A stretch of DNA of 64,000 nt, taken from Hwangdonia lutea (GTDB lineage: Bacteria; Bacteroidota; Bacteroidia; Flavobacteriales; Flavobacteriaceae). Numbering within the stretch: position 1 is the stretch's first letter; the number at the start of each line of letters is the position of its first letter. Below the pieces are notes generated by a model, which had not been told where the DNA came from, searched no databases, and was given only the letters and a program-made list of their open reading frames with translations. Location: positions 3,320,501 to 3,384,500 of the forward strand of contig NZ_CP136521.1 in the NCBI RefSeq assembly GCF_032814565.1, written 5' to 3'. The translations under genes were made by a program, and so were the position numbers. Shown here piece by piece: positions 1 through 64,000 of the stretch.

Positions 1-871
1 GTTTTAAACCAGATCTACCTTGGCCGTAAATAGTTTGAAAATCTTGTAGATCTGTATTTACAGAGTCAAACGTAAGGGAACTTGAAAATTCTACACCAAG
101 TCCTTTTTTGCCTTTGCCTGACTTTGTAGTAATCATTATTACACCATTAGAGGCTTGTGACCCGTATAAAGCGGCAGCAGAACTTCCTTTTAAAATAGAA
201 ACCGACTCGATATCGTCTGGATTAATAGATGAAATATCATCTCCGCCATCTCCAAATTCGCCATCAAATCTTCCAATTGAAGCTTTAGTTACATTTAAAA
301 TAGGAATCCCATCAACAACATATAATGGTTGGTTGCTGCCCGATAAAGAACTAGCTCCTCTAATGATTACCCTGCTCGAACCTGCTGCACCGGTGCTGTT
401 TTGAGAAATGTTAACTCCGGCAACCCTACCTTGTAGTGCGTTTACAGCGCTTGTGGTTTTTACCCTTCCCATGTCGTCTGACCCAACTTCAGTTAAAGAG
501 TACCCTAAAGCTTTGGCTTCTCTTTTAATTCCTAATGCGGTTACAACAACCTCATCAAGACTTGTGGCGTCCTCTTCAAGAGCAATATTGATAATGTTGG
601 AATCATTCAAGGATACTGTAAGGGTTTTAAAACCAATATAGCTAAAGACAAGCTCTTTTCCATTTGGGTTATTTACTTCAATTGAATAATTTCCATCAAA
701 ATTCGTAACACTTCCTTGAGATTCCCCTTTTAAAAGAACACTTGCTCCGGGCAGTGGTTGCCCATCACTTTTCGAGGTTACTTTTCCTGTTATGGTTACC
801 GTTTGTGCAATGCCAATTTGCGTTAAAACCATAACAAGCAAAAAGATTAAATAATGCTGTTTTTTTTTCAT
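1..871 (-). CDS. SusC/RagA-type TonB-dependent outer membrane receptor, N-terminal part
   Basis: This is the first 290 codons of an outer-membrane receptor; the gene runs off the left edge. Read from the ATG at 871 there is a lysine-rich hydrophobic signal peptide ending near GIAQ, then a carboxypeptidase-regulatory-like beta-sandwich (GKVTSKSDGQPLPGASVLLKG, about residues 28-105), the LDEVVVTALGIKRE stretch, and the TonB plug domain with GRVAGVNI, IIRGASSL and PLYVVDGIPI. These are hallmarks of the SusC/RagA family, which imports glycans or peptides with a SusD lipoprotein normally encoded just downstream (outside this window). The gene is divergent from a DeoR-type sugar regulator, which suggests a carbohydrate uptake locus. 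The substrate cannot be told. Confidence 0.93.
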   Translation of the reverse strand, partial: MKKKQHYLIFLLVMVLTQIGIAQTVTITGKVTSKSDGQPLPGASVLLKGESQGSVTNFDGNYSIEVNNPNGKELVFSYIGFKTLTVSLNDSNIINIALEEDATSLDEVVVTALGIKREAKALGYSLTEVGSDDMGRVKTTSAVNALQGRVAGVNISQNSTGAAGSSRVIIRGASSLSGSNQPLYVVDGIPILNVTKASIGRFDGEFGDGGDDISSINPDDIESVSILKGSSAAALYGSQASNGVIMITTKSGKGKKGLGVEFSSSLTFDSVNTDLQDFQTIYGQGRSGLK

Positions 872-902
872 TGTTTGTTAGTTTAAGAATGTTTTTCGGA
901 AG

Positions 903-934
903 TAAATATAGTTTTTATGTTTTATACACGCAAA
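903..934 (-). promoter_or_regulatory. Putative susC promoter
   Basis: On the minus strand a TTTG (934-931) lies 20 nt upstream of TATATTTA (910-903), close to the Bacteroidota consensus TTTG-N20-TAnnTTTG. It is about 32 nt from the susC start. The -33 TTTG is part of the first unit of the adjoining 11-bp repeat array. Confidence 0.45.
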
Positions 935-980
935 TAATATGCAAATAATGTGCAAATAACATGCAAATAAAATGCAATTA
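930..980. repeat. 11-bp helically phased tandem repeat, about 4.6 copies
   Basis: Units start at 930, 941, 952, 963 and 974: GCAAATAATAT, GCAAATAATGT, GCAAATAACAT, GCAAATAAAAT and a partial GCAATTA. GCAAATAA is invariant in the four full units and the period is about one DNA turn. The array overlaps and extends upstream of the susC -33 element, where an activator or repressor array would be expected. The remainder of 872-1229 holds no gene. Confidence 0.8.
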
Positions 981-1207
981 TTAGCTGTTTTTAGTGAAAT
1001 ATAGTGATTGTATAGATGTAAAAAATGGATTATGCAGTACTGCTTGCATAGGTTTAATAATTAATATATGCTTTTGAATTTTAAATTTATAAAACAAGCG
1101 TTTTTGTAGCAATTTTATGTTTTATTGTGCTGTTTGCTTAAGTGTTTTATTTTGAGCTAAAGAAGCCTATCTTTTTGATTATAACCTTTATTTTTAAATC
1201 AAAATGT

Positions 1208-1215
1208 TATATTTG
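1208..1215 (+). promoter_or_regulatory. Putative -7 box for the DeoR-family gene
   Basis: TATATTTG matches the flavobacterial TAnnTTTG box and ends 15 nt before the ATG at 1230, giving a very short leader. No clear -33 TTTG is seen at the usual distance. Confidence 0.4.
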
Positions 1216-1229
1216 AAAAAAAATAACTC

Positions 1230-1979
1230 ATGGTAAAAAATGAAAGGCAACGAATTATTATTGATAAGATTAGAGTTGAAAAAAAGGTAAGTTCTTCAGT
1301 TTTAGCCGAAGAGCTTAGTGTGTCTGAAGATACTATTAGGAGAGATTTAAACGAGTTAGACGGTAAGGGGTTGCTGTCCAAAATTCATGGAGGAGCCGTA
1401 TCTACCATTCAAAAGCTATACCATTATAATGATAATGTTATAGTAAACAGTGATAAAAAAGAAATAATAGCAAACAAAGCATCTACTCTTATAAAAAATG
1501 GTATGTCCATTATAATAAGTGGAGGTACTACAAATCTTGCTTTTGTAAGGTTGTTGCCAAAAGAGTTGAAAATAACTATTTATACTTATTGTCTGCCAAT
1601 TGCGATGGAACTTACTGGGCATCCAAACATTGAAATTATTTTTATTGGTGGCAAAATACATAAAAAAGCAATGGTAACTGTTGGCATTGATGTTATACAG
1701 AAACTTGCAAAAATTAAAGCCGATATGTGTTTTATTGGTACAGGCAGTTTAGATGTTGATAATGGAATAACTGAAGGTAGTTATGAGGTTGCATTAATGA
1801 AAAAAGCTATGATTGAAGTATCAAATGCTACGGTTTCTCTAGTTACATCCAATAAGCTAGGTTTAAAACAAAGCTATCATGTTTGTAGCCTCACTGAAGT
1901 TGATGCTGTAGTAACTGATCTAGACATTGATAATGAACTTCTTTTAGAATATCAAAAATCCGGTGTAAACATTTTGTAG
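1230..1979 (+). CDS. DeoR/GlpR-family transcriptional regulator
   Basis: A 249-aa DNA-binding regulator of the kind that responds to phosphorylated sugars. Residues 1-57 form a DeoR winged helix (RQRIIIDKIRVEKKVSSSVL, then the recognition helix SEDTIRRDLNEL and KIHGGA). Residues of about 75-235 form the DeoRC sensor domain, with the ISGGTTN phosphate-binding loop near 88-94 and the FIGGK and FIGTGSLD motifs. Length is normal for the family. It is divergent from the susC-like gene across a 358-bp gap containing the 11-bp repeats, so control of that transporter is a reasonable inference. The effector is unknown. Confidence 0.88.
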   Translation: MVKNERQRIIIDKIRVEKKVSSSVLAEELSVSEDTIRRDLNELDGKGLLSKIHGGAVSTIQKLYHYNDNVIVNSDKKEIIANKASTLIKNGMSIIISGGTTNLAFVRLLPKELKITIYTYCLPIAMELTGHPNIEIIFIGGKIHKKAMVTVGIDVIQKLAKIKADMCFIGTGSLDVDNGITEGSYEVALMKKAMIEVSNATVSLVTSNKLGLKQSYHVCSLTEVDAVVTDLDIDNELLLEYQKSGVNIL

Positions 1980-2604
1980 TATGATATTTATTATTGGTTA
2001 ATGTTAAAACGTTTTATTATCTCTATTTTAAAATGCGCTAATACAATAGTATAGGTTTCAATGCGGATTTACTAAAATTATTCGGACAGAAATCATTCAT
2101 CATGCTGTTTTTATGAATTTCAAAACAACTAGTTGAATAGTTGTTGTGATTAACGGCTCCATAAGATTGCGCTATGGTATCTTTAGATTTTACGGTATGT
2201 ATTGTTGCCATATAATTTTGATAAAGCACCACAATTTGTTTGCTCTAAAGACTTCCATGAAGGCAAGAAGCGTTTATTATCTTTGTGCTTTTTCAAATGG
2301 TCTTCTGTTCTGGTATCTCATCTTCAATATTTGACATTGTTTTTAACCAAGACCATGCTATCAATAAATAAATCAAAGTTTTGAAACCAACAAGGGGTAA
2401 CCTCAGGAGGCAGGTGATAAACAAGTTTAATGCGTATGCTAATTTCAATTTTCTCTATAACCTCAATGAGTAAAAGCCTAAATTTGGCATAAAAATAACT
2501 GTTTGTAAAACTGTTATTCGTAAATTGGTTATATAATAAAGGTTTTAAAAAGGTCAACAATAGAATGGTTTTTAATACACTTTTTGATGTTTTGGGTAAA
2601 ATAA
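1980..2604. other. Intergenic stretch without a convincing gene
   Basis: Only short open frames occur here, on both strands, and none has a recognisable domain. A 98-codon minus-strand frame (2324-2620) has a basic C-terminal half and could be the eroded tail of a recombinase or transposase, but I cannot support that. This DNA lies outside the integrative element, between the DeoR-type gene and the stranded tRNA-Ser terminator. Confidence 0.5.
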
Positions 2605-2637
2605 AAAGTCCCATAAACATTGAGTTTATAGGACTTT
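2605..2637 (-). terminator. Original tRNA-Ser terminator, now separated from its gene
   Basis: AAAGTCC-c-ATAAAC, a 5-nt loop, GTTTAT-a-GGACTTT forms a 13-bp stem with one symmetric mismatch. On the minus strand it is followed by TTTTTATTTTA, an intrinsic terminator for transcripts going left. It lies just outside the partial tRNA-Ser 3' end at 2661-2672. It is therefore probably the terminator that followed the tRNA gene before the element inserted between them. Confidence 0.65.
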
Positions 2638-2659
2638 CGTCGATTTTGAATAAATCTTG

Positions 2660-2672
2660 GCGGAGAAAGAGG
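2660..2672. other. Left attachment site core (attL)
   Basis: GCGGAGAAAGAGG is identical to the 3' end of the tRNA-Ser gene plus one flanking base at 23876-23888. The match stops at 2673, where the tRNA body would continue. A partial tRNA 3' end at one side and an intact tRNA at the other is the normal scar of tyrosine-recombinase integration. Confidence 0.75.
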
Positions 2673-2731
2673 AACTATCTAAAAATCTAAAAGTATTGTA
2701 TTTATAGGGCTTTCAAGAGGTCGAAAAATTT

Positions 2732-2755
2732 AGTGACACCGAATTAGCCCCTTTT
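2732..2755 (+). repeat. Left-end recombinase arm-type site candidate
   Basis: This 24-bp stretch contains TGACACCGAAT (2734-2744) followed by GCCCC and a T run. It matches 23754-23777 at the right end with one mismatch, in the same orientation. Both copies lie inside the element, about 60 and 100 bp from the core repeats, as arm-type binding sites of tyrosine recombinases do. Confidence 0.6.
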
Positions 2756-2946
2756 TAACAAAAATTTGTGAGTTTTGGGATATTTATGCGAGTTAGGTAT
2801 ACAAACCAACATAAGTGAGTTCAAATAAAATTATTAAGAGCAGATTATAGTAAACTTTCGAGTAAAGTACCAATTTTCAATACTTTTCTTGAAAGTTTAC
2901 TAAGATATGTCGTTGAACAATCTCAAATCGGAGGAGAGTTAAAAAA

Positions 2947-3002
2947 ACCATTATAATGGTATATTTGATGCTTTTTAGGATGTTTTTACCACTATAATGG
3001 TA
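2947..3002. promoter_or_regulatory. Two palindromes, possible AbiEi-type operators
   Basis: ACCATTATAATGGT (2947-2960) is a perfect 14-bp palindrome. TACCACTATAATGGTA (2987-3002) is a 16-bp palindrome with one mismatched pair. A related TACC-N7-GGTA stretch lies at 3410-3424, just upstream of the antitoxin gene. The shared TACC...GGTA arms suggest one protein binds all three. AbiEi antitoxins are known to bind inverted repeats at their own promoter. Confidence 0.4.
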
Positions 3003-3005
3003 GTT

Positions 3006-3332
3006 TTAGAAAGACACCTTTTCTTCCAAAATCGTGATCAAATTAGAATCATAGTATTTGTAGATATCTGGAATATCTAACACCTTAATTTTTGAGTAAT
3101 ACTTTGAGCCTGTATGCTTCTTAATTTGGTCTAAATGCTTATTTTCCATCACATAAACTTTGTCTGCCCATTTTAATAAATCTTCAGTAAGCTCAGTAGT
3201 GCCTTCTTTTCTACAAATTTTGATATTGGTGCCTGCACTTTTAAAGTTGTATTCAGGATGCTTTTCAGCAAAATAGTCTTCAGCCGTTTTAGAGCGTTGT
3301 TTGTTGGCGGAACAGATGAAGAGCGTTTTCAT
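3006..3332 (-). CDS. Low-molecular-weight protein-tyrosine-phosphatase-like protein
   Basis: A 108-aa protein starting at the ATG at 3332 (MKTLFIC); an upstream in-frame ATG at 3374 would add 14 unrelated residues. The active-site loop C-S-A-N-K-Q-R-S at residues 7-14 fits the CX5R(S/T) signature of LMW phosphatases. DIPD near residues 86-89 supplies the expected general-acid Asp. It is shorter than classical enzymes (about 150 aa), as in a compact bacterial subfamily. It is divergent from the AbiEi/AbiEii pair across a 116-bp gap. The substrate is unknown; arsenate reductase-like activity is an alternative. Confidence 0.75.
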   Translation of the reverse strand: MKTLFICSANKQRSKTAEDYFAEKHPEYNFKSAGTNIKICRKEGTTELTEDLLKWADKVYVMENKHLDQIKKHTGSKYYSKIKVLDIPDIYKYYDSNLITILEEKVSF

Positions 3333-3409
3333 ATAAAATTGATACTTATAGCCTTTATGGCAATCCTTTGGCAAAATTAAAAATTTTTATAGTAGAATAA
3401 CGAGATAAT

Positions 3410-3424
3410 TACCGTAAAATGGTA
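3410..3424. promoter_or_regulatory. Inverted repeat in the abiEi promoter
   Basis: TACCGTAAAATGGTA lies 24 bp upstream of the antitoxin start and shares its TACC/GGTA arms with the palindromes at 2947-3002. It could be the autoregulatory operator of the toxin-antitoxin pair. Confidence 0.4.
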
Positions 3425-3448
3425 TCTTTCTCGAAAATTTACTTTTAG

Positions 3449-4240
3449 GTGGATATCTCAGATTATATAAAGCAACTACAATCTTTTGAGGAATACTCAT
3501 TTTCTTGGGATGAACTTGTAAAAAAGTGTCATAAAACTGATACTGCTTTAAAGCGAGAGCTTTCACGTTTAGTAGCCAAAAAGGAAATTGTAAACTTAAG
3601 AAAAGGGTTTTATTTAATCATTCCGCCAAGATATTCCAAACAAGAACAGCTACCTGTGCAGTTATTTGCACATAAGCTTTTTGATTTTTTAGATAGTAAT
3701 TATTACTTAGGCTTTTATTCTGCTGCAAAGTTTCACGGCGCAGGACATCAACAAGTGCAACGGGAATATGTTATGACAGATAAGGCATTCCCTGATATTA
3801 AAAAATCATCGATAGATATTCATTTTTTTACAACTTCAAAATGGCCAACAAAAAACATTTTAGAGAAAAAATCGGATGCAGGTATTTTTAAAATTTCGAG
3901 TCCAGCACTTACAGCTGTAGATTTAATCCATCATCAAACCAAGTTGGGTGGTATCAATAGAATGTTAGCCATTCTCGAAGAACTGTCAGAAGAAATAAAC
4001 GTTCAAGATATAGAAGATTTACTTACTTGGTATCCTCACAAAAGCACCTTACAACGATTGGGTTTTTTATTAGAAGGCGAACTACAAGTTGAATCGAAAT
4101 TGTACGAACCCATAAAAGAGTACTTAAAGACATCAAAATACTATCCGGTGTTATTGAGTCCAAAATCAAAAGAGAGACCTGGAGCCATTCATAATCATTG
4201 GAAAGTGGATGTGAATATAAAAATAGAGAGCGATTTATGA
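3449..4240 (+). CDS. AbiEi-type antitoxin / transcriptional repressor
   Basis: A 263-aa protein with a GTG start. The N-terminal ~60 residues form a winged helix (TDTALKRELSRLVAKKEIVNL, then RKGFYLIIP), followed by the AbiEi antitoxin core (YYLGFYSAAKFHGA, near residue 90, and SSPALTAVDLIHH near 150). In characterised type IV AbiE systems the antitoxin represses the operon and counteracts the nucleotidyltransferase toxin without binding it. It overlaps the toxin gene by ATGA, so the two are translationally coupled. Inverted repeats upstream (3410-3424) fit autoregulation. Confidence 0.85.
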   Translation: MDISDYIKQLQSFEEYSFSWDELVKKCHKTDTALKRELSRLVAKKEIVNLRKGFYLIIPPRYSKQEQLPVQLFAHKLFDFLDSNYYLGFYSAAKFHGAGHQQVQREYVMTDKAFPDIKKSSIDIHFFTTSKWPTKNILEKKSDAGIFKISSPALTAVDLIHHQTKLGGINRMLAILEELSEEINVQDIEDLLTWYPHKSTLQRLGFLLEGELQVESKLYEPIKEYLKTSKYYPVLLSPKSKERPGAIHNHWKVDVNIKIESDL

Positions 4241-5028
4241 TTCCGAAGCCCTACATAGCGAAGTGGCAAGAACAAGCACCTTGGAAACAGTTTTATCAAG
4301 TAGAACAAGACCTTGTCATTAGTCGTGCATTGGTAGAAATTTTCTCAGATGAATTCTTAAATGAAAATTTAGCCTTTAGAGGCGGTACCGCCCTTCACAA
4401 ATTGTATTTGAATCCAGCACCAAGATATTCTGAAGATATAGATTTGGTCCAAATAAAACCGGGACCTATAAAACCTATAATGCAACGAATCAATGAAGTG
4501 ATTACATTCTTTGAAGAAGAAAGGCGAACACAAGTAAGAGGACACGGAGCAAAAGCACTATACCGTTTCAATTCTGAATATGAAGGAATTAGATTGCGCT
4601 TAAAATTGGAAATCAACTGTAAAGAGCACTTTAACGTATTGCCATGGGTAGAATTTCCTTTTGAAGTAAAAAGCGATTGGTTTACAGGAAGTGCTAAAAT
4701 TAGAACCTATAACATTAATGAATTATTGGGTACAAAATTACGAGCATTATACCAACGCAGTAAAGGGAGGGATTTGTTTGATTTAGATTACTCACGGCTA
4801 CATATGGAATTGAATATAGACGAAATAATCAAATGCTTCAAGGAGTACACGACATTTTCAACAGGAAACAGACCGCCAAGTAAAAAAGAATTTTTAATGA
4901 ATATTGAAGAAAAAGAACAAGATCCCAATTTCATAGGAGATATGGAGGCCTTATTAAGAACAGGAATTGTATATAATCAAGAAAAAGCTATTGCGTGGTT
5001 AAAGACTGAAGTAATTGCAAATATTTAA
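4237..5028 (+). CDS. AbiEii/AbiGii-type nucleotidyltransferase toxin
   Basis: A 263-aa protein starting at the ATG at 4237, which overlaps the antitoxin stop as ATGA; a longer frame from 4198 would lie inside the antitoxin gene and is rejected. The DNA polymerase beta-type nucleotidyltransferase core is visible: FRGGTALHK at residues 47-55 and SEDIDL at 65-70 with the metal-binding Asp residues, and a later TKLRALYQRSKGRDLFDL motif. Known AbiEii relatives block growth by modifying tRNA 3' ends and cause abortive infection. It forms the type IV pair with the upstream antitoxin. Confidence 0.87.
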   Translation: MIPKPYIAKWQEQAPWKQFYQVEQDLVISRALVEIFSDEFLNENLAFRGGTALHKLYLNPAPRYSEDIDLVQIKPGPIKPIMQRINEVITFFEEERRTQVRGHGAKALYRFNSEYEGIRLRLKLEINCKEHFNVLPWVEFPFEVKSDWFTGSAKIRTYNINELLGTKLRALYQRSKGRDLFDLDYSRLHMELNIDEIIKCFKEYTTFSTGNRPPSKKEFLMNIEEKEQDPNFIGDMEALLRTGIVYNQEKAIAWLKTEVIANI

Positions 5029-5081
5029 AGCATGTAAAAGTATATAGGAGTTTGAAATAATTTCTTGGAAAAATAGAATAA

Positions 5082-7451
5082 ATGAATAAAAAAGACCTTT
5101 CAGAAAGAGATATATGTAGTAAATATATCAATCCGGCTATTCAAAAAGCTGGTTGGAACATGCGTACCCAAGTTAGAGAAGAGGTTTTTTTTACTGACGG
5201 ACGTATTATTGTTCAAGGAAAAATGTACGCTCGAGGAAAAAGTAAAAAAGCAGATTTCATTTTATATTACAAGCCCAATGTTCCAATTGCTATCATTGAG
5301 GCTAAAAGCAATAAAAAGCCTGTTGGTCACGGAATGCAACAAGCCTTAGAATATTCTGAGGTTTTACAAATCCCTTTTGTATTCACGTCTAATGGAGATT
5401 CGTTTGTTTTTCATGATAAAACAAGAACCGATGGCCTCATTGAAGAAGAACTCACTTTAGATAATTTCCCATCACCTGAAACGCTTTGGAAAAAGTATTT
5501 AAAGCACACTAATATTGATACTCCAGAGGCGCAAGACATTGTAGAAAAAGACTATTACGCGGATGATAGCGGCATGACGCCTAGATATTACCAACAAAAT
5601 GCTGTTAATAGGACATTAGAAGCTATTGCCAAAGGACAAGACAAAATTATCTTAGTCATGGCCACAGGTACAGGAAAAACGTATACTGCTTTTAATATTA
5701 TTTGGCGCTTATGGAAAACAGGTGTTAAAAAACGGATTTTATTTCTTGCCGATAGAAATGCCTTATTAACGCAAACCAAAAATGGAGACTTTTCACCGTT
5801 TGGGAATGATATTATGCACATCATTAAAAACCGAAAGATTGATAAGTCTTATCAAATTTACTTTGCACTTTATCAAGGATTGACCAGTAACGATGAATCT
5901 AAAAATGCCTATAAAGAATTTAGTCGTGATTTTTTTGATCTCGTTGTTATAGATGAGTGTCATCGAGGAAGTGCTTCTGAAGCTTCAGCTTGGAGAGATG
6001 TACTAACGTATTTTGATACCGCAACGCAAATAGGATTAACAGCCACTCCAAAAGAAACCAAAGATGTGTCTAATATGGATTATTTTGGAAAGCCTGTATA
6101 TACCTATTCTCTAAAACAAGGGATTGATGATGGCTTTTTAGCACCTTATAAAGTGGTGCGTATTACAACCAACGTAGATGAAGGTTGGAGACCAACAGCA
6201 GGTTTGCTAGATAAATACGGTAACGAAGTAGAAGACCGTATTTACAATTTAAAAGACTACGATAAAACCTTAGCTATTGATGAACGTACAGCACTAGTAG
6301 CTAAAAAGATTACCGAGTATTTAAAAGCCACAGACCGCTTTGCAAAAACGATTGTCTTTTGCGTAGATATAGACCATGCTAACCGAATGCGCCAAGCCTT
6401 ATTTAATGAAAACGCCGATTTAGTTGCACAGCATTGGAACTATTGCGTAAAAATAACCGGAGACGATGAGGTTGGTAAACAAGAACTCGATAATTTTACA
6501 GACGTCGAAGAACGCTTTCCTGTGATCGCCACCACATCCAAAATGCTAACCACTGGGATTGATACCAAAATGGTAAAAGTTATTGTGTTAGAATCCAATA
6601 TTCAATCTGTAACGGAGTTCAAGCAAATTATTGGTAGAGGCACACGAATTAGAGAAGCAGAAGGCAAAGTCTTTTTTACTATTATGGATTTTAGAAAAGC
6701 CACCAACATCTTTGCAAGACCAGATTTTGATGGTGATCCTGTTCAAATTTACGAACCTGGTCCCACAGAAACAGTCATTCCACCAGATGATGAAACAGAA
6801 ACAGCACAAGGTGATAACCAACCTGAAAGTTTGGGTGGTTTTAGACCAACACAACCTAATATAGATATTGACGATGACGAAGAGGTGGTACGGAAGTTTT
6901 ACGTGAACCAAATCCCTGTGTCTGTTGTTAATGAGCGCGTACAGTATTACGGAAAAGATGGAAAACTCATTACAGAATCCTTAAAAGATTATTCTAAAAA
7001 GAATATAGAAAAAGAGTTTGCATCCTTAGACGATTTTATTCAAAGATGGAACGAGTCAGAAAAGAAAGAAGAACTCATCAAAGAACTTGCAGAACACGGC
7101 GTACTTTTAGAAGCCTTGCGTGAAGAGGTAGGGCAAGATTTAGATGATTTCGATTTAATCTGTCATATTGCCTTCGACCAACCTGCACTTACACGGCAAG
7201 AGCGCGCCAACAACGTACGTAAACGTAACTACTTCACAAAGTACAGCGAAACCGCACAAAAAGTATTAAACAGCTTACTAGATAAATACGAACACGAGGG
7301 CATCACCTCTATAGAACAAGGGTCTGTTCTCAAAGTACAACCGTTAAGCCAAATGGGCTCACCTGTAGAGTTGGTAAGAGCCTTTGGTAAACGAAAAGAT
7401 TTTGAACAAGCCATTAAAGAATTAGAAAACGAAATTTATAATATTGCTTAA
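5082..7451 (+). CDS. hsdR: Type I restriction enzyme, R (motor/nuclease) subunit
   Basis: A 789-aa endonuclease/translocase that cleaves unmodified DNA as part of HsdR2M2S. An N-terminal PD-(D/E)XK nuclease shows D58 and E73-A-K75. Helicase motifs follow: Walker A MATGTGKT (193-200), DECH (291-294), TATP (320-323) and QIIGRGTRI as motif VI near 520. The C-terminal third resembles the EcoEI-type R-protein domain. It heads an operon with TAATG overlap into the HNH gene, then hsdM and hsdS. Length fits the shorter (EcoEI-like) class. No frameshift or motif loss is seen. Confidence 0.92.
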   Translation: MNKKDLSERDICSKYINPAIQKAGWNMRTQVREEVFFTDGRIIVQGKMYARGKSKKADFILYYKPNVPIAIIEAKSNKKPVGHGMQQALEYSEVLQIPFVFTSNGDSFVFHDKTRTDGLIEEELTLDNFPSPETLWKKYLKHTNIDTPEAQDIVEKDYYADDSGMTPRYYQQNAVNRTLEAIAKGQDKIILVMATGTGKTYTAFNIIWRLWKTGVKKRILFLADRNALLTQTKNGDFSPFGNDIMHIIKNRKIDKSYQIYFALYQGLTSNDESKNAYKEFSRDFFDLVVIDECHRGSASEASAWRDVLTYFDTATQIGLTATPKETKDVSNMDYFGKPVYTYSLKQGIDDGFLAPYKVVRITTNVDEGWRPTAGLLDKYGNEVEDRIYNLKDYDKTLAIDERTALVAKKITEYLKATDRFAKTIVFCVDIDHANRMRQALFNENADLVAQHWNYCVKITGDDEVGKQELDNFTDVEERFPVIATTSKMLTTGIDTKMVKVIVLESNIQSVTEFKQIIGRGTRIREAEGKVFFTIMDFRKATNIFARPDFDGDPVQIYEPGPTETVIPPDDETETAQGDNQPESLGGFRPTQPNIDIDDDEEVVRKFYVNQIPVSVVNERVQYYGKDGKLITESLKDYSKKNIEKEFASLDDFIQRWNESEKKEELIKELAEHGVLLEALREEVGQDLDDFDLICHIAFDQPALTRQERANNVRKRNYFTKYSETAQKVLNSLLDKYEHEGITSIEQGSVLKVQPLSQMGSPVELVRAFGKRKDFEQAIKELENEIYNIA

Positions 7452-8287
7452 TGTTTAGCTATAAAGATATACAATGGGTGCGCAATGTAAAACGCGAAGG
7501 AGGAGATAACTGGGCGTATTTTGATGAAGATAATGATGAAATGATTTTGCATTGGTCATCAGCATTCACTAATATCCCAACGCCTGCTATGACTCCAAAA
7601 AAAGGAGATGTTGTTGTGCTTTTTCAAAAAATGAATACTAGTAAACAATTTCATTTTACACATTTATTAAGTCCTGTTGATGATATAGAATTAGACTGTA
7701 TTGATAAAAACCCTAAACACCGTTGGGGAAGAAAAATGAAAATACTGGCAAAAACACAAAAAGTGCTACGCCCTGATTCATTGGGTTTAGGTCGAGTTAA
7801 TCAAGGTCATACTTATCCTATTGAATATTTGAATCTGGATACTTCAAAGGAGAATATTCAGAAAATAATATGGAATGCTTTCAAACCTTTTTTTAGAGAG
7901 GGTGTCTTTAAAAGATATGTTTTAGAATTATCTGATAGTCTTATTGATGAAAATTTAGATAATGTCGAAAGTGAAGAAGGAAAATGGAATTATGCGATGC
8001 ATCGCTTCAGAGAAAGAGATAGAGGTTTAGTTCAGAAAAAAAAAGCGTCTGTAATAAAACCAACATGCGAATGCTGTACTTTCGATTTCTCTAACACCTA
8101 TCCAGATTTAGGTGATGGGTTTATAGAATGTCATCATAGAATCCCTATTAATCAAGGAGAAAGAATCACGAAATTAGAAGATTTAGCATTAGTGTGTGCG
8201 AATTGTCATAGAATGCTTCACAGAAAAAACAATCAAAACGAATACTACACAGTAGACGAGTTAAAACAAATCATAATTAATGAGTAA
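7451..8287 (+). CDS. HNH endonuclease embedded in the type I R-M operon
   Basis: A 278-aa protein. The C-terminal domain is a zinc-bearing HNH nuclease: CECC (206-209), ECHH (226-229), then LVCANCH (247-253) and H257. The N-terminal ~130 residues contain GDVVVLFQKMN, FTHLLSPVDD and HRWGRKMKIL. This looks like an EVE/PUA-like modified-base reader or other small beta domain, but that is a guess. It overlaps hsdR by one base and hsdM by 8, so it is co-transcribed and coupled to both. By analogy it could be a modification-dependent nuclease or an extra effector of the type I complex. Its function is unproven. Confidence 0.8.
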   Translation: MFSYKDIQWVRNVKREGGDNWAYFDEDNDEMILHWSSAFTNIPTPAMTPKKGDVVVLFQKMNTSKQFHFTHLLSPVDDIELDCIDKNPKHRWGRKMKILAKTQKVLRPDSLGLGRVNQGHTYPIEYLNLDTSKENIQKIIWNAFKPFFREGVFKRYVLELSDSLIDENLDNVESEEGKWNYAMHRFRERDRGLVQKKKASVIKPTCECCTFDFSNTYPDLGDGFIECHHRIPINQGERITKLEDLALVCANCHRMLHRKNNQNEYYTVDELKQIIINE

Positions 8288-9710
8288 CATAACAACCAAC
8301 ATAAAAAGCATACGCGATATCATGCGTAAAGACACAGGTGTAGATGGCGATGCACAACGTATCTCGCAAATGGTGTGGATGCTTTTTATGAAAATATTTG
8401 CCGATAAAGAAGAAGAATGGGAAATTACCATAGACGATTACGAATCGCCAATACCAGAACACTTAAAATGGCAAAATTGGGCTGCAGACGATGAAGGCTT
8501 AACAGGCGATGCTTTAATGGAGTTTATAGAAAACGAACTGTTTCCTGCATTAAAAGAACTTGATATTACGTTAAGTCCGCAGGCTAAAATTATACGTTCG
8601 GTGTTTGATGATACGTATAACTTTATGAAAAACGGAACACTTTTCCGACAAGTCATCAACGTCATAGACCAAATTGATTTTAACGACTCTAAAGAAAGCC
8701 ACGTCTTTAACGATATTTACGAAACCATTTTAAAAGACCTGCAATCTGCAGGTTCTTCAGGTGAGTATTACACACCAAGAGCCGTAACGCAGTTTATGGT
8801 AGATATGATAAATCCGCAATTAGGTGAAAGCGTATTAGATCCTGCTTGCGGTACAGGTGGTTTTTTAACCTGTACTATAGAATCTGTTAGAGGTCAAGTT
8901 AAAGACTCAAAGGATAGAGACGTCTTACAAAAATCCATACAGGGTATAGAGAAAAAGCCATTGCCGCATTTACTGTGTACCACCAATTTAATGTTACACG
9001 GTTTCGATTTACCAGCAGTGCGTAGAGATAATTTACTAAGCAAACCTTATGCAGATTGGGGCGCTAAAGACAAGTTAGATATTATACTCTCTAATCCCCC
9101 TTTTGGTGGTGTAGAAGAAGATGGTACCGAAACCAATTTCCCTAAAAAGTTTAGAACCAAAGAAACCGCCGATTTATTTTTAGCCTTAATTATTAAGCTC
9201 TTAAAAAATAACGGACGTTGCGCTATTGTATTACCAGATGGTACTTTGTTTGGCGAAGGAATGAAAACACGCCTTAAAGAAGAGCTGTTAGACAAATGTA
9301 ACCTACATACCATTGTACGTTTACCCAATGGTGTATTTAACCCATACACCAGTATTAAAACCAATCTATTATTTTTTGAAAAAGGCACACCCACCAAATA
9401 CGTTTGGTATTACGAACACCAATACCCAAAAGGAGCCAAGAGCTATAACAAAACGAAACCCATTAATATTAAAGAGTTTGATGTAGAAAAAAAATGGTGG
9501 AACAACCGTGTAGAAAATGAATACGCTTGGAAAGTATCTATTGAAGAGATTAAAAAGCGTAACTACAATCTAGATATTAAAAACCCACACCAAGAAGTAG
9601 ATACGTTGGAAAGCCCAGAAGTAATTTTAGAAAAATATAGAACTACAGAACAAAAAATTTCTAGCATACAAGACGAAATTATAAATGTATTAACTGAAGC
9701 TTTAAAGTAA
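8280..9710 (+). CDS. hsdM: Type I restriction enzyme, M (adenine methyltransferase) subunit
   Basis: A 476-aa N6-adenine methyltransferase. The N-terminal helical HsdM domain (MRKDTGVDGDAQRISQMVWM) is followed by the catalytic core with the SAM-binding motif LDPACGTGGF (186-195) and the target-adenine motif NPPF (272-275). It protects host DNA and is required for restriction together with HsdS. It overlaps the HNH gene by 8 nt and is followed after one base by hsdS. Length and motifs are complete. Confidence 0.93.
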   Translation: MSNITTNIKSIRDIMRKDTGVDGDAQRISQMVWMLFMKIFADKEEEWEITIDDYESPIPEHLKWQNWAADDEGLTGDALMEFIENELFPALKELDITLSPQAKIIRSVFDDTYNFMKNGTLFRQVINVIDQIDFNDSKESHVFNDIYETILKDLQSAGSSGEYYTPRAVTQFMVDMINPQLGESVLDPACGTGGFLTCTIESVRGQVKDSKDRDVLQKSIQGIEKKPLPHLLCTTNLMLHGFDLPAVRRDNLLSKPYADWGAKDKLDIILSNPPFGGVEEDGTETNFPKKFRTKETADLFLALIIKLLKNNGRCAIVLPDGTLFGEGMKTRLKEELLDKCNLHTIVRLPNGVFNPYTSIKTNLLFFEKGTPTKYVWYYEHQYPKGAKSYNKTKPINIKEFDVEKKWWNNRVENEYAWKVSIEEIKKRNYNLDIKNPHQEVDTLESPEVILEKYRTTEQKISSIQDEIINVLTEALK

Positions 9711-9711
9711 T

Positions 9712-11460
9712 ATGCAACTACTACAACACTTTAAAGAATTAAGCCTTCGTCCTAAAAATGCTGAAGAATTAAAAGGATTGATTCTGAAATTGGCAATTCA
9801 AGGGAAATTAACATCAAATTGGAGAATAAAAAATTCTAATATAAAATCAGCTTCGGAACTTCTTGATGAATTAATATCAGAGAAGAAAATATTAATTAAA
9901 GACAAGAAAATTAAAAAAGAAAAACCTCTTTCTAAAGTAAAAAAAGAAGAATTAATAGTCAATCTTCCTGATAGTTGGGAAACTGTAAGACTTGGTGAAA
10001 TAGGTGATTGGGGAGCAGGTTCTACACCTTTACGTTCAAATTCATCATTTTATGGTGGAGAAATAAATTGGTTTAAATCAGGAGAACTGAATAATACAAT
10101 AATGGATTATGAGTCAAAGGAGAAAATTACGGAACTCGCTCTTGAAAAAACATCCGTTAGGTTAAATAATCCAGGAGATGTTTTAATAGCTATGTATGGA
10201 GCTACTATCGGGAAAACAGGAATCTTACAAGTTGTAGGAACAACTAATCAAGCTGTATGTGCTTGTACACCTTTTAGTTGTATAACAAGTTTGTTTTTGC
10301 ATTTACTTTTAAAAGGTTTAAAAGATACTTTTATCAATCAAGGTGAAGGTGGTGCACAACCAAATATATCTAAAGTAAAAATAAGAACTCAAGTTTTTGG
10401 TCTACCACCACTAGAAGAACAAAAAGAAATTGTAAACGTAGTAGAAACCCTTTTTAAAGAGGTAGAACAATTAGAGCAATTAACGGTAAAACGTATTGGT
10501 TTAAAAGAAGACTTTGTAACATCTGCATTACACCAACTTACAACCAATAACGCAAAACAAGAATGGACCTATTTACAAGAGCATTTTAAAAGTTTTTTTA
10601 ATGAAACCACCAACATTAAAAAGTTGCGAGAAACCGTTTTACAATTAGCAGTACAAGGAAAACTAACAGCAGATTGGCGTTCTTGTCATCCTGAGTTTGC
10701 CGAAGGATCTCATCACGCCAGCCAACTCTTAAAACGCATACAAGAAGAAAAAGCACAACTCATTAAAGACAAAAAAATAAAAAAGGAAAAAGTCTTACCA
10801 CCAATTACCAAAGATGAAATTCCTTATGAACTTCCGCCAGCAGGCGGATGGGTTTGGTGTAGGATGGGAAGTGTAACTGATATTCAAAGAGGTTCTTCAC
10901 CAAGACCAAAAGGTGACCCATTATATTTTTCTGACAAGAAAACGAAGAACCATTGGATTTCAATTAAGGATATTTCTAAGTATTCTAAAAATAATATTTT
11001 GCTAGATACAGAGGAGTACTTAACTGAACTAGGAACTAAATTCAGTAGATATGTCAAAAAAAATGAACTGATTGTTGCTGTTAGTGGTTCGACGACAGGC
11101 AAATGTTGCCTTACAGGTATTGATGGGTATTTTTATGATGGATTAGCTATGGTTAGAATTATAGGTAATTCAATTGACCATCAATTTCATCTAATGTATT
11201 ACTTGCAGCTATATAATCATATGAATGATGCAAAATTTGGTGCAGCATTTCCTAATATTAATACTAAGTTTCTTAGTGAAATGTTGTTTCCATTTCCACC
11301 ACTAGAAGAACAAAAAGCCATTGTAGATAAAGTAAATGCTTTAATGGGTTTATGTGATGCTTTAGAGCAAGAAGTACAACAAAGCCAAAAACATAGTGAG
11401 ATGTTAATGCAGAGTGTTTTAAGGGAAGTATTTGAAATAAAAGAAGAGCTATGTGTGTAA
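9712..11460 (+). CDS. hsdS: Type I restriction enzyme, S (specificity) subunit
   Basis: A 582-aa DNA-recognition subunit made of two target-recognition halves. TRD1 is at about residues 85-235 and TRD2 at about 378-560, each ending in PPLEEQK followed by a helical conserved region. An internal duplication is plain: LKLAIQGKLTSNWR...LIKDKKIKKEK (26-71) is echoed at 310-360. The second copy differs by an in-frame insertion encoding SCHPEFAEGS (324-333), whose DNA is a dispersed intergenic-type repeat. PPAGG (375-379) is encoded by a second small palindrome. Recognition specificity cannot be read from the sequence. Confidence 0.9.
   Translation: MQLLQHFKELSLRPKNAEELKGLILKLAIQGKLTSNWRIKNSNIKSASELLDELISEKKILIKDKKIKKEKPLSKVKKEELIVNLPDSWETVRLGEIGDWGAGSTPLRSNSSFYGGEINWFKSGELNNTIMDYESKEKITELALEKTSVRLNNPGDVLIAMYGATIGKTGILQVVGTTNQAVCACTPFSCITSLFLHLLLKGLKDTFINQGEGGAQPNISKVKIRTQVFGLPPLEEQKEIVNVVETLFKEVEQLEQLTVKRIGLKEDFVTSALHQLTTNNAKQEWTYLQEHFKSFFNETTNIKKLRETVLQLAVQGKLTADWRSCHPEFAEGSHHASQLLKRIQEEKAQLIKDKKIKKEKVLPPITKDEIPYELPPAGGWVWCRMGSVTDIQRGSSPRPKGDPLYFSDKKTKNHWISIKDISKYSKNNILLDTEEYLTELGTKFSRYVKKNELIVAVSGSTTGKCCLTGIDGYFYDGLAMVRIIGNSIDHQFHLMYYLQLYNHMNDAKFGAAFPNINTKFLSEMLFPFPPLEEQKAIVDKVNALMGLCDALEQEVQQSQKHSEMLMQSVLREVFEIKEELCV
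10684..10710 (+). repeat. REP-like repeat inserted in frame in hsdS
   Basis: TGTCATCCTGAG...CGAAGGATCT has the form of a flavobacterial intergenic palindrome (TCCT/AGGA arms), yet here it encodes part of a linker. The paralogous segment in the first half of hsdS lacks it. A further small palindrome, CCGCCAGCAGGCGG, lies at 10834-10847, also in frame just before TRD2. Confidence 0.6.
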
Positions 11461-11855
11461 TTTCAGATAATATAAAGTTTTGTACTTGTGTAGATGATAA
11501 TGTAGATATTGAAGACCTCAACCATTATTGGGTGTTGCACAGGTACAACAAAGATAAAAACGAAGAAGCTATGGGAGAACCAATCTTACCATATCATCTG
11601 CACCCTAGATTTGATATTAATGAAACGCTATTAGTAAACACCCTAAACACACCCGAAGCCTTCGATAAAAATTTAGAGATTAAACGTTGGGATAGGCTAG
11701 AAGTCGTGTTGTGTAATAATTCAAAAGATGGTTATGATACTTTATACTATAACTTTAGATATACAGGCAAAATCTGGAAAGCGATAGAGTCAGATTGTTT
11801 TGATTTAATGAATAGGTTTGATGAGGTAAATACCGGCGAAATAAAAGAAATTTAA
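11451..11855 (+). CDS. Unknown 134-aa protein of the R-M operon
   Basis: I do not recognise a family. The protein is soluble-looking and acidic, begins MCVISDNIKFCTCVDD with a short cysteine cluster, and contains the aromatic stretch NHYWVLHRYNK. It starts 10 nt inside hsdS and so is translationally coupled. It ends 57 bp before the dCTP-deaminase-like gene. Position suggests an accessory of the restriction system or a small inhibitor, which is inference only. Confidence 0.65.
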   Translation: MCVISDNIKFCTCVDDNVDIEDLNHYWVLHRYNKDKNEEAMGEPILPYHLHPRFDINETLLVNTLNTPEAFDKNLEIKRWDRLEVVLCNNSKDGYDTLYYNFRYTGKIWKAIESDCFDLMNRFDEVNTGEIKEI

Positions 11856-11912
11856 CAGCTTCTAAAATCATTTTTTGAGGCTTGTGATAAAAATAAAAAT
11901 AGTTAATATAAT

Positions 11913-13922
11913 ATGAGTTTAAATAATTTTTACAAACTACGTAAAAACTTTATTTTATTAGGTTTAACAGGGAAAATGCGTTCTGGTTCAGATGTAATTG
12001 TAGATTTTTTAAAACAAGAAAATCTAGATAAAGAACAGATGAAATTTTTTCTTGATTTTCAAGAAACATATAAAGGAATAAGTGATAGCGAAGCTAGTAA
12101 AATAAGAAGGATAAATGACTTCTTTCAGCATGACGGTAATTGGGTAAAGTTTGATGTTCTAGATTATAGAAATGTATTACTCTTATTTATGTTGCATCAT
12201 AATTATCATAACGATTCACAAAAATTTGCTGAAAACCTTTCTAATTGGATATGTCGTTTAGGAAACTATAAAGATGATTATTCCGAAAAAGACAAATTTA
12301 TCACACCTCGATTTGGAGGAACAGTTGGTATTGCAAACGGAAGTGACAAGTTTTTAAAAACAGAATTTAAGGAGACTATTGTAGAACCATTAGAAAAACT
12401 AGACATAACCTTTAAAGAAGATAACCTTTTAGAATTCTTAGAAAAATCAGAAGATAATTTCTTCTTTAATAAAAACTATAAAGAATTCGCAAACCTATTT
12501 TACAAACAACTAGATGCTTATAGTCCATTCTTAAGACATAAGCTGATGCATGTAACTGCATACTGTTTAAGGAGGTTTGGTACCTTGGAAATAGAAACTA
12601 TTAAAGATGATTCCGAAGATTTAGGATTAAGTCATATTTATAGTATTGCAAATGCAATTAATCGTCTAATTAAAATTCATAGAAAGGCCTCAGAAGATGA
12701 AAATAACGATAAAGTTGCCCATGTAATTATTGATAGGCTAAAAAATTCTTATGAGTTAATGTACTTTAAAGAAAAGTATTCAGGCTTTTATATGGTTGCT
12801 TCTAACTGTAATGAAACGGAACGAAAAAAAAGAATTAAAGAAAAATATCAAGATCAAGAATTCTCAACGGATAAAGAGGAGAATTTAAAATTGATTTCAG
12901 ATTTAGATGAAACAGAATACAAGGTAGGTGAATTCAAAAAAGGAATTTTTGATAGTTTCGATGTTGAGAATTGTGTTCAAAAGGCAGATTATCATACGTA
13001 TTTAAATAAAGTTGAAGATAATGACACTATAATAACTCAATATTTAAATGCTGCTAAGAAAAGAAAAGGAAAGGAGTTAGAAAAAACAAATGAATTTTAT
13101 GTGTACCAACCTGTTTCATTGCAGATATTAAAACTTATAGCTCTTATCCAACAACCTGGTTTAATTACACCAACATACATTGAACGTATCATGCAAATTG
13201 CACATACTACAAAGTTAAATTCTGGTTGTATTTCAAGACAAGTAGGTGCAGTAGTAACGGATTCTAGTTTCTCTGTTAAAGGCATTGGCTGGAATGATGT
13301 GCCACAGGGACAAGCACCTTGTGCAAATAGAGATTTACGAGATTTAATGAATAATAAGGAAAAGGATTTTACGCAATTTGAACTAGGTGATACAGAACAT
13401 GAATATGATGATGGGAAAAGTTTTAATGAAAAAATAAAAGATGATTACAGTAAGGCTTCTGATAATTTAAATGCCAATTTAGAAGGCAGACCATGTGCTT
13501 TTTGTTTTAAAACTTTTCATAACAAATATGAAGGCGTAGATAATCAAGTACATACAAGGTCATTACACGCAGAAGAAAATGCCATGTTGCAAATTGCTAA
13601 AAATGGAGGTCAAGGTTTACATAAAGGCAATTTGTTTACTACAGCTTCCCCATGTGAGTTGTGTTCTAAAAAGGCTTTTCAATTAGGAATAAAGAATATT
13701 TTTTATATTGATTTGTATCCAGGAATATCTCAAAAACATATTTTGCAGGGCGGAATGAAAAGCACTTCAAATCCTAATGTATATCAATTTCAGGGTGTGA
13801 TTGGTAGAGGTTATCAAAAATTATATGAGCCTTTTATGACAATTAAGGATGAAACCGCTTTAAGATCAGGAATTCAACCAACTCCGAAGTCTAAATCAAA
13901 AGAGAAAGTAGAGTCAAAGTAG
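11913..13922 (+). CDS. dCTP/dCMP deaminase-like anti-phage protein
   Basis: A 669-aa two-domain protein. The N-terminus has a P-loop-like GLTGKMRSGSD (17-27), as in the kinase-like domain of AvcD/anti-phage dCTP deaminases. The C-terminus (about 430-610) is a cytidine/dCMP-deaminase fold with the zinc signature HAEEN (552-556) and SPCELC (579-584), plus an extra CAFC pair (528-531). Known relatives deplete dCTP during phage infection. In Vibrio the AvcI RNA inhibits AvcD; only 57 bp separates this gene from its neighbour and no such RNA is visible. The middle ~250 residues are lysine- and acid-rich and unassigned. Placement in a defence operon supports the call. Confidence 0.75.
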   Translation: MSLNNFYKLRKNFILLGLTGKMRSGSDVIVDFLKQENLDKEQMKFFLDFQETYKGISDSEASKIRRINDFFQHDGNWVKFDVLDYRNVLLLFMLHHNYHNDSQKFAENLSNWICRLGNYKDDYSEKDKFITPRFGGTVGIANGSDKFLKTEFKETIVEPLEKLDITFKEDNLLEFLEKSEDNFFFNKNYKEFANLFYKQLDAYSPFLRHKLMHVTAYCLRRFGTLEIETIKDDSEDLGLSHIYSIANAINRLIKIHRKASEDENNDKVAHVIIDRLKNSYELMYFKEKYSGFYMVASNCNETERKKRIKEKYQDQEFSTDKEENLKLISDLDETEYKVGEFKKGIFDSFDVENCVQKADYHTYLNKVEDNDTIITQYLNAAKKRKGKELEKTNEFYVYQPVSLQILKLIALIQQPGLITPTYIERIMQIAHTTKLNSGCISRQVGAVVTDSSFSVKGIGWNDVPQGQAPCANRDLRDLMNNKEKDFTQFELGDTEHEYDDGKSFNEKIKDDYSKASDNLNANLEGRPCAFCFKTFHNKYEGVDNQVHTRSLHAEENAMLQIAKNGGQGLHKGNLFTTASPCELCSKKAFQLGIKNIFYIDLYPGISQKHILQGGMKSTSNPNVYQFQGVIGRGYQKLYEPFMTIKDETALRSGIQPTPKSKSKEKVESK

Positions 13923-13961
13923 AGTACGATTAAATATACCGTGGCTTTAAATTTACTAACT

Positions 13962-15938
13962 ATGAAACTACTTACAAAATCACGTTTTAAGCTAGGGCTT
14001 GAATGCCCTAATAAGCTATACTATACACGTAAAAAAGAATATGCCAATACCAAGCAAGAAGACCCATTTTTACAAGCCTTGGCACAAGGTGGTTTTCAGG
14101 TTGAAGAACTAGCACGTATGCATTACCCAAACGGGGTGCTTATTGAAGGTAATGATGGCGATTACGAACTCCTATGGCAACAAACACAAGAATTATTAAA
14201 GCAAGAAAACGTAGTTATTTACGAACCCGCTTTTTTAGTGGATGGTTTGTTTATTAGAGTAGATGTTTTAGTAAAAAAAGGCAGTAACATTGAGCTTATT
14301 GAAGTAAAATCTAAATCTTTTACTCCAGATGATGATTATCTATTTGTAGGTAAAAGAGGCGGTATGGTTGCTAGTTGGAAGCCGTATTTATTCGATATCG
14401 CTTTCCAAAAATATGTGATGCAGTTGTGTTTTCCAGATTGGAAAATACAATCATACCTTATGATGGCCGATAAATCTAAAACGGCCAGCATTGATGGTTT
14501 AAATCAATTGTTTAGAATTACCAATAAAGGAGAAAATAGAACAGGAATAACTAAAAAAGTAACCACATTAGCAGAAACGGGAGATCCTGTCTTAGGTAGA
14601 AAAAATATTACTCAATTAGTGGCAGATATAGCGTCAAACAAATATAAATATCATAATAATTTAACGTTTTTAGAATCTATAAATTTTCTTAAAAAAACCT
14701 ATATCAAGGATAACTATGCCAATTGGCCTACGTGCTTTTCGGCTTGTAGAGATTGCGAATTTAAATGTACAAATGAAGAAGAAGAGCAGGGTTTAAAATC
14801 AGGGTTTAAAGATTGCTTCACCAAACAACACCAATGGACAGTAACCGATTTTGATAAAGAAAATATTTTCGATATTTATTATTTCACACAAGGTAATAAA
14901 CTATTTGATGAAGGAATATTTTTTAAAGATCAACTCACAGAAGATCATATTAATTTAAAAATAGAAGCTGGAAAACTGAGTAGAACAAACAGGCAAATAC
15001 TACAAATAGAAAAAGCGGTAAAAAATGACAAATCGCTATTTGTAGATAAAGATGGTTTAAAAGCAGAAATGGATAGCTGGAAGTACCCCTTGCATTTTAT
15101 TGATTTTGAAACCAGCACCGTGGCTTTGCCTTTTAATAAAGGGTTAAGACCTTATGAGCAAGTGGCATTTCAGTTTTCACATCATATATATTATAAAAAT
15201 GGTCGTATAGAACACGCCAACGAATACATAAATAACAAAACAGGATTTTTTCCTAATTTTGAATTTGTAAGAGCCTTAAAAAAGGCACTAGAAAATGATG
15301 AAGGATCTATATTCAGGTATTCTAACCATGAAAATACTATTTTAAATGTGATCTATGTTCAGTTATTAGCTTCTAATGAAGAAGACAAAGTAGAACTGAT
15401 TAATTTTATACAACACATTTCTCATTCAAAAAACGACAGTGTTACTAAATGGAAAGGAGATAGAGATATGGTCGATTTATGGGACGTGGAGAAACGATTC
15501 TATTATAATCCATTAACCAAGGGGTCTAATTCAATTAAGGCAGTCTTACCAGCAGCTTTAAATTCGAGTGAATTTTTACAAGCGAAATACGCACAACCTT
15601 TACATGAAATTAATGTAACAAGTAAGAATTTTTCAGAACATCATATTTGGTTAGAAATCAATAATGGAGACGTAAAAAGCCCTTATAAAATATTGCCCTC
15701 AGTTTTTGAAGGTTGGAGCGAAGAGGAAATAGAATGTACTTTATCTGAAATAGAAGACATCGCCGATGGTGGCGCTGCGCTAACAGCTTATGGTAAGTTA
15801 CAATATACAGATATGGAACAATCTGAAATAGACGAGCTAACATCTGCCCTACTTAAATACTGCGAATTAGACACCTTAGCCATGGTTATGGTATTTGAGC
15901 ATTTTAAGGAATTGGTGGAAGGAGGAATCCAGTTATGA
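13962..15938 (+). CDS. DUF2779 protein: Cas4-like nuclease fused to DnaQ-like exonuclease domain
   Basis: A 658-aa protein from the ATG at 13962 (MKLLTKSRFKLG); a GTG seven codons upstream is less likely. The N-terminal part is PD-(D/E)XK/Cas4-like, with D101 and E114-V-K116. Four cysteines (C258, C262, C265, C269) plus C15 could hold an iron-sulfur cluster as in Cas4 and AddB. The C-terminal half is the DUF2779 RNase H-like domain with HFIDFET (D381, E383), typical of 3'-5' exonucleases. It lies 39 bp after the deaminase-like gene, probably in the same operon. Proteins of this type sit in defence islands; the mechanism is not established. Confidence 0.75.
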   Translation: MKLLTKSRFKLGLECPNKLYYTRKKEYANTKQEDPFLQALAQGGFQVEELARMHYPNGVLIEGNDGDYELLWQQTQELLKQENVVIYEPAFLVDGLFIRVDVLVKKGSNIELIEVKSKSFTPDDDYLFVGKRGGMVASWKPYLFDIAFQKYVMQLCFPDWKIQSYLMMADKSKTASIDGLNQLFRITNKGENRTGITKKVTTLAETGDPVLGRKNITQLVADIASNKYKYHNNLTFLESINFLKKTYIKDNYANWPTCFSACRDCEFKCTNEEEEQGLKSGFKDCFTKQHQWTVTDFDKENIFDIYYFTQGNKLFDEGIFFKDQLTEDHINLKIEAGKLSRTNRQILQIEKAVKNDKSLFVDKDGLKAEMDSWKYPLHFIDFETSTVALPFNKGLRPYEQVAFQFSHHIYYKNGRIEHANEYINNKTGFFPNFEFVRALKKALENDEGSIFRYSNHENTILNVIYVQLLASNEEDKVELINFIQHISHSKNDSVTKWKGDRDMVDLWDVEKRFYYNPLTKGSNSIKAVLPAALNSSEFLQAKYAQPLHEINVTSKNFSEHHIWLEINNGDVKSPYKILPSVFEGWSEEEIECTLSEIEDIADGGAALTAYGKLQYTDMEQSEIDELTSALLKYCELDTLAMVMVFEHFKELVEGGIQL

Positions 15939-16035
15939 GTATGAAAGAAATTTGGTTTTTTATTTGATTAAAAAAAGAATATAATAGATATAGTTACTAA
16001 GAATGGAAAGCCTTTAATTGCTAATTAAAAAATTT

Positions 16036-18030
16036 ATGAAAAAGCATACCTCAAAAATAACAGCAAAAAGTATTGAACAAAGTGGCCTTTCAGAAGGGTA
16101 TAAAGCAATTGCTGAGTATATATGGAATGGGTTTGATGAGGGTGCTTCGAGTATTCACGTAGCTTATGTAGGAAATGAAGTCGGACATTTGACAGAGCTA
16201 TCTATCAAGGATAATGGCAAAGGAATAGATTTTTCAGATTTGGATAACACATTTGGTAAATTCCAAGATTCACAAAAAACAAAAACATTTGCAAAAACAG
16301 GATTTGTAAAGGGCAAAAAAGGCAAAGGCCGTTTTTCGTTTACCACTTTCGCACAGACAGCAGTATGGGACACCGTATTTGTAAAAGAAGACAATCACTT
16401 ACGCTATCAAATTGAAATCAAAAAATCTAATAGCCAAGACTATGCTACATCTGAAGACCGTAAAATTGTAAAAGAACCAACTGGTACTACAGTCCACATC
16501 AAAGATATTTTTAATTTATATGGAGATCAGTTAGAGAATGAAGCATTTTATGCGTTTTTAGCTGGCGAATTTGGATGGTTCCTGTTGTTAAACAAGGATA
16601 GAGATTTTTATATAACTATAAATGGGAAACGTCTCGACTATTCGATTGTGATTGATGATAGAGAAACTACTAACATTACAATACTTGAAAATGACTTCAA
16701 GATTAGTTTCGTCCGATGGTCAAAAAAAATTGGAGACAAGTATTATTTTTATTTTTTGGATGATGAGCGGATAGAGAAGCATAGGCTTCATACATCTTTT
16801 AACAACGGCGCTATTGACTTTCACCATTCGGTGTATATCGAGTCGACCTATTTTGATGATTTCAAGCCTACAAAAAAAGACCTCTCAGCAATAGACAAGA
16901 ATCAACAAGATGGTGCTTTTAAAGCATTAGAAGGTCACCTTAAAAATTACGTGGCAGAAAAGGAAAAAGACTTCATTCGAGAAAACAGAGCGGAAGCCTT
17001 GATTGTTGAATATCGAAAAAAAAATATAATACCTAAGTTCAAAAACAACGCATACGATCAAGCACGTAAACAGGACCTTGAAAATGTTGTAAAGGAACTA
17101 TATTGTACAGAACCTAAAATATTTAAAAGCTTAAAACCTACACAAAGTAAAACGCTGGTAGGGTTTTTAAATCTGCTCTTGGATAGTGAGGAAAGGGATA
17201 AAATACTAATGATCATTGATGGCATAGTGAAGTTATCTGATGAGGAACGTGATGAACTTGCAAGACTACTTAATGAAACGAAATTCTCTCATATTTTAAA
17301 TCTGGTTCGGTTACTTGAAAATCGCCACAAAGCTGTCGAGGTGCTGAAAATTATGGTGTACGACCTAAATAAGTTTACCAATGAAAGAGATCATATTCAA
17401 AAGGTAATAGAAAATAATTATTGGTTATTTGGTGAGAAGTACCACTTAGTCTCGGCTGACCAAAACTTTGAAGCAACTCTAAGTAATTATCTGAAGTTCA
17501 TAGAAGAAAACAACGACAAGAAGCCTAAAATAAGTGACCTAAATCAAGCAGAGAAATTACGACGACCAGACCTGTTGATATGCCGTAAATCTGATAGAGC
17601 TGATGAACGCTCAGAGGACGGTCTAATAGAAGAAAATATCGTGGTAGAATTGAAAAGGCCAAGTGTGGTGATAGGTAAAGAGCAATATCGCCAGATTGAA
17701 GACTATATGAATTTCATAATGTCCGAAAATCAATTTAATAGCCAACTAAGAGAATGGAAATTCATTATCGTAGGCACAACAGTTGATGACTATATCGATG
17801 GCCTTTACAAAAGCCAAGAAGTAAAAGCAAAGAGGTTTTTAGTTCACGCCATTGATCGATGTGAGATTTATGCAATGACCTGGGACGATTTGTTTAAACA
17901 ATATCGAAACAGGCATAAGAATCTTGTTAACCAATTAGAGTTTAAAGATTCTATTAAAGAAGAATTAAAGGCAAAAGACATAAATTTTGACAAAGAGCTT
18001 TCGAGTAAATTGACTAAAAAAATAGCTTAA
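16036..18030 (+). CDS. GHKL ATPase fused to a Shedu-like PD-(D/E)XK nuclease
   Basis: A 664-aa protein from the ATG at 16036; the frame also opens with a TTG 18 nt upstream. Residues 1-200 form a GHKL (Hsp90/MutL-like) ATPase: EYIWNGFDEGA with N31/D34, DNGKGI (59-64), and a glycine-rich lid KGKKGKGRFS (92-101). After a helical middle, the C-terminus has VIENNYWLFGEKY, then RRPDLL with D512 and VVELKRP with E538/K540. This is the layout of the DUF4263/Shedu nuclease. ATPase-gated nuclease architecture is common in anti-phage systems. No partner gene is obvious: the gaps are 97 bp upstream and 189 bp downstream. Confidence 0.72.
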   Translation: MKKHTSKITAKSIEQSGLSEGYKAIAEYIWNGFDEGASSIHVAYVGNEVGHLTELSIKDNGKGIDFSDLDNTFGKFQDSQKTKTFAKTGFVKGKKGKGRFSFTTFAQTAVWDTVFVKEDNHLRYQIEIKKSNSQDYATSEDRKIVKEPTGTTVHIKDIFNLYGDQLENEAFYAFLAGEFGWFLLLNKDRDFYITINGKRLDYSIVIDDRETTNITILENDFKISFVRWSKKIGDKYYFYFLDDERIEKHRLHTSFNNGAIDFHHSVYIESTYFDDFKPTKKDLSAIDKNQQDGAFKALEGHLKNYVAEKEKDFIRENRAEALIVEYRKKNIIPKFKNNAYDQARKQDLENVVKELYCTEPKIFKSLKPTQSKTLVGFLNLLLDSEERDKILMIIDGIVKLSDEERDELARLLNETKFSHILNLVRLLENRHKAVEVLKIMVYDLNKFTNERDHIQKVIENNYWLFGEKYHLVSADQNFEATLSNYLKFIEENNDKKPKISDLNQAEKLRRPDLLICRKSDRADERSEDGLIEENIVVELKRPSVVIGKEQYRQIEDYMNFIMSENQFNSQLREWKFIIVGTTVDDYIDGLYKSQEVKAKRFLVHAIDRCEIYAMTWDDLFKQYRNRHKNLVNQLEFKDSIKEELKAKDINFDKELSSKLTKKIA

Positions 18031-18036
18031 TTCGTC

Positions 18037-18130
18037 TAATCACCTCAAAATACCCAAAATATGAGCAGAATAGCATTCCTAATCGGCTCATAATATCAGG
18101 ATGGTATAGTAATACAGACCGTTCCACCCC
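18037..18130 (+). repeat. Upstream copy of the direct repeat flanking the KAP gene
   Basis: The stretch runs from TAATCACCTCAAAAT through an inverted repeat ATGAGC...GCTCAT to CCGTTCCACCCC. It is repeated in the same order, with substitutions and small indels, at 20470-20555. The two copies bracket the KAP NTPase gene. Confidence 0.75.
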
Positions 18131-18219
18131 AAAAAAACCTGTCTGTTATGCTGTTGAGATACTAGATACCATTGAGGAGACAAGGGTATTATTTAGGAAA
18201 TGATTAAAAATAAGAAATA

Positions 18220-20349
18220 ATGGAAATACCCAGACTTAATACATCCTTTGAACCAGCCAAAGAGGATTTGCTCAACTTCAAACCATATGCAGAAAAAGTT
18301 CAAAATATCATCCGTGGACTTTCAAATTCAACAGAAAGTATTGTCATAGGCATAGATGGACATTGGGGAAGCGGCAAATCTACCTTTAGTAATATGCTGT
18401 TTCAAGGTTTGGAATCTTTTACAGAAAAAACGAATGACCGTCGCATAATTAAAATGCGATACAACCCTTGGCTTTACTCTGGATCGGAAGAGATGCTGTT
18501 TGACTTCTTGAACCAGATGAAGAAAAGTTTCTATCAATCAGAGAGTAATTTTAAAAAAATAGGTGACGCAATTTTAAAGTATTCAAAATACCTGAAATCT
18601 GTCAGAATTAGTGGTAAAATTGGGTTGGGTGAAATGGCCTCTTTGGGGGTAAGCGTAGAGCCGGAAGAAATACTTAAAAGACTCGGAGAAGATTTAACTA
18701 ATTCTGGCGATGGATTAATAGAGCTCAAAGAACAGATCAACAAACTTTTAGAAAAATCAGATATTAAATTAGTTGTCTTTATTGATGATCTGGACCGTTT
18801 AGATAAAGATGAGCTATTTACCATTTTAAAACTTATTAAACTAACCGCAGGATTTCATCACGTTGTATTTGTCGTGTGTATGGATTTTGATATGGTTGCT
18901 AATTCAATATACCATCGGTTTGGAACAGCTTCTGAAGATGGGCAAAAGTATTTAGAGAAAATTGTCAATATTCCTATATCATTACCACTTATTGAAGAAA
19001 TTGACCGAAAAAAGTTTGTGGTTAAACTCTTGGACAAAACTTTTGATCAATATAAATATGTCGATTTATTAGAGAAAAATATGCTACAGGGAAGCCTTCA
19101 CTTGTGCGATTTTGCCAACCCACGAGAAGCTATTAGAGTAATCAATTCATTTACGTACAGTTTGTTCGCTATCGGTAAAGAAGTAAATGTTCACGATTTG
19201 TTCTGGGTTGAATATCTTAAAGTTAAATGTCCGGCATTATTCAAAGAACTTAAAACGATTGGCTCCATATTAAATTCAAGTATGTTTTTTGAAAGTCGGG
19301 TAATATTAAATAATCCCGCTGATTTACTGAAAGAGAGTGAAACTAATCGTGATCGTATAATGAAGGAATATGAGCAGTATTCTACTATTCTTGAAATGAT
19401 ATTCCCTGTTGATAAGAGCGGAACTGTAGGTTATCTCGGTAGTGAAAAACAAGAACCCGTAGAAAAACTGAATAGGGAAAAAAGAATTTCGCACGCTGAT
19501 CATTACGAGAAATATTTTTCCTTTCATATTGTTAGGAAAGTTTCTATCTTGGGGATGGAAAAACTGGTCAAGAATATTCAAAATGAAAATTTTACCAATG
19601 CAAAAGCCACCTACGACAAACTAAAAGAAAACGCAGACAATGATGTAAGTGTTTTGAGATTGTTGATAGAAACAATGCGGCATCCAAAAGATGCTGGTAA
19701 AACTCCTGTAGAACTCTTTTATTTTTTAAATGAATATAATGAGACTTGTGATCTTGACGAAAGTGAGAACATCGGCATTTATGAAGTAATCAATGAATTA
19801 GTAGCTGGATTGGAAGAATCCGATACCGAACATTTTAAGGCTATAGAATCGCTGTGCGAAACTACAAATCTAGCTACTGCGCTTTCATTTGCGTCTATCT
19901 TAGCAAGCTCCTTTCCGATAGAGATTGCTGATGAATTGATGAAAATTGTAAAAAATAGAATCATTGCATTTAAGAGAAAAACTTATTTTGAGTTATTAGA
20001 CACCAATCCATACTATTTACATCAATTTTGGTCGAAAAGTAATCCGGATGAGTTAGAAAGATACCTTCTTAAGAGGCTTATAGATTTAAAACAGATAGGT
20101 CATTTTTTAAAACTGTTTGTGAATTTTTGGAACGGAAAAATACGAGGTTTGATAGGGAAAAGGGCTTATAACCTGATTATTGAATTAGTGGATTCACAAA
20201 AATTAGTGTTCAAAATAAGCGAAGTAGCATCGATCTTAAAAGTTCCAGATGACTTTAGTGAGTTTGATGATTATTCAAACAATTCCGATGAACAACTGGC
20301 AAGACAATTTCTTTATTGGGCAGAAAAAGATCCAGCAAATAAAGGGTAA
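18220..20349 (+). CDS. KAP-family P-loop NTPase
   Basis: A 709-aa NTPase. Walker A is GHWGSGKST (47-55) and Walker B is VVFIDDLDRL (185-194). After the Walker A come the KAP-typical YNPWLYSG (81-88) and later FANPREAIRVIN. Classical KAP proteins carry transmembrane insertions between the Walker motifs; here the insert is moderately hydrophobic but not clearly membrane-spanning. KAP proteins recur in defence islands and are thought to act at membranes or as STAND-like switches. The gene stands alone between two copies of a ~90-bp direct repeat, as if it had been exchanged as a cassette. A weakly conserved helical C-terminus follows. Confidence 0.8.
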   Translation: MEIPRLNTSFEPAKEDLLNFKPYAEKVQNIIRGLSNSTESIVIGIDGHWGSGKSTFSNMLFQGLESFTEKTNDRRIIKMRYNPWLYSGSEEMLFDFLNQMKKSFYQSESNFKKIGDAILKYSKYLKSVRISGKIGLGEMASLGVSVEPEEILKRLGEDLTNSGDGLIELKEQINKLLEKSDIKLVVFIDDLDRLDKDELFTILKLIKLTAGFHHVVFVVCMDFDMVANSIYHRFGTASEDGQKYLEKIVNIPISLPLIEEIDRKKFVVKLLDKTFDQYKYVDLLEKNMLQGSLHLCDFANPREAIRVINSFTYSLFAIGKEVNVHDLFWVEYLKVKCPALFKELKTIGSILNSSMFFESRVILNNPADLLKESETNRDRIMKEYEQYSTILEMIFPVDKSGTVGYLGSEKQEPVEKLNREKRISHADHYEKYFSFHIVRKVSILGMEKLVKNIQNENFTNAKATYDKLKENADNDVSVLRLLIETMRHPKDAGKTPVELFYFLNEYNETCDLDESENIGIYEVINELVAGLEESDTEHFKAIESLCETTNLATALSFASILASSFPIEIADELMKIVKNRIIAFKRKTYFELLDTNPYYLHQFWSKSNPDELERYLLKRLIDLKQIGHFLKLFVNFWNGKIRGLIGKRAYNLIIELVDSQKLVFKISEVASILKVPDDFSEFDDYSNNSDEQLARQFLYWAEKDPANKG

Positions 20350-20469
20350 AAAGTATTACATCACTTAAACTATCATAATTTTCTACAGAACAGAATGAAA
20401 AGATAAGCTAGTGCAAAAATTTACCTAAAAGAAATTTACTATATTGATGAATTGTGATAAATTATTAAA

Positions 20470-20555
20470 TAATCACCTCAAAATATGAGCTGAATAATAT
20501 TCCTAATAGGCTCATAACACCAAGTTTGTGTAGTAATTACTAACCGTTCCACCCC
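20470..20555 (+). repeat. Downstream copy of the direct repeat flanking the KAP gene
   Basis: It shares TAATCACCTCAAAAT, a TGAGC...GCTCA dyad, ATTCCTAAT, TAGTAAT and CCGTTCCACCCC in order with 18037-18130. A weak 67-codon minus-strand frame across it is not considered a gene. Confidence 0.75.
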
Positions 20556-21158
20556 ATTCCTCTGCATTTTGCGAAAAGCTTCATTCCGAGAAAAGAGGTT
20601 CACTATGTGATCTTGAACCCAGTCGCAGAAAAAGCGACAGCGTTCGCCCAGCAAAAAGATACCACAACCTTTTTTACACAAAGTTTAAAATTCTGCCCGA
20701 GACGAACTGCATAAACCAGTCGCCCCATTCGGCTACGCTCAGGGCAGGCTCCTTATTTATAAGTCCTTACTCGTTCACGATTTTAGTGCCGGTTACCGAA
20801 AAGGTAACGGCGATAGCGCTATGGGAAGTAAGTGAATAAAATTGAATTGAACCCTAATCTCTATCATTTTGCCACAAATAAAAGCGGTAATTATACAGTA
20901 ACATAGAATACCATATCAAATGAAAAGGAAAACGCTCAAGATATAATAAGTATGTGATTTTAAAGGACAAAGCGTATCAAATTATATCAATATAAACCAT
21001 CTATAATGGATTTACAAATTACCTTAAAAATATGATTGTCAAATAATTAAAATTATATAACTTCCATTTATTACTAAAAAAACAATGGTGTTTAAGGTAC
21101 CCAAAATAGCTTTTCAGCTTTAGTTGAAAAGTATGAAGATCCTGAAATGAAATGAAGG

Positions 21159-21232
21159 AATCGAATAGCAAGAGGGTAACAGGCATCCGCCCTGTTACGA
21201 TTATTCGATTTTGTTATAAACATACTGTTTAT
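21159..21232. other. Candidate oriT / origin dyads
   Basis: AATCGAATA (21159-21167) pairs with TATTCGATT (21202-21210). Nested inside, GTAACAGG (21176-21183) pairs with CCTGTTAC (21191-21198). Six bases later ATAAACA-tac-TGTTTAT (21216-21232) forms a second hairpin followed by AGGGG. These lie about 110 bp upstream of the BfmA/BtgA-type gene. Accessory mobilisation proteins of this family act at an oriT near their gene, so this is the best oriT candidate. No nick site can be assigned. Confidence 0.4.
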
Positions 21233-21282
21233 AGGGGTTTACAAGGTTTTTCTCTTTTTTTGAATTTGAATATAAACACTAC

Positions 21283-21337
21283 TTTTTAGTAAAAACATTT
21301 GTTAACCGCCGTAAGCAGGCACTAATTTTACTAAAAA
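21283..21337. promoter_or_regulatory. 12-bp perfect inverted repeat in the bfmA leader
   Basis: TTTTTAGTAAAA (21283-21294) and TTTTACTAAAAA (21326-21337) are exact reverse complements separated by 31 nt. The second arm ends 2 nt before the ATG of the mobilisation gene. It could be an operator for autoregulation, part of oriT, or an RNA structure occluding the start. Confidence 0.5.
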
Positions 21338-21339
21338 CT

Positions 21340-21759
21340 ATGGATAAAGGGTATGAAAAAGAGGATTTTGAAACTTTAAAAATCAAAAGATCTGTGGCTA
21401 ATGAATTTAGAAAATTTAGTAAAATATTGTCAAAATCCCAGTCGATGACATTGCTCTTGATGATGGACTTTTTTAAGGAAAATGGAATTTCCCCAGTAGA
21501 GTCAATAGGACCAAATATGGAAACCTTAGAAAAGCGAATTTCATTACTCATTAAGAAACGGATGAATGGAATGATTGCTATAATGAAAGATATTGAAAAG
21601 AACCAAACTAAACCAACTGTTGCAATGCTTTATTCCCTTTTTGAGCAAACAGAACCACCCAAAAAGAAATTGATACTTGAAAAAAAATATGTCGAAGAAA
21701 AGAATGAAGTCCGTTATCGGGAAAAGAAATATCTGGACACTAATGATAATGAGCAATGA
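21340..21759 (+). CDS. BfmA/BtgA-type mobilisation protein
   Basis: A 139-aa basic protein. The sequence VANEFRKFSKILSKSQSMTL, followed by LMMDFFKENGISP, and later KRMNGMIAIMKDIEKNQTKPT, is characteristic of the small mobilisation proteins of Bacteroides and flavobacterial mobilisable elements. The N-terminal part resembles ribbon-helix-helix accessory proteins that bind oriT. Its usual partner relaxase (BfmB/BtgB-type) is not present here. It overlaps the next gene as ATGA. Dyad-rich DNA lies immediately upstream. Confidence 0.7.
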   Translation: MDKGYEKEDFETLKIKRSVANEFRKFSKILSKSQSMTLLLMMDFFKENGISPVESIGPNMETLEKRISLLIKKRMNGMIAIMKDIEKNQTKPTVAMLYSLFEQTEPPKKKLILEKKYVEEKNEVRYREKKYLDTNDNEQ

Positions 21760-22421
21760 AAAAAGTAAACTACATCATCCAGCTCAACGAAGCATTTGAG
21801 CGTTTCAATAATGATGACAGGATTAAACAGGGGCATATCACGTTGTATCTGGCATTCTTTCAGAAATGGAACCGGGAATATTTCAAAAAGACTATTACCA
21901 TAAACAGGGAGTGGATTATGGAAAAAGCAAAGATTAAATCAAAAACGACCTATCATAATTATCTTAAAGACCTGAATGATTGGGAATATTTGCATTACTA
22001 TCCGTCGTATCATCCAGCTAGAGGTTCAAAAGTTCAGATGTCCATTTTTTTTAGCTCAGATGGTCAAAAATTGGCCAACAGCGTACCAGAACCAGGCCAA
22101 AATTTGGTACCTTATTATAAACATAAAACAATAGAAAACTTAAATAAACTGGCAAGGCCAAAAAATGAACTAGTTGTTTTAAATTTTTTTAAAGAAAATA
22201 ATTGGCCAGTTATTGAAGGGAAAAAATTCTATGCCTATTACCAGGCTAAGAATTGGACACTTGGCAGGGGACTTAAAATAAAAAACTGGAAAGAGAGCGC
22301 TAAAAATTATGTCGAGAAAGGTTTTAAAATAAAGGAGCAATACACCAGTCCAATTTCTGGCCATCTGGATAATCTGAGAAGATTTGATTCTAGGAACAAA
22401 GACTACGGGCAGCCACTTTAA
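21756..22421 (+). CDS. Element-encoded winged-helix (replication/regulator-like) protein
   Basis: A 221-aa protein coupled to the mobilisation gene by ATGA. The N-terminal ~90 residues (LNEAFERFNND, then HITLYLAFFQKWNREYF and the helices around AKIKSKTTYHNYLKDLNDW) look like a winged-helix domain similar to replication-initiation and DnaD-like proteins. The C-terminal part (VLNFFKENNWPVIEGKKFYAYY and GLKIKNWKESAKNYV) recurs beside BfmA-type genes on flavobacterial elements. Its role in replication, excision control or regulation is not established. It ends 4 bp before the stop of the convergent recombinase gene. Confidence 0.6.
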   Translation: MKKVNYIIQLNEAFERFNNDDRIKQGHITLYLAFFQKWNREYFKKTITINREWIMEKAKIKSKTTYHNYLKDLNDWEYLHYYPSYHPARGSKVQMSIFFSSDGQKLANSVPEPGQNLVPYYKHKTIENLNKLARPKNELVVLNFFKENNWPVIEGKKFYAYYQAKNWTLGRGLKIKNWKESAKNYVEKGFKIKEQYTSPISGHLDNLRRFDSRNKDYGQPL

Positions 22422-22425
22422 TATG

Positions 22426-23637
22426 TTACTTAAATTTCGATCGTAAAATCGCCATATCCTTACTCACTTTCATATCCAAAATCTTAGCATAATGCTGTGT
22501 CGTTTTCAGATTGGTATGACCAAGCATTTTGCTTACGGATTCAATAGGCACACCATTGGTAAGCGTAACCGTTGTGGCAAAAGTATGTCTGGCCAAATGA
22601 AAAGTAAGGTTTTTGGTAATGCCTGCTAGGGTAGCTATTTCTTTGATGTATGCATTCATTTTTTGATTACTTAGAACCGGTAGCACCAAATCCTTTTCTA
22701 TCAGCAGTTCATTATCCTTGTACTTCTCAATGATAACTTTAGCAATGGGTAAAATTGGGATGTTACTTCTGGTATCTGTTTTGGAGCGTTTTGTTTTTAC
22801 CCATTCCTCACCGTCTGCACTTAAACTAATATCACCTCTATTTAGTTTTTTAACGTCTGCATACGCCAGACCGGTAAAGCAACAAAAAATAAAAATATCG
22901 CGCACTTGGTCCAGTCTTTCCATTTTTAATTCGAGTGATATAATTTTTTGGATTTCTTCTTCAGTCAGAAACTCGCGCTCAACAATCTTAAGTTTGCCTT
23001 TCCAATGTAAGAAGGGATCTTTATCAATCCAATCGTTCGCGTGGGCAATTCGTATAATCTTTTTAAAATTTGTGATATACTTGATGGCTGAGTTGTGTGC
23101 ACACTTGCGAGTGGTTTTAAGGTAGTATTCCAACCCCGTAATGAATTGATGATCCACATCCTGTACAGGAATATCATTTTTCTTGTATTTCTTCTTTATG
23201 TAAGCGGCCACGTGTTTTTTACAAGTACGATAGCGCTCAGCAGTTCCGGCAGCAAAATCCTTTCCAACTAGACTTTCAACTTTGTCATTATGTTCTTGAA
23301 AGATTTCTAAAAGCATTTTTTTTGTTTTTTCTTTGCCTAAGTATACATCGCGTAATTGAGTCGCGGTGTACATTGTTCCATCTCGTTGAAGTTTTTGTTC
23401 TATGGTGTAGATTTTATTTTTAATAAAGTCAATTTCTCTATTTATTTCTTGATTCTCTGGAGAATTGCCTAATGCTTTCTGCGATCTAGTATTCCATAAA
23501 TCAATATGTACTTTTCGATTAATACTGCACTCAGCCCGCTTACCGTATAGGGTTATACGAAGATAAATATTGCTATATCCTTGAAGATTAGCCTTACTTT
23601 TTTTGATATAAAATAATATGGAGAGTTGAACTGACAC
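22426..23637 (-). CDS. Tyrosine recombinase / integrase of the element
   Basis: A 403-aa integrase with an N-terminal arm-binding domain (YIKKSKANLQGYSNIYLRIT), a SAM-like core-binding domain (about 105-200) and a catalytic domain. Catalytic residues seen are LARHTFA (H and second Arg), GHTNLKTTQHY (His, nucleophile Tyr) and the beta-hairpin KTKRSKT Lys. The usual first Arg is replaced: the motif reads FTGLAYADV, as in CTnDOT-type integrases, which also lack Arg I. The start is a GTG at 23637; a stop lies four codons upstream, and no ATG fits. The gene starts inside a TGACACCGAAT site, so the recombinase may repress itself. Confidence 0.9.
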   Translation of the reverse strand: MSVQLSILFYIKKSKANLQGYSNIYLRITLYGKRAECSINRKVHIDLWNTRSQKALGNSPENQEINREIDFIKNKIYTIEQKLQRDGTMYTATQLRDVYLGKEKTKKMLLEIFQEHNDKVESLVGKDFAAGTAERYRTCKKHVAAYIKKKYKKNDIPVQDVDHQFITGLEYYLKTTRKCAHNSAIKYITNFKKIIRIAHANDWIDKDPFLHWKGKLKIVEREFLTEEEIQKIISLELKMERLDQVRDIFIFCCFTGLAYADVKKLNRGDISLSADGEEWVKTKRSKTDTRSNIPILPIAKVIIEKYKDNELLIEKDLVLPVLSNQKMNAYIKEIATLAGITKNLTFHLARHTFATTVTLTNGVPIESVSKMLGHTNLKTTQHYAKILDMKVSKDMAILRSKFK

Positions 23638-23777
23638 CGAATGAATTTAAAATTTACTTCAATGTAGTGAAAAATAATTAAATCGGCACTATTTCAAGTG
23701 TCTGAATATCAATTATTTAACAGTCATTCGGTGTCAGTTGGATTAAGATTTTAAGTGACACCGAATTTGCCCCTTTT
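23632..23777. repeat. Right-end recombinase arm-type site cluster
   Basis: TGACACCGAAT occurs at 23632-23642, inverted at 23726-23736, and again at 23756-23766. The last is embedded in a 24-bp stretch (23754-23777) nearly identical to 2732-2755 at the left end. They surround the integrase start and promoter region and lie about 110 bp from the core. Confidence 0.65.
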
Positions 23778-23820
23778 AGACTGCATTTAAATGATGTCAT
23801 TTGATATTGAATAAAATTAA

Positions 23821-23852
23821 AAAACCTGTAAATCAACGATTTACAGGTTTTT
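23821..23852 (-). terminator. Terminator now following the tRNA-Ser gene
   Basis: AAAACCTGTAAATC-aac-GATTTACAGGTTTT is a perfect 14-bp stem with T-rich DNA on both sides, so it could work both ways. It lies 25 bp beyond the tRNA 3' end and inside the element. The element thus seems to bring its own terminator to replace the stranded one at 2605-2637. Confidence 0.75.
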
Positions 23853-23875
23853 CGGTGCCTATTATAGGTCTTTCA

Positions 23876-23888
23876 GCGGAGAAAGAGG
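23876..23888. other. Right attachment site core (attR)
   Basis: GCGGAGAAAGAGG, identical to 2660-2672. It covers the last 12 nt of the tRNA-Ser gene plus one base. Confidence 0.75.
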
Positions 23889-23961
23889 GATTCGAACCCC
23901 CGGAGGTGTGACCCTCAACAGTTTTCAAGACTGCCGCATTCGACCACTCTGCCATTTCTCC
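23877..23961 (-). tRNA. tRNA-Ser (UGA anticodon)
   Basis: Read on the minus strand, the acceptor stem GGAGAAA (5', ending at 23961) pairs with TTTCTCC, and the discriminator is G at 23877. The anticodon loop CTTGAAA gives anticodon TGA. A long variable arm and the T-loop GGTTCGAATCC follow, as expected for a class II tRNA. CCA is not encoded. The gene is intact and is the integration target of the element. Confidence 0.95.
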
Positions 23962-24321
23962 TTGAGTGCCTCATCAGCTATCCGCTGAATGCGGGTGCAA
24001 ATATAGAACCCTTTTTTAATTCTTTCAAATAAAATATCCACTTTTTTTAAATAAATTTTATCTCGCTGTGTATAAGTTTAATCGCAAATAAATCCCTGAG
24101 GCCAGCCTCGGGGGTTCCGCTAAAATTGTCATTCCCGATAAATTGGGAATCCAAATATCAAATTTCTATTTTTCATCCTAAAGATTAAAATAAAAACGAA
24201 CAATAAACCTCTTGGGCTTTGTCTCGAGGCAGTTCATTTCAAGAAATTTTTATTTTATCCAACTTCATGGTAAAAAGAAAAATTCAAACCTTATTTTTGT
24301 AACCAAAGCATTGCAAAAAAT
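23962..24321. other. Intergenic, with a small REP-type palindrome
   Basis: No gene is seen. TTGTCATTCCCGATAAATTG...GGAATCC at 24126-24152 is a short palindrome of the TGTCATTCC family found again near 32.3 kb and 34.1 kb. A GAGG...CCTC dyad lies near 24101. A TATTTTTG promoter box is at 24292-24299. Confidence 0.6.
24292..24299 (+). promoter_or_regulatory. Putative -7 box of the nitroreductase gene
   Basis: TATTTTTG fits TAnnTTTG and lies 22 bp upstream of the ATG at 24322. Confidence 0.4.
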
Positions 24322-24951
24322 ATGGATACTATAAAACAGTTACAATGGCGGTATGCAACCAAAAAGTTTGATGCCGATAAAAAACTATCCAAAAACAAAC
24401 TCGACATCTTAAAACAAGCCTTTAACTTAACGGCAACCTCCTATGGCCTACAAACCATAAGTTTGGTAATTGTTGAAGATAAAGCCATTCGCGCTTCCTT
24501 GGTAGAGCATTCATACAACCAAAACCAAGTATTGGATGCCTCACATTTATTGGTGATTTGCATCCAAGACAACATTCAACATTTCGATGTCAACAACTAT
24601 TACAAAAACATAAAAGCCATACGCAACACCCCAGACCAAATACTGGAACCCTATCGAAAAGGCCTCGTAGAAATCATGGGAAATATGACCATCGACGAGC
24701 AACAACAATGGTCCACAAACCAAGCTTACATTGCGCTAGGCAATTTAATGACCATCTGCGCCATCGAAAATATAGATTCCTGCCCCATGGAAGGATTCGT
24801 CTCAAAAAAATACGACAGCATACTAAAATTAAAAGACAAAGGATTAAAATCCGTACTACTGCTCCCCGTAGGTTACCGAGCAAAAGACGACATGTTTTCC
24901 GATTTTAAAAAAGTAAGAAAACCAATTAAAGAAACCATAATAGAAATATAA
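24322..24951 (+). CDS. NAD(P)H-dependent nitroreductase-family oxidoreductase
   Basis: A 209-aa FMN flavoprotein of the NfsB/nitroreductase type. The N-terminal QLQWRYATKKFD carries the FMN-phosphate-binding Arg, followed by FNLTATSYGLQTISLVIV and, later, NQAYIALGNLMTICAIENIDSCPMEGF and LLPVGYRAKDD. These give the usual dimeric fold that reduces nitroaromatics or quinones with NAD(P)H in the cytoplasm. The gene stands alone. It is the first gene to the right of the integrative element's tRNA. Confidence 0.85.
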   Translation: MDTIKQLQWRYATKKFDADKKLSKNKLDILKQAFNLTATSYGLQTISLVIVEDKAIRASLVEHSYNQNQVLDASHLLVICIQDNIQHFDVNNYYKNIKAIRNTPDQILEPYRKGLVEIMGNMTIDEQQQWSTNQAYIALGNLMTICAIENIDSCPMEGFVSKKYDSILKLKDKGLKSVLLLPVGYRAKDDMFSDFKKVRKPIKETIIEI

Positions 24952-24958
24952 ATTATTT

Positions 24959-25059
24959 GGGCGTTACCACAAGGGTCGGGCTTTCGGCAGTCGCTTTTTT
25001 GTGTTGCATAGGTGCAACAACACAAAAAGAGCTCCAACAAATGCCTCAATCCCTAACGC
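24959..25059 (-). ncRNA. Structured RNA-like element, copy 1 (possibly Flavo-1 type)
   Basis: Read on the minus strand it begins GCGTTAGGGATTGAGG, has a central hairpin (GTGTTG...CAACAC), then CGACTGCCG and AAGCCCGACCC, and ends AACGCCC. A second ~100-nt element at 37777-37876 on the plus strand has the same order of blocks with a different central stem. From memory this resembles the Flavo-1 motif of flavobacteria, but I could not check a covariance model. It lies between the nitroreductase and aminotransferase genes. Confidence 0.45.
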
Positions 25060-25098
25060 AAACCCAACGTCCCATACAACAATAAAGAAAAATACATT

Positions 25099-26298
25099 AT
25101 GCCAGGATTTGAATTATTCAGCGATTTAGAACGAAACGAAGTTAACGATGTCTTACAAAGCGGCGTGCTTATGCGCTACGGTTTTGATGGCATGCGCAAC
25201 GGCCATTGGAAAGCCAAAGAACTTGAAGCAGCCTTGGAAAACACCTTGCAATCCAAACACGTACAACTGGTTTCCAGCGGTACCGCAGCCGTATCGGTAG
25301 CTTTGGCAGCAGCAGGCGTTGGTGCGGGCGACGAGGTTATTATGCCAACATTTACCTTCGTAGCCAGTTTCGAGGCCATCATGATGCTGGGAGCCATTCC
25401 CATTTTAGTCGATATTGACGATACTTTGGGCCTAAACCCAGAAGCTGTCGAGCAAGCCATTACCCCAAAAACAAAAGCCATTATGGTGGTGCAAATGTGC
25501 GGCAGTATGGCAAATATGGAAGCCTTACAAGCCATTTCAAACAAACATAACCTGTTATTAGTTGAAGATGCCTGTCAAGCCATTGGCGGTACTTTTAAGG
25601 GCAAGCCCTTGGGTAGCATCGGCGATTTGGGCTGCTTTTCGTTCGATTTTGTAAAAACCATTACCTGTGGCGAAGGTGGTGCCGTAATAACAAATAACAA
25701 GGATTATTACTTAAATGCCGACCATTACAGCGACCACGGTCACGACCACGTTGGTAACGACAGAGGCGCAGAAAGCCATCCGTTTTTAGGCTATAATTTC
25801 CGTATTTCCGAACTGCATGCCGCCGTTGGATTAGCCCAAGTAAAGCGATTACCGGAATTTTTAAAAATTCAAAAAGGAAATTACAGCATATTGCGCGAGG
25901 CGCTATCAGTAATACCGGAAGTTACGTTTAGGACCGTTCCCGAAGGTGGCGAGGAAAGCTATGCCTTTTTAAGTTTCTTTTTACCAAACTTAGATATGGC
26001 ACGACAAGCATCCGAAGCCTTTAAAACCAATGGTGTCGATGGCTGTTTCCATTATTTCGATAATAACTGGCACTATATTAGAAAATGGGATCATCTAAAA
26101 AACTTAAAAACCCTGTATCCCATTTCTACCGAAGTTAAAAATGGCTTAGCATACCTTCAAACCAAAACTTTTGAGAAATCAGATGATTATATCGCTAGAA
26201 ATATTTCCTGTTTAATCAAATTATCGTGGACTGAGGACGAGGTAAAAGCACGGGCTTCAAAAATGGTGGAAGCCATAAAGCAAATCGTTAAAGGCTAG
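25099..26298 (+). CDS. DegT/DnrJ/EryC1/StrS-family PLP aminotransferase
   Basis: A 399-aa PLP enzyme of the sugar-aminotransferase fold. Visible motifs are SSGTAAVSVAL (PLP-phosphate binding), GDEVIMPTFTFVA, LLVEDACQAIGG (Asp holding the PLP ring nitrogen) and FSFDFVKTITCGEGG with the Schiff-base Lys. Such enzymes transaminate nucleotide-linked keto sugars or related substrates. There is no polysaccharide cluster around it, so the substrate is open. Codon use is slightly GC-richer than its neighbours. Its 3' end overlaps the convergent membrane-protein gene by 4 bp. Confidence 0.85.
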   Translation: MPGFELFSDLERNEVNDVLQSGVLMRYGFDGMRNGHWKAKELEAALENTLQSKHVQLVSSGTAAVSVALAAAGVGAGDEVIMPTFTFVASFEAIMMLGAIPILVDIDDTLGLNPEAVEQAITPKTKAIMVVQMCGSMANMEALQAISNKHNLLLVEDACQAIGGTFKGKPLGSIGDLGCFSFDFVKTITCGEGGAVITNNKDYYLNADHYSDHGHDHVGNDRGAESHPFLGYNFRISELHAAVGLAQVKRLPEFLKIQKGNYSILREALSVIPEVTFRTVPEGGEESYAFLSFFLPNLDMARQASEAFKTNGVDGCFHYFDNNWHYIRKWDHLKNLKTLYPISTEVKNGLAYLQTKTFEKSDDYIARNISCLIKLSWTEDEVKARASKMVEAIKQIVKG

Positions 26299-26651
26299 TA
26301 TAAAATTTGTGCCGTTTTGTTTTTCCGCTTTTTGTTCTTGCCAACAAACAGGTTAATGGTTACGCTTGCCGTTAAACCGCCCAATGCCGTGGCGCCCCAT
26401 TCGCCGGTATCAAATCGGTTGTTGTCTTTGCCACTATCGTAAACCTCTTTGGCAAGACCCGCTAGGGTAGCGGCGCCCAAACTGTACCAAAAGGCTTTCT
26501 TTTTGTTTTTGGTGGTGGTGTAAACTAGGGTATAAGTGGTTGCCGAAATTAAAGCGCCGGCGCCAAAGTGTAATGTGTCGTCACTGGAAATGGTTTGCGC
26601 TTTGCATAATCCGGTAAAAGATAATGCCAAAAGAATCATTAAGGGTTTCAT
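26295..26651 (-). CDS. Small YfiM-like periplasmic/membrane protein
   Basis: A 118-aa protein with an N-terminal signal peptide (MKPLMILLALSFTGLCKA). A pattern DTLHFGAGALIS...TY follows, then WYSLGAATLAGLAKEVYDS and DTGEWGATALGG. This resembles the DUF2279/YfiM family of small envelope proteins. The cysteine at 16 is followed by KAQ and is not a good lipobox. The function is unknown. It converges on the aminotransferase gene. Confidence 0.6.
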   Translation of the reverse strand: MKPLMILLALSFTGLCKAQTISSDDTLHFGAGALISATTYTLVYTTTKNKKKAFWYSLGAATLAGLAKEVYDSGKDNNRFDTGEWGATALGGLTASVTINLFVGKNKKRKNKTAQILY

Positions 26652-26794
26652 AGGTATTTAGTGTTTAGTTACTTAACTATAATTGTAAGTAATATTTACA
26701 ATAGCTTTATTAAATATTTGATGAAGTACCTGTTTATTTGATTATTGACCATTATTTGAATTAAATTAGCTAAATATTTGAATATGAAAGTAAT

Positions 26795-27400
26795 ATGAAA
26801 ATTACGACCAGCACCCAACTCCGTGAGTTATACGGTTACCCAAGCGGAAGAGCAAAAGATAAAGTGTTTCCAACCTTGGAAAAGCACGCCATTAACTTTA
26901 TAAAAAAATCGCCATTTGTGGTTTTGTCTACTTCAAATAAAGACGGCAAACACGATGCATCGCCACGCGGTGGATCACCGGGTTTTGTACACGTAAATAG
27001 CGATTCAGAACTTATAATTCCGGATGCCAAAGGCAATAATAGAATGGATAGCTTATCGAATATTATCGAAACAGGAAAAGTTGGTTTACTATTTTTAATT
27101 CCGGGTGTCGATGAAACTTTGCGTATTAATGGAAACGCTTATATATCAATAGATAAAAACCATATTAATTTATTTGCCTCGGAACAAAACCCGCCCAAAA
27201 GCTGTGTTGTTATTACGGTTGACGAAATGTTTTTACACTGCGCCAAAGCCTTTATGCGCTCCAAATTATGGGATGCCTCTGCTCAAATTAACCGAGACGA
27301 ATTGCCAACTATGGGGCAAATGCTTAAAGACCAATTGGGTACAAAAGAAGCCCCGGAAACCCGTGAGGCTATGCTAAAACGGTATAAAAAGGATTTGTAA
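26795..27400 (+). CDS. PPOX-class FMN flavoprotein (MSMEG_1061-like)
   Basis: A 201-aa protein with a split-barrel FMN-binding domain. FVVLSTSNKDGKHDASPRGG, then SELIIPDAKGNNRMDSLSNI and GKVGLLFLIPG, are the landmarks of the MSMEG_1061 branch of pyridoxamine-phosphate-oxidase-like proteins. The family is thought to reduce or oxidise small molecules with FMN; it is not a PdxH. The gene is monocistronic, followed by a large nested inverted repeat. Confidence 0.82.
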   Translation: MKITTSTQLRELYGYPSGRAKDKVFPTLEKHAINFIKKSPFVVLSTSNKDGKHDASPRGGSPGFVHVNSDSELIIPDAKGNNRMDSLSNIIETGKVGLLFLIPGVDETLRINGNAYISIDKNHINLFASEQNPPKSCVVITVDEMFLHCAKAFMRSKLWDASAQINRDELPTMGQMLKDQLGTKEAPETREAMLKRYKKDL

Positions 27401-27449
27401 CTACTCAATAATTTGGAAACATATAAAATCCATTTACGAATAATTTATT

Positions 27450-27635
27450 AACCCGTTGTGCATTTTGGGAGAATTCTGTCAATTCGAGTGAATTTTACGA
27501 TTGAAATGAGTGAAATTTGTATCGAGAATAAGAATTTTTTGAACCATAAATGGGTTCTCGATACAATTTTTCGTTCCTCAAAATCACTCGAACTGACATA
27601 TTGAAATTATTTTCATTCAAAATGCACAACGGGTT
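27450..27635. repeat. Nested inverted-repeat element
   Basis: The outer arms AACCCGTTGTGCATTTT (27450-27466) and its exact complement (27619-27635) enclose an inner palindrome. The inner arms are TGTCAATTCGAGTGA...TCACTCGAACTGACA with one mismatch, and TTGTATCGAGAA pairs with TTCTCGATACAA. The inner unit belongs to the TGTCA...TGACA palindromes seen elsewhere in this window. It may have inserted into an older hairpin, or the whole may be a MITE-like repeat. No coding potential is seen. Confidence 0.75.
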
Positions 27636-27649
27636 TTATTATAAAAAAT

Positions 27650-27700
27650 AATGTGATGTCTCAATCGTGCCTCATTTCGACATGACAAAAACATCACATT
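27650..27700. terminator. Inverted repeat between convergent genes, possible terminator
   Basis: AATGTGATGT (27650-27659) pairs with ACATCACATT (27691-27700), with AT-rich DNA on both sides. It separates the PPOX gene (plus) from the AraC gene (minus) and could end transcription from either side. Confidence 0.5.
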
Positions 27701-27705
27701 TAATT

Positions 27706-28566
27706 TTACTTCACAGGAATATAAAACTCCGTTTTTAGTTTTTCTTCCGCCACACGTTCGGGGTTACTTATGTAGCGTTCTCTAACCGGTGCGTCGCGCA
27801 GTTCGTAATCGGTATTCAACAGCCATTCGTTAAAAATATAATTATAAACCTCGGCAAAATACTTGTAGGAACCTTGATATAAAAACACAGCAAATTTGCC
27901 GCCATTTAAAGTTTTCACACCAATATCCCCAACGGGTTTTGCCGCTTTATGAATAATTAAACAAGCGTCGTATCTAATTTTATCGTCGTCGGTAACCTTT
28001 GGGTCATCATGCGGTAAACCAATCATCTTAATACCTTTGGTAAATAGTTTTTGTTCCTTTACTTGTCCCCAAAGTTTTTTCCAAGCACCAGCATAATTAA
28101 GGGTTTGGTAAGCACCTTGCATTCGGTAATACAAGCATTGCATATCATCAATATCTTGAATTTTTGGCTTTTTAATGTTTAACGTAACGTTCATAATGTT
28201 TGTTTTTTTGAAAGTGAATTCTTTGTTTTTTCGATATTCGGTAGGCGATATCCCAAAATGGGATTTAAAGGCTTTTGATAATGACGAGGGTGTTTCGAAA
28301 CCAACACGGTAAGCAATAGTTGCCATATCCGATGTGGCATACCGTATTAATTTTGCTGCCGTTTCCAATCGCGTTCTGCAAATATAAGCGCCAATGGGTT
28401 CGCCCAACAACGCCCTACTAATACGATGAAAATGAAACGGCGAAAAACACGAAATTTCAGCAAGCGTTTTTATATCAATTTTGCTATCTAAATTATTGTG
28501 GATGTACTCAATAATTACATTCAGTTTTTCTTCGTAAAAGACTTTATTGCTTGGTTTCGGTTTCAT
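27706..28566 (-). CDS. AraC-family regulator with GyrI-like effector domain
   Basis: A 286-aa regulator of the Rob/SoxS type. Residues of about 10-115 hold two helix-turn-helix units (IDIKTLAEISCFSPFHFHRI and MATIAYRVGFETPSSLSKAF, ending HFGISPTEYR). Residues of about 125-286 form the GyrI-like small-molecule-binding domain (YYRMQGAY, then IGLPHDDPKV and GGKFAVFLYQGSYK). Family members sense lipophilic compounds and induce stress or efflux genes. It is divergent from a serine hydrolase gene 173 bp away, a possible target. Confidence 0.87.
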   Translation of the reverse strand: MKPKPSNKVFYEEKLNVIIEYIHNNLDSKIDIKTLAEISCFSPFHFHRISRALLGEPIGAYICRTRLETAAKLIRYATSDMATIAYRVGFETPSSLSKAFKSHFGISPTEYRKNKEFTFKKTNIMNVTLNIKKPKIQDIDDMQCLYYRMQGAYQTLNYAGAWKKLWGQVKEQKLFTKGIKMIGLPHDDPKVTDDDKIRYDACLIIHKAAKPVGDIGVKTLNGGKFAVFLYQGSYKYFAEVYNYIFNEWLLNTDYELRDAPVRERYISNPERVAEEKLKTEFYIPVK

Positions 28567-28739
28567 AGTTTCGTATTAACACCACAAATATATTCACTAA
28601 CTTTTTTACACACTTTCCCAGTCTTGCTGTTTGTTACATTCAAAAATTGGTTAATTATTATGTAACTTATAGCACGTTTCAGTCGTCAAAATACTTAAAA
28701 TCAATACTATTATAAACGAATCAATCAAAATTTAAACTT

Positions 28740-30488
28740 ATGAAATCATTATCAAAACACATCATTGTAACATTTTTTGTGCTGTTAATAGGCCAAATAA
28801 ATATCGCTCAGAATAAAGTTGAGCAAATAGACAAACTAATTAGTGTGTATGCCGAATACGGTAAATTTAATGGTTCTGTTTTGGTGGCAGACAACGGCAA
28901 AGTGATTTACAAAAAAGGTTTTGGTATGGCAAATATGGAATGGGATATACCCAACCAACCCAACACCAAACATCGTTTGGGCTCGATAACCAAACAGTTT
29001 ACGGCAATGCTTATTTTGCAGTTGGCGGCTAATGGAATCTTGGATTTACAAGCGCCCATTACAACCTATCTTCCAGATTATCCAAAAAGTACAGGTGATA
29101 AAATTACCACACACCACTTATTAACGCATACATCTGGCATACCAAATTATACCGCGTTTCCCAGATTTTTTCAAGACGAAAGCCGCAATCCGTACACACC
29201 GGAGGAATTTGTTGAAAAATTTGCGGATAAAGATTTGGAATTCACACCCGGTGAAAGATTTAATTATAGCAATTCGGGTTATTTTCTTTTGGGCGTAATC
29301 ATTGAAAAATTAACCGGAAAGACTTATGAGCAAATGCTCAACAGTAATATTTTTACACCTTTAAATATGCATAATTCGGGTTACGATAATCATGCCGATA
29401 TTATTAAAAATCGCGCCACAGGCTACGAGAGAAATGGGAATGGCTATGTAAATTCAAGATATTTGGATATGTCTATTCCGTATGCCGCTGGATCTTTGTA
29501 CTCCACCGTTGAAGATTTATATCTGTGGGATCAAGCCTTGTACACCAATAAATTATTACCACAAAAATATATGGACCTATATTTTGAACCCTACATTCCG
29601 GCTTTCGGAAGAGGTCACTATGCTTACGGATGGGGTGTTGGTTATAACAATATAGGGAAATCTACCGACAGTATTTATACCATAGGTCATGGCGGCGGGA
29701 TTAACGGATTTAACACCAATATTTCCAGAGCACCTTCCGATAAATCGTTGGTCGTGCTTTTAAGCAATGCGGGAGGCGCACCACTTAATCAGATGACGCA
29801 GGCTATTCGAGGTATCATGCATGGTAAAGAATATAGTTTGCCTAAACAATCGGTTGCCAATGCGTTGTTAACCGTTATTAATGATAAAGGCATTGAGGCT
29901 GGAATAGAATATTATAAAACGATTAAAGATTCTGAAAATTACGAGTTGATTGAAAGGGAAATGAATGCTATGGGTTACCAATTGATGCAATCAGAAAAGG
30001 TTGAAGAAGCGGCAAAAGTGTTTAAACTTAATATTGAAGCCTTTCCTAAATCGTCGAATGTGTATGATAGTTATGCCGAAGCGTTAATGACTTTAGGTAA
30101 AAATGATTTGGCGATTGAATACTATAAAAAGTCTGTTGATTTAAACCCGAATAACCAAAACGGTATCGATTTTTTAAAGAAATTAGGAGCCGATGTTTCT
30201 GAATATGAAAAAGAAGTTGTTGTGCCAGATGCTATTTTAGAAACCTATGTTGGCAAGTATGAGTTAGCGCCAAATTTTGTTTTAACCATTAGAAAAAAGG
30301 ATGGCCAATTAAAAGTGCAAGCCACAGGGCAACCTGAGTTTGATGTTTTCCCAAAAACCGAAACTGTGTTTTATTTAAAAGTGGTGAATGCCCAATTAAC
30401 CTTTAATAAAAATGATGCCGACGAAGTTGAAAGCGTTACTTTATTACAAGGTGGACGTGAAACGACGGGGAAACGTTTGGAAGACTAG
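28740..30488 (+). CDS. Secreted class C beta-lactamase-family serine hydrolase with TPR
   Basis: A 582-aa exported protein with a signal peptide (MKSLSKHIIVTFFVLLIG...IAQ). The penicillin-binding fold shows GSITKQFTAM (SxxK, nucleophile Ser near residue 83), YSNSGY (Tyr-x-Asn) and the GHGGGINGF triad. A TPR-like segment follows at about 405-480 (AKVFKLNIEAFPKSSNVYDS and LAIEYYKKSVDLNPN), then a small beta-rich C-terminal domain. These proteins are usually peptidases or esterases of the periplasm rather than resistance beta-lactamases. It is divergent from the AraC-type regulator. Confidence 0.87.
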   Translation: MKSLSKHIIVTFFVLLIGQINIAQNKVEQIDKLISVYAEYGKFNGSVLVADNGKVIYKKGFGMANMEWDIPNQPNTKHRLGSITKQFTAMLILQLAANGILDLQAPITTYLPDYPKSTGDKITTHHLLTHTSGIPNYTAFPRFFQDESRNPYTPEEFVEKFADKDLEFTPGERFNYSNSGYFLLGVIIEKLTGKTYEQMLNSNIFTPLNMHNSGYDNHADIIKNRATGYERNGNGYVNSRYLDMSIPYAAGSLYSTVEDLYLWDQALYTNKLLPQKYMDLYFEPYIPAFGRGHYAYGWGVGYNNIGKSTDSIYTIGHGGGINGFNTNISRAPSDKSLVVLLSNAGGAPLNQMTQAIRGIMHGKEYSLPKQSVANALLTVINDKGIEAGIEYYKTIKDSENYELIEREMNAMGYQLMQSEKVEEAAKVFKLNIEAFPKSSNVYDSYAEALMTLGKNDLAIEYYKKSVDLNPNNQNGIDFLKKLGADVSEYEKEVVVPDAILETYVGKYELAPNFVLTIRKKDGQLKVQATGQPEFDVFPKTETVFYLKVVNAQLTFNKNDADEVESVTLLQGGRETTGKRLED

Positions 30489-30503
30489 TTTTTAATTGAT
30501 TAT

Positions 30504-30640
30504 AAAGAAACTGCCTAAAAATTTAGATTAATGTCGCATTGAGCGCAGTCGAAATGTTTTAAACGGTCGATTAAAAATATAAGGTTTCGACTGCGTTCAA
30601 CCTGACAAAATGAGACAATGACTTTTTAGTCAGTTTCTTT
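30504..30640. terminator. Large hairpin with nested palindrome, probable terminator
   Basis: The outer arms AAAGAAACTGCCTAAAAA and CTTTTTAGTCAGTTTCTTT are followed by a T run on the plus strand. Between them lies a TGTC...TGACA palindrome with GCGCAGTCGAAA/TTTCGACTGCG arms, a common flavobacterial intergenic repeat. It looks like a terminator of the serine hydrolase gene into whose loop a repeat has inserted. Confidence 0.65.
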
Positions 30641-30766
30641 TTTTTGTTTATAACTGTTGATAACTTCACTTTCGTTTGAGTAAGAAAAATTCTAATTTTG
30701 TTATTATCGGATGTAAATTATATAAACTATTTTATATCTAGGTGTTGCCTACAATAAAAAAAACGG

Positions 30767-31423
30767 ATGTCAGAATTAACAATTAAGCTAATTGTCATAT
30801 TAATTCCTGGAGCTATTGCTACATTGATATTTGGAAAATTAATATTACATAAAGAGTGGAACAGTTTTCGTTTTGTACTTTATTCAATACTTTTTGGAGT
30901 TGTATCTTATTTGACATTACAACTCATAGCTAACGGAATTAATCTCTTTAGGTCTAATGATTTACCCGAGTTAACGATTTGGAGCAATCTAAATGATGCT
31001 TCATCAATTCCATATAAAGAAGTAATATTCGCTTCAATAATTTCAATATTATTGGCTTTTTTAGCAACTATGATTGAAAATCGAAAAGTTATTAATAGAG
31101 TTGCTGGATTTTTGGGAATTTCAGGCAAATATGGAGATGAAAATCTGTTTTCAATGTTTTTAAACTCTAAAGAGATTGAATATATTTATTTGAGAGATAT
31201 AAAAAATCAATTGACTTATCACGGATGGGTAAAATCATTTTCAGAAAATGACAATATTTCTGAAATCAGGTTGTGTGATGTGGCTGTTTACAATTATTCA
31301 GACTCTAAATTTCTCTATGAGGTTGGAGAAATATATTTATCTTTAAACAAACAAGAAATAATAATTGAATTAGCAAATATAGAAACCGATGGACAAGAAA
31401 AGACCAAACAAGAGCAGCAATAA
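30767..31423 (+). CDS. DUF6338-like membrane protein
   Basis: A 218-aa protein with three likely membrane segments (about residues 5-22, 34-56 and 85-105), the first containing ILIPGAIATLIFG. A soluble C-terminal domain holds SKEIEYIYLRDIKNQLTYHGWV and DVAVYNYSDSKFLYEVGEIYLS. This arrangement resembles DUF6338 proteins, whose function is unknown. A small basic protein gene overlaps its end by 35 nt. Confidence 0.6.
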   Translation: MSELTIKLIVILIPGAIATLIFGKLILHKEWNSFRFVLYSILFGVVSYLTLQLIANGINLFRSNDLPELTIWSNLNDASSIPYKEVIFASIISILLAFLATMIENRKVINRVAGFLGISGKYGDENLFSMFLNSKEIEYIYLRDIKNQLTYHGWVKSFSENDNISEIRLCDVAVYNYSDSKFLYEVGEIYLSLNKQEIIIELANIETDGQEKTKQEQQ

Positions 31424-31511
31424 TAAAGGGGAAGTAAAAAGCACTTCCAACAAACCAAAACCGACAGTTAGTCGCGTGAATACTAAACCACCACCATCGC
31501 CAAAAAAATAA
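31389..31511 (+). CDS. Small basic Lys/Pro-rich protein, 40 aa
   Basis: It begins MDKKRPNKSSNNKGEVK and ends TKPPPSPKK. The ATG lies 35 nt before the end of the DUF6338-like gene in another frame, an arrangement that suggests a coupled pair. The composition (Lys, Asn, Pro, Ser) is that of a disordered peptide. No homology can be claimed, and it could be a chance frame. The 190 bp that follow hold nothing recognisable. Confidence 0.5.
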   Translation: MDKKRPNKSSNNKGEVKSTSNKPKPTVSRVNTKPPPSPKK

Positions 31512-31700
31512 AACGAAAGATTCTTTCGACTTGAACATTAAATGGAAAATAACTGTTGGCAACACTGTATCCTATGAAAAGCACTAGTGTTGTGATAAAA
31601 CAAAGGTTGTTGTGTGTTTACTACGTTTGATTTTCCTGCGAAATATCCTCGCGCGTAAACCCGCGCAACTATTCTTATACTCGACCGATAAACGCAAAAC

Positions 31701-32273
31701 CTAAAACCCCGCAAAAACCGTTTCCTTTATCCCATCCCATTCCTCACTCAAAATCCCATAACAACAGGTGCTGCGTTTAAAACCATCAAGCATCAACGTA
31801 TCTTTTCGTAAAATACCTTCCAGGGTGGCGCCTAATTTTTCAACCGCTTTTCTAGATTTTAGGTTGCGCTCGTCTATTCTAAATTCTACTTTATCAAATT
31901 CTAATGCTTCAAAGGCGTATTGTAGCATTAAATATTTCATGTGGGCGTTAAGTCCGCTGCCCTGAAATTCGTGTCCTATCCACGTCCAGCCAATGTGCAA
32001 CACTTTATTTTTCCAATTAATCAATCCAAAACGGGTGCTTCCAGCATAAGTGTTGGTTTGTTTATCAAACACAATAAACGGCATAGTGGTTTTGAGTTTA
32101 TAGCCATCAACAGCAGTTTGCACGTAGGCTTTTAAATCGTCGGGCGTATCAATTTTACTGGGCGAGAATTGTATTAAGTGGGGTTGTTGTGCAATGGGCA
32201 ACAGGTGTTTGTAATTGCTTAAATCTAAAAGCGAAAGTTTTACGCGGTGGTTTTCTAGGGTTGGTGCTTTCAT
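31701..32273 (-). CDS. GNAT-family N-acetyltransferase
   Basis: A 190-aa acetyl-CoA-dependent transferase of the RimJ/RimL-like branch. Visible parts are LENHRVKLSLLDLSNYKHL at the start, YAGSTRFGLINWKNKVLHIGWTW as the central strands, FQGSGLNAHMKYLML as the acetyl-CoA P-loop and FRIDERNLKSRKAVEKLGA. The last carries the Asn/Ser signature of ribosomal-protein or small-molecule N-acetyltransferases. It is monocistronic, with a REP-type palindrome just upstream of its start. Confidence 0.87.
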   Translation of the reverse strand: MKAPTLENHRVKLSLLDLSNYKHLLPIAQQPHLIQFSPSKIDTPDDLKAYVQTAVDGYKLKTTMPFIVFDKQTNTYAGSTRFGLINWKNKVLHIGWTWIGHEFQGSGLNAHMKYLMLQYAFEALEFDKVEFRIDERNLKSRKAVEKLGATLEGILRKDTLMLDGFKRSTCCYGILSEEWDGIKETVFAGF

Positions 32274-32291
32274 GTTATGTACGTTCTTTGT

Positions 32292-32370
32292 TTGTCATTC
32301 CGACGCAGGAGGAATCCCATCCTGTATTAAAAATGGGTTATGTGATTTCTCCTTTCACTCGAAATGACAA
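32292..32370. repeat. Complete TGTCATTCC...TGACA palindrome
   Basis: TTGTCATTCCGACGC...GGAATCCCAT on the left pairs imperfectly with ATGGG...GATTTCTCC...TCGAAATGACAA on the right, a ~79-bp hairpin. It is a solo copy next to the larger element that carries the GIY-YIG gene. Confidence 0.75.
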
Positions 32371-32380
32371 CTATAAATTT

Positions 32381-32775
32381 TTTGTTATTCCGACGCATGA
32401 GGAATCCCATTATCAATAAAAAGATGATTTAAAAACTCAAAACTCTCATTAAAATTCCGAAGCAAATTCAACTTTTTATCTCTTCTCCAGCCTTTAATTT
32501 CTTTTTCTCTTGCAATGGCAAGTTGAATCCAAGAAAATTTTTCATAATAAACCAGATACTTTAAATTGTATTTGGCAGCAAAAGTTTTACGTTTAAGTTC
32601 TATGTTTTCAATATGTTGCTGTAAACGTTGCGTTAAATTATTAGTTACGCCAATGTAGTAAGTTGATCGGTATTTATTAGTAATTATGTAAACATAGTAA
32701 GTGTGATGGCCTTCTGTATATTCAATCATAATCAAAAAAAATATTATGCGATTCCTCCTTTGTCGGAATGACAAT
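32381..32775. mobile_element. Palindrome-bounded GIY-YIG element
   Basis: The left half (32381-32410, TTTGTTATTCCGACGC...GAGGAATCCC) is the inverted complement of the right half (32748-32775, GCGATTCCTCC...GTCGGAATGACAAT). A GIY-YIG nuclease gene fills the space between. The right half abuts the stop codon of the adjacent hydrolase gene. The structure is a REP-type palindrome whose loop contains a nuclease gene, which suggests a mobile repeat-nuclease unit. Confidence 0.6.
32385..32729 (-). CDS. GIY-YIG nuclease-family protein
   Basis: A 114-aa single-domain nuclease from the ATG at 32729 (MIEYTEGHH). The motif YYVYIITNK, then TYYIGVTNNLTQRLQQH, gives the GIY-YIG core with its catalytic Arg; KYLVYYE supplies further conserved positions, and REKEIKGWRRDKK is the usual basic segment. 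The last nine residues (DNGIPHASE) are encoded by the left palindrome half. The upstream in-frame extension would be encoded by the right half and is not needed. Small GIY-YIG proteins of this type are common in Bacteroidota; their cellular role is unknown. Confidence 0.85.
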   Translation of the reverse strand: MIEYTEGHHTYYVYIITNKYRSTYYIGVTNNLTQRLQQHIENIELKRKTFAAKYNLKYLVYYEKFSWIQLAIAREKEIKGWRRDKKLNLLRNFNESFEFLNHLFIDNGIPHASE

Positions 32776-33411
32776 TTACACTAACCCATTAATCAACTCT
32801 ACATTCACTTCATGCTTACCATCAAACAACATAACAAGTAAATTATCCTTAAATAAAAGTTGTGCTTTTTCGGTTTCGGATTGTAAGCGTTCATCGGTTA
32901 AATATTCATCATCGGTTCCGCAAATTAAACTCACTTTGGCTTTTAAAAACGCGAAGTCTTCCGCTTGTAATTCTTTGGGAATACCACCGGAATGCAACAC
33001 CAATTGGGTACATGGCAATTGCCGTTTTGCCACATAGCGCGCCGCAACACTAACGCCTTGCGAATAACCAAACACAATCAAGTTGAGGTGTTCCGGAATG
33101 TTTTCAGCTTTAAAAACAGCATCAAAATTGCGCATCACATTTTCGGTTTCCATTTCGGTGCTTTCCTTGGTTAGCCAACTGGAGCCCACGTGTTTGAATT
33201 CGGATTTTAAATAATATTTACTGGCTGCCTGTGGGGCGATAATATAATTTTCATCAGGATTTAATCCTTTAAAATACCTTAAAAAATACCGACTCAAATA
33301 GCCCATGCCATGGCAAACAAACCATACATTTTTGGTTGATTTTGTAAGTTCATTTAGCGTAGAATACGAGTTGGATATGGTGTATGATATTTCTTTTTCT
33401 TGTAATTTCAT
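32776..33411 (-). CDS. Alpha/beta hydrolase, phospholipase/carboxylesterase-like
   Basis: A 211-aa cytoplasmic serine hydrolase. The nucleophile elbow GYSQG (near 120), LICGTDDEYL (Asp) and DGKHEVN (His) give a complete catalytic triad; VCHGMGY supplies the oxyanion-hole region. It is divergent from the thioesterase-menaquinone cluster with only 51 bp between start codons. A link to that pathway (MenH-like) is possible, but MenH signatures are not apparent. A carboxylesterase is the safer call. Confidence 0.8.
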   Translation of the reverse strand: MKLQEKEISYTISNSYSTLNELTKSTKNVWFVCHGMGYLSRYFLRYFKGLNPDENYIIAPQAASKYYLKSEFKHVGSSWLTKESTEMETENVMRNFDAVFKAENIPEHLNLIVFGYSQGVSVAARYVAKRQLPCTQLVLHSGGIPKELQAEDFAFLKAKVSLICGTDDEYLTDERLQSETEKAQLLFKDNLLVMLFDGKHEVNVELINGLV

Positions 33412-33427
33412 TTACACTTATGTTTTG

Positions 33428-33435
33428 TATTTTTG
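33428..33435 (+). promoter_or_regulatory. Putative -7 box for the thioesterase-menF unit
   Basis: TATTTTTG fits TAnnTTTG, 27 bp upstream of the ATG at 33463. Confidence 0.4.
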
Positions 33436-33462
33436 TTTGCGATTTTAAAAATACACTATTCT

Positions 33463-33888
33463 ATGGAATTATCTAAAGAAGTCATATTAGAGCGGTTTCA
33501 AGCTATGGCTAAAAACACTTTGTTGGAAACCTTAAAAATTGAAATGATTGATTTTGGCGATGACTTTTTGATTTTGAAAATGCCGGTAACCCCTAAAGTA
33601 CATCAACCCGATGGTGTGTTACATGGTGGTGCAACTGCTGCTTTGGCAGAGACCACCGGAAGTTTTGCAGCTGAATTGTTTTTAAATACCAAAGGTTATT
33701 TTGTTCGCGGTATTGAGATAAGTGCCAACCACGTAAAAAGTGTACGTGATGGAAACGTTTATGCTAAAGCTATTTTTATTCATAAAGGTCGAACCACGCA
33801 ATTGTTTGAAATTAGAGTGACTGATGACGATGATAACTTGATTTCGCTGTGCAAATTGACTACCATTTCGCTTCCTCGAACCAAATAA
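33463..33888 (+). CDS. Hotdog-fold (PaaI-type) acyl-CoA thioesterase, probably DHNA-CoA thioesterase
   Basis: A 141-aa protein starting at the ATG at 33463 (MELSKEV), preceded by a promoter box. The motif VLHGGATAALAETTGSFAA holds the hotdog active-site HGG and Glu, and FVRGIEISANHVKSV follows. Its place directly before the isochorismate synthase and MenD genes suggests it hydrolyses 1,4-dihydroxy-2-naphthoyl-CoA in menaquinone synthesis (MenI-type). A general acyl-CoA thioesterase remains possible. The gap to the next gene is 10 bp. Confidence 0.8.
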   Translation: MELSKEVILERFQAMAKNTLLETLKIEMIDFGDDFLILKMPVTPKVHQPDGVLHGGATAALAETTGSFAAELFLNTKGYFVRGIEISANHVKSVRDGNVYAKAIFIHKGRTTQLFEIRVTDDDDNLISLCKLTTISLPRTK

Positions 33889-33898
33889 CTTCAAGACT

Positions 33899-35020
33899 TT
33901 GGAAGATTTTTTTAATCGTATTGAAACGCAATACCGCAACCATTTGCCTTTTGTGGTTTACAGAAAACCCAATGAAGATGTTGTTAAAGCGATACTTCAA
34001 CAAACAAACGGTTTACATTTTACCAGAGATTTTACCGAAAAGGGGTTTGTGTTTTCACCGTTTGACGATGCCGAAGATTCGATTTTGATACCCGTTGAAG
34101 ATTCGGAAGTGATTTCTATGTCCCAACAATTTGTCATTCCTGCGGATGCGGGAATCCACTCGAATAGCCATTCAGTTCCAATGGAATCTGAATCAAAAAA
34201 ATTTCACATCAACCTTATAAAAAAAGGCATCAAAGCTATTACCGAAAAGGCCTTTGAAAAAGTGGTTTTGTCGCGACATGAAACGGTAAATCTATCAAAT
34301 TCGAATCCCATTTCAATTTTAAAAACCCTTTTAAAAACTTATAAATCGGCCTTTGTGTATTGTTGGTATCACCCCAAAGTAGGCCTGTGGTTGGGCGCAA
34401 CACCAGAAACCTTAATTAAAATTGAAGGTAAACAATTGTCTATTATGGCATTGGCGGGTACACAAGACTATAAAGGCACTTTGGATGTAGTTTGGGAAGC
34501 CAAAGAAAAAGACGAGCAGCACATTGTAACCCAATTTGTTGCCGAAAGTTTAAGACCTTGGGTGGAAAACTTAAAAATAGGTGAGACCGAAACCGTAAAA
34601 GCAGGTAATTTGTTGCATTTAAAAACGATGATTTCGGCCAGATTGCTATCGGATTCAAAATTAAAGGATATTGTTTCGGTATTACATCCCACGCCAGCCG
34701 TTTGCGGATTCCCGAAACTTGATGCCAAACAATTCATTTTAAAACACGAAAATTATAACCGCGAATTTTACACGGGTTTCCTAGGAGAATTAAATTTTGA
34801 AACCACAAAAACACCACGATCCGGTAAACGCAATATTGAAAACAGAGCTTATGCGATAAAACAAAAAAGCACACAGTTGTACGTTAATTTGCGTTGTATG
34901 CAAATAAAAAACGACAAAGCCATTATTTACATTGGTGGTGGTATTACCGAAAGCTCCATTCCGGAAAGCGAATGGGAAGAAACAGTGTCTAAATCTTTGG
35001 TTATTAAAAGCGTTTTGTAA
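33899..35020 (+). CDS. menF: Isochorismate synthase (chorismate-binding enzyme)
   Basis: A 373-aa chorismate-utilising enzyme that converts chorismate to isochorismate, the first step of menaquinone synthesis. Landmarks are KAITEKAFEKVVLSRHE, then LWLGATPETLIKIEG, IMALAGTQDY, VSVLHPTPAVCGFPK and the Mg-binding EFYTGFLGE. The start is a TTG at 33899; no ATG exists between it and the in-frame stop at 33857. An in-frame REP-type insertion (34131-34157) encodes FVIPADAGIH in a variable loop before the conserved domain. It is followed by a terminator. Confidence 0.88.
   Translation: MEDFFNRIETQYRNHLPFVVYRKPNEDVVKAILQQTNGLHFTRDFTEKGFVFSPFDDAEDSILIPVEDSEVISMSQQFVIPADAGIHSNSHSVPMESESKKFHINLIKKGIKAITEKAFEKVVLSRHETVNLSNSNPISILKTLLKTYKSAFVYCWYHPKVGLWLGATPETLIKIEGKQLSIMALAGTQDYKGTLDVVWEAKEKDEQHIVTQFVAESLRPWVENLKIGETETVKAGNLLHLKTMISARLLSDSKLKDIVSVLHPTPAVCGFPKLDAKQFILKHENYNREFYTGFLGELNFETTKTPRSGKRNIENRAYAIKQKSTQLYVNLRCMQIKNDKAIIYIGGGITESSIPESEWEETVSKSLVIKSVL
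34131..34157 (+). repeat. TGTCATTCC-type palindrome inserted in frame in menF
   Basis: TTGTCATTCCTGCGGATGCG followed by GGAATCC is the same repeat family as 24126-24152 and 32292-32370. ATTCCTGC pairs with GCGGGAAT with one mismatch. It adds residues without breaking the frame. Confidence 0.75.
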
Positions 35021-35024
35021 ATTA

Positions 35025-35061
35025 GACCTGTCAGGTTTTTAAAACTTGACAGGTCTTGTTT
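35025..35061 (+). terminator. Intrinsic terminator after menF
   Basis: GACCTGTCA...GTTTT-taa-AAAC...TGACAGGTC forms a long stem, followed by TTGTTTTTT. Confidence 0.7.
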
Positions 35062-35111
35062 TTTCACAAAATATTCGTGAATTAGTGGCATAAATTTTCA
35101 CTTAGCTTTTG

Positions 35112-35119
35112 TACTTTTG
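35112..35119 (+). promoter_or_regulatory. Putative -7 box of menD
   Basis: TACTTTTG fits TAnnTTTG and ends 6 bp before the ATG at 35126, so the mRNA may be nearly leaderless. It argues against the in-frame TTG at 35117 as start. Confidence 0.45.
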
Positions 35120-35125
35120 AAAACC

Positions 35126-36877
35126 ATGAAATACCCTAAAATTCCACTAGCGCAAACCGTTATTCAGCTTTGTAAAGCCAAAGGCATAAAGCACATTGTT
35201 ATTTCTCCGGGAAGCAGAAATGCACCTTTAACCATTGGGTTTACCAACAATCCCTTTTTTATTTGTTATAGTATTGTCGACGAGCGTTGTGCAGCTTTTT
35301 TCGCTTTGGGTATCGCACAGCAATTGCAAGAACCTACGGCTGTGGTGTGCACATCGGGCAGTGCCTTGTTAAATTATTATCCCGCTGTGGCGGAAGCTTT
35401 TTATAGCGATGTGCCTTTAGTCGTGTTATCGGCAGACCGACCCAAACATTTAATTGGCGTTGGCGATGGACAAACCATCAATCAGAAAAATGTATTTGAA
35501 AACCATATTTTATATTCGGCAAATTTAAAGTTGGATCTCAATGAAAAAGATGAGGTAGAGGAGGAGTTGCCCATTTTTAAAAATATGGAAAACAAAATTG
35601 AAGCTTTGTTGGGTTTAAAAAAAGGCATTCAAGATTATAACGAGGCTGAAATAAACAAAGCCATTAATACTGCATATTCACAAAACGGACCCGTGCATAT
35701 TAATATTCCGTTTGATGAGCCTTTGTATGACATGGTTGATGTTTTATCGGTTAACCCGAAAACTATTCCTATTGAAAAAAAATCGTTAGAAATTGAATCT
35801 TCAGTTTTAAAGGACTGTATAAATAATTGGAATGCGGCTTCAAAAAAAATGGTTTTGGTCGGTGTTAGTTCGCCAAACCAGATTGAACAGCAATGGTTGG
35901 ATGTTTTGGCAAAAGACGATAGCGTGATTGTGTTTACCGAAACGACTTCAAATTTGCATCACGAGGCGTTTTTTCCGAGTATCGACAAAATAATCGCGCC
36001 TTTAAATGATGAAGACTTTAAAACCTTGCAGCCAGAAATTTTATTGACTTTTGGCGGATTAATTGTATCCAAAAAGATAAAAGCATTTCTGCGTAAGCAC
36101 AAACCCAAGCAACATTGGCATATTGATTTAAATAAAGCAAACGATACGTTTTTTAGTTTAAACCAATGGATTAAAACGACACCGAATGACTTCTTTTCAA
36201 AATTTTTACCGGAAGTAGAATTATCAAAAAGTGACTATAATAGGGTTTGGCAATCGGTAAAAGAAACCAGAGCGGTTAATCATGCCGACTATCTTAAAAG
36301 CGTAACCTTTTCCGATTTAAAAGCTTTCGAAATTATTTTAAACAACATACCCAACCACACCGTTTTGCAATTGGGTAATAGCTCCACGGTGCGCTACGCA
36401 CAACTGTTTGATTTAAACAAAACCTTGGAGGTGTTTTGTAACCGAGGCACAAGTGGTATTGATGGCAGCACAAGTACGGCTGTGGGTTGCGCGGTTTCAA
36501 ATCCCAAACAAACCACACTTATTTCGGGCGATTTAAGTTTTATTTACGATAGCAACGCACTGTGGAATAATTTTATACCAAATAATTTTAGAATTATTGT
36601 TATCAATAATCGAGGTGGCGGTATTTTCAGGATTCTTCCCGGGCATAAAAACACAGAAAACTTCGATACCTATTTTGAAACCAACCACAATTTAACGGCC
36701 GAACATTTATGCAACATGTATGGTTTTGAATACGAATCGGTATCCGATGCAGCTGACTTAAAAGACCGTTTGAATACGTTTTATACAGCAAGCCATAAGC
36801 CCAAATTACTGGAAATATTCACACCAAAACATTTGAATGATGAAGTGTTACTTGATTATTTTAAGGCTATGGGCTAA
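35126..36877 (+). CDS. menD: 2-succinyl-5-enolpyruvyl-6-hydroxy-3-cyclohexene-1-carboxylate synthase
   Basis: A 583-aa thiamine-diphosphate enzyme joining isochorismate and 2-oxoglutarate in menaquinone synthesis. The N-terminal pyrimidine-binding domain has ISPGSRNAPLTI and VDERCAAFFALG (catalytic Glu), with CTSGSALLNYYPAV after it. The C-terminal domain has RGTSGIDGSTSTAVG and the Mg/ThDP motif GDLSFIYDSNALWN...NNRGGGIF. Length is typical. It follows the thioesterase and menF genes but has its own promoter box after the menF terminator. Confidence 0.95.
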   Translation: MKYPKIPLAQTVIQLCKAKGIKHIVISPGSRNAPLTIGFTNNPFFICYSIVDERCAAFFALGIAQQLQEPTAVVCTSGSALLNYYPAVAEAFYSDVPLVVLSADRPKHLIGVGDGQTINQKNVFENHILYSANLKLDLNEKDEVEEELPIFKNMENKIEALLGLKKGIQDYNEAEINKAINTAYSQNGPVHINIPFDEPLYDMVDVLSVNPKTIPIEKKSLEIESSVLKDCINNWNAASKKMVLVGVSSPNQIEQQWLDVLAKDDSVIVFTETTSNLHHEAFFPSIDKIIAPLNDEDFKTLQPEILLTFGGLIVSKKIKAFLRKHKPKQHWHIDLNKANDTFFSLNQWIKTTPNDFFSKFLPEVELSKSDYNRVWQSVKETRAVNHADYLKSVTFSDLKAFEIILNNIPNHTVLQLGNSSTVRYAQLFDLNKTLEVFCNRGTSGIDGSTSTAVGCAVSNPKQTTLISGDLSFIYDSNALWNNFIPNNFRIIVINNRGGGIFRILPGHKNTENFDTYFETNHNLTAEHLCNMYGFEYESVSDAADLKDRLNTFYTASHKPKLLEIFTPKHLNDEVLLDYFKAMG

Positions 36878-37018
36878 ACTAAAGTGACTTTCTGTAAATT
36901 GTTGTGTCTAAAAAAATAACTATCTTTAAAAACGTATTTATTAACCCATTGAATTGTTTTGAGTTTTTTGCTTAAATGCAGAACATCAAATAACTTCATT
37001 AAAAAAAACTATTTAATT

Positions 37019-37357
37019 ATGAGTAAAAGAGACGAGCTTATTGCAAAATATGCTGCAGATTTAAAAGACAAATGTGGTGTTAACCCAGACATGGATTTAT
37101 TAACTAAAGTGACTATTGGTTGTGGACCATCAATTTACAATGCAGATGCAGCAACAGTTTCCGGGTCGGACGCATCTGAATTAGCCACTGTTAAAAACAA
37201 TTTTTTAATTAAAAAATTAGGCTTAAAGGATGGTGCCAATTTAGATGAAGGCATAAAAGCTGTTATGGATAAATACGGACAATCTAACAGAAACAAATAC
37301 AGAGCAGTGGTTTACTATTTATTGGTTAAGCATTTTGGTAAGGAATCTGCTTATTAA
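37019..37357 (+). CDS. DUF2853-family protein
   Basis: A 112-aa protein starting at MSKRDELIAKYAADLK (ATG at 37019). The motif PDMDLLTKVTIGCGPSIYNADA and the ending RAVVYYLLVKHFGK are those of the DUF2853 family, small cytoplasmic helical proteins of unknown function found widely in Bacteroidota. It is monocistronic, followed by a terminator at 37381-37411. Confidence 0.85.
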   Translation: MSKRDELIAKYAADLKDKCGVNPDMDLLTKVTIGCGPSIYNADAATVSGSDASELATVKNNFLIKKLGLKDGANLDEGIKAVMDKYGQSNRNKYRAVVYYLLVKHFGKESAY

Positions 37358-37380
37358 TATTGGCAGTTTTATATATTTTA

Positions 37381-37411
37381 AAAGCGTTGCAATTTTGCAG
37401 CGTTTTTTTTT
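37381..37411 (+). terminator. Intrinsic terminator after the DUF2853 gene
   Basis: AAAGCGTTGCA-att-TGCAGCGTTTT pairs over about 11 bp with two G-T wobbles and continues into a run of eight T. Confidence 0.75.
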
Positions 37412-37776
37412 GTATTAAAATTTTAGTGTATTGATTTTTGATGGTTTAAAAAAAGAATGTTGCTAATAAATAAGCATGCTATGGTGAAAATTAAGTTAAG
37501 TTCATTTTACCTTGATGTAAAACGAACCAAAAAATCAAATCAATCTGAGGAAATTGCTAAAGCACCATTCGTTTTCGGAATTTCTCACTTAAAGCTGCGC
37601 TTTGTGACTCCATTCCTTCTCTCATTATTTCTGCAGATTGATGTTTTCGACTTTGTCGAAATTTGGGGCTATACTTTTTATTGTGTATCAGTTTAGTGCA
37701 AATTTTGTGTTATTTTTCAATTGCTTGCAAACATATAACTGACTGTGGACTGATTACTGTCCACTGCAGACTAGCT
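37412..37776. other. Intergenic without a supported gene
   Basis: A 79-codon plus-strand frame (37457-37696) has no recognisable domain and low-complexity hydrophobic stretches. A short GGACTGATTACTGTCC dyad lies at 37747-37762. Nothing else is seen before the RNA-like element. Confidence 0.45.
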
Positions 37777-37876
37777 GCGCAAGGGATAGAAGTGGAAAGC
37801 CCACAGCGCGTCCCGATTGTTATCGGGACGAAGCGAGGACTTGTAGCGGATAGCCCGACCCGACAGGGATGCGCCC
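37777..37876 (+). ncRNA. Structured RNA-like element, copy 2 (possibly Flavo-1 type)
   Basis: It starts GCGCAAGGGATAGAAG, has the central hairpin GTCCCGAT-tgtt-ATCGGGAC, then GCGAGGACTTGTAGCGG and ATAGCCCGACCC, and ends GCGCCC next to an A run. The outer GCGC/GCGC ends can pair. It aligns block by block with 24959-25059 (minus), although the central stems differ in sequence, a sign of structural conservation. It lies 82 nt upstream of the S1-domain gene. Copy 1 does not precede a gene in the same sense, so a stand-alone RNA or repeat is likelier than a riboswitch. Confidence 0.5.
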
Positions 37877-37946
37877 AAAAAAAATAAAAGAATACAAAAG
37901 ATTTAAGTTGAGCGGCTGTAAATTACAACCGCGGATTAAAAAATGT

Positions 37947-37954
37947 TACCTTTG
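37947..37954 (+). promoter_or_regulatory. Putative -7 box of the S1-domain gene
   Basis: TACCTTTG fits TAnnTTTG and ends 4 bp before the ATG at 37959, suggesting a leaderless message and supporting that start. Confidence 0.45.
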
Positions 37955-37958
37955 CCGC

Positions 37959-38789
37959 ATGATACATTTAGGACAAATAAATACTTTGGAAATACTACGT
38001 GAAACCGACCACGGTGTGTATTTAATTGATGATGAAGACAACGAGGTTTTGTTGCCCAATAGGTACGTTCCGGAGACGTTTAAAATCTGGGATAAGCTGG
38101 ATGTTTTTGTGTATTTGGATAATGAGGAACGACCTGTTGCCACTACCGATATGCCTTATATTATGAGAGGTGATTTTGCAGTATTACGCTGTAACCAAGT
38201 GACTGATTACGGGGCCTTTTTGGATTGGGGATTGGTTAAGGAATTGTTTTGTCCGTTTAAGGAACAGGCCTTTAAAATGAAACCCGGTGGTTGGTATTTG
38301 GTGCATTGCTATTTGGATGAAAAAACCGAAAGACTTGTGGCATCGAGTAAAACTAATCGGTTTTTAGACAATAAAGAACTTACGGTTGCCGAGTTTGATG
38401 AGGTTGATTTAATCGTGTCGCATCCGTCGGATATTGGGATGAATGTGATTGTAAATAAAAAGCATTTGGGCTTGATTTATAAAGACCAGATTTTTAAGGA
38501 TATTAGTGTTGGCGACAAACTAAAAGGGATAGTTAAAAAAATACGCCCCGGCAATAAATTGGATATTGCTCTAGGGCAAATAGGCTATAGGAATATTGAA
38601 CCCAATGCCGAACGCATTATGCAAGAGCTAGATGACAATAGCGGGTATTTAAATCTTACTGATAAGTCGAATCCCGAGGCTATAAAAGAGCAGCTACAAA
38701 TGAGTAAAAAGAGCTTTAAAAAAGCGGTTGGTTCGTTGTATAAACAGAAACTTATTGAAATAAAGCCCGATGGTATTTATTTAGTTTAA
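37959..38789 (+). CDS. CvfB-like S1 RNA-binding domain protein
   Basis: A 276-aa protein with the architecture of CvfB/YitL. The N-terminal S1-like domain is MIHLGQINTLEILRETDHGVYL, the second S1 domain has TDYGAFLDWGLVKELFCPF, and a third has GDKLKGIVKKIRPGNKLDIALGQ. The C-terminal winged helix is QLQMSKKSFKKAVGSLYKQ, then IEIKPDGIYLV. CvfB binds RNA and affects virulence-gene expression in staphylococci; the role in flavobacteria is unknown. Its end overlaps the convergent gene by 9 bp. Confidence 0.87.
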   Translation: MIHLGQINTLEILRETDHGVYLIDDEDNEVLLPNRYVPETFKIWDKLDVFVYLDNEERPVATTDMPYIMRGDFAVLRCNQVTDYGAFLDWGLVKELFCPFKEQAFKMKPGGWYLVHCYLDEKTERLVASSKTNRFLDNKELTVAEFDEVDLIVSHPSDIGMNVIVNKKHLGLIYKDQIFKDISVGDKLKGIVKKIRPGNKLDIALGQIGYRNIEPNAERIMQELDDNSGYLNLTDKSNPEAIKEQLQMSKKSFKKAVGSLYKQKLIEIKPDGIYLV

Positions 38790-39209
38790 AGAAAAAGACG
38801 TGCTTATTTTTACTTTGCCGCAAACATGACTAATGGCGTCTTTAATGTTGTCGTAACTTATGTTTTCGGAAAGACAAAAACTGTTTTCTATTTCGGCATT
38901 CATTTTACCTGCAAGGTTGTAGCTAACAACGGCATATCCACATAGGTTTTTAACTTTTTTTCTGAATAAATCGGCATCTAAGAGCTTTACAGAGTATGAG
39001 TTTATGCGATTTGCAATAACTCCAAACGGTTTAGCACTACCAAAGTAAGCATTAATTTCGTTGAATATCTCTTCGGAATTGTTAATGTCGACATGAACAC
39101 CTTCATTAAATTCCACCACCGCGATATGATTAAAGAAGTGGATATTTCCCAAATCTTTTTCTACGGATTTAATAATATGATTTGAAAATTCAGATTCGAT
39201 AATTTTCAT
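38781..39209 (-). CDS. SpoIIAA/STAS-SEC14-like protein
   Basis: A 142-aa protein with an alternating beta-alpha pattern: IHFFNHIAVVEFNEGVHVD, then INAYFGSAKPFGVIANRINSYSV and GYAVVSYN. This resembles small SpoIIAA-like (STAS/SEC14) proteins of Flavobacteriaceae. The function is unknown. It is divergent from mnmE across 423 bp. The call is moderate. Confidence 0.5.
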   Translation of the reverse strand: MKIIESEFSNHIIKSVEKDLGNIHFFNHIAVVEFNEGVHVDINNSEEIFNEINAYFGSAKPFGVIANRINSYSVKLLDADLFRKKVKNLCGYAVVSYNLAGKMNAEIENSFCLSENISYDNIKDAISHVCGKVKISTSFSLN

Positions 39210-39632
39210 AAAGCGGCAAATCTTTTCCTCGTTGCCCTAGGTGGATTAAAAATTATACTGTTTTGGTTTACTGCTACTTATGACACTTAAGAATTTAAAA
39301 AGTCACATTTGCAAAAAAATAGATTTGCAAATATACTATGCATACATAATATATTTAAGGATATAATTATTTTTATGGAGAACGCAATGTTTTGATTAAA
39401 TCCGTAGCAATAATCTTAAAGTTTTCATTTTAAGTTGCTTTTGTTCAGTTAAATACAAGTTTTTGTCGCTATTTTTTTACCCATAAAATCCTAAATTACG
39501 ATTGGTTGTACGAAATGGTTTTCGTGAAAACGTCAAATATTTGTTTTTTGTCATTTTAATTAAGGGTTTTACAGCTAATTATATTACAGCGGCTTTATCA
39601 AAAATGGCAAAGCATTTTACTATTTTTGCATC
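39210..39632. other. Divergent intergenic region with the mnmE promoter
   Basis: AT-rich DNA without a gene. TATTTTTG at 39621-39628 is a good TAnnTTTG -7 box ending 4 bp before the mnmE ATG, so mnmE mRNA is probably leaderless or nearly so. No strong hairpin or repeat is seen. Confidence 0.5.
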
Positions 39633-41036
39633 ATGATAAATCAAGATACCATAGTGGCATTGGCAACACCTTCTGGGGCAGGGGCCATTGCCGTTATTCG
39701 ACTTTCTGGGAGCGATGCTATTCGAATTGCGGAGAAACAGTTCAAATCGGTTTCTGGTAAAATATTAAGTAAACAAGCAACGCACACCATACATTTAGGG
39801 CATATTATTGACGGTGACAGAACCATTGATGAAGTATTGTTGTCCATTTTTAAGAATCCAAATTCTTATACAGGTGAAGATGTTATCGAGATTTCGTGCC
39901 ATGGGTCTAATTATATACAGCAGGAAATTATCCAACTTTTTTTAAGACAGGGCTGTAGAATGGCAACCGCAGGTGAGTTTACACTGCGCGCCTTTTTAAA
40001 TGGAAAATTGGATTTAAGTCAGGCTGAAGCTGTTGCCGATTTAATTTCAAGCGATAACGAAGCAAGTCATCAAATAGCGATGCAGCAAATGCGTGGTGGG
40101 TTTTCATCTGAAATTGCAAAACTGCGGGAAGAACTTTTAAATTTCGCATCGTTAATAGAATTGGAACTCGATTTTGCTGAGGAAGATGTCGAATTTGCCG
40201 ACCGCACACAATTTAAGGATTTGGTGGCGCGAATTACTTTGGTTTTAAAACGTTTAATAGATTCGTTTGCGGTTGGCAATGTGATTAAAAACGGAATTCC
40301 CGTGGCTATTGTTGGCGAGCCCAATGTGGGGAAATCCACACTTTTAAATGCCCTTTTAAATGAAGAACGCGCCATTGTTTCAGATATCGCTGGTACGACA
40401 CGCGATACTATTGAAGATGAAATTTCGATAGGTGGGATTGGTTTTAGGTTTATAGATACCGCCGGAATCCGAGAAACAAAGGATGTTGTTGAAAGTATTG
40501 GTATTAAAAAGACGTTTGAAAAAATTGAGCAAGCCCAAGTTGTTATTCTGTTGTTGGATGCTAAAGCCTTTAAAACGGAAAGCTCAAAGTTTAAAGTAGA
40601 AATAGAAAAAATAAAAAATAAATATCCACAAAAACCATTGCTTGTTATTTTGAATAAGGTTGATGAAATCAGTAAAAATGACACGGAGGTAATTACGACT
40701 ATTTCAGAAGATTTCGAGAAAACGCCTGTTTTAAAATTATCGGCGAAAACAGGTGAAGGCGTCGATGCCCTAAAAGAAAAACTACTGGAATTTGTTAATA
40801 CCGGCGCTTTAAGGAATAGTGACACAATAATCACAAACACAAGGCATTACGATTCGTTATTAAAAGCGTTGGAAGAGGTTGAAAAAGTTAGATTTGGTTT
40901 AGAAACCGGTTTATCTGGCGACCTTTTGGCTATCGATATCCGTCAAGCTTTATACCACTTTGGGGAAATTACAGGCGAGATTACCAGTGATGATTTATTG
41001 GGGAATATTTTTGCTAATTTCTGTATCGGGAAGTAA
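39633..41036 (+). CDS. mnmE: tRNA uridine-5-carboxymethylaminomethyl modification GTPase
   Basis: A 467-aa GTPase that, with MnmG, modifies U34 of tRNAs reading split codon boxes. The N-terminal formyl-THF-binding domain (MINQDTIVALATPSGAGAIAVIRLSG) precedes the helical domain. The inserted G domain has GEPNVGKSTL (G1), DIAGTTRD (G2), DTAG (G3) and NKVD (G4). The C-terminus ends in FCIGK, the conserved CxGK motif. Length is typical. Confidence 0.96.
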   Translation: MINQDTIVALATPSGAGAIAVIRLSGSDAIRIAEKQFKSVSGKILSKQATHTIHLGHIIDGDRTIDEVLLSIFKNPNSYTGEDVIEISCHGSNYIQQEIIQLFLRQGCRMATAGEFTLRAFLNGKLDLSQAEAVADLISSDNEASHQIAMQQMRGGFSSEIAKLREELLNFASLIELELDFAEEDVEFADRTQFKDLVARITLVLKRLIDSFAVGNVIKNGIPVAIVGEPNVGKSTLLNALLNEERAIVSDIAGTTRDTIEDEISIGGIGFRFIDTAGIRETKDVVESIGIKKTFEKIEQAQVVILLLDAKAFKTESSKFKVEIEKIKNKYPQKPLLVILNKVDEISKNDTEVITTISEDFEKTPVLKLSAKTGEGVDALKEKLLEFVNTGALRNSDTIITNTRHYDSLLKALEEVEKVRFGLETGLSGDLLAIDIRQALYHFGEITGEITSDDLLGNIFANFCIGK

Positions 41037-41314
41037 ATATACTTTTCAGTTTTTAACTTAATCTACTTATTGAATAAATCTTTAGAAATAAATTACATTC
41101 CATAAATAATTAATCAACATTTTTGTTAAAAAATTAGGAAAAACTTAGAATTTGATATAAATTTATAAATTATCTCTCCCTTTTTGGTAATTTACGATTT
41201 ACTAGTGGCGTTTTTGGGTTTCCTTAAAAGTTTTCTAGTCATTACTTTTTATTTTATAATTCCCACTTTTTAATAGGCACTTAATAATAGGATCCTCATT
41301 AAAGACAATGAATT

Positions 41315-44300
41315 ATGAATCACCTTCAATTAACTTCGCTCCTTGAAAGTATCACAGGCCATTTAAAACCCACTACTGATTCGCAAGAAAAGGAACTTCA
41401 AAAGGCACAAAAAAGAATTGCTAATTCATTACTTCAAAATGAGGATGTAGGCAGTGAACAATTATTTGCAAACTCTAATTTTTATAGCAAAGAAAACATT
41501 AATAGTGACCGATTGAAGATTATACAAAAAGTTGCTAAAGATACAGTTAAAACATCCAAGGATGATGGTTTTCGCACATTTATACGAACCATACCTGCGA
41601 GGACTTCTCAGGTTTCAGGAAGTATTCCAGATTGGGCTAATGGTGCGCAAACTTTCGAAACCATGGGGCCATTTATCAATTCTGAAGGACGCTATGCATG
41701 GGTAGATGTTTATAAAACCATTAAGTTAACCACCTTATATATGGGTGGAGTTCCTGTGCTATTGTTCAAACCTAAAATTCAGAGAAATCGTAGGAATAGA
41801 ATCCGTCCAATTAGACCGATTAATGAATATGCCATCGCCGCAGGCACAGTTTGGATAAAGGCAAAACTTCTTGCATTAAATGCACCAGAGACTCTTTTTG
41901 TTGGATTAAAGGTGAAATCTGGTAGTATTAAATTGAGTAAAGCACCAGCTTTTGTTAATAAGAAAATTACCTTAAAACCGAATACAAACATTGAAATATC
42001 TTTATTGATGAAAGGAGATGCCAGTATCACTTCATCGGAAACATCACAATATGGAATAGATTCTAGAGACTGTGAATTTAAATTACCTGAAGTATTCAAA
42101 TTTCATTGGAACGGAACAACAAAAAAGATTAAATCCTTATCAATAGGTGAGTCATTTTCAAAAATGTATGGACAATCCTTAAAATTCACATACAATTCCG
42201 TACCCAATCCAGCTATATCATACAATTCAATATTAAATGTACTGGCATTTCCTTTGCAACAAAACAAATCCGAATTTCAAGTCTCTACTAATAGTGGCAA
42301 TTTCATAAACATTTCAGGTAATGCACCAATTATACAGAGCTATTGGTTTTTGCCTACCGCTCAAATTGATGTGAATCATCCGCTAAATGCGAAAGGAAAC
42401 GGTGGTATTATACTGCATTGTGATAAAGGTTTGAGAGCATCATGGCCAAATCTCGACAATGATGATGTGCGCCTCGTGCAACCTCTAATTATTGGTGCTC
42501 CGGGAAGCCTTTCCATATCAGATTACGCCGCAGATGGTTCGGGCACATCGCAACATTATGATTTATGGCAAGACGGTAAAAACCCCTATAGTTCTTCAAC
42601 CGATCTTAAATTTTTAAAGAATACGCCCATACTTTTATATATTTCTGGTACCGAAAGTCAAGAGTACATAACAACGCAATGTGATTCTGACTTTAATGTT
42701 GATAGGCCCATAAAAGTAAACGGCGAACCTTTTGAGGTTCGTACTAAATCTTCCGCCTTTATGCTTGCTGCTTCGGATGAACGACGGCTAATTTATTTAT
42801 ATGACGGTAATGTTATTGCCGATAATTTATCTAAAACAAAAAAGAAAAAACTTCCAAAACCAGTCGCTATTGCTTTAGAAAATGCTCTTTTTACAGTTTC
42901 TCAAGTGAATACCTGTCTTCTTTTTGGAGAAGTCGATACGGATTGTTTAAAATTGACGAAAGGCAATCTTTTTCTGGCGTTCGGACTTTACAGTTATTTA
43001 CCAACTTTACCAGACCCTTATGTTGGGAAATTAAAATCTTGGGAACGGTTATTTAGAAGTCAAGGTACATTTAACAACTCTCGCAAGTACAGTCTTAATA
43101 TGCTTATTTGCGCTGTAAAGCATAGACCAGTTGAGGAGCGCATAGATGAGGTCTCAACTGGATTTTATTTTGGTTCTTTTGCAACACCATCAGTGACTGA
43201 TTTAAGCGATACTCCCACGGTTTCTCATACTGCTGATAAGATTGCAAGTTCAGATACAATTAAGGTAGCAGATACGCATGCTATTGGCGCCAAAAATATA
43301 TCAAGAATTTTGCGTAATAGAAAAGCAAGATTAAAACCTCTTCTTCATAAAAAACAACCTGCCGATAGAATAGCGCTTACCAAAGAGCGATTAAAATCAC
43401 TTAAAGATAACGCCACAAAAACCTTACACGCCACCGGGCAGATTATGAGTGCCGTAAAGGTGAATAAATCTTATATAGAAGAATTAGCAAAAACGAATAA
43501 TAATCTGCTAGAAAATTTAGAAATCCAACCAGATTTAGATTTTAATGTTCAAACAGACCAACCCACTTTGGCAACCAATTATGACGAGAAAACCCTTTTT
43601 AAAGAAATACGAAAGCATAATCTTGAAAACGTTTGGGATGGGGTTGTAGGAAGCAGGCTTTCTGCAGAACCATTTGCCTTATTAGATATTAGTAGTAATG
43701 CCAACCAATTAGGAGTTAGTGTTAGTGGTGATATGATTATTGTTAAAACAGGTAGAGTGACAGCAGGAACAGAAGAAAATTCGTTGGTGGTTCAAAATAG
43801 CTGGCCTTTTATTGTTGAAGGGATGCAAGTTAAAGTTAAAGGTAAAATGGCGCGATCATTTATGTTGCCACAAATTGCTTGGGAACCTGTAATTAATTTG
43901 ACGCCTCCCGACAAATCAGACCCACCAGCCTCTATCAAGCTTCCTATGGACCCAGAAGCTGGTCCTTTGTTTTATGAAGATGATGGCGGTCCAACCCGTA
44001 TATGGAACAACAATCAGGAATTGGTAGGTCTTGCACCAATTCCCGTCGTCGATTCGATAGTTGATGATTTTCAGGACAATCCTAAGAATTATACCGTTTC
44101 GGCCTTTACACTTCCTTTTGGATTAAAGGCAATCAGTTATATTTCCAAAAATTTTATTGAACCGGTCAAACCGAATATTACCAACCTCCGGCCAGAATTT
44201 CGAAAAAATGCTGACGGTACTAATAAATACCGTGGTGGTATCCAATTAAGTCTAACTGCTGGGGATTTCGGTAAACCTGTACCTACTCCTGAAGAAGAAG

Positions 44301-46966
44301 ATAGTCCTATGTTTCCAGGGTATACCATTCAATTAAATAACTTACTGGATCCTTTGGGAGCAAAATCGGGAGCAAGTAATCTTGGGCATCGAGTAACAGA
44401 AATTTTTAACAATGAATTTTTGGTTGGTGTCTTGAGTAAATCCAATAAATTAAAAGATTCCAGAGGTGTTCCTGTTTCCCGTATGGATGTTACGGGTTAT
44501 GGCGCTAATATTTTTAGCGATTGGGTAAGCCCTACTGCTGCGATGGCTCAAACCAGTCAAGCAAAATTTGATGTGATGATGGGGCGCACAGCGCACGAAG
44601 TCATTCAAGTGAAAAGTATTTTATATCCTTGGGGTATTCGAGTGGTACGAACCATTACTGTTTTCCGAACTTCTACTGGTCGTATCTACAGAACAGATAG
44701 TGGTTGGAAAGCTGAATCGGATGGTTTATTCGATTTTTCTTACCGCTATTTGAAAATGGGAAAAGACCCTATGGACCCCAACCTTACAGATGCGGATTTT
44801 AAAACCGTAAACGCACCGTTTGAATTTCATCCCGGGACAATTAAAGGGTTATTTAATATTAGAAATATTAAGGACGCACCAGCTGTTAAGGAATTTACAT
44901 CTACAAACACTTTCATAAATGGAGAAACTTATGTTGATGGTATAAAAGGAGTTGAAATCACGCATTCAGGAGCAACAAAATCGGAACCCGTAAAATGCGG
45001 TGGCGTTTATTTTGATGCCGATGTTGAAATTGAAAACCCGATACAGGGTCATGTTAACAAAAAGGTAGTATCCAAGAAAATTTTAGGCTATGTACAGGTT
45101 GCCCCTGCAGGAAAACCATTAACATCAGAACAATTGAAATCACTATTAAATCTTCAACAAGGTAGTATAGGTGGAGACTTAGATTGCGTTATCAATGTGA
45201 ATAAAAGCGACCAGCAAATGCGTATTGACCGCTTTGATGTAAATAATGCAAATGATAAAAACGGAGAGCCTGTTTTTGTAGTAGCTGCACGCGGAACGGT
45301 GGTTTTACCAAAGGCTGGTAGTTGGTCGGTAGTCCAGCATAAGGCGGGAACAGGTGAAGTTACACCTATACCTTCGGGCACTACAGTACCACTTATTCGT
45401 ACAGGAAAATGGATTAAAAACAAGGTTATTAATCCAACCGTAGTCAATAGTCAATTATTACGAATTGCTCATCCAACGGAAATTCTTAAAAAGGCATCAA
45501 ATCAAACAATTAATTTCGGGTTTTTGCAATCTACAGCAACCCAAAAAGCACTCTTTTTAACGCCGTCATTCGGAAAAAATATTAAAAAATTATTGAGTAA
45601 AACGCCTCCTGTTTTTGCTGATGCCTACCGTTTGTTGGAAGGGAGTACTATTTTTCCAAATATTGGTAATGCCATTGACAATTTTGGTAAGGCGATGCCT
45701 ATGCTAAACGGTAAGGATAGTTCTGGGAACGATGTGAAAGCCTTTGTTACTAACGCATTGAAAGATGGCGAAACAAAAGTCTTGGAATTAATGGAGATTG
45801 AAGTTGAGAAAGCAGGAGATGCCATTGTAGATCAAGGCATGAAAATGCTCCAAAAAGGAGCCAACGGTATTCTAGATAAGGCATTGAAATTTGATATTCC
45901 GCAATTTGAAGTACCCTTGGTGGATACCGATGCCTTAAAGATTTACATTGAATACAATACGAAAAATAAACCTTCTGCACCAAACTCAAATCACGTTGAT
46001 GGTAAGTTGAATTTTGATGTTGATTCCTTTGCTAATGAAGCAGCTGAAACATGGAAAAGTAGGGTAAACAACCTCGCTATGGTGGTGGATCTTGGAGATA
46101 TGAAACGATTGATGACCATAAAAGGAAATTTTGATGCCAATAAAGGTAAGGAAACTGGGTATGAAGGTGGTGATAATTCAGGAACTAATGGCTTGCCTGT
46201 CCCAGAAATAGAATTCAGCGATGAGCTTCAACCAGTTATTGATATTCTGGAAGTATTGGCACAATTAAGTCAAGGCAATTATGGAGAAGCCATGAAAAAA
46301 GGGCTGAAAATTGCCATGGGAAATAACGGCGAAATTTGGGAGTATAAATTTGAAGCTACCAAAGAAATCCCGCTAGTGCGTTTCCCTCCTACGGACGAAT
46401 TGTATAATAGTGCACAAACACCACTAAAATTGGAGGCTTCATTAGCCTTGGGCGTATATTTTAATGCGGCCCTAAAAGTGACTACGGATCCTGCACAATT
46501 GCTGCCCACCGCTGGCGCATTCCTTCAATTCAAAGGAGGTTTAAGTGTTATGTGCGTATCTGTTGGTGTAGGCTCCGTTTATGCAGTAGGTTCAGTTGGT
46601 GTGAAGATTGCTGCCGATACCAAAGTAGGCCCAAATTTAGAATTGGCCTTCGCCTTTGGAGTCTCTATTGTTGTAAGCCTACCCGTTGTAGGAAATGCCA
46701 GTGTAACTTACATGATGGGTATTACGATGTATGCAGACATAGACAAAGTAATCATTACGGCTTTAATGACATTTAAAGGGAATGCCAATTTACTAGGAGG
46801 TATTGTTACAGTGACCATAATGATTGAAGCCAAGGGAATTATTGAAAGAATAGGGAACGAAACCAATGCTTCAGCTCAGGTAACTTTTGCGTTGGACATT
46901 AGCATATTCCTGATCATTGATATCAGTTTTTCAAAAACATGGGGAGAAGACAGACAAGTGGCATAA
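41315..46966 (+). CDS. Giant protein of unknown function, 1883 aa
   Basis: I do not recognise the family. The N-terminus (MNHLQLTSLLESITGHLKP) is hydrophilic, with no signal peptide or lipobox. Residues of about 85-640 are beta-rich, with stretches such as GGIILHCDKGLRASWPNLD and DRPIKVNGEPFEVRTKSSAF. A charged helical, probably coiled-coil segment spans about 670-750. Further beta-rich domains follow, then a helical part near 1460-1560. The last ~190 residues are Gly/Ala/Val-rich with alternating hydrophobic residues (SLALGVYFNAALKV), like a beta-barrel or solenoid, ending KTWGEDRQVA. No T9SS C-terminal domain is visible. It lies 39 bp upstream of a second giant gene, so the two form an operon. 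Confidence 0.7.
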   Translation: MNHLQLTSLLESITGHLKPTTDSQEKELQKAQKRIANSLLQNEDVGSEQLFANSNFYSKENINSDRLKIIQKVAKDTVKTSKDDGFRTFIRTIPARTSQVSGSIPDWANGAQTFETMGPFINSEGRYAWVDVYKTIKLTTLYMGGVPVLLFKPKIQRNRRNRIRPIRPINEYAIAAGTVWIKAKLLALNAPETLFVGLKVKSGSIKLSKAPAFVNKKITLKPNTNIEISLLMKGDASITSSETSQYGIDSRDCEFKLPEVFKFHWNGTTKKIKSLSIGESFSKMYGQSLKFTYNSVPNPAISYNSILNVLAFPLQQNKSEFQVSTNSGNFINISGNAPIIQSYWFLPTAQIDVNHPLNAKGNGGIILHCDKGLRASWPNLDNDDVRLVQPLIIGAPGSLSISDYAADGSGTSQHYDLWQDGKNPYSSSTDLKFLKNTPILLYISGTESQEYITTQCDSDFNVDRPIKVNGEPFEVRTKSSAFMLAASDERRLIYLYDGNVIADNLSKTKKKKLPKPVAIALENALFTVSQVNTCLLFGEVDTDCLKLTKGNLFLAFGLYSYLPTLPDPYVGKLKSWERLFRSQGTFNNSRKYSLNMLICAVKHRPVEERIDEVSTGFYFGSFATPSVTDLSDTPTVSHTADKIASSDTIKVADTHAIGAKNISRILRNRKARLKPLLHKKQPADRIALTKERLKSLKDNATKTLHATGQIMSAVKVNKSYIEELAKTNNNLLENLEIQPDLDFNVQTDQPTLATNYDEKTLFKEIRKHNLENVWDGVVGSRLSAEPFALLDISSNANQLGVSVSGDMIIVKTGRVTAGTEENSLVVQNSWPFIVEGMQVKVKGKMARSFMLPQIAWEPVINLTPPDKSDPPASIKLPMDPEAGPLFYEDDGGPTRIWNNNQELVGLAPIPVVDSIVDDFQDNPKNYTVSAFTLPFGLKAISYISKNFIEPVKPNITNLRPEFRKNADGTNKYRGGIQLSLTAGDFGKPVPTPEEEDSPMFPGYTIQLNNLLDPLGAKSGASNLGHRVTEIFNNEFLVGVLSKSNKLKDSRGVPVSRMDVTGYGANIFSDWVSPTAAMAQTSQAKFDVMMGRTAHEVIQVKSILYPWGIRVVRTITVFRTSTGRIYRTDSGWKAESDGLFDFSYRYLKMGKDPMDPNLTDADFKTVNAPFEFHPGTIKGLFNIRNIKDAPAVKEFTSTNTFINGETYVDGIKGVEITHSGATKSEPVKCGGVYFDADVEIENPIQGHVNKKVVSKKILGYVQVAPAGKPLTSEQLKSLLNLQQGSIGGDLDCVINVNKSDQQMRIDRFDVNNANDKNGEPVFVVAARGTVVLPKAGSWSVVQHKAGTGEVTPIPSGTTVPLIRTGKWIKNKVINPTVVNSQLLRIAHPTEILKKASNQTINFGFLQSTATQKALFLTPSFGKNIKKLLSKTPPVFADAYRLLEGSTIFPNIGNAIDNFGKAMPMLNGKDSSGNDVKAFVTNALKDGETKVLELMEIEVEKAGDAIVDQGMKMLQKGANGILDKALKFDIPQFEVPLVDTDALKIYIEYNTKNKPSAPNSNHVDGKLNFDVDSFANEAAETWKSRVNNLAMVVDLGDMKRLMTIKGNFDANKGKETGYEGGDNSGTNGLPVPEIEFSDELQPVIDILEVLAQLSQGNYGEAMKKGLKIAMGNNGEIWEYKFEATKEIPLVRFPPTDELYNSAQTPLKLEASLALGVYFNAALKVTTDPAQLLPTAGAFLQFKGGLSVMCVSVGVGSVYAVGSVGVKIAADTKVGPNLELAFAFGVSIVVSLPVVGNASVTYMMGITMYADIDKVIITALMTFKGNANLLGGIVTVTIMIEAKGIIERIGNETNASAQVTFALDISIFLIIDISFSKTWGEDRQVA

Positions 46967-47005
46967 GCAGCAAGGCCATAACAAATTTTAATTACAACAA
47001 CAGAT

Positions 47006-50000
47006 ATGGAAACTAAAAGAAGATATACCACGATGGTCTTTCCGCAGGGATTCGATGGAAATACAATGAAGTTGAATATTGTACTGATTCCGAGGAATCA
47101 AGATCCGTTTAATAGCAATACGGGTTTACCTGCTCCCGATAATGTAGCAACATCTTTTGCCGACCTTATTCCTGAGTTTGAAATAAAGATTGTAAAAGGT
47201 CTGGATCAATGGCCTATCAGTAATTCAACTAACGCGGGTAGTGTTCCAGAAACAATTCCTATCAACGTTTCTACGGCTGTGAATAAGAAAGCATTATTAC
47301 AGGCTATCGCAGCAGATTTTGGAGCAAAAATCAATTTAGACAATACAACAGATAAAGCTGAAACACAAGAGATTATCGTAAATAAATATTTACCGAAGAC
47401 CTATCGAAATGCTTTCAATTTTACAACACCTCGACATGAAAATGCAAAAACCGATGACAGTTACCATTGTGCTATAAGAGAACCGGCTAAGAAAAAAGCA
47501 GATTGGAAGAATAGTGACGATATGAGTTGGGGACAAGTATTTGCCCATATTCTCCGTCAACCCATGCTTGCCAAAGCTTGTGGTATGATCTATAGCACTG
47601 AGATTTCAGTTTCAGATCACTCAGATTGGTACGATAAGGGAAGTTATATTTATGTTGATCTAGTCAATGCAGATTATGTCGATATTCAGGAACGGCTTTT
47701 TGAAGACGCCGATGGCCCTTTTGTAAAACGTTATGCTGCACGACTTCCAAAATTAACAATAGATGAACCGCGTCCTGTTTTTGCGCCTTTACTTTTTCCT
47801 GTATTATTCCGTAAGGCATCATCATTAGTTGACCCAGAACCTCCAAAAGCACCGTGGGATCAAATATTTGCAGAGCTAAATGAGTACAACGATGGTTTTG
47901 CTAAAATTGTGCATGCAGCGCAGCCTGTAAGCAGTAATTTATTAAGTGAGCAGCAGGATGGCGCTCATCCAGTAAACGACTTGGGTTTCAGGTTAGCATG
48001 GGATGATGAACAAATCCTAATCTGGTACATTCGCCAGTTAACACATAACCCTGAAGACCCAGGTAAAAGAATTGATGCGCCTTTAGGCGTTTATGGATAC
48101 AAAGTAGATGTAAAAAAGGAAAATGCCCTCGAGTGGAATAGCTTAAACCTTGTAAAAAGCAAACAGGTTTACACAATTGGAGGAGTTAGTCTGGGGAATT
48201 CCGTAAACGATCAGTTGGAATTACCATACCAAGTATTTCCAACACAACCCGATAATGATACCAATGGTGCTTATTGGTTGCCCATGTATTTTACCAGCTG
48301 GATAGGTAAAAGCATCGTATTAAAAGATGCAGATTCTATTTTGATTTACCGCAATAATGAAGAGTTAGATCCTGTTGGAGTTGCAAAAAACGTTAACGCC
48401 ACAAATGCCTTTGATGCGGTGCCTGTTGAAGCTGAACTCTTATACGGAAACACCTATGAATTTAGGGTGCGAATGATGGACATTAGTGGAGGTGGCCCGG
48501 GAATGGAAGACGAGTTGCATAATAATGCGGCTAGTCCAACCTCAAAACGCTTATTTAAAAGATATATCGCTCCGGGACTTTGCCAGATAAATAAACCTGA
48601 GGGTGTTAGAAATGTAACAATAACTTACTTTAATGAAACCATAGTGGATGATGTATCAATCTTTGATGCAAATCCCGTGCTAGAAATAGGTCGCCCACTA
48701 CTTACTTACCCAGCGGTAGTTTTTACCAATAAATATCAAGAAAGAGGATTAGATCCCGTAGCCTTACTTATTCAGTCAGCAACCGGCGTGACATCTTCAG
48801 ATGTTATCCCTAAGCAGATCATAACTCCTGCAATAGCTGATCCGGATGTAGATAGAGTGGAGATTAAAGTAGAAGTGGAAACCTTGCGATTAGATAACCT
48901 ATTGAGTGAGAGCGGGAGAGAAAATTATATCACATTGTATAAAACCCATCGTAACTTTCCAGCAGATTTTGATGGGCAACTTAGCGTACCCATTGTTTTT
49001 AGAGATGTTAATGCATTGAATTTAGGTAATGAGGCTGATCCTTTTAATGATTTGACAATTAATAATATTGCCATTGATGCCATGAACGAATTGCCTTTAC
49101 CAACAGCTCGAAAAATAAGGGTAACCCTCAGAGGTGTGTGCAAAGATCAAGATAATTATTTTGGATTTGAGAATGCAGCCAATCCTAATTTAGACTCTCG
49201 CTACGGTAAAACGATGCAATTCCTATTTTATAAGGAATCTATTGTTGAAGATGATATGTTATTGTTAAAACCAAATATTGCTCCGATAAAAGCGATTTAT
49301 TTGCAACCAGATCCACAACATATTATTAAACAGCGTAACACGAAAATTTTTCATAACCTTCAAAACCTAAATACTATTCCTGATATTGTCGAGAGGCTGG
49401 CCCAACAACTGGGAGTCGTCTCAAAAGGAATGACTCTTGTTGGAGAAAAAGGAGAGCGTGTTGTTTTTGGATGTAGCAATAAAATACAGCATCATTTAGC
49501 CCCAGATCATAGTAGTATTACTTTAGGTTCAAAAGGCGACTTATGCAACCATTGGATAGGTTGTATCGTGTACCGTATAAATAGAGATTGGAGTTGGGAT
49601 GCTTTGAAGAATGTTAGTTTTTCTATCTCTAGAAATAAAAAATTTAAAGATGATGAAGAAATAGAAACCTTGAAAGTAGGTGATATTGAACTTAAACACT
49701 ACGCGTCCTTTGAGTCATTGATTGCTAATGATTTTGGGATTGTAAACAGAAACTATACCACCTTAATATTTATAGATGCCATCGAACCAAAATCGAAACT
49801 TTTGCAAACCAATGGTCAGTTACGTTTCCCTGATGAACTAGAGGTAGATTATACTATTACGCCGCATTTTAAAGCAAATCATGGTAGTGTCCAAGAGCAC
49901 AAACCGGATAAGTTAACGTTGCCAACAACTATAAATCCAGCGCAAGTTCCAAAAATTGTGAGCGTAGGAATGGCTTTTTCTCCGTATATAAAAAATGAAA

Positions 50001-51349
50001 AGTATAGTGCCACAGAGCCACGGCAGCGCTATTTATGGGTAGAGCTGGAAGAGGCTGTAAAAGACCCGCATGATACGTTGTTTTGCAGATTGCTGCGTTA
50101 TGCACCCGATCAAATGTTGAGTCATAATCGGGAAATAATGGACGAAACTCTTCCAGATCCAATTCTCCCCATAGATCCCGAGTATGTTAGAAGTATCACC
50201 CCTAATCAGACTGATGATATGGCTGGTTTAAGTGCGATGCAAGCCATGGAAAAAGCAAGCGATAATGACGATATTCATTATTTGTTGCCTTTGCCACCGG
50301 GGCTACACCCTGAAAGCCCCGAATTATTCGGGTTTTTTACCTACGAATTCAGGATTGGTCATGGACACTGGAGTAATCTTGAACCAGGAAAAGATAACTT
50401 GTGGAGTACTGCTAATGGGCGTTTCAGCAGACCATTACGAGTTACAGGCATGCAACATCCAGCTCCAACGTTGCTCTGCAATGTAGATAGGGATGAAATT
50501 AAGGTAAAGGTAAATGCGCCTTATGCCAAAACGGTTCTCAACGGAAAGAATGTTACAGCAGATCCGCCACGCACCCAATTACATTGTGTTCTTTACACCC
50601 AAGTTGAGCAGGCCGATGGTGCAGAATTTAGGAACATTCTGCTCGATGAAAAATTAATGAAACTTGTAAACCCAATTAAGGCTAAAACCGACTTGAATCT
50701 GTCTTCTGTGTTGGTTGAAAATATGGAACAAACGGATAAATTTCATGTAACCGAGAAAGAAGAACAGGAGAAAGCTAGCCATTTACTGGCTCAATTTCAA
50801 TTGTTTAACCAAGTAGATAAACTAGATTTGGATCAAACAACCAGAAGTAAAGTTTCTAAACTTGTTCAAAGACGTTCTAAAGGAAAAATGGTAACTCCAG
50901 ATGTTGATACGTCACGTAAATTATTAAAGGCGTATGACACATATAGAAAACAACCAGATTTTGTTACTCCCGTTCCAGCAAATGCATCATTTACCAATGC
51001 ATCTTTAATTAAAGGTGCTAAACTCGCCATTTATAAGGATAAAGTTAAAACAGGAAGCTGTAGCTGGACTAATAAAGAGATTGGTATCTTGTTAAATAGG
51101 TATGGACTGCCTGAAGATTCTCCTTTAAGCATCATTGTAGTTGAGGTATTTGGTAATATTACCAATTTCTTCGATTATCTCAATTTTCCAACGGAACTAT
51201 TGGACGAACACTTACCAGATTATGCAAACATCATTAATGGACATAAATTGAGAAATGAAAAAGCGCTATCCGATAATTTGGGACAATTCCGTATTTTAAG
51301 AACATCACCATTAACAGAAGTACCTTTTATATGTTGTGTTGATTGTTGA
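47006..51349 (+). CDS. Giant protein of unknown function, 1447 aa, partner of the preceding gene
   Basis: The family is not recognised. It begins METKRRYTTMVFPQGFDG, then NTMKLNIVLIPRNQDPF, without a signal peptide. Residues of about 330-510 have KVDVKKENALEWNSLNLVKS and YEFRVRMMDISGGGPGMEDE, reminiscent of fibronectin-like beta-sandwich repeats, and a similar layout recurs near 1020-1160. It contains several cysteines, including the C-terminal FICCVDC. A helical, charged segment lies near 1250-1310. The 39-bp gap after the 1883-aa gene implies co-expression. Large size, modular beta structure and lack of export signal fit a structural or scaffold protein, which is inference. Confidence 0.7.
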   Translation: METKRRYTTMVFPQGFDGNTMKLNIVLIPRNQDPFNSNTGLPAPDNVATSFADLIPEFEIKIVKGLDQWPISNSTNAGSVPETIPINVSTAVNKKALLQAIAADFGAKINLDNTTDKAETQEIIVNKYLPKTYRNAFNFTTPRHENAKTDDSYHCAIREPAKKKADWKNSDDMSWGQVFAHILRQPMLAKACGMIYSTEISVSDHSDWYDKGSYIYVDLVNADYVDIQERLFEDADGPFVKRYAARLPKLTIDEPRPVFAPLLFPVLFRKASSLVDPEPPKAPWDQIFAELNEYNDGFAKIVHAAQPVSSNLLSEQQDGAHPVNDLGFRLAWDDEQILIWYIRQLTHNPEDPGKRIDAPLGVYGYKVDVKKENALEWNSLNLVKSKQVYTIGGVSLGNSVNDQLELPYQVFPTQPDNDTNGAYWLPMYFTSWIGKSIVLKDADSILIYRNNEELDPVGVAKNVNATNAFDAVPVEAELLYGNTYEFRVRMMDISGGGPGMEDELHNNAASPTSKRLFKRYIAPGLCQINKPEGVRNVTITYFNETIVDDVSIFDANPVLEIGRPLLTYPAVVFTNKYQERGLDPVALLIQSATGVTSSDVIPKQIITPAIADPDVDRVEIKVEVETLRLDNLLSESGRENYITLYKTHRNFPADFDGQLSVPIVFRDVNALNLGNEADPFNDLTINNIAIDAMNELPLPTARKIRVTLRGVCKDQDNYFGFENAANPNLDSRYGKTMQFLFYKESIVEDDMLLLKPNIAPIKAIYLQPDPQHIIKQRNTKIFHNLQNLNTIPDIVERLAQQLGVVSKGMTLVGEKGERVVFGCSNKIQHHLAPDHSSITLGSKGDLCNHWIGCIVYRINRDWSWDALKNVSFSISRNKKFKDDEEIETLKVGDIELKHYASFESLIANDFGIVNRNYTTLIFIDAIEPKSKLLQTNGQLRFPDELEVDYTITPHFKANHGSVQEHKPDKLTLPTTINPAQVPKIVSVGMAFSPYIKNEKYSATEPRQRYLWVELEEAVKDPHDTLFCRLLRYAPDQMLSHNREIMDETLPDPILPIDPEYVRSITPNQTDDMAGLSAMQAMEKASDNDDIHYLLPLPPGLHPESPELFGFFTYEFRIGHGHWSNLEPGKDNLWSTANGRFSRPLRVTGMQHPAPTLLCNVDRDEIKVKVNAPYAKTVLNGKNVTADPPRTQLHCVLYTQVEQADGAEFRNILLDEKLMKLVNPIKAKTDLNLSSVLVENMEQTDKFHVTEKEEQEKASHLLAQFQLFNQVDKLDLDQTTRSKVSKLVQRRSKGKMVTPDVDTSRKLLKAYDTYRKQPDFVTPVPANASFTNASLIKGAKLAIYKDKVKTGSCSWTNKEIGILLNRYGLPEDSPLSIIVVEVFGNITNFFDYLNFPTELLDEHLPDYANIINGHKLRNEKALSDNLGQFRILRTSPLTEVPFICCVDC

Positions 51350-51687
51350 AATAGTTAATTGAGCATCAGAATTAAATTTGGCAGCTATTTTCTTATTTTA
51401 GAAATAAACATTTTATAAGAAGGGAACAGTCTGTTGGTTTCCTTTTTTCGCTCATACTTATATATTTAATATTCTTCTAATTAAATATAATATAAATAGT
51501 TTTAATTTTAACGTGATAATTTTAGGGAAATGCTTTAGCTTTAGCGCTAATGGTTTTAAAATGAAATACCATATATCACGTGTAGTTAACCAATTCATCC
51601 ATAATATGTAACAGTTCAGTAAATCACAATATATTTTTATTCCAATCTAAAATATATTTGTACTATAAAACAAAATCATCAGGATTA
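51350..51687. other. Intergenic with terminator and promoter
   Basis: A stem-loop with a T run at about 51419-51448 (AAGGGAACAG...TTGGTTTCCTTTTTT) ends the giant-gene operon. TATATTTG at 51653-51660 is a probable -7 box for the next gene. No additional gene is seen. Confidence 0.5.
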
Positions 51688-52743
51688 ATGGAACGTGCTA
51701 AACCAAAGACCTCAAAAGCAAAACAAATTTTTAGAATCGTATTACTTGTTAGTACATTTATATCCTTATGGTTTGTGCCTTGGATATTGGTAAAAGCATG
51801 GATATTACCGTTACCAGATACAGTACAGGAGCAAGTCGAGCAATCCTTGAGCTATGGTTTTGATGGTGTTATTGTATATGTTGATGAAGCGGGCAAACCA
51901 CCAGCGTTTTATGCAGCGGGTTATCATAATAAAGAACAGAAAATACCCGCCAACCCTAAAGCTTTGTTCAAAATTGCAAGCATAAGCAAGTTATATGTCG
52001 CAGTAGCTATTACCAAATTGGATAGTGAAAATCGTTTGTCTTTAGATGAGTCACTTGTCGATTATTTTCCTGAACTGTTAAATAGAATTGAAAATGCTGA
52101 TAAAATCACTTTGCGAATGATGGTTAAACACCGGAGCGGCATTCCTAATTTCACGGACAATCCTGAATTTTGGAACAATCAACCAAACACCAATATAGAC
52201 GTGCTTGAATATGCATTGGATTTACCGGCGGAATTTGAGCCAAACAAAGATTATGGCTATTCCAATACAAACTACTTGCTGCTTTCAAGAATTATAGAGC
52301 AAGTTACGGGCGGTAGTCGTCAAGACTATTTCAACAAAGTAATATTAAGGCCGCTTGGGTTGAAGCATACTTTTGGATCAATTGATAACGTTAATCTAGA
52401 CGATGTTATGAGCGGTTATTATGTTGGCATTGAAAAGGATTTTAAAAACGAGAATAATGGTATGATGATAGCTACCGCTGAAGATGTTGGCATCTTTTTA
52501 AGAGCTTTAAATGATGGGTCGTTACTTAGTGAAAGCGAAATGGAAACCTATGCGTCTATTTATGAATTTAATCATGGAGGATTGGCTCCAGGTTACCAAT
52601 GTATAGCAGAATATCATAAAGATATTGATGCTGTTGTGATTCAATTTATGAATACCACCGATTTTGAAGGCTACCAATGGAATCTGCTAGAGATAACACA
52701 TACACGTGTTGTAAACATATTGCGTAATGCAAAGGGGCTTTAA
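51688..52743 (+). CDS. Membrane-anchored beta-lactamase-family serine hydrolase
   Basis: A 351-aa protein. The ATG at 51688 (MERAKPKTS) is preferred because the earlier in-frame TTG at 51658 lies inside the TATATTTG promoter box. One N-terminal membrane anchor (IFRIVLLVSTFISLWFVPWI) precedes a class C penicillin-binding fold: FKIASISKLYVAVA (SxxK), YGYSNTNYLLLS (YxN) and HGGLAPGY. It is probably a periplasmic-facing peptidase or esterase. It differs from the secreted paralogue at 28.7-30.5 kb in lacking TPRs. It lies 338 bp after the giant-gene operon and 60 bp before the NAD(P)-binding pseudogene. Confidence 0.83.
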   Translation: MERAKPKTSKAKQIFRIVLLVSTFISLWFVPWILVKAWILPLPDTVQEQVEQSLSYGFDGVIVYVDEAGKPPAFYAAGYHNKEQKIPANPKALFKIASISKLYVAVAITKLDSENRLSLDESLVDYFPELLNRIENADKITLRMMVKHRSGIPNFTDNPEFWNNQPNTNIDVLEYALDLPAEFEPNKDYGYSNTNYLLLSRIIEQVTGGSRQDYFNKVILRPLGLKHTFGSIDNVNLDDVMSGYYVGIEKDFKNENNGMMIATAEDVGIFLRALNDGSLLSESEMETYASIYEFNHGGLAPGYQCIAEYHKDIDAVVIQFMNTTDFEGYQWNLLEITHTRVVNILRNAKGL

Positions 52744-52803
52744 ACGAAACAATTCCAGTTATACATCGTCTTAAAAATATATCAATCAATCAAAAAAATC
52801 AGT

Positions 52804-53521
52804 ATGACAATTTTAGTAGTAGGAGCAAGTGGAGCCACAGGAAGAAAATTAGTTGAGCAACTTCTCGATCAAAACCATAAAGTAAAAGTAATTGTAAGAA
52901 CACCTGAAAAGTTACCCGAATCATGGAAAACCCACGGTAATCTCCAAATTATTTCTGCTAGTGTATTGGCACTAAGCGATATGGAAATGACTGAAATAGT
53001 CAAGGATTGTCACGCCGTTGCGTCTTGCCTTGGTCATAATTTAACTTTTAAAGGTATTTACGGGCAACCCCGAAAACTCGTAACGGATGCTACACGACGC
53101 TTATGCGAAGCCATACAATCTAATGGGCTGCAAAGCCCAACAAAATTTGTGTTAATGAACACCACAGGGAATCGAAATCGCGATTTAAACGAGCCCATTT
53201 CTTTTGCACAAAAATGCGTTATTGGTTTGCTGCGTTTGTTGTTACCACCTCATGTAGATAATGAGAAAGCTGCGGATTATTTAAGAACACAAGTTGGGCA
53301 AAACAATAATTTTATTGAATGGGTTGCAGTTAGGCCAGATGGCTTAAAACGAAGAAGAAGTTAGCGATTATGAGATTCATCAATCACCAACACGAAGTGC
53401 TATTTTTAATGCTGGTAAAGTAAGTCGTATTAATGTAGCGCACTTTATGGCAGGTTTAATTACGGACGATAACCTATGGAACAAATGGAAAGGGCAGATG
53501 CCAGTCATTTATAGCAAATAG
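52804..53521 (+). pseudogene. Frameshifted NAD(P)-binding (NmrA/SDR-like) protein gene
   Basis: The first frame (52804-53364) encodes a Rossmann protein: MTILVVGASGATGRKLVEQL, then IVRTPEK, CHAVASCLGHNL, TKFVLMNTTGN and EWVAVRPDGLK, and stops after a basic tail. After the A run in GGCTTAAAACGAAG the sequence continues in another frame as EEEVSDYEIHQSPTRSAI, FNAGKVSRINVAHFMA and so on to a TAG at 53519-53521. That is the natural C-terminus of the family. One extra base (or two missing) in the A tract would explain it. It may be a real inactivating mutation or an assembly error. Confidence 0.8.
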
Positions 53522-53772
53522 TATTGGAGCTATTAACTGCACTAGTGAAATGTGTGCAAAGTGATAAATAAAAGTATATCAAGTTGTTTGTTTTTTGAGA
53601 TATTATAAGAAGTCTTAATTATCTTTATTCCGATTAAATATTATGGCTTCTTAGTTTTACAAAATTTCATTTTAAAGGTAAAAAATGATTATTACCATAT
53701 GAAGAATATAATATTTTGTAACTAATTAAGTAGAACTGCATCCAAAAATAAAGACTTTTAAACTTTATTAAG

Positions 53773-54462
53773 ATGGGTTTTATTTTTCCACACAAGGCAA
53801 AGGTTATTCATGTGATAACTGTAAGCCACGACGTTGTTTTGTTAAGAGTAACAAAGCCATTTAAATTTAATTTTATGGCAGGTCAAGCCGTTGACCTGAG
53901 TATTGATAAACCAGGTTACGAGCTATCTGTAGCTCCTTTTACTTTAGTCAATGCACCTCTAGATGATTATTTAGAATTTGTTATAAAAATATATCCAAAT
54001 TCGGATGGGCTAACAAAAGGTATTGCCGAATTATTGCCTAATGATATCGTTCAACTATCTAAAGCTTGGAATTCTTACGAATATATTGGTAGAGGAACCT
54101 TTATTGCTGCGGGAACTGGAATTACTCCTTTTTTACCCATATTTAAAAATATGCTGGATAAAGGCATTGATGTGAAGAAAGAGCATAGGTTAATTTATGC
54201 AAACAAGACAAAAGATGATATTTTATTTTATACAAAATTGAAAAAATTATTCAGTTCCAAATTGTCTGTTACTTTAAGTAGAGCTAAATCAAAAAACCTC
54301 CATTTTGGTAAAATTGATAAAGATTATTTAATAAAATTTATCCAAAACACAGAACAACATTTTTACGTTTGTGGTCCTAAAAAATTTGAAGAGGATGTAA
54401 AAGCACACCTTATCACTATTGGTGTAAATCAAAATTATATTCAAACGGGTTACAAGTTTTAG
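53773..54462 (+). CDS. Ferredoxin/flavodoxin reductase-like FAD-binding oxidoreductase
   Basis: A 229-aa flavoprotein of the FNR superfamily without an iron-sulfur domain. The FAD-binding barrel shows FNFMAGQAVDLSI, then YELSVAPFTLVNAP (a variant of the RxYS motif) and GLTKGIAELL. The NAD(P)-binding half has FIAAGTGITPFLPIF, LIYANKTKDDILFY and HFYVCGPKKFEEDV. It transfers electrons between NAD(P)H and an unknown partner. The usual FAD-binding Arg before the Tyr is not seen. The gene is alone. Confidence 0.82.
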   Translation: MGFIFPHKAKVIHVITVSHDVVLLRVTKPFKFNFMAGQAVDLSIDKPGYELSVAPFTLVNAPLDDYLEFVIKIYPNSDGLTKGIAELLPNDIVQLSKAWNSYEYIGRGTFIAAGTGITPFLPIFKNMLDKGIDVKKEHRLIYANKTKDDILFYTKLKKLFSSKLSVTLSRAKSKNLHFGKIDKDYLIKFIQNTEQHFYVCGPKKFEEDVKAHLITIGVNQNYIQTGYKF

Positions 54463-54517
54463 CTCCTGTTAATTTTAAAATCATTAATAATAATAGAAAA
54501 ATCATCAACAAGTCTAG

Positions 54518-57500
54518 CTACGTATTTAAACGTGTTTTATTCATTACATAAGCGACTAATGATAAAATTAACATACCAGAAGCTGCAATATAAATCCATA
54601 TCGGTATGGGTATAGGGTCGCCAGCGGCATAGGAGTGTAGTCCTGATAAGTAATAGTTAACTCCAAAATAGGTAAATATAATAGACCAGATGGCCCATAA
54701 ACTAACCATGTTAAATGTGAGCTTATCTCGAAGCTTCGGAACCAATCTTAAGTGCAGGACTACCGCATATATTATAATTGATATAAAGGCCCAGGTTTCT
54801 TTAGGGTCCCAACTCCAATAACGCCCCCAACTTTCGTTAGCCCACATGCCTCCCAAAAAGGTACCAATAGTTAATGCAAAAACACCAACGGTTAAAGCCA
54901 TTTCGTTAACTAAAGTCAGTTCTTTTATAGAGTGTTTTGTTTTTTTATTTGATTTAAAACTAAATAAAATTAAAGAAATAAAACTCAATACCGCCGATAA
55001 ACCAAAAAAACCATAGCTAGAGGTAATAATACCTACATGAACCATTAACCAGTAAGATTTTAAAACAGGCTCTAAGGGTGTAATCTGCGGGTCGAGCATG
55101 GAGCCACCGTGTGCAAATCCCATCATAATCATAGCCACTAAGGCACCAGCAGCAGGAATAAAAGCATTCCGGTTTTTGTAAAGGAGTAACCCAGCAAGTA
55201 CACCTACTGCCGAAATAAAAATAATGGCTTCATAGCCGTTGCTCCATGGGGCATGTCCGGAAAGATACCAACGCACCGCTAAAGCTGTTGTTTGAATAAT
55301 TAATGCTATAATCATCAATCCCAACATTATTTTGGTTAAAAATCGAATATTTTGATTGCGTTTCGTTTTTAACGAAAACACCTCTGCAAAACCAAGAATT
55401 ATCATAAAAAATCCTAATAAACTATAAACAATCATAAGCCAAAAAAACAGGTTTAAATGATTGTAAAGAATTTCCAGTTTAACCTTAAGGGGTGTTGGAA
55501 TAATGTCTTTACTAAGCTCTTGTTGGAATAATTTTAGGTCTTCAATAGTTTGATCGGCATCTGTCCAGTTTTGGGTTTTTAAGCCTTTTTTAACGCCATT
55601 AAAATAATTGCTTAAAAGTTTATAAGCGGTATTGTCAATCTCAACAGATTTTTCATTGGTACTATAAATCCAGCTCGTCCAAGTATTTAAAGGATCATTT
55701 TTTACAGGGATAACCGTTGTGTAGTACCCAAACGCTATATTGCTAAAAATGTTGAATCGTTCGGTTATTTCTATTACGGCTTTATCGTAATTGGATTGGT
55801 CGGCTTTTCGTTTACTAAAAGATTTATTGTTTTGTTCTTCAAGCTTATAAATTCCCGTATTAACATCAACAAGATTAGCATATGATGTATAGCCTTCACT
55901 ATTTGCACCAGTTTCTTTAATAAGTTTATGGCCGCCTTTATTGCCCACTTTTATCAAGGGCTTATCTGCCCAAAAGCCAGGGTCTATTTGCATGGAAATA
56001 AACCATTGGTTTGAATTTATAAGTACATTACCATATTGATAAGCATCTTTTTTGTAAAGTTTTCTAAGTAGTTCTAGGGTGTGGGTATCCATAGGTTTTA
56101 TTCTACCTTGAAAATCTTGTACCAAAAGGCGCCCAAATTTCTTTGTATGATTAGGGTTAACAATTCTATTTGTTCCGAGTTCTTTGGGTGTAGCAAATTG
56201 AGCGTTTGGACCAGGTAAGGTTTGATTAACCTTTATTGTATCTGTTATTTTTGCTTTATTATTTTGAGCGTTACTGGGATGAAAGCTACCCAAAACGATT
56301 ACGAGAAACAATAATGAAAGCAGGTTCTGGTTTTTTTTATGCATTTTTTTTAATGATTTGTTCAGCTTCCAGAAATAAGTGTTTTTCCAAAATAAGGTTA
56401 AAAACATGCCTGCAAAAAGTAGAAAATATCCAATATAGGTGATATTTGTTCCCCACCAATCAGCATTTACCGAAAGGATGGTTCCTGTTTCATCTGGAAA
56501 ATAACTGGCTTGAAAAAAACGGTACCCTTTATAATCCATAACATTATTCATATAGATATGGTGTTGTTTTTTATAATCACCATCTATAACCGTTATTTCG
56601 CTCTCGTATGAAGACGGGTTGTTTGATCCGGGATAACGGTCAAGTAAAAAATCATCACAACGTAAATAAAAGTCTGTATATAATATTTTAGACCCAAACC
56701 CTAATGATACTTTTAAACCATTAATCCATATGGTTTTGTCAAGTTGTGTTGTACCTTTACCTCCTTTAATAAAGATGGTGTCAGTCTCTTTTTCTGATCG
56801 GATTTCTAACTGAATAATATCCAATAGATTTTTATTATTCGGGTTGGTTTTGTCTCCGTTGTAGTAAACTTTTTTTCCTTTAAAGGCTTTTTTAGGAATA
56901 ATAAAACGGGTATTGTTTACTGTATAAAGTGCTCTGTTGTTTAATGGTTTAAAGTTGTTTGCTTTGATTGATCCAGAGTTTTGAGCTAATAAAGTTGAAT
57001 CAACTACAGCGCCTAATCGTTGCCCTTCCATAGATAAATATTGCCCGTTAGTGGGAAGGGCAATTGTAAGGTTTCCTTCTTTTTCTATCAATTGAACCGC
57101 ATCTTTAATGGGATTGTTAAAACTGAACAACATCCCATCAATTACTTTAATATCACCACTTTGGATATAATTATTTTTTCGTTGCCCTTGACCAATGGTA
57201 ACGATATTGAGCATTTTTTTTCCGGTTTCGGTTTTTTGAATAGAATCTTTAGCTAATGGAATGTAGTCGAGCGTTTTAAGTGATATCACTTTGTCACCAA
57301 ACCGATAATTTTGTTTGAAGGTTCTTTTGAACGGCCACCTGGTATCTTTAGCGTTAAAATGTGACATCATATATGGGTGCTTGTCATAACGGAGTGTTTT
57401 GTTTCCGTCGGAGACAACTAGTTTAAAATAGGTAAGGTCACTGATTATTTTGTTGGTGGTTCGCCCTTCTTCAATAGGCATTTGCCCTTCAAAACCTGAA

Positions 57501-57790
57501 TATCGCGTAGTTGCACCTCCTAAAAATATAAAAACAAAGGCCAAGTGAAATATGAGTACTGGCCACTTATCTTTTCTTGTAAGTCTATAGGTTCTTATAT
57601 TGGCGGTAAACAAGATGATTAACCAAAGCATAAGGATTTCAAACCAAGTGGCATTGTATATTAATGTTTTTGCAGTAGCGGTGTCATAATCATTTTCAAT
57701 AAAGGTTGCCACAGCCATGGAAATGGCAAACATCAATAACAGAACCGTCATGGTTCTGGTTGAAAACAAAATATGTTTTATGCGTTTCAT
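54518..57790 (-). CDS. ccsBA: Cytochrome c biogenesis protein CcsBA (fused ResB-CcsA)
   Basis: A 1090-aa membrane protein that exports haem and attaches it to apocytochromes c (System II). The N-terminus has ResB-like membrane segments (RTMTVLLLMFAISMAVATFI and MLWLIILFTANIR). A long periplasmic region of about 90-460 follows, then another segment (ITYIGYFLLFAGMFLTLFW) and a second periplasmic part. The C-terminal CcsA domain has many helices and the haem-handling WWD motif WGRYWSWDPKETWAF, with HAPWSNGYEA upstream. Length fits flavobacterial fusions. It lies beside a di-haem cytochrome gene. Confidence 0.92.
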   Translation of the reverse strand: MKRIKHILFSTRTMTVLLLMFAISMAVATFIENDYDTATAKTLIYNATWFEILMLWLIILFTANIRTYRLTRKDKWPVLIFHLAFVFIFLGGATTRYSGFEGQMPIEEGRTTNKIISDLTYFKLVVSDGNKTLRYDKHPYMMSHFNAKDTRWPFKRTFKQNYRFGDKVISLKTLDYIPLAKDSIQKTETGKKMLNIVTIGQGQRKNNYIQSGDIKVIDGMLFSFNNPIKDAVQLIEKEGNLTIALPTNGQYLSMEGQRLGAVVDSTLLAQNSGSIKANNFKPLNNRALYTVNNTRFIIPKKAFKGKKVYYNGDKTNPNNKNLLDIIQLEIRSEKETDTIFIKGGKGTTQLDKTIWINGLKVSLGFGSKILYTDFYLRCDDFLLDRYPGSNNPSSYESEITVIDGDYKKQHHIYMNNVMDYKGYRFFQASYFPDETGTILSVNADWWGTNITYIGYFLLFAGMFLTLFWKNTYFWKLNKSLKKMHKKNQNLLSLLFLVIVLGSFHPSNAQNNKAKITDTIKVNQTLPGPNAQFATPKELGTNRIVNPNHTKKFGRLLVQDFQGRIKPMDTHTLELLRKLYKKDAYQYGNVLINSNQWFISMQIDPGFWADKPLIKVGNKGGHKLIKETGANSEGYTSYANLVDVNTGIYKLEEQNNKSFSKRKADQSNYDKAVIEITERFNIFSNIAFGYYTTVIPVKNDPLNTWTSWIYSTNEKSVEIDNTAYKLLSNYFNGVKKGLKTQNWTDADQTIEDLKLFQQELSKDIIPTPLKVKLEILYNHLNLFFWLMIVYSLLGFFMIILGFAEVFSLKTKRNQNIRFLTKIMLGLMIIALIIQTTALAVRWYLSGHAPWSNGYEAIIFISAVGVLAGLLLYKNRNAFIPAAGALVAMIMMGFAHGGSMLDPQITPLEPVLKSYWLMVHVGIITSSYGFFGLSAVLSFISLILFSFKSNKKTKHSIKELTLVNEMALTVGVFALTIGTFLGGMWANESWGRYWSWDPKETWAFISIIIYAVVLHLRLVPKLRDKLTFNMVSLWAIWSIIFTYFGVNYYLSGLHSYAAGDPIPIPIWIYIAASGMLILSLVAYVMNKTRLNT

Positions 57791-57860
57791 TAAAAAAAAG
57801 GGAATAGACTTTTGTAAATCTTTGATTTTAGTAAATAAGTGTTTTGGCTATTTAAAAAAA

Positions 57861-57918
57861 TGCATCTCTTTTTTTTAAATTGGTTCCTTTATGGATTTCC
57901 GCTTTTAAAAGAGATGCA
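57861..57918 (-). terminator. Terminator downstream of the peroxidase operon
   Basis: TGCATCTCTTTT (57861-57872) and AAAAGAGATGCA (57907-57918) are perfect 12-bp complements. On the minus strand the stem is followed by a T run. It separates the di-haem peroxidase gene from ccsBA. Confidence 0.65.
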
Positions 57919-57967
57919 AAAAAAACAACATGACACATCAAATTACTATTGGTTTACGAAGCCTATT

Positions 57968-59236
57968 TTAAATAGATTTCAGGTATTCGGTAAGATCAGC
58001 TTTTTCAGAAGTATTTAAATTAAGATTGTTTTCCACGTTATATCTATCCACCACATCGGCCAATGTTGCTGCAGAACCATCGTGAAAATACGGAGGGTGC
58101 TGCCAAATCCCTTTTAATGGTGTGACCCGCCACAGCTTTGTGGCAGAGCGCTTAACATAATCTTTATCAACTGCCACAGAAGCGCTTTGGGGATGCAGCT
58201 TTCCGCCTTCGATAACGTCGGAAAATAAGGGCCCCGAATGGCAAGTTGCGCATTGTCCTTTTCCAGAAAACAGTATTTTACCTCGTTCAGCGGCAGCCAA
58301 ATCAAACGAACCAGTTGGAGCCTCAGGTGCAGATAATGAAAATTGATATGCCTGTAATGCGGGCAGTTTATCTGTTACTAAGTCGTCACCTTCTCTATTA
58401 TCGACTACCAAACCAAGACGTGGGTCTTCAAAGTATCCGTGACCTCGCATTTGAGTTACGGCCACATACCTATTCCAATACGCCACTGGTCCAACGGGTT
58501 CGTGTTCTACATCGCCATCACCAGTAAAAATTGCTTTGGGTAAACCATATAAGCCATAAGCTGGAGGAATAACCACAGGGTTGTTGATACCATCATTATT
58601 AAATCTGGGATCATAAATTCCGGGTCCCCACGACGCATAAATATCTTTAGTAGCTTGATCTAAAGCTGGCGACAGGGATATAATTAAACCTGGGTTTAAA
58701 TCCCTGTTGGCCCAACCATCTAAACGATTTCCTATACCTGGGGCGAATGAATCATCAACCGTTGAATGGCATAGGGCACAAGTAATCCCCATTCTGTCCA
58801 GCTTTAAGCTCCCGTCTTCTTTTTCGCTAACTTGCCCTTGAACACCAACAACAGCATTAAGTTGCAAGAGTGTTAAGGTAGTTTGAGGGTCTTCTAAATC
58901 TACCTCTCCATTTTGAATAGCGGTAACCACGGCTTCAGGTAAAGCAGCAGCATCAACTTTTAATCCAACACTTAATGCAGTAACGGGGCTTACAGCACTT
59001 TCAATTACTTGATTCATTTTAAGCACATCAGTCCAAAATGTTTCATCACCAAAGGTATCGTATCTAAAAACCTGCTTTCCTTGTTCTACTAATTGTGGGT
59101 CTAATGGCGGTAAATTTAAATCACCTTCACCAGGTGGAATTGTGATAATAGTACCAGAATCGTCTTTGTCACAACCCACTGCAGTGATTAATAAAATGAA
59201 AACTCCAATTGTTTTAATGATATTATTTAATTTCAT
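57968..59236 (-). CDS. Di-haem cytochrome c peroxidase/MauG-family lipoprotein
   Basis: A 422-aa exported protein with a lipobox (LITAVGC, Cys near 22). Two haem-binding motifs are present, CALCH (near residue 154) and CATCH (near 332), as in bacterial cytochrome c peroxidases and MauG-like enzymes. The ending GIWQHPPYFHDGSAATLADVVDRY is family-typical. It probably reduces peroxides or oxidises a partner in the periplasm; CcsBA next door would mature it. It is downstream of the cupredoxin and DUF4142 genes, probably one transcript. Confidence 0.87.
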   Translation of the reverse strand: MKLNNIIKTIGVFILLITAVGCDKDDSGTIITIPPGEGDLNLPPLDPQLVEQGKQVFRYDTFGDETFWTDVLKMNQVIESAVSPVTALSVGLKVDAAALPEAVVTAIQNGEVDLEDPQTTLTLLQLNAVVGVQGQVSEKEDGSLKLDRMGITCALCHSTVDDSFAPGIGNRLDGWANRDLNPGLIISLSPALDQATKDIYASWGPGIYDPRFNNDGINNPVVIPPAYGLYGLPKAIFTGDGDVEHEPVGPVAYWNRYVAVTQMRGHGYFEDPRLGLVVDNREGDDLVTDKLPALQAYQFSLSAPEAPTGSFDLAAAERGKILFSGKGQCATCHSGPLFSDVIEGGKLHPQSASVAVDKDYVKRSATKLWRVTPLKGIWQHPPYFHDGSAATLADVVDRYNVENNLNLNTSEKADLTEYLKSI

Positions 59237-59253
59237 AGTTATTTGATTTATAA

Positions 59254-59625
59254 TTATTTAGCTAGTGTAATAGTGCCCTTCATGACCTTGTGAAGATTAC
59301 AGAAGTACTTGATGTCCTCATGGATTACTTTCGACCATTTTTCGCCTTTATTAAAAGGTTTTGAGGTCCATTTTTGATTGAGCTCTTCGGTAACATCATG
59401 GGGCACAAAGTCTTTATTAATCCAAACAACCGTATCTCCTTTTTTTACGGTTAAATGGGCGGGATTAAATTTCATCCTAAATATGGTTACTGTATGCGTT
59501 GTGGACGTTTCAGATAAACCGACATTGTTTTCGGGGGTTTTGAAGCCTATAAAAAACATAATCAATAAAATTAATGCCGCAAAAACCAGTAAATATTTTG
59601 AGATTAAAGATTTATGTGTTCGCAT
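59254..59625 (-). CDS. Cupredoxin (plastocyanin-like copper protein)
   Basis: A 123-aa protein with an N-terminal membrane anchor (LLVFAALILLIMFFIGF) and a single blue-copper domain. Likely type-1 copper ligands are His in VPHDVT and Cys, His and Met in YFCNLHKVMKG. It may pass electrons to or from the di-haem peroxidase encoded 17 bp downstream. It overlaps the preceding DUF4142 gene by one base. Confidence 0.87.
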   Translation of the reverse strand: MRTHKSLISKYLLVFAALILLIMFFIGFKTPENNVGLSETSTTHTVTIFRMKFNPAHLTVKKGDTVVWINKDFVPHDVTEELNQKWTSKPFNKGEKWSKVIHEDIKYFCNLHKVMKGTITLAK

Positions 59626-60164
59626 TATTTTGAAATTTTACTTTGTGCCATTTTAGCATGCCCCAAATGTACTTCCAACGCCGGAACAACGGCCTCCAAT
59701 AAACTTTTTAACTCTGCATTTTTAGCTTGAGGTATTAATAAGCCGTTTACAGCATCAATAACTGCTTTATGGTAGGCTACTTCATTATCTATATAGGTTT
59801 TATCAAAATCTTTTTTCTTAGCCTTTTTAAGCTTTTTAAGAGATTCTTTTGACTGTTTTAATAAAGACTGACTTACACCATTGTCTTTTGGCGTTACGCC
59901 TAACTTTGTTACCAAGGCAACAGCTTGTTTAATAACGGCGTTATGATCTTCCATCATCCTTTTAGCAAAATCAATAACCTCTTGGTTTTTAGATCGCTTA
60001 ATGGCCAATTTAGCGTAATCAATATCTATTTGGTTTGCAACAACAGCTACTGAAGCTATTTCTGCATCATTCAATTTTGGCGTTTCTTGACCCCACAACA
60101 TATTGGGTATCGATAATAGCAATACACAAGTTATAAGAGCCGTAATTTTAATTTTTGTATTCAT
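59625..60164 (-). CDS. DUF4142-domain periplasmic protein
   Basis: A 179-aa exported protein with a signal peptide (ITALITCVLLLSIPNMLWG) and a four-helix, ferritin-like DUF4142 domain. DAEIASVAVVANQIDIDYAKLA, then FAKRMMEDHNAV and DKTYIDNEVAYHKAVIDA hold the conserved His/Glu/Asp positions. The biochemical function of DUF4142 is unknown. It is first in an apparent operon with the cupredoxin and peroxidase genes. Confidence 0.85.
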   Translation of the reverse strand: MNTKIKITALITCVLLLSIPNMLWGQETPKLNDAEIASVAVVANQIDIDYAKLAIKRSKNQEVIDFAKRMMEDHNAVIKQAVALVTKLGVTPKDNGVSQSLLKQSKESLKKLKKAKKKDFDKTYIDNEVAYHKAVIDAVNGLLIPQAKNAELKSLLEAVVPALEVHLGHAKMAQSKISK

Positions 60165-60240
60165 AATATTGTTATATTTAATTTTGTTTGACTTTTTGAT
60201 GCAAAAAAGCTTTAGTGGTTACAAAACATTTTATAAAAAG

Positions 60241-60885
60241 CTATTTACTTATGGAATTAATAAATCTTGCCTTTTCTTTATCTTTTAAAAATTTTCCACT
60301 AAAAAAGGTTGTTTTAGTTACACTTTCCTTGTCTTTAATGCCGCGCGATGCAACGCATAAATGATTAGCTTCAATATAAATAGCCACATCGTCTGTTTTT
60401 AATAGGTCTTTTAGTTTTTGCCCAATCTCAACCGTAAGTTTTTCTTGTATTTGAGGTTTGCTGGCATAAAACTGAACAATGCGATTAATTTTAGACAACC
60501 CAATTACTCTATCTTTTGGAATATAAGCCACAGCTGCTTTTCCGAAAAAAGGAACAAAATGATGTTCGCAATAAGAGTGAACCGTAATGTTATCAACCAC
60601 CACCATTTCGCGATAGCCACTAACATTTTCGAAAAAAGAAATTTTAGGAAAATTACTTTCATCCAACCCTTTAAAAACTTCATTGATATACATTTTCGCA
60701 ACTCGTTTGGGAGTATTTTTTAAACTAGGGTTGTCGAGACTTAAACCTAGCGTTTCCATTATTTTACCAAAATGATACTCTATGACTTTTAGTTTTTCTT
60801 GATGCGTTATATTTTGATGTAATTCTTGAATACCATTATTTGGTAAAACTTCAGTTTTAAGCATTCCTTTTCCGTTAATTTTCAT
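60241..60885 (-). CDS. folE: GTP cyclohydrolase I
   Basis: A 214-aa enzyme that turns GTP into dihydroneopterin triphosphate, the first step of folate and pterin synthesis. DNPSLKNTPKRVAKMYINEVF is the substrate-binding start. Zinc ligands are in HSYCEHHFVPFFG and EANHLCVASRGIK. Length is normal. It is divergent from the ECF sigma factor gene, with a perfect palindrome between them. It is followed by the DUF4142-cupredoxin-peroxidase genes in the same direction (76-bp gap), so all may respond to the same signal. Confidence 0.95.
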   Translation of the reverse strand: MKINGKGMLKTEVLPNNGIQELHQNITHQEKLKVIEYHFGKIMETLGLSLDNPSLKNTPKRVAKMYINEVFKGLDESNFPKISFFENVSGYREMVVVDNITVHSYCEHHFVPFFGKAAVAYIPKDRVIGLSKINRIVQFYASKPQIQEKLTVEIGQKLKDLLKTDDVAIYIEANHLCVASRGIKDKESVTKTTFFSGKFLKDKEKARFINSISK

Positions 60886-60965
60886 GAGTTTAATAAATTG
60901 TTTGAATTAAATTTTGATAAACACCGAGTTTGATTTAGGTTGTTTAGATGCGATTGCTAAAAAAA

Positions 60966-60984
60966 GGTTACAAATACTGTAACC
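60966..60984. promoter_or_regulatory. Palindromic operator between folE and the ECF sigma gene
   Basis: GGTTACA-aatac-TGTAACC has perfect 7-bp arms and lies 81 bp from the folE start and 40 bp from the sigma factor ATG. It is well placed to control both divergent genes. No regulator can be assigned. Confidence 0.55.
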
Positions 60985-61023
60985 TAAAAAAGAAATTTGC
61001 ATCCAATAAAAAATGATATCGAT

Positions 61024-61695
61024 ATGAAAGGCAACCCCACAATCAAAAATGAACTTAATGAAGCTCTAATCATTGAGAAGGTACTTAATGGTGAAATAGA
61101 ATTGTTTGAGATACTTTTACGCCGTTATAATGAGTTATTGTTCAGAACAATTAGGAGTTACGTTGATATAGAAACCGATGTGGAAGATATTATGCAAGAC
61201 ACCTATATTAAGGCTTTTGAAAAATTATATCAATTTAATAATGATGCTATGTTTTCTACTTGGTTAATACGAATAGGTATCAATGAGGCCTTACAGAAAA
61301 AGAGAAAGGCGGCCAAATATAAAACTGTTGCTTTGCAACAAGACGATTATGTTTTACAAATTGAAGATCGCACAATTATGAACCCAGAACACAAGGCTAT
61401 GTATAAAGAATCCTCCTGTTTTATGGAAAAAGCCATAGATACGCTTCCGGAAAAGTACAAAATAGTATTTATGCTAAAAGAGGTTGAAGGGTTAGCCATT
61501 TCTGATATATCAAAATGCTTAAATTTGAGTAATAGTAATGTTAAAGTGCGTTTACATAGGGCTAGGAAAATGCTTCAAAATTCCATTTTAAGTTTAACCG
61601 ACTACACGAATATTTTTGAGTTTGGTAACTCGAAATGTGATAGGATTGTAAATAACGTTATGGAATATATCTACAAGACGTATCCTAGGTTCTAG
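61024..61695 (+). CDS. ECF-type RNA polymerase sigma factor
   Basis: A 223-aa sigma-70 family factor. Region 2 has LLRRYNELLFRTIRSYV, then DVEDIMQDTYIKAFEKLYQF and FSTWLIRIGINEALQKKR. Region 4 has LPEKYKIVFMLKEVEGLAI, SDISKCLNLSNSNVKVRLHRARK. The ATG at 61024 is chosen over a TTG at 60997 that overlaps an apparent TTTG promoter element. No anti-sigma gene follows. The divergent folE operon may be part of its regulon. Confidence 0.88.
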   Translation: MKGNPTIKNELNEALIIEKVLNGEIELFEILLRRYNELLFRTIRSYVDIETDVEDIMQDTYIKAFEKLYQFNNDAMFSTWLIRIGINEALQKKRKAAKYKTVALQQDDYVLQIEDRTIMNPEHKAMYKESSCFMEKAIDTLPEKYKIVFMLKEVEGLAISDISKCLNLSNSNVKVRLHRARKMLQNSILSLTDYTNIFEFGNSKCDRIVNNVMEYIYKTYPRF

Positions 61696-61995
61696 TATCT
61701 TTAAGTAAAAAACTTGCTACAAACATTTAACTGCTTTTTTGCTTTTTTTAATGTGAGTTTTCAAATAATTAACACCTCCAGTTTCTCTTTTAAGAATTTC
61801 ATAATTAAAACACAAAATAATGAATATTTAGTATTACACTTAAAAGCGAAAGTTTTTGTCGCAGCTTCTTCAATGTTTCTATTGAAAAACTCATTTATAA
61901 TAAGACACTAAGGTGACGTTAATCGTTTTTGTGGATTCGCGATAACTTATCCGTGTTTTTCATATTTTTATACATTTGTTAAGTAAAGCACTACT
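61696..61995. other. Intergenic, nothing recognised
   Basis: A 65-codon plus-strand frame (61714-61911) is AT-driven and not supported. No terminator, palindrome or repeat stands out. Confidence 0.45.
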
Positions 61996-63780
61996 TTGAT
62001 TAACCAAAAGTCTATAGCCGTATTACCCTTTGTCAATATGAGTAATGATATTGATAATGGTTATTTTTGCGACGGTATTACAGAAGAAATAATCAACGCC
62101 TTAACAAAAGTAAAGGGCTTAAAAGTTATAGCCAGAACCTCTTCTTTCGCTTTTAAAAATAAAAACATAGACGTTCGGCATATTGGCAATCAATTAGGTG
62201 TTTCTACTGTTTTAGAAGGCAGTATAAGAATATTCAATAAAAGAATTCGTATTAATGTTCAATTAATACGAACCAATGATGGTTTTCAGGTGTGGTCGCA
62301 AAATTTTGACAGAAAGTTAGAAGATATATTTGTACTTCAAGACGAAATAAGTTTAATAATTGCAGAGCAGATACGAGAAAATTTTGGTCATCTTCATATT
62401 TCAGAACGGATATCCATTATCGGCACCAAAGATATTAATGCCTATAAATTATACCTCAAAGGAAGAGCATATCAGCTCAATTGGGCTTTAGAGGATTACA
62501 TTAAGGCTATAGATTACTACAAAAAAAGTATAAAAATTGATGAGAATTTTTATGATGCCTATTTTGCATTAAGTCGGTCGTATGGTATTCTATCAAGTTG
62601 GGGAGTTATAGAAAAAAATGAAGGCGAAGAGAATGCCAAACGCTATTTAGCACAAGGTTTAAAAATTAATTCCATCTCTTATTTAAGTTATTTTTCTAAA
62701 TCGTCTTTATGTTTTTGGAATAAATGGAATTACAACAAAGGCATTGAATACTTGATTAAAACCTTGCATCAAAACCCAAGTTATGCCATAGCTTTCGAAG
62801 GTATTGCTGAAATCTACATGGCTACAAACCAATTGGACAAAGCGTTGTTAAATATTAATAAAGCCATAGACATTAGTCCATTATCGCCTAACCATTATTT
62901 TACAAAAGGCAATATCTATTTTCTAAAAAAAGAGTATGTTAAAGCCATAGACCTTTTAAACGAATGCTTAAGAATTGACCCTAACTTTTTATTGGCTATA
63001 GAGACCAAGTTGGCTTGTTTTATATTTTTAAATGACGCATCTAATTTTAGGAATTATATTGCTTCAATGCCACAGCTTATTAGTCCAGAAGTTTGTGAAA
63101 TCCTTTTTAGCATAATTAATAAAGAACAAGTCAATATAGCTATTGATTCGGTAAAGATTGATATTGAAGAAAGTTTCAAAAGTATTTACCCTTGGCATTT
63201 TTATTTTTTGATACACGCTGGAAAAACAGATGAAGCGCTTGAAGTTTTTAAAGAAAAAATGAAATTGAAAGTAGGACAGCTTGTCAATTTTAGGTTAGAC
63301 CCATTTTTTGAACCTTTACGAAAACACAAAAAATTTCAGCTCATTGAAAAAAAGGTTTTGTCTTCAGGTTTTGTTCCCTTAAAAAAATCAGGATCTAACA
63401 CCATTCAAAAAAATACATCAAAACCTTTGGATAAAGCCGAAGTTGTTAAATATAAATTAGACTTAAACACTTATATAGAAAATAAAAAACCTTTTTTAAA
63501 CCCTAACCTTACCTTAAAAAACCTTGCCGAAAGCATTAAATTGCACCCCAATAAGTTATCATGGTTGCTAAACGAATATTTAAACCAAAACTTTAATGAA
63601 TTCATTAATAAATATCGTTTAGAACACTTTAAAAATGAAGTTCTAAAACCATCAAATTCACATCTTACTTTACTTGGAATTGCTTATGAAAGTGGTTTCA
63701 ACTCTAAAACTGTTTTTAACACCTTCTTCAAAAAAGAAACAGGAATAACACCTAGACAATGGTTGAAATCTCAAAATTAA
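61996..63780 (+). CDS. TolB-like / TPR / AraC-type transcriptional regulator
   Basis: A 594-aa multidomain regulator. Residues 5-130 form a TolB N-terminal-like domain (SIAVLPFVNMSND, then FCDGITEEIINALTKV and VLEGSIRI) often found on regulators and adenylate cyclases. Residues of about 150-450 hold TPR units (AIDYYKKSIKIDENFYDAYF and LLNINKAIDISPLSPNHYF). The C-terminal ~110 residues form an AraC helix-turn-helix (KLSWLLNEYLNQNFNEFINK, then IAYESGFNSKTVFNTFF and GITPRQWL). The start is a TTG at 61996, needed to keep the SIAVLPF strand. No membrane segment is seen. It may control the lipoprotein gene downstream. Confidence 0.82.
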   Translation: MINQKSIAVLPFVNMSNDIDNGYFCDGITEEIINALTKVKGLKVIARTSSFAFKNKNIDVRHIGNQLGVSTVLEGSIRIFNKRIRINVQLIRTNDGFQVWSQNFDRKLEDIFVLQDEISLIIAEQIRENFGHLHISERISIIGTKDINAYKLYLKGRAYQLNWALEDYIKAIDYYKKSIKIDENFYDAYFALSRSYGILSSWGVIEKNEGEENAKRYLAQGLKINSISYLSYFSKSSLCFWNKWNYNKGIEYLIKTLHQNPSYAIAFEGIAEIYMATNQLDKALLNINKAIDISPLSPNHYFTKGNIYFLKKEYVKAIDLLNECLRIDPNFLLAIETKLACFIFLNDASNFRNYIASMPQLISPEVCEILFSIINKEQVNIAIDSVKIDIEESFKSIYPWHFYFLIHAGKTDEALEVFKEKMKLKVGQLVNFRLDPFFEPLRKHKKFQLIEKKVLSSGFVPLKKSGSNTIQKNTSKPLDKAEVVKYKLDLNTYIENKKPFLNPNLTLKNLAESIKLHPNKLSWLLNEYLNQNFNEFINKYRLEHFKNEVLKPSNSHLTLLGIAYESGFNSKTVFNTFFKKETGITPRQWLKSQN

Positions 63781-63910
63781 CTTTGTCTTCTTGTTAAATA
63801 AAGTTCCAAATTTCACTTAAAAGGTTCTAAATCATAATGTCGAACGATGCGTGTGCTGTTAGTCAGCATATTTGCATCACAATATTTTATTAATCAATAA
63901 ATCGACAGTT

Positions 63911-64000
63911 ATGACAACACTATCAAAACAAATAATATGCTTGATACTTTTAATTTTTAGCTTGCTTACATCATGCTCAAATGACGATGATAATACATCA
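63911..64000 (+). CDS. Lipoprotein, N-terminal part (cut by the window edge)
   Basis: Thirty codons are visible. MTTLSKQIICLILLIFSLLT is followed by SCSNDDDNTS: a basic start, a hydrophobic stretch and a lipobox with Cys near residue 22. The Asp-rich sequence after the Cys is typical of flavobacterial surface lipoproteins (lipoprotein export signal). The product is unknown because the rest is outside the window. Confidence 0.75.
   Translation, partial: MTTLSKQIICLILLIFSLLTSCSNDDDNTS

Follow-up and report, generated by a model that had tools for sequence, protein, structure and literature searches.

The window analysed here is a 64,000-nucleotide stretch of the Hwangdonia lutea genome (contig NZ_CP136521.1). 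It contains a small gene (32385..32729, minus strand) that encodes a GIY-YIG nuclease of 114 aa from its likely ATG start (PF01541, E 4.5e-16). The enclosing open reading frame (32385-32774, minus strand) stays open to a TTG at 32774, which corresponds to 129 aa. The Y, Y, R, H and E residues expected, from I-TevI, to be catalytic are all in place, and their columns are invariant in two alignments (A3/A4). The AlphaFold prediction has a mean pLDDT of 83.5, and the predicted fold is a GIY-YIG domain. The solved structures nearest to it are UPF0213 proteins and the structure-specific Slx1, all of them weak matches with no E below 0.001. The best matches by fold and by sequence are the UPF0213 entries PDB 1zg2 and 1ywl, with a weak Foldseek E of 5e-3 and a weak phmmer E of 0.15, and PDB 1ln0, of the I-TevI kind, is also among the weak fold matches.

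The gene lies between inverted REP halves. The right half (TTGTCATTCCGACAAAGGAGGAATCGCAT; 32746..32774, minus strand) is on the 5' side of the gene, bears TTGTCATTCCGACAAAGGAGGAATC, points its TGTC tag outward, and adjoins the stop codon of an alpha/beta-hydrolase-like gene. Its inverted partner on the 3' side, the left half (TTGTTATTCCGACGCATGAGGAATCCCAT; 32382..32410, plus strand), has the tag TGTT and encodes the last residues of the protein, GIPHASE, together with the stop codon. A gene-less inverted REP pair (32292..32370), tagged TGTC, is located 11 bp from the left half. The original prediction had described the close flanking halves, the coding role of the left half and the solo palindrome, and each was found. 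The solo palindrome needs one correction: it is a heterodimer of an ATTCCGA half (32292-32320, plus strand) and an ATTTCGA half (32344-32370, minus strand). In a repeat search, the right half of the unit pairs with the left half of the solo pair over 29 nt at 90% complementarity, and the left half of the unit is a more diverged copy, which matches its solo counterpart at 82% over 45 nt. The stem of the unit is imperfect, with 5 bp followed by GA/GA mismatches and a longer loop. Folded alone as single-stranded DNA, the halves of the unit are weak (z -0.8 and -1.2) and the solo pair is stronger (z -2.9).

Together, unit and solo pair form a 502-bp block (32274..32775). Downstream lies a GNAT acetyltransferase gene (31701..32273, minus strand; PF13302, E 9.2e-18), and upstream lies the hydrolase-like gene (32776..33411, minus strand; PF02230, E 2.6e-4, narrowly below the curated threshold). 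The site was compared with 14 loci of relatives that have a good hydrolase match (L147-L160), with 1.5 kb on each side. At six of them the GNAT gene directly adjoins the hydrolase-like gene; the aligned ends are 0-18 nt apart, and the stop and start codons touch or overlap. At the other eight, no GNAT match was found within 1.5 kb on either side. The GIY-YIG gene of the window was found at none of the 14 loci (tblastn, E 1e-4), and no REP of such kind is present at the empty sites. Since the neighbouring genes touch or overlap in the six relatives, the block is an insertion, and both of its parts arrived between these genes, in a single step or in several. No target-site duplication is apparent by eye at its junctions.

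Related repeats in the genome

Two single REPs and another inverted pair are present in the window. One single REP (GTCATTCCCGATAAATTGGGAATCC; 24128..24152, plus strand) is a TTCCYGC-like pattern match, and the other (34133..34155, plus strand) is of the TTCCYGC class. They had been taken for shorter relatives of the unit's palindrome; both repeats exist, but their class is not that of the unit, and elsewhere it goes with a different type of GIY-YIG protein. They are thus members of the same superfamily as the repeats of the unit, not copies of the unit. The second REP lies within the ORF of a chorismate-binding enzyme, MenF (33899-35020, plus strand), where it is read in frame as VIPADAGIH. 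It sits in a linker whose length varies among the 11 relatives compared, which makes its insertion into the linker likely. This in-frame repeat is reminiscent of the Rickettsia palindromic elements within genes. The inverted pair, which is gene-less and of the long TCGAG..TCGAGA class, was identified by its class pattern at 27478..27597.

Class-specific REP patterns, drawn up after the types had been seen, gave 17 matches in 464 kb of the genome, compared with one in all over five Markov simulations. By class pattern, the genome holds 6 ATTCCGA and 15 ATTTCGA copies and, when up to two mismatches are allowed, 45 CTGAGC..GTCGAAG copies; the reversed-pattern control gave 0 for each. The exact ATTCCGA class has only six genome copies, two of which are in the window block (one in the unit and one in the solo pair). 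Five of the CTGAGC..GTCGAAG sites are inverted pairs about 50 bp apart. Dispersed gene-less pairs, for which a genome-wide search had been proposed, lie at 27478-27597 and at these five sites elsewhere. Eight gene-less heterodimer pairs, with starts about 55 bp apart, were also found in five Sphingobium megaplasmids. A search for Y1_Tnp gave no match in the genome and was positive in 6 of 14 controls. RAYT-type mobilisation in the H. lutea genome is therefore unlikely.

Palindromes beside GIY-YIG genes of other genomes

Ten GIY-YIG matches were found in the genome at E 0.01, and six of these are short genes. By eye, each of the six is flanked on both sides by inverted palindromes, which differ from gene to gene, and a GTC tag is visible in four of the six palindrome sets. 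A strict detector requiring the tag and a 5-bp stem found both sides in only 18 of 57 genes and missed many arms that are visible by eye (controls: 1/26 weaker GIY genes, 0/20 uvrC genes, 6/220 shifted positions, and 6/57 with the tags inward). For this reason, arm-to-arm alignment with a match threshold of at least 26 was adopted. Two of the six genome genes (L005 and L006) pass this threshold. The other four (L001-L004) score 20-23, because their two arms have diverged and are palindromic but unlike each other.

The survey of the same order covered the best-scoring matches in 60 relatives and this genome, with at least 87 short ORFs. After duplicates and ORFs too near contig ends were left out, 54 genes were selected at E<1e-20 to a seed profile of the six genes, and thus by protein and not by flanks. 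Matching inverted arms are present at 38 of these 54 genes (among the best-scoring matches listed). The control counts are 0/20 for uvrC genes (two pass when the threshold is lowered), 10/315 for shifted positions and 19/424 for mismatched arms. The set has a further 25 short GIY-YIG genes, and eight of them also pass; among the eight are several repeats at tRNA genes and two shorter ORFs of a tandem array. A tandem array at L076 has the order REP-gene-REP-gene-REP, and two of its three GIY-YIG ORFs are shorter.

Named genomes of several phyla were also scanned, which yielded 578 loci; the best 80 were taken, and 75 of these had enough flank. The arms pass at 57 of the 75 loci from this best 80 of 578, compared with 19 of 420 shifted positions. 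Mismatched arms were rejected as a null for this set: 232 of 511 mismatched pairs also pass, because most arms belong to one palindrome class. The passing loci among the best 80 of 578 include Pseudomonadota, Bacteroidetes, Planctomycetes, Nitrospira and Omnitrophus, as well as Parcubacteria, Uhrbacteria and Moraniibacteriota records. Arms remain below the threshold at 16 of the 54 order genes and 18 of the 75 cross-phylum loci, some of which show nothing, and a few passing arms (for example, L203 and L228) are not visibly REPs. Among 12 plasmid-collection records picked for spread from 33, ten have arms, including those of Neisseria, Azospirillum, Novosphingobium, Sphingobium and Shinella; none were seen at the Photobacterium and Rhizobium K1/93 loci. 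Hairpin repeats of the CGTCATTCCCGC type lie on both sides of the homologue in Neisseria gonorrhoeae. The original prediction had staked itself on homologues generally carrying such flanks, and in these three surveys most of them do. No homologue of L053 was found in phage records at E 1e-5. An identical hairpin core, CTGAACTTGTTTCAG, occurs beside GIY-YIG genes of Sphingobium (L236 and L244) and of flavobacterial-type genomes (L067 and L075), and is thus common to Alphaproteobacteria and Bacteroidota.

Presence and absence of the unit at orthologous sites, the other outcome on which the prediction had been made to depend, was observed in three cases, the empty window site of the six relatives being one. 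In Sphingobium megaplasmids, at a site between fnrL and a response regulator gene, seven records match the unit at full length (three fetched) and four are shorter (all fetched). The four shorter records are without the gene; two of them have one palindrome tagged at both ends, and two have no such REP. The two-tagged form has a single near-match elsewhere in five Sphingobium records (W02:657967). Being nearly unique, it looks like a deletion scar and not a target, and it was probably formed by joining the outer halves of both REPs at the shared ACCCCGGG. Slippage between the shared 8-bp ACCCCGGG can be another source. One occupied Sphingobium copy is frameshifted. In Shinella, three records match at full length (two of them nearly the same) and three are without the whole block. 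Four REPs are present in the two full-length records that were fetched, and the empty sites have no such REP. In Rhizobium CIAT894, an IS element adjoins the unit site.

Two other kinds of short GIY-YIG gene were noticed. A separate group in other genomes (L030, L035, L056, L057, L060, L061, L078 and L082) consists of genes of about 82 aa that, by eye, lie at apparent tRNA 3' ends, where repeats of the tRNA end and terminator surround the ORF, in some cases in tandem. Judged by sequence, these genes resemble homing units that target a tRNA and rebuild its end. At L029/L062 (second gene) and L063, the GIY-YIG gene is located by eye at TGGAGF-like codons of apparent NDP-sugar epimerase/dehydratase genes, and the target sequence appears on both sides of it.

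Fit between protein and hairpin

A comparison of the two arms of one gene indicates that the stems are maintained. Stem positions changed on both sides yet still paired amount to 70 directed cells, where about 7 are expected if the sides were independent, each arm pair being counted up to twice. Another 22 are changed on both sides and unpaired, and 144 are changed on one side. At L015 and L005, outer stem pairs are swapped and the tag and loop are unchanged. Conservation and co-variation of the hairpin point to recognition of the folded repeat by the protein. Protein and palindrome similarity between genomes are also correlated (Spearman 0.33; 640 pairs, 37 genes), a value reached in none of 2000 permutations.

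Two-sided class patterns left 77 of 138 genes untyped and were abandoned; one-sided patterns typed 79 of 138. Among the 79 typed genes, a W-H motif is present in 7 of 8 genes with the CTGAAC palindrome and in 0 of 71 others, and a KAG motif, in which W is changed to G, is present in 4 of 5 genes with the ATTGCGAG palindrome and in 0 of 74 others. With a looser pattern applied to 93 genes, W-H agrees with CTGAAC in 8 of 8 versus 1 of 85, and the G motif agrees with ATTGCGAG (looser form TGCGA) in 7 of 8 versus 5 of 85. The variable motif begins about 5 residues behind an invariant Glu, which is presumably catalytic. Both motif-palindrome pairs are shared by flavobacterial-type relatives and Sphingomonadales records. 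The W-H genes occupy three separate tree positions, and with the motif columns removed the AU test rejected a single clade both for W-H, at p 0.029, and for the G motif, at p 0.002, in groups that were named after a tree had been seen and with few columns. Mosaic recombination may be an alternative to a repeated origin of the motifs. The motif tests are not independent of descent; a test on independent pairs gave 3 for, 0 against and 1 tie (p 0.25) and is underpowered.

The rule was also applied to new loci. In 296 genomes of the phylum, 30 loci were found and 27 were analysed, three being lost to the GIY regex. Under a scripted rule, K(A/S)G genes have the ATTGCGAG-type palindrome in 16 of 17 cases and the rest in 4 of 10. 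Regrouped afterwards, KGG genes have it in 3 of 4 cases and W genes in 0 of 5, and the truncated, motif-less L275 has it as well. One of these five W genes (L270) is the genome's own L001 and so is not new, and the new loci are not independent because all are relatives of one query. There were no W-H genes among the 27, so that only the K(A/S)G rule was checked there. The palindrome type thus follows the protein, and the two motifs mark two palindrome classes across phyla.

Known systems and the origin of the unit

The repeats resemble a known class. The paper of Di Nocera et al. (2013, PMC3733652) defines CGTC REPs and reports them from five phyla, including Bacteroidetes, and also from within genes; some are equated with dRS3 of Neisseria and with RPE-4/RPE-6 of Rickettsia. 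As described there, CGTC REPs apparently have no dedicated transposase, and what spreads them is left open, with various transposases suggested as possible movers. The likeness lies in the CGTC/TGTC/CCTC tag, the AT-first stem, and the head-to-head (HH) dimers and heterodimers of that account; the difference is that the window has a GIY-YIG gene in the place of the transposase. The tag, which is CGTC in that text and in many cases TGTC or CCTC, is TGTC at the right half and the solo pair. Dimers, mostly HH and often heterodimers in the same text, are found at 32292-32370, at 27478-27597 and in the five pairs elsewhere. The 34.1 kb REP has the stem that this text gives (8-9 bp with a loop of 4-5), namely 8 bp with one G-T and a loop of 4. 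The unit, with 5 bp and a longer loop, does not, and its REPs are therefore TGTC-tagged relatives of the CGTC family and not strict members.

The comparison with REP/RAYT systems (REPtrons, REPINs) is mixed. An enzyme gene between inverted REPs and dispersed gene-less REP pairs are common to both, and the REP/RAYT-like arrangement originally proposed is supported. In contrast to their GTAG tag and Y1 HUH transposase, the window has a TGTC tag and a hydrolytic GIY-YIG nuclease. GIY-YIG enzymes hydrolyse the DNA strand and form no covalent joint. The likeness to RAYTs is thus one of arrangement and probably recognition, not of chemistry. A literature search by title, abstract start and term counts found no link between GIY-YIG nucleases and REP or CGTC repeats.

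The enzyme itself probably belongs to the Ssn family of single-strand nucleases. This family is said to have been described by Chenal et al. (Nature Communications, 2025) as GIY-YIG nucleases that cut single-stranded DNA site-specifically at a repeat. The Neisseria prototype reportedly partners a repeat present in hundreds of copies, with many homologues having their own sequences, and an effect on natural transformation has reportedly been seen in Neisseria. As in that description, the window has a small single-domain GIY-YIG protein (PF01541, invariant columns, fold) with intact catalytic residues and a cognate repeat both beside the gene and dispersed in the genome as the ATTCCGA-type and ATTTCGA-type copies. 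The hairpins at the Neisseria homologue are a further likeness, and the imperfect stem of the window's palindrome is a difference. GIY-YIG homing endonucleases of the I-TevI kind have the same catalytic fold. In contrast to them, the unit is without an intron or target-gene context, its flanks are the repeat itself, and a protein of 114 aa can hardly accommodate a DNA-binding domain of its own.

The block is best read, with a probability of roughly 0.6, as a REP-like mobile unit in which a GIY-YIG nuclease is bounded by the hairpins that it recognises, the gene-less pairs being its non-autonomous kin. We infer that the nuclease moves the repeats. The protein would bind the folded hairpin while the DNA is single-stranded, on the lagging strand, in transforming DNA or when extruded, and would nick it at one defined position. 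The hairpin pair, with or without the gene, could then be copied, moved or deleted through repair by the host or by annealing to another REP. Since the enzyme leaves no covalent joint, joining would be the work of the host. Nicking of REP-bearing single-stranded DNA may also influence DNA uptake.

We take the unit to be a selfish element that moves by way of nicks and their repair by the host; the main rival of this reading is a host-serving role in DNA exchange. Such a nuclease would nick incoming or exposed single-stranded DNA at REPs, which would serve as its marks, to tune uptake or exchange, and movement would be rare and incidental. The reported effect on transformation in Neisseria and the CGTCATTCCCGC-type repeats at the gonococcal homologue fit this role. 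A long vertical stay is also suggested by L001 and L023, from two genera, which directly follow a similar gene end and encode sister proteins (98* support). The patchy presence at orthologous sites and the frameshifted Sphingobium copy speak against it, and a tandem unit array and several types per genome look selfish; a host-serving role is rather unlikely. It is more improbable still that a homing gene cut ready-made REP pairs and was copied into them through break repair while something else spread the palindromes. The short GIY-YIG genes at tRNA 3' ends and in apparent sugar-nucleotide epimerase genes, with the target repeated by eye, fit this reading, as do the two Sphingobium strains whose site holds one palindrome, in contrast to the gene of the seven full-length records. 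That palindrome, tagged at both ends, is scar-like rather than target-like, the empty sites in the relatives of the window and in Shinella have no such REP, and the genome has no Y1_Tnp match. We know of nothing else that spreads these REPs.

If another transposase moved the REPs, the GIY-YIG gene could be a passenger that is often caught between two of them. Di Nocera et al. (PMC3733652) suggested various transposases as possible movers of CGTC REPs. Y1_Tnp, the only transposase family searched, has no match in the genome in a search positive in 6 of 14 controls, the association of gene and palindrome is far above that at shifted positions, and the palindrome type is tied to residues of the protein; a passenger gene is very doubtful. 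Least credible of all is that the small gene is simply surrounded by transcription terminators of the usual kind or by inverted repeats that arose by chance. A terminator function of the hairpins is conceivable, and the single halves in the window fold weakly, but the Markov simulations and shifted positions contradict this as a full account, as does the cross-phylum match of palindrome and motif.

The recurrence of enzyme and matching hairpin in distant bacteria suggests that a large class of bacterial repeats has its missing partner in these enzymes. In the widest form of the mobile-unit reading, which is tentative and on balance not favoured, CGTC/TGTC REPs of many phyla would be non-autonomous members of GIY-YIG-driven units that move by nicking of folded hairpins and host repair without transposase chemistry. 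Hairpin choice would follow a residue code with more than one origin for a given hairpin. The code would lie at and just after a Trp six positions behind the presumed catalytic Glu, with W-H for CTGAAC, W-to-G for ATTGCGAG and mostly W-N/K/R for TTCCYGC. The mobile-unit reading and the residue rule may be what is novel here. The tight match of nuclease family and hairpin makes the question of what spreads CGTC-class REPs testable with one purified protein and one oligonucleotide. If the residue rule is causal, the hairpin cut by such an enzyme could be foreseen and changed. As a separate observation, a GIY-YIG gene on a Planktothrix plasmid (L127) is located between an MmeI-type restriction enzyme and the DISARM gene drmA.
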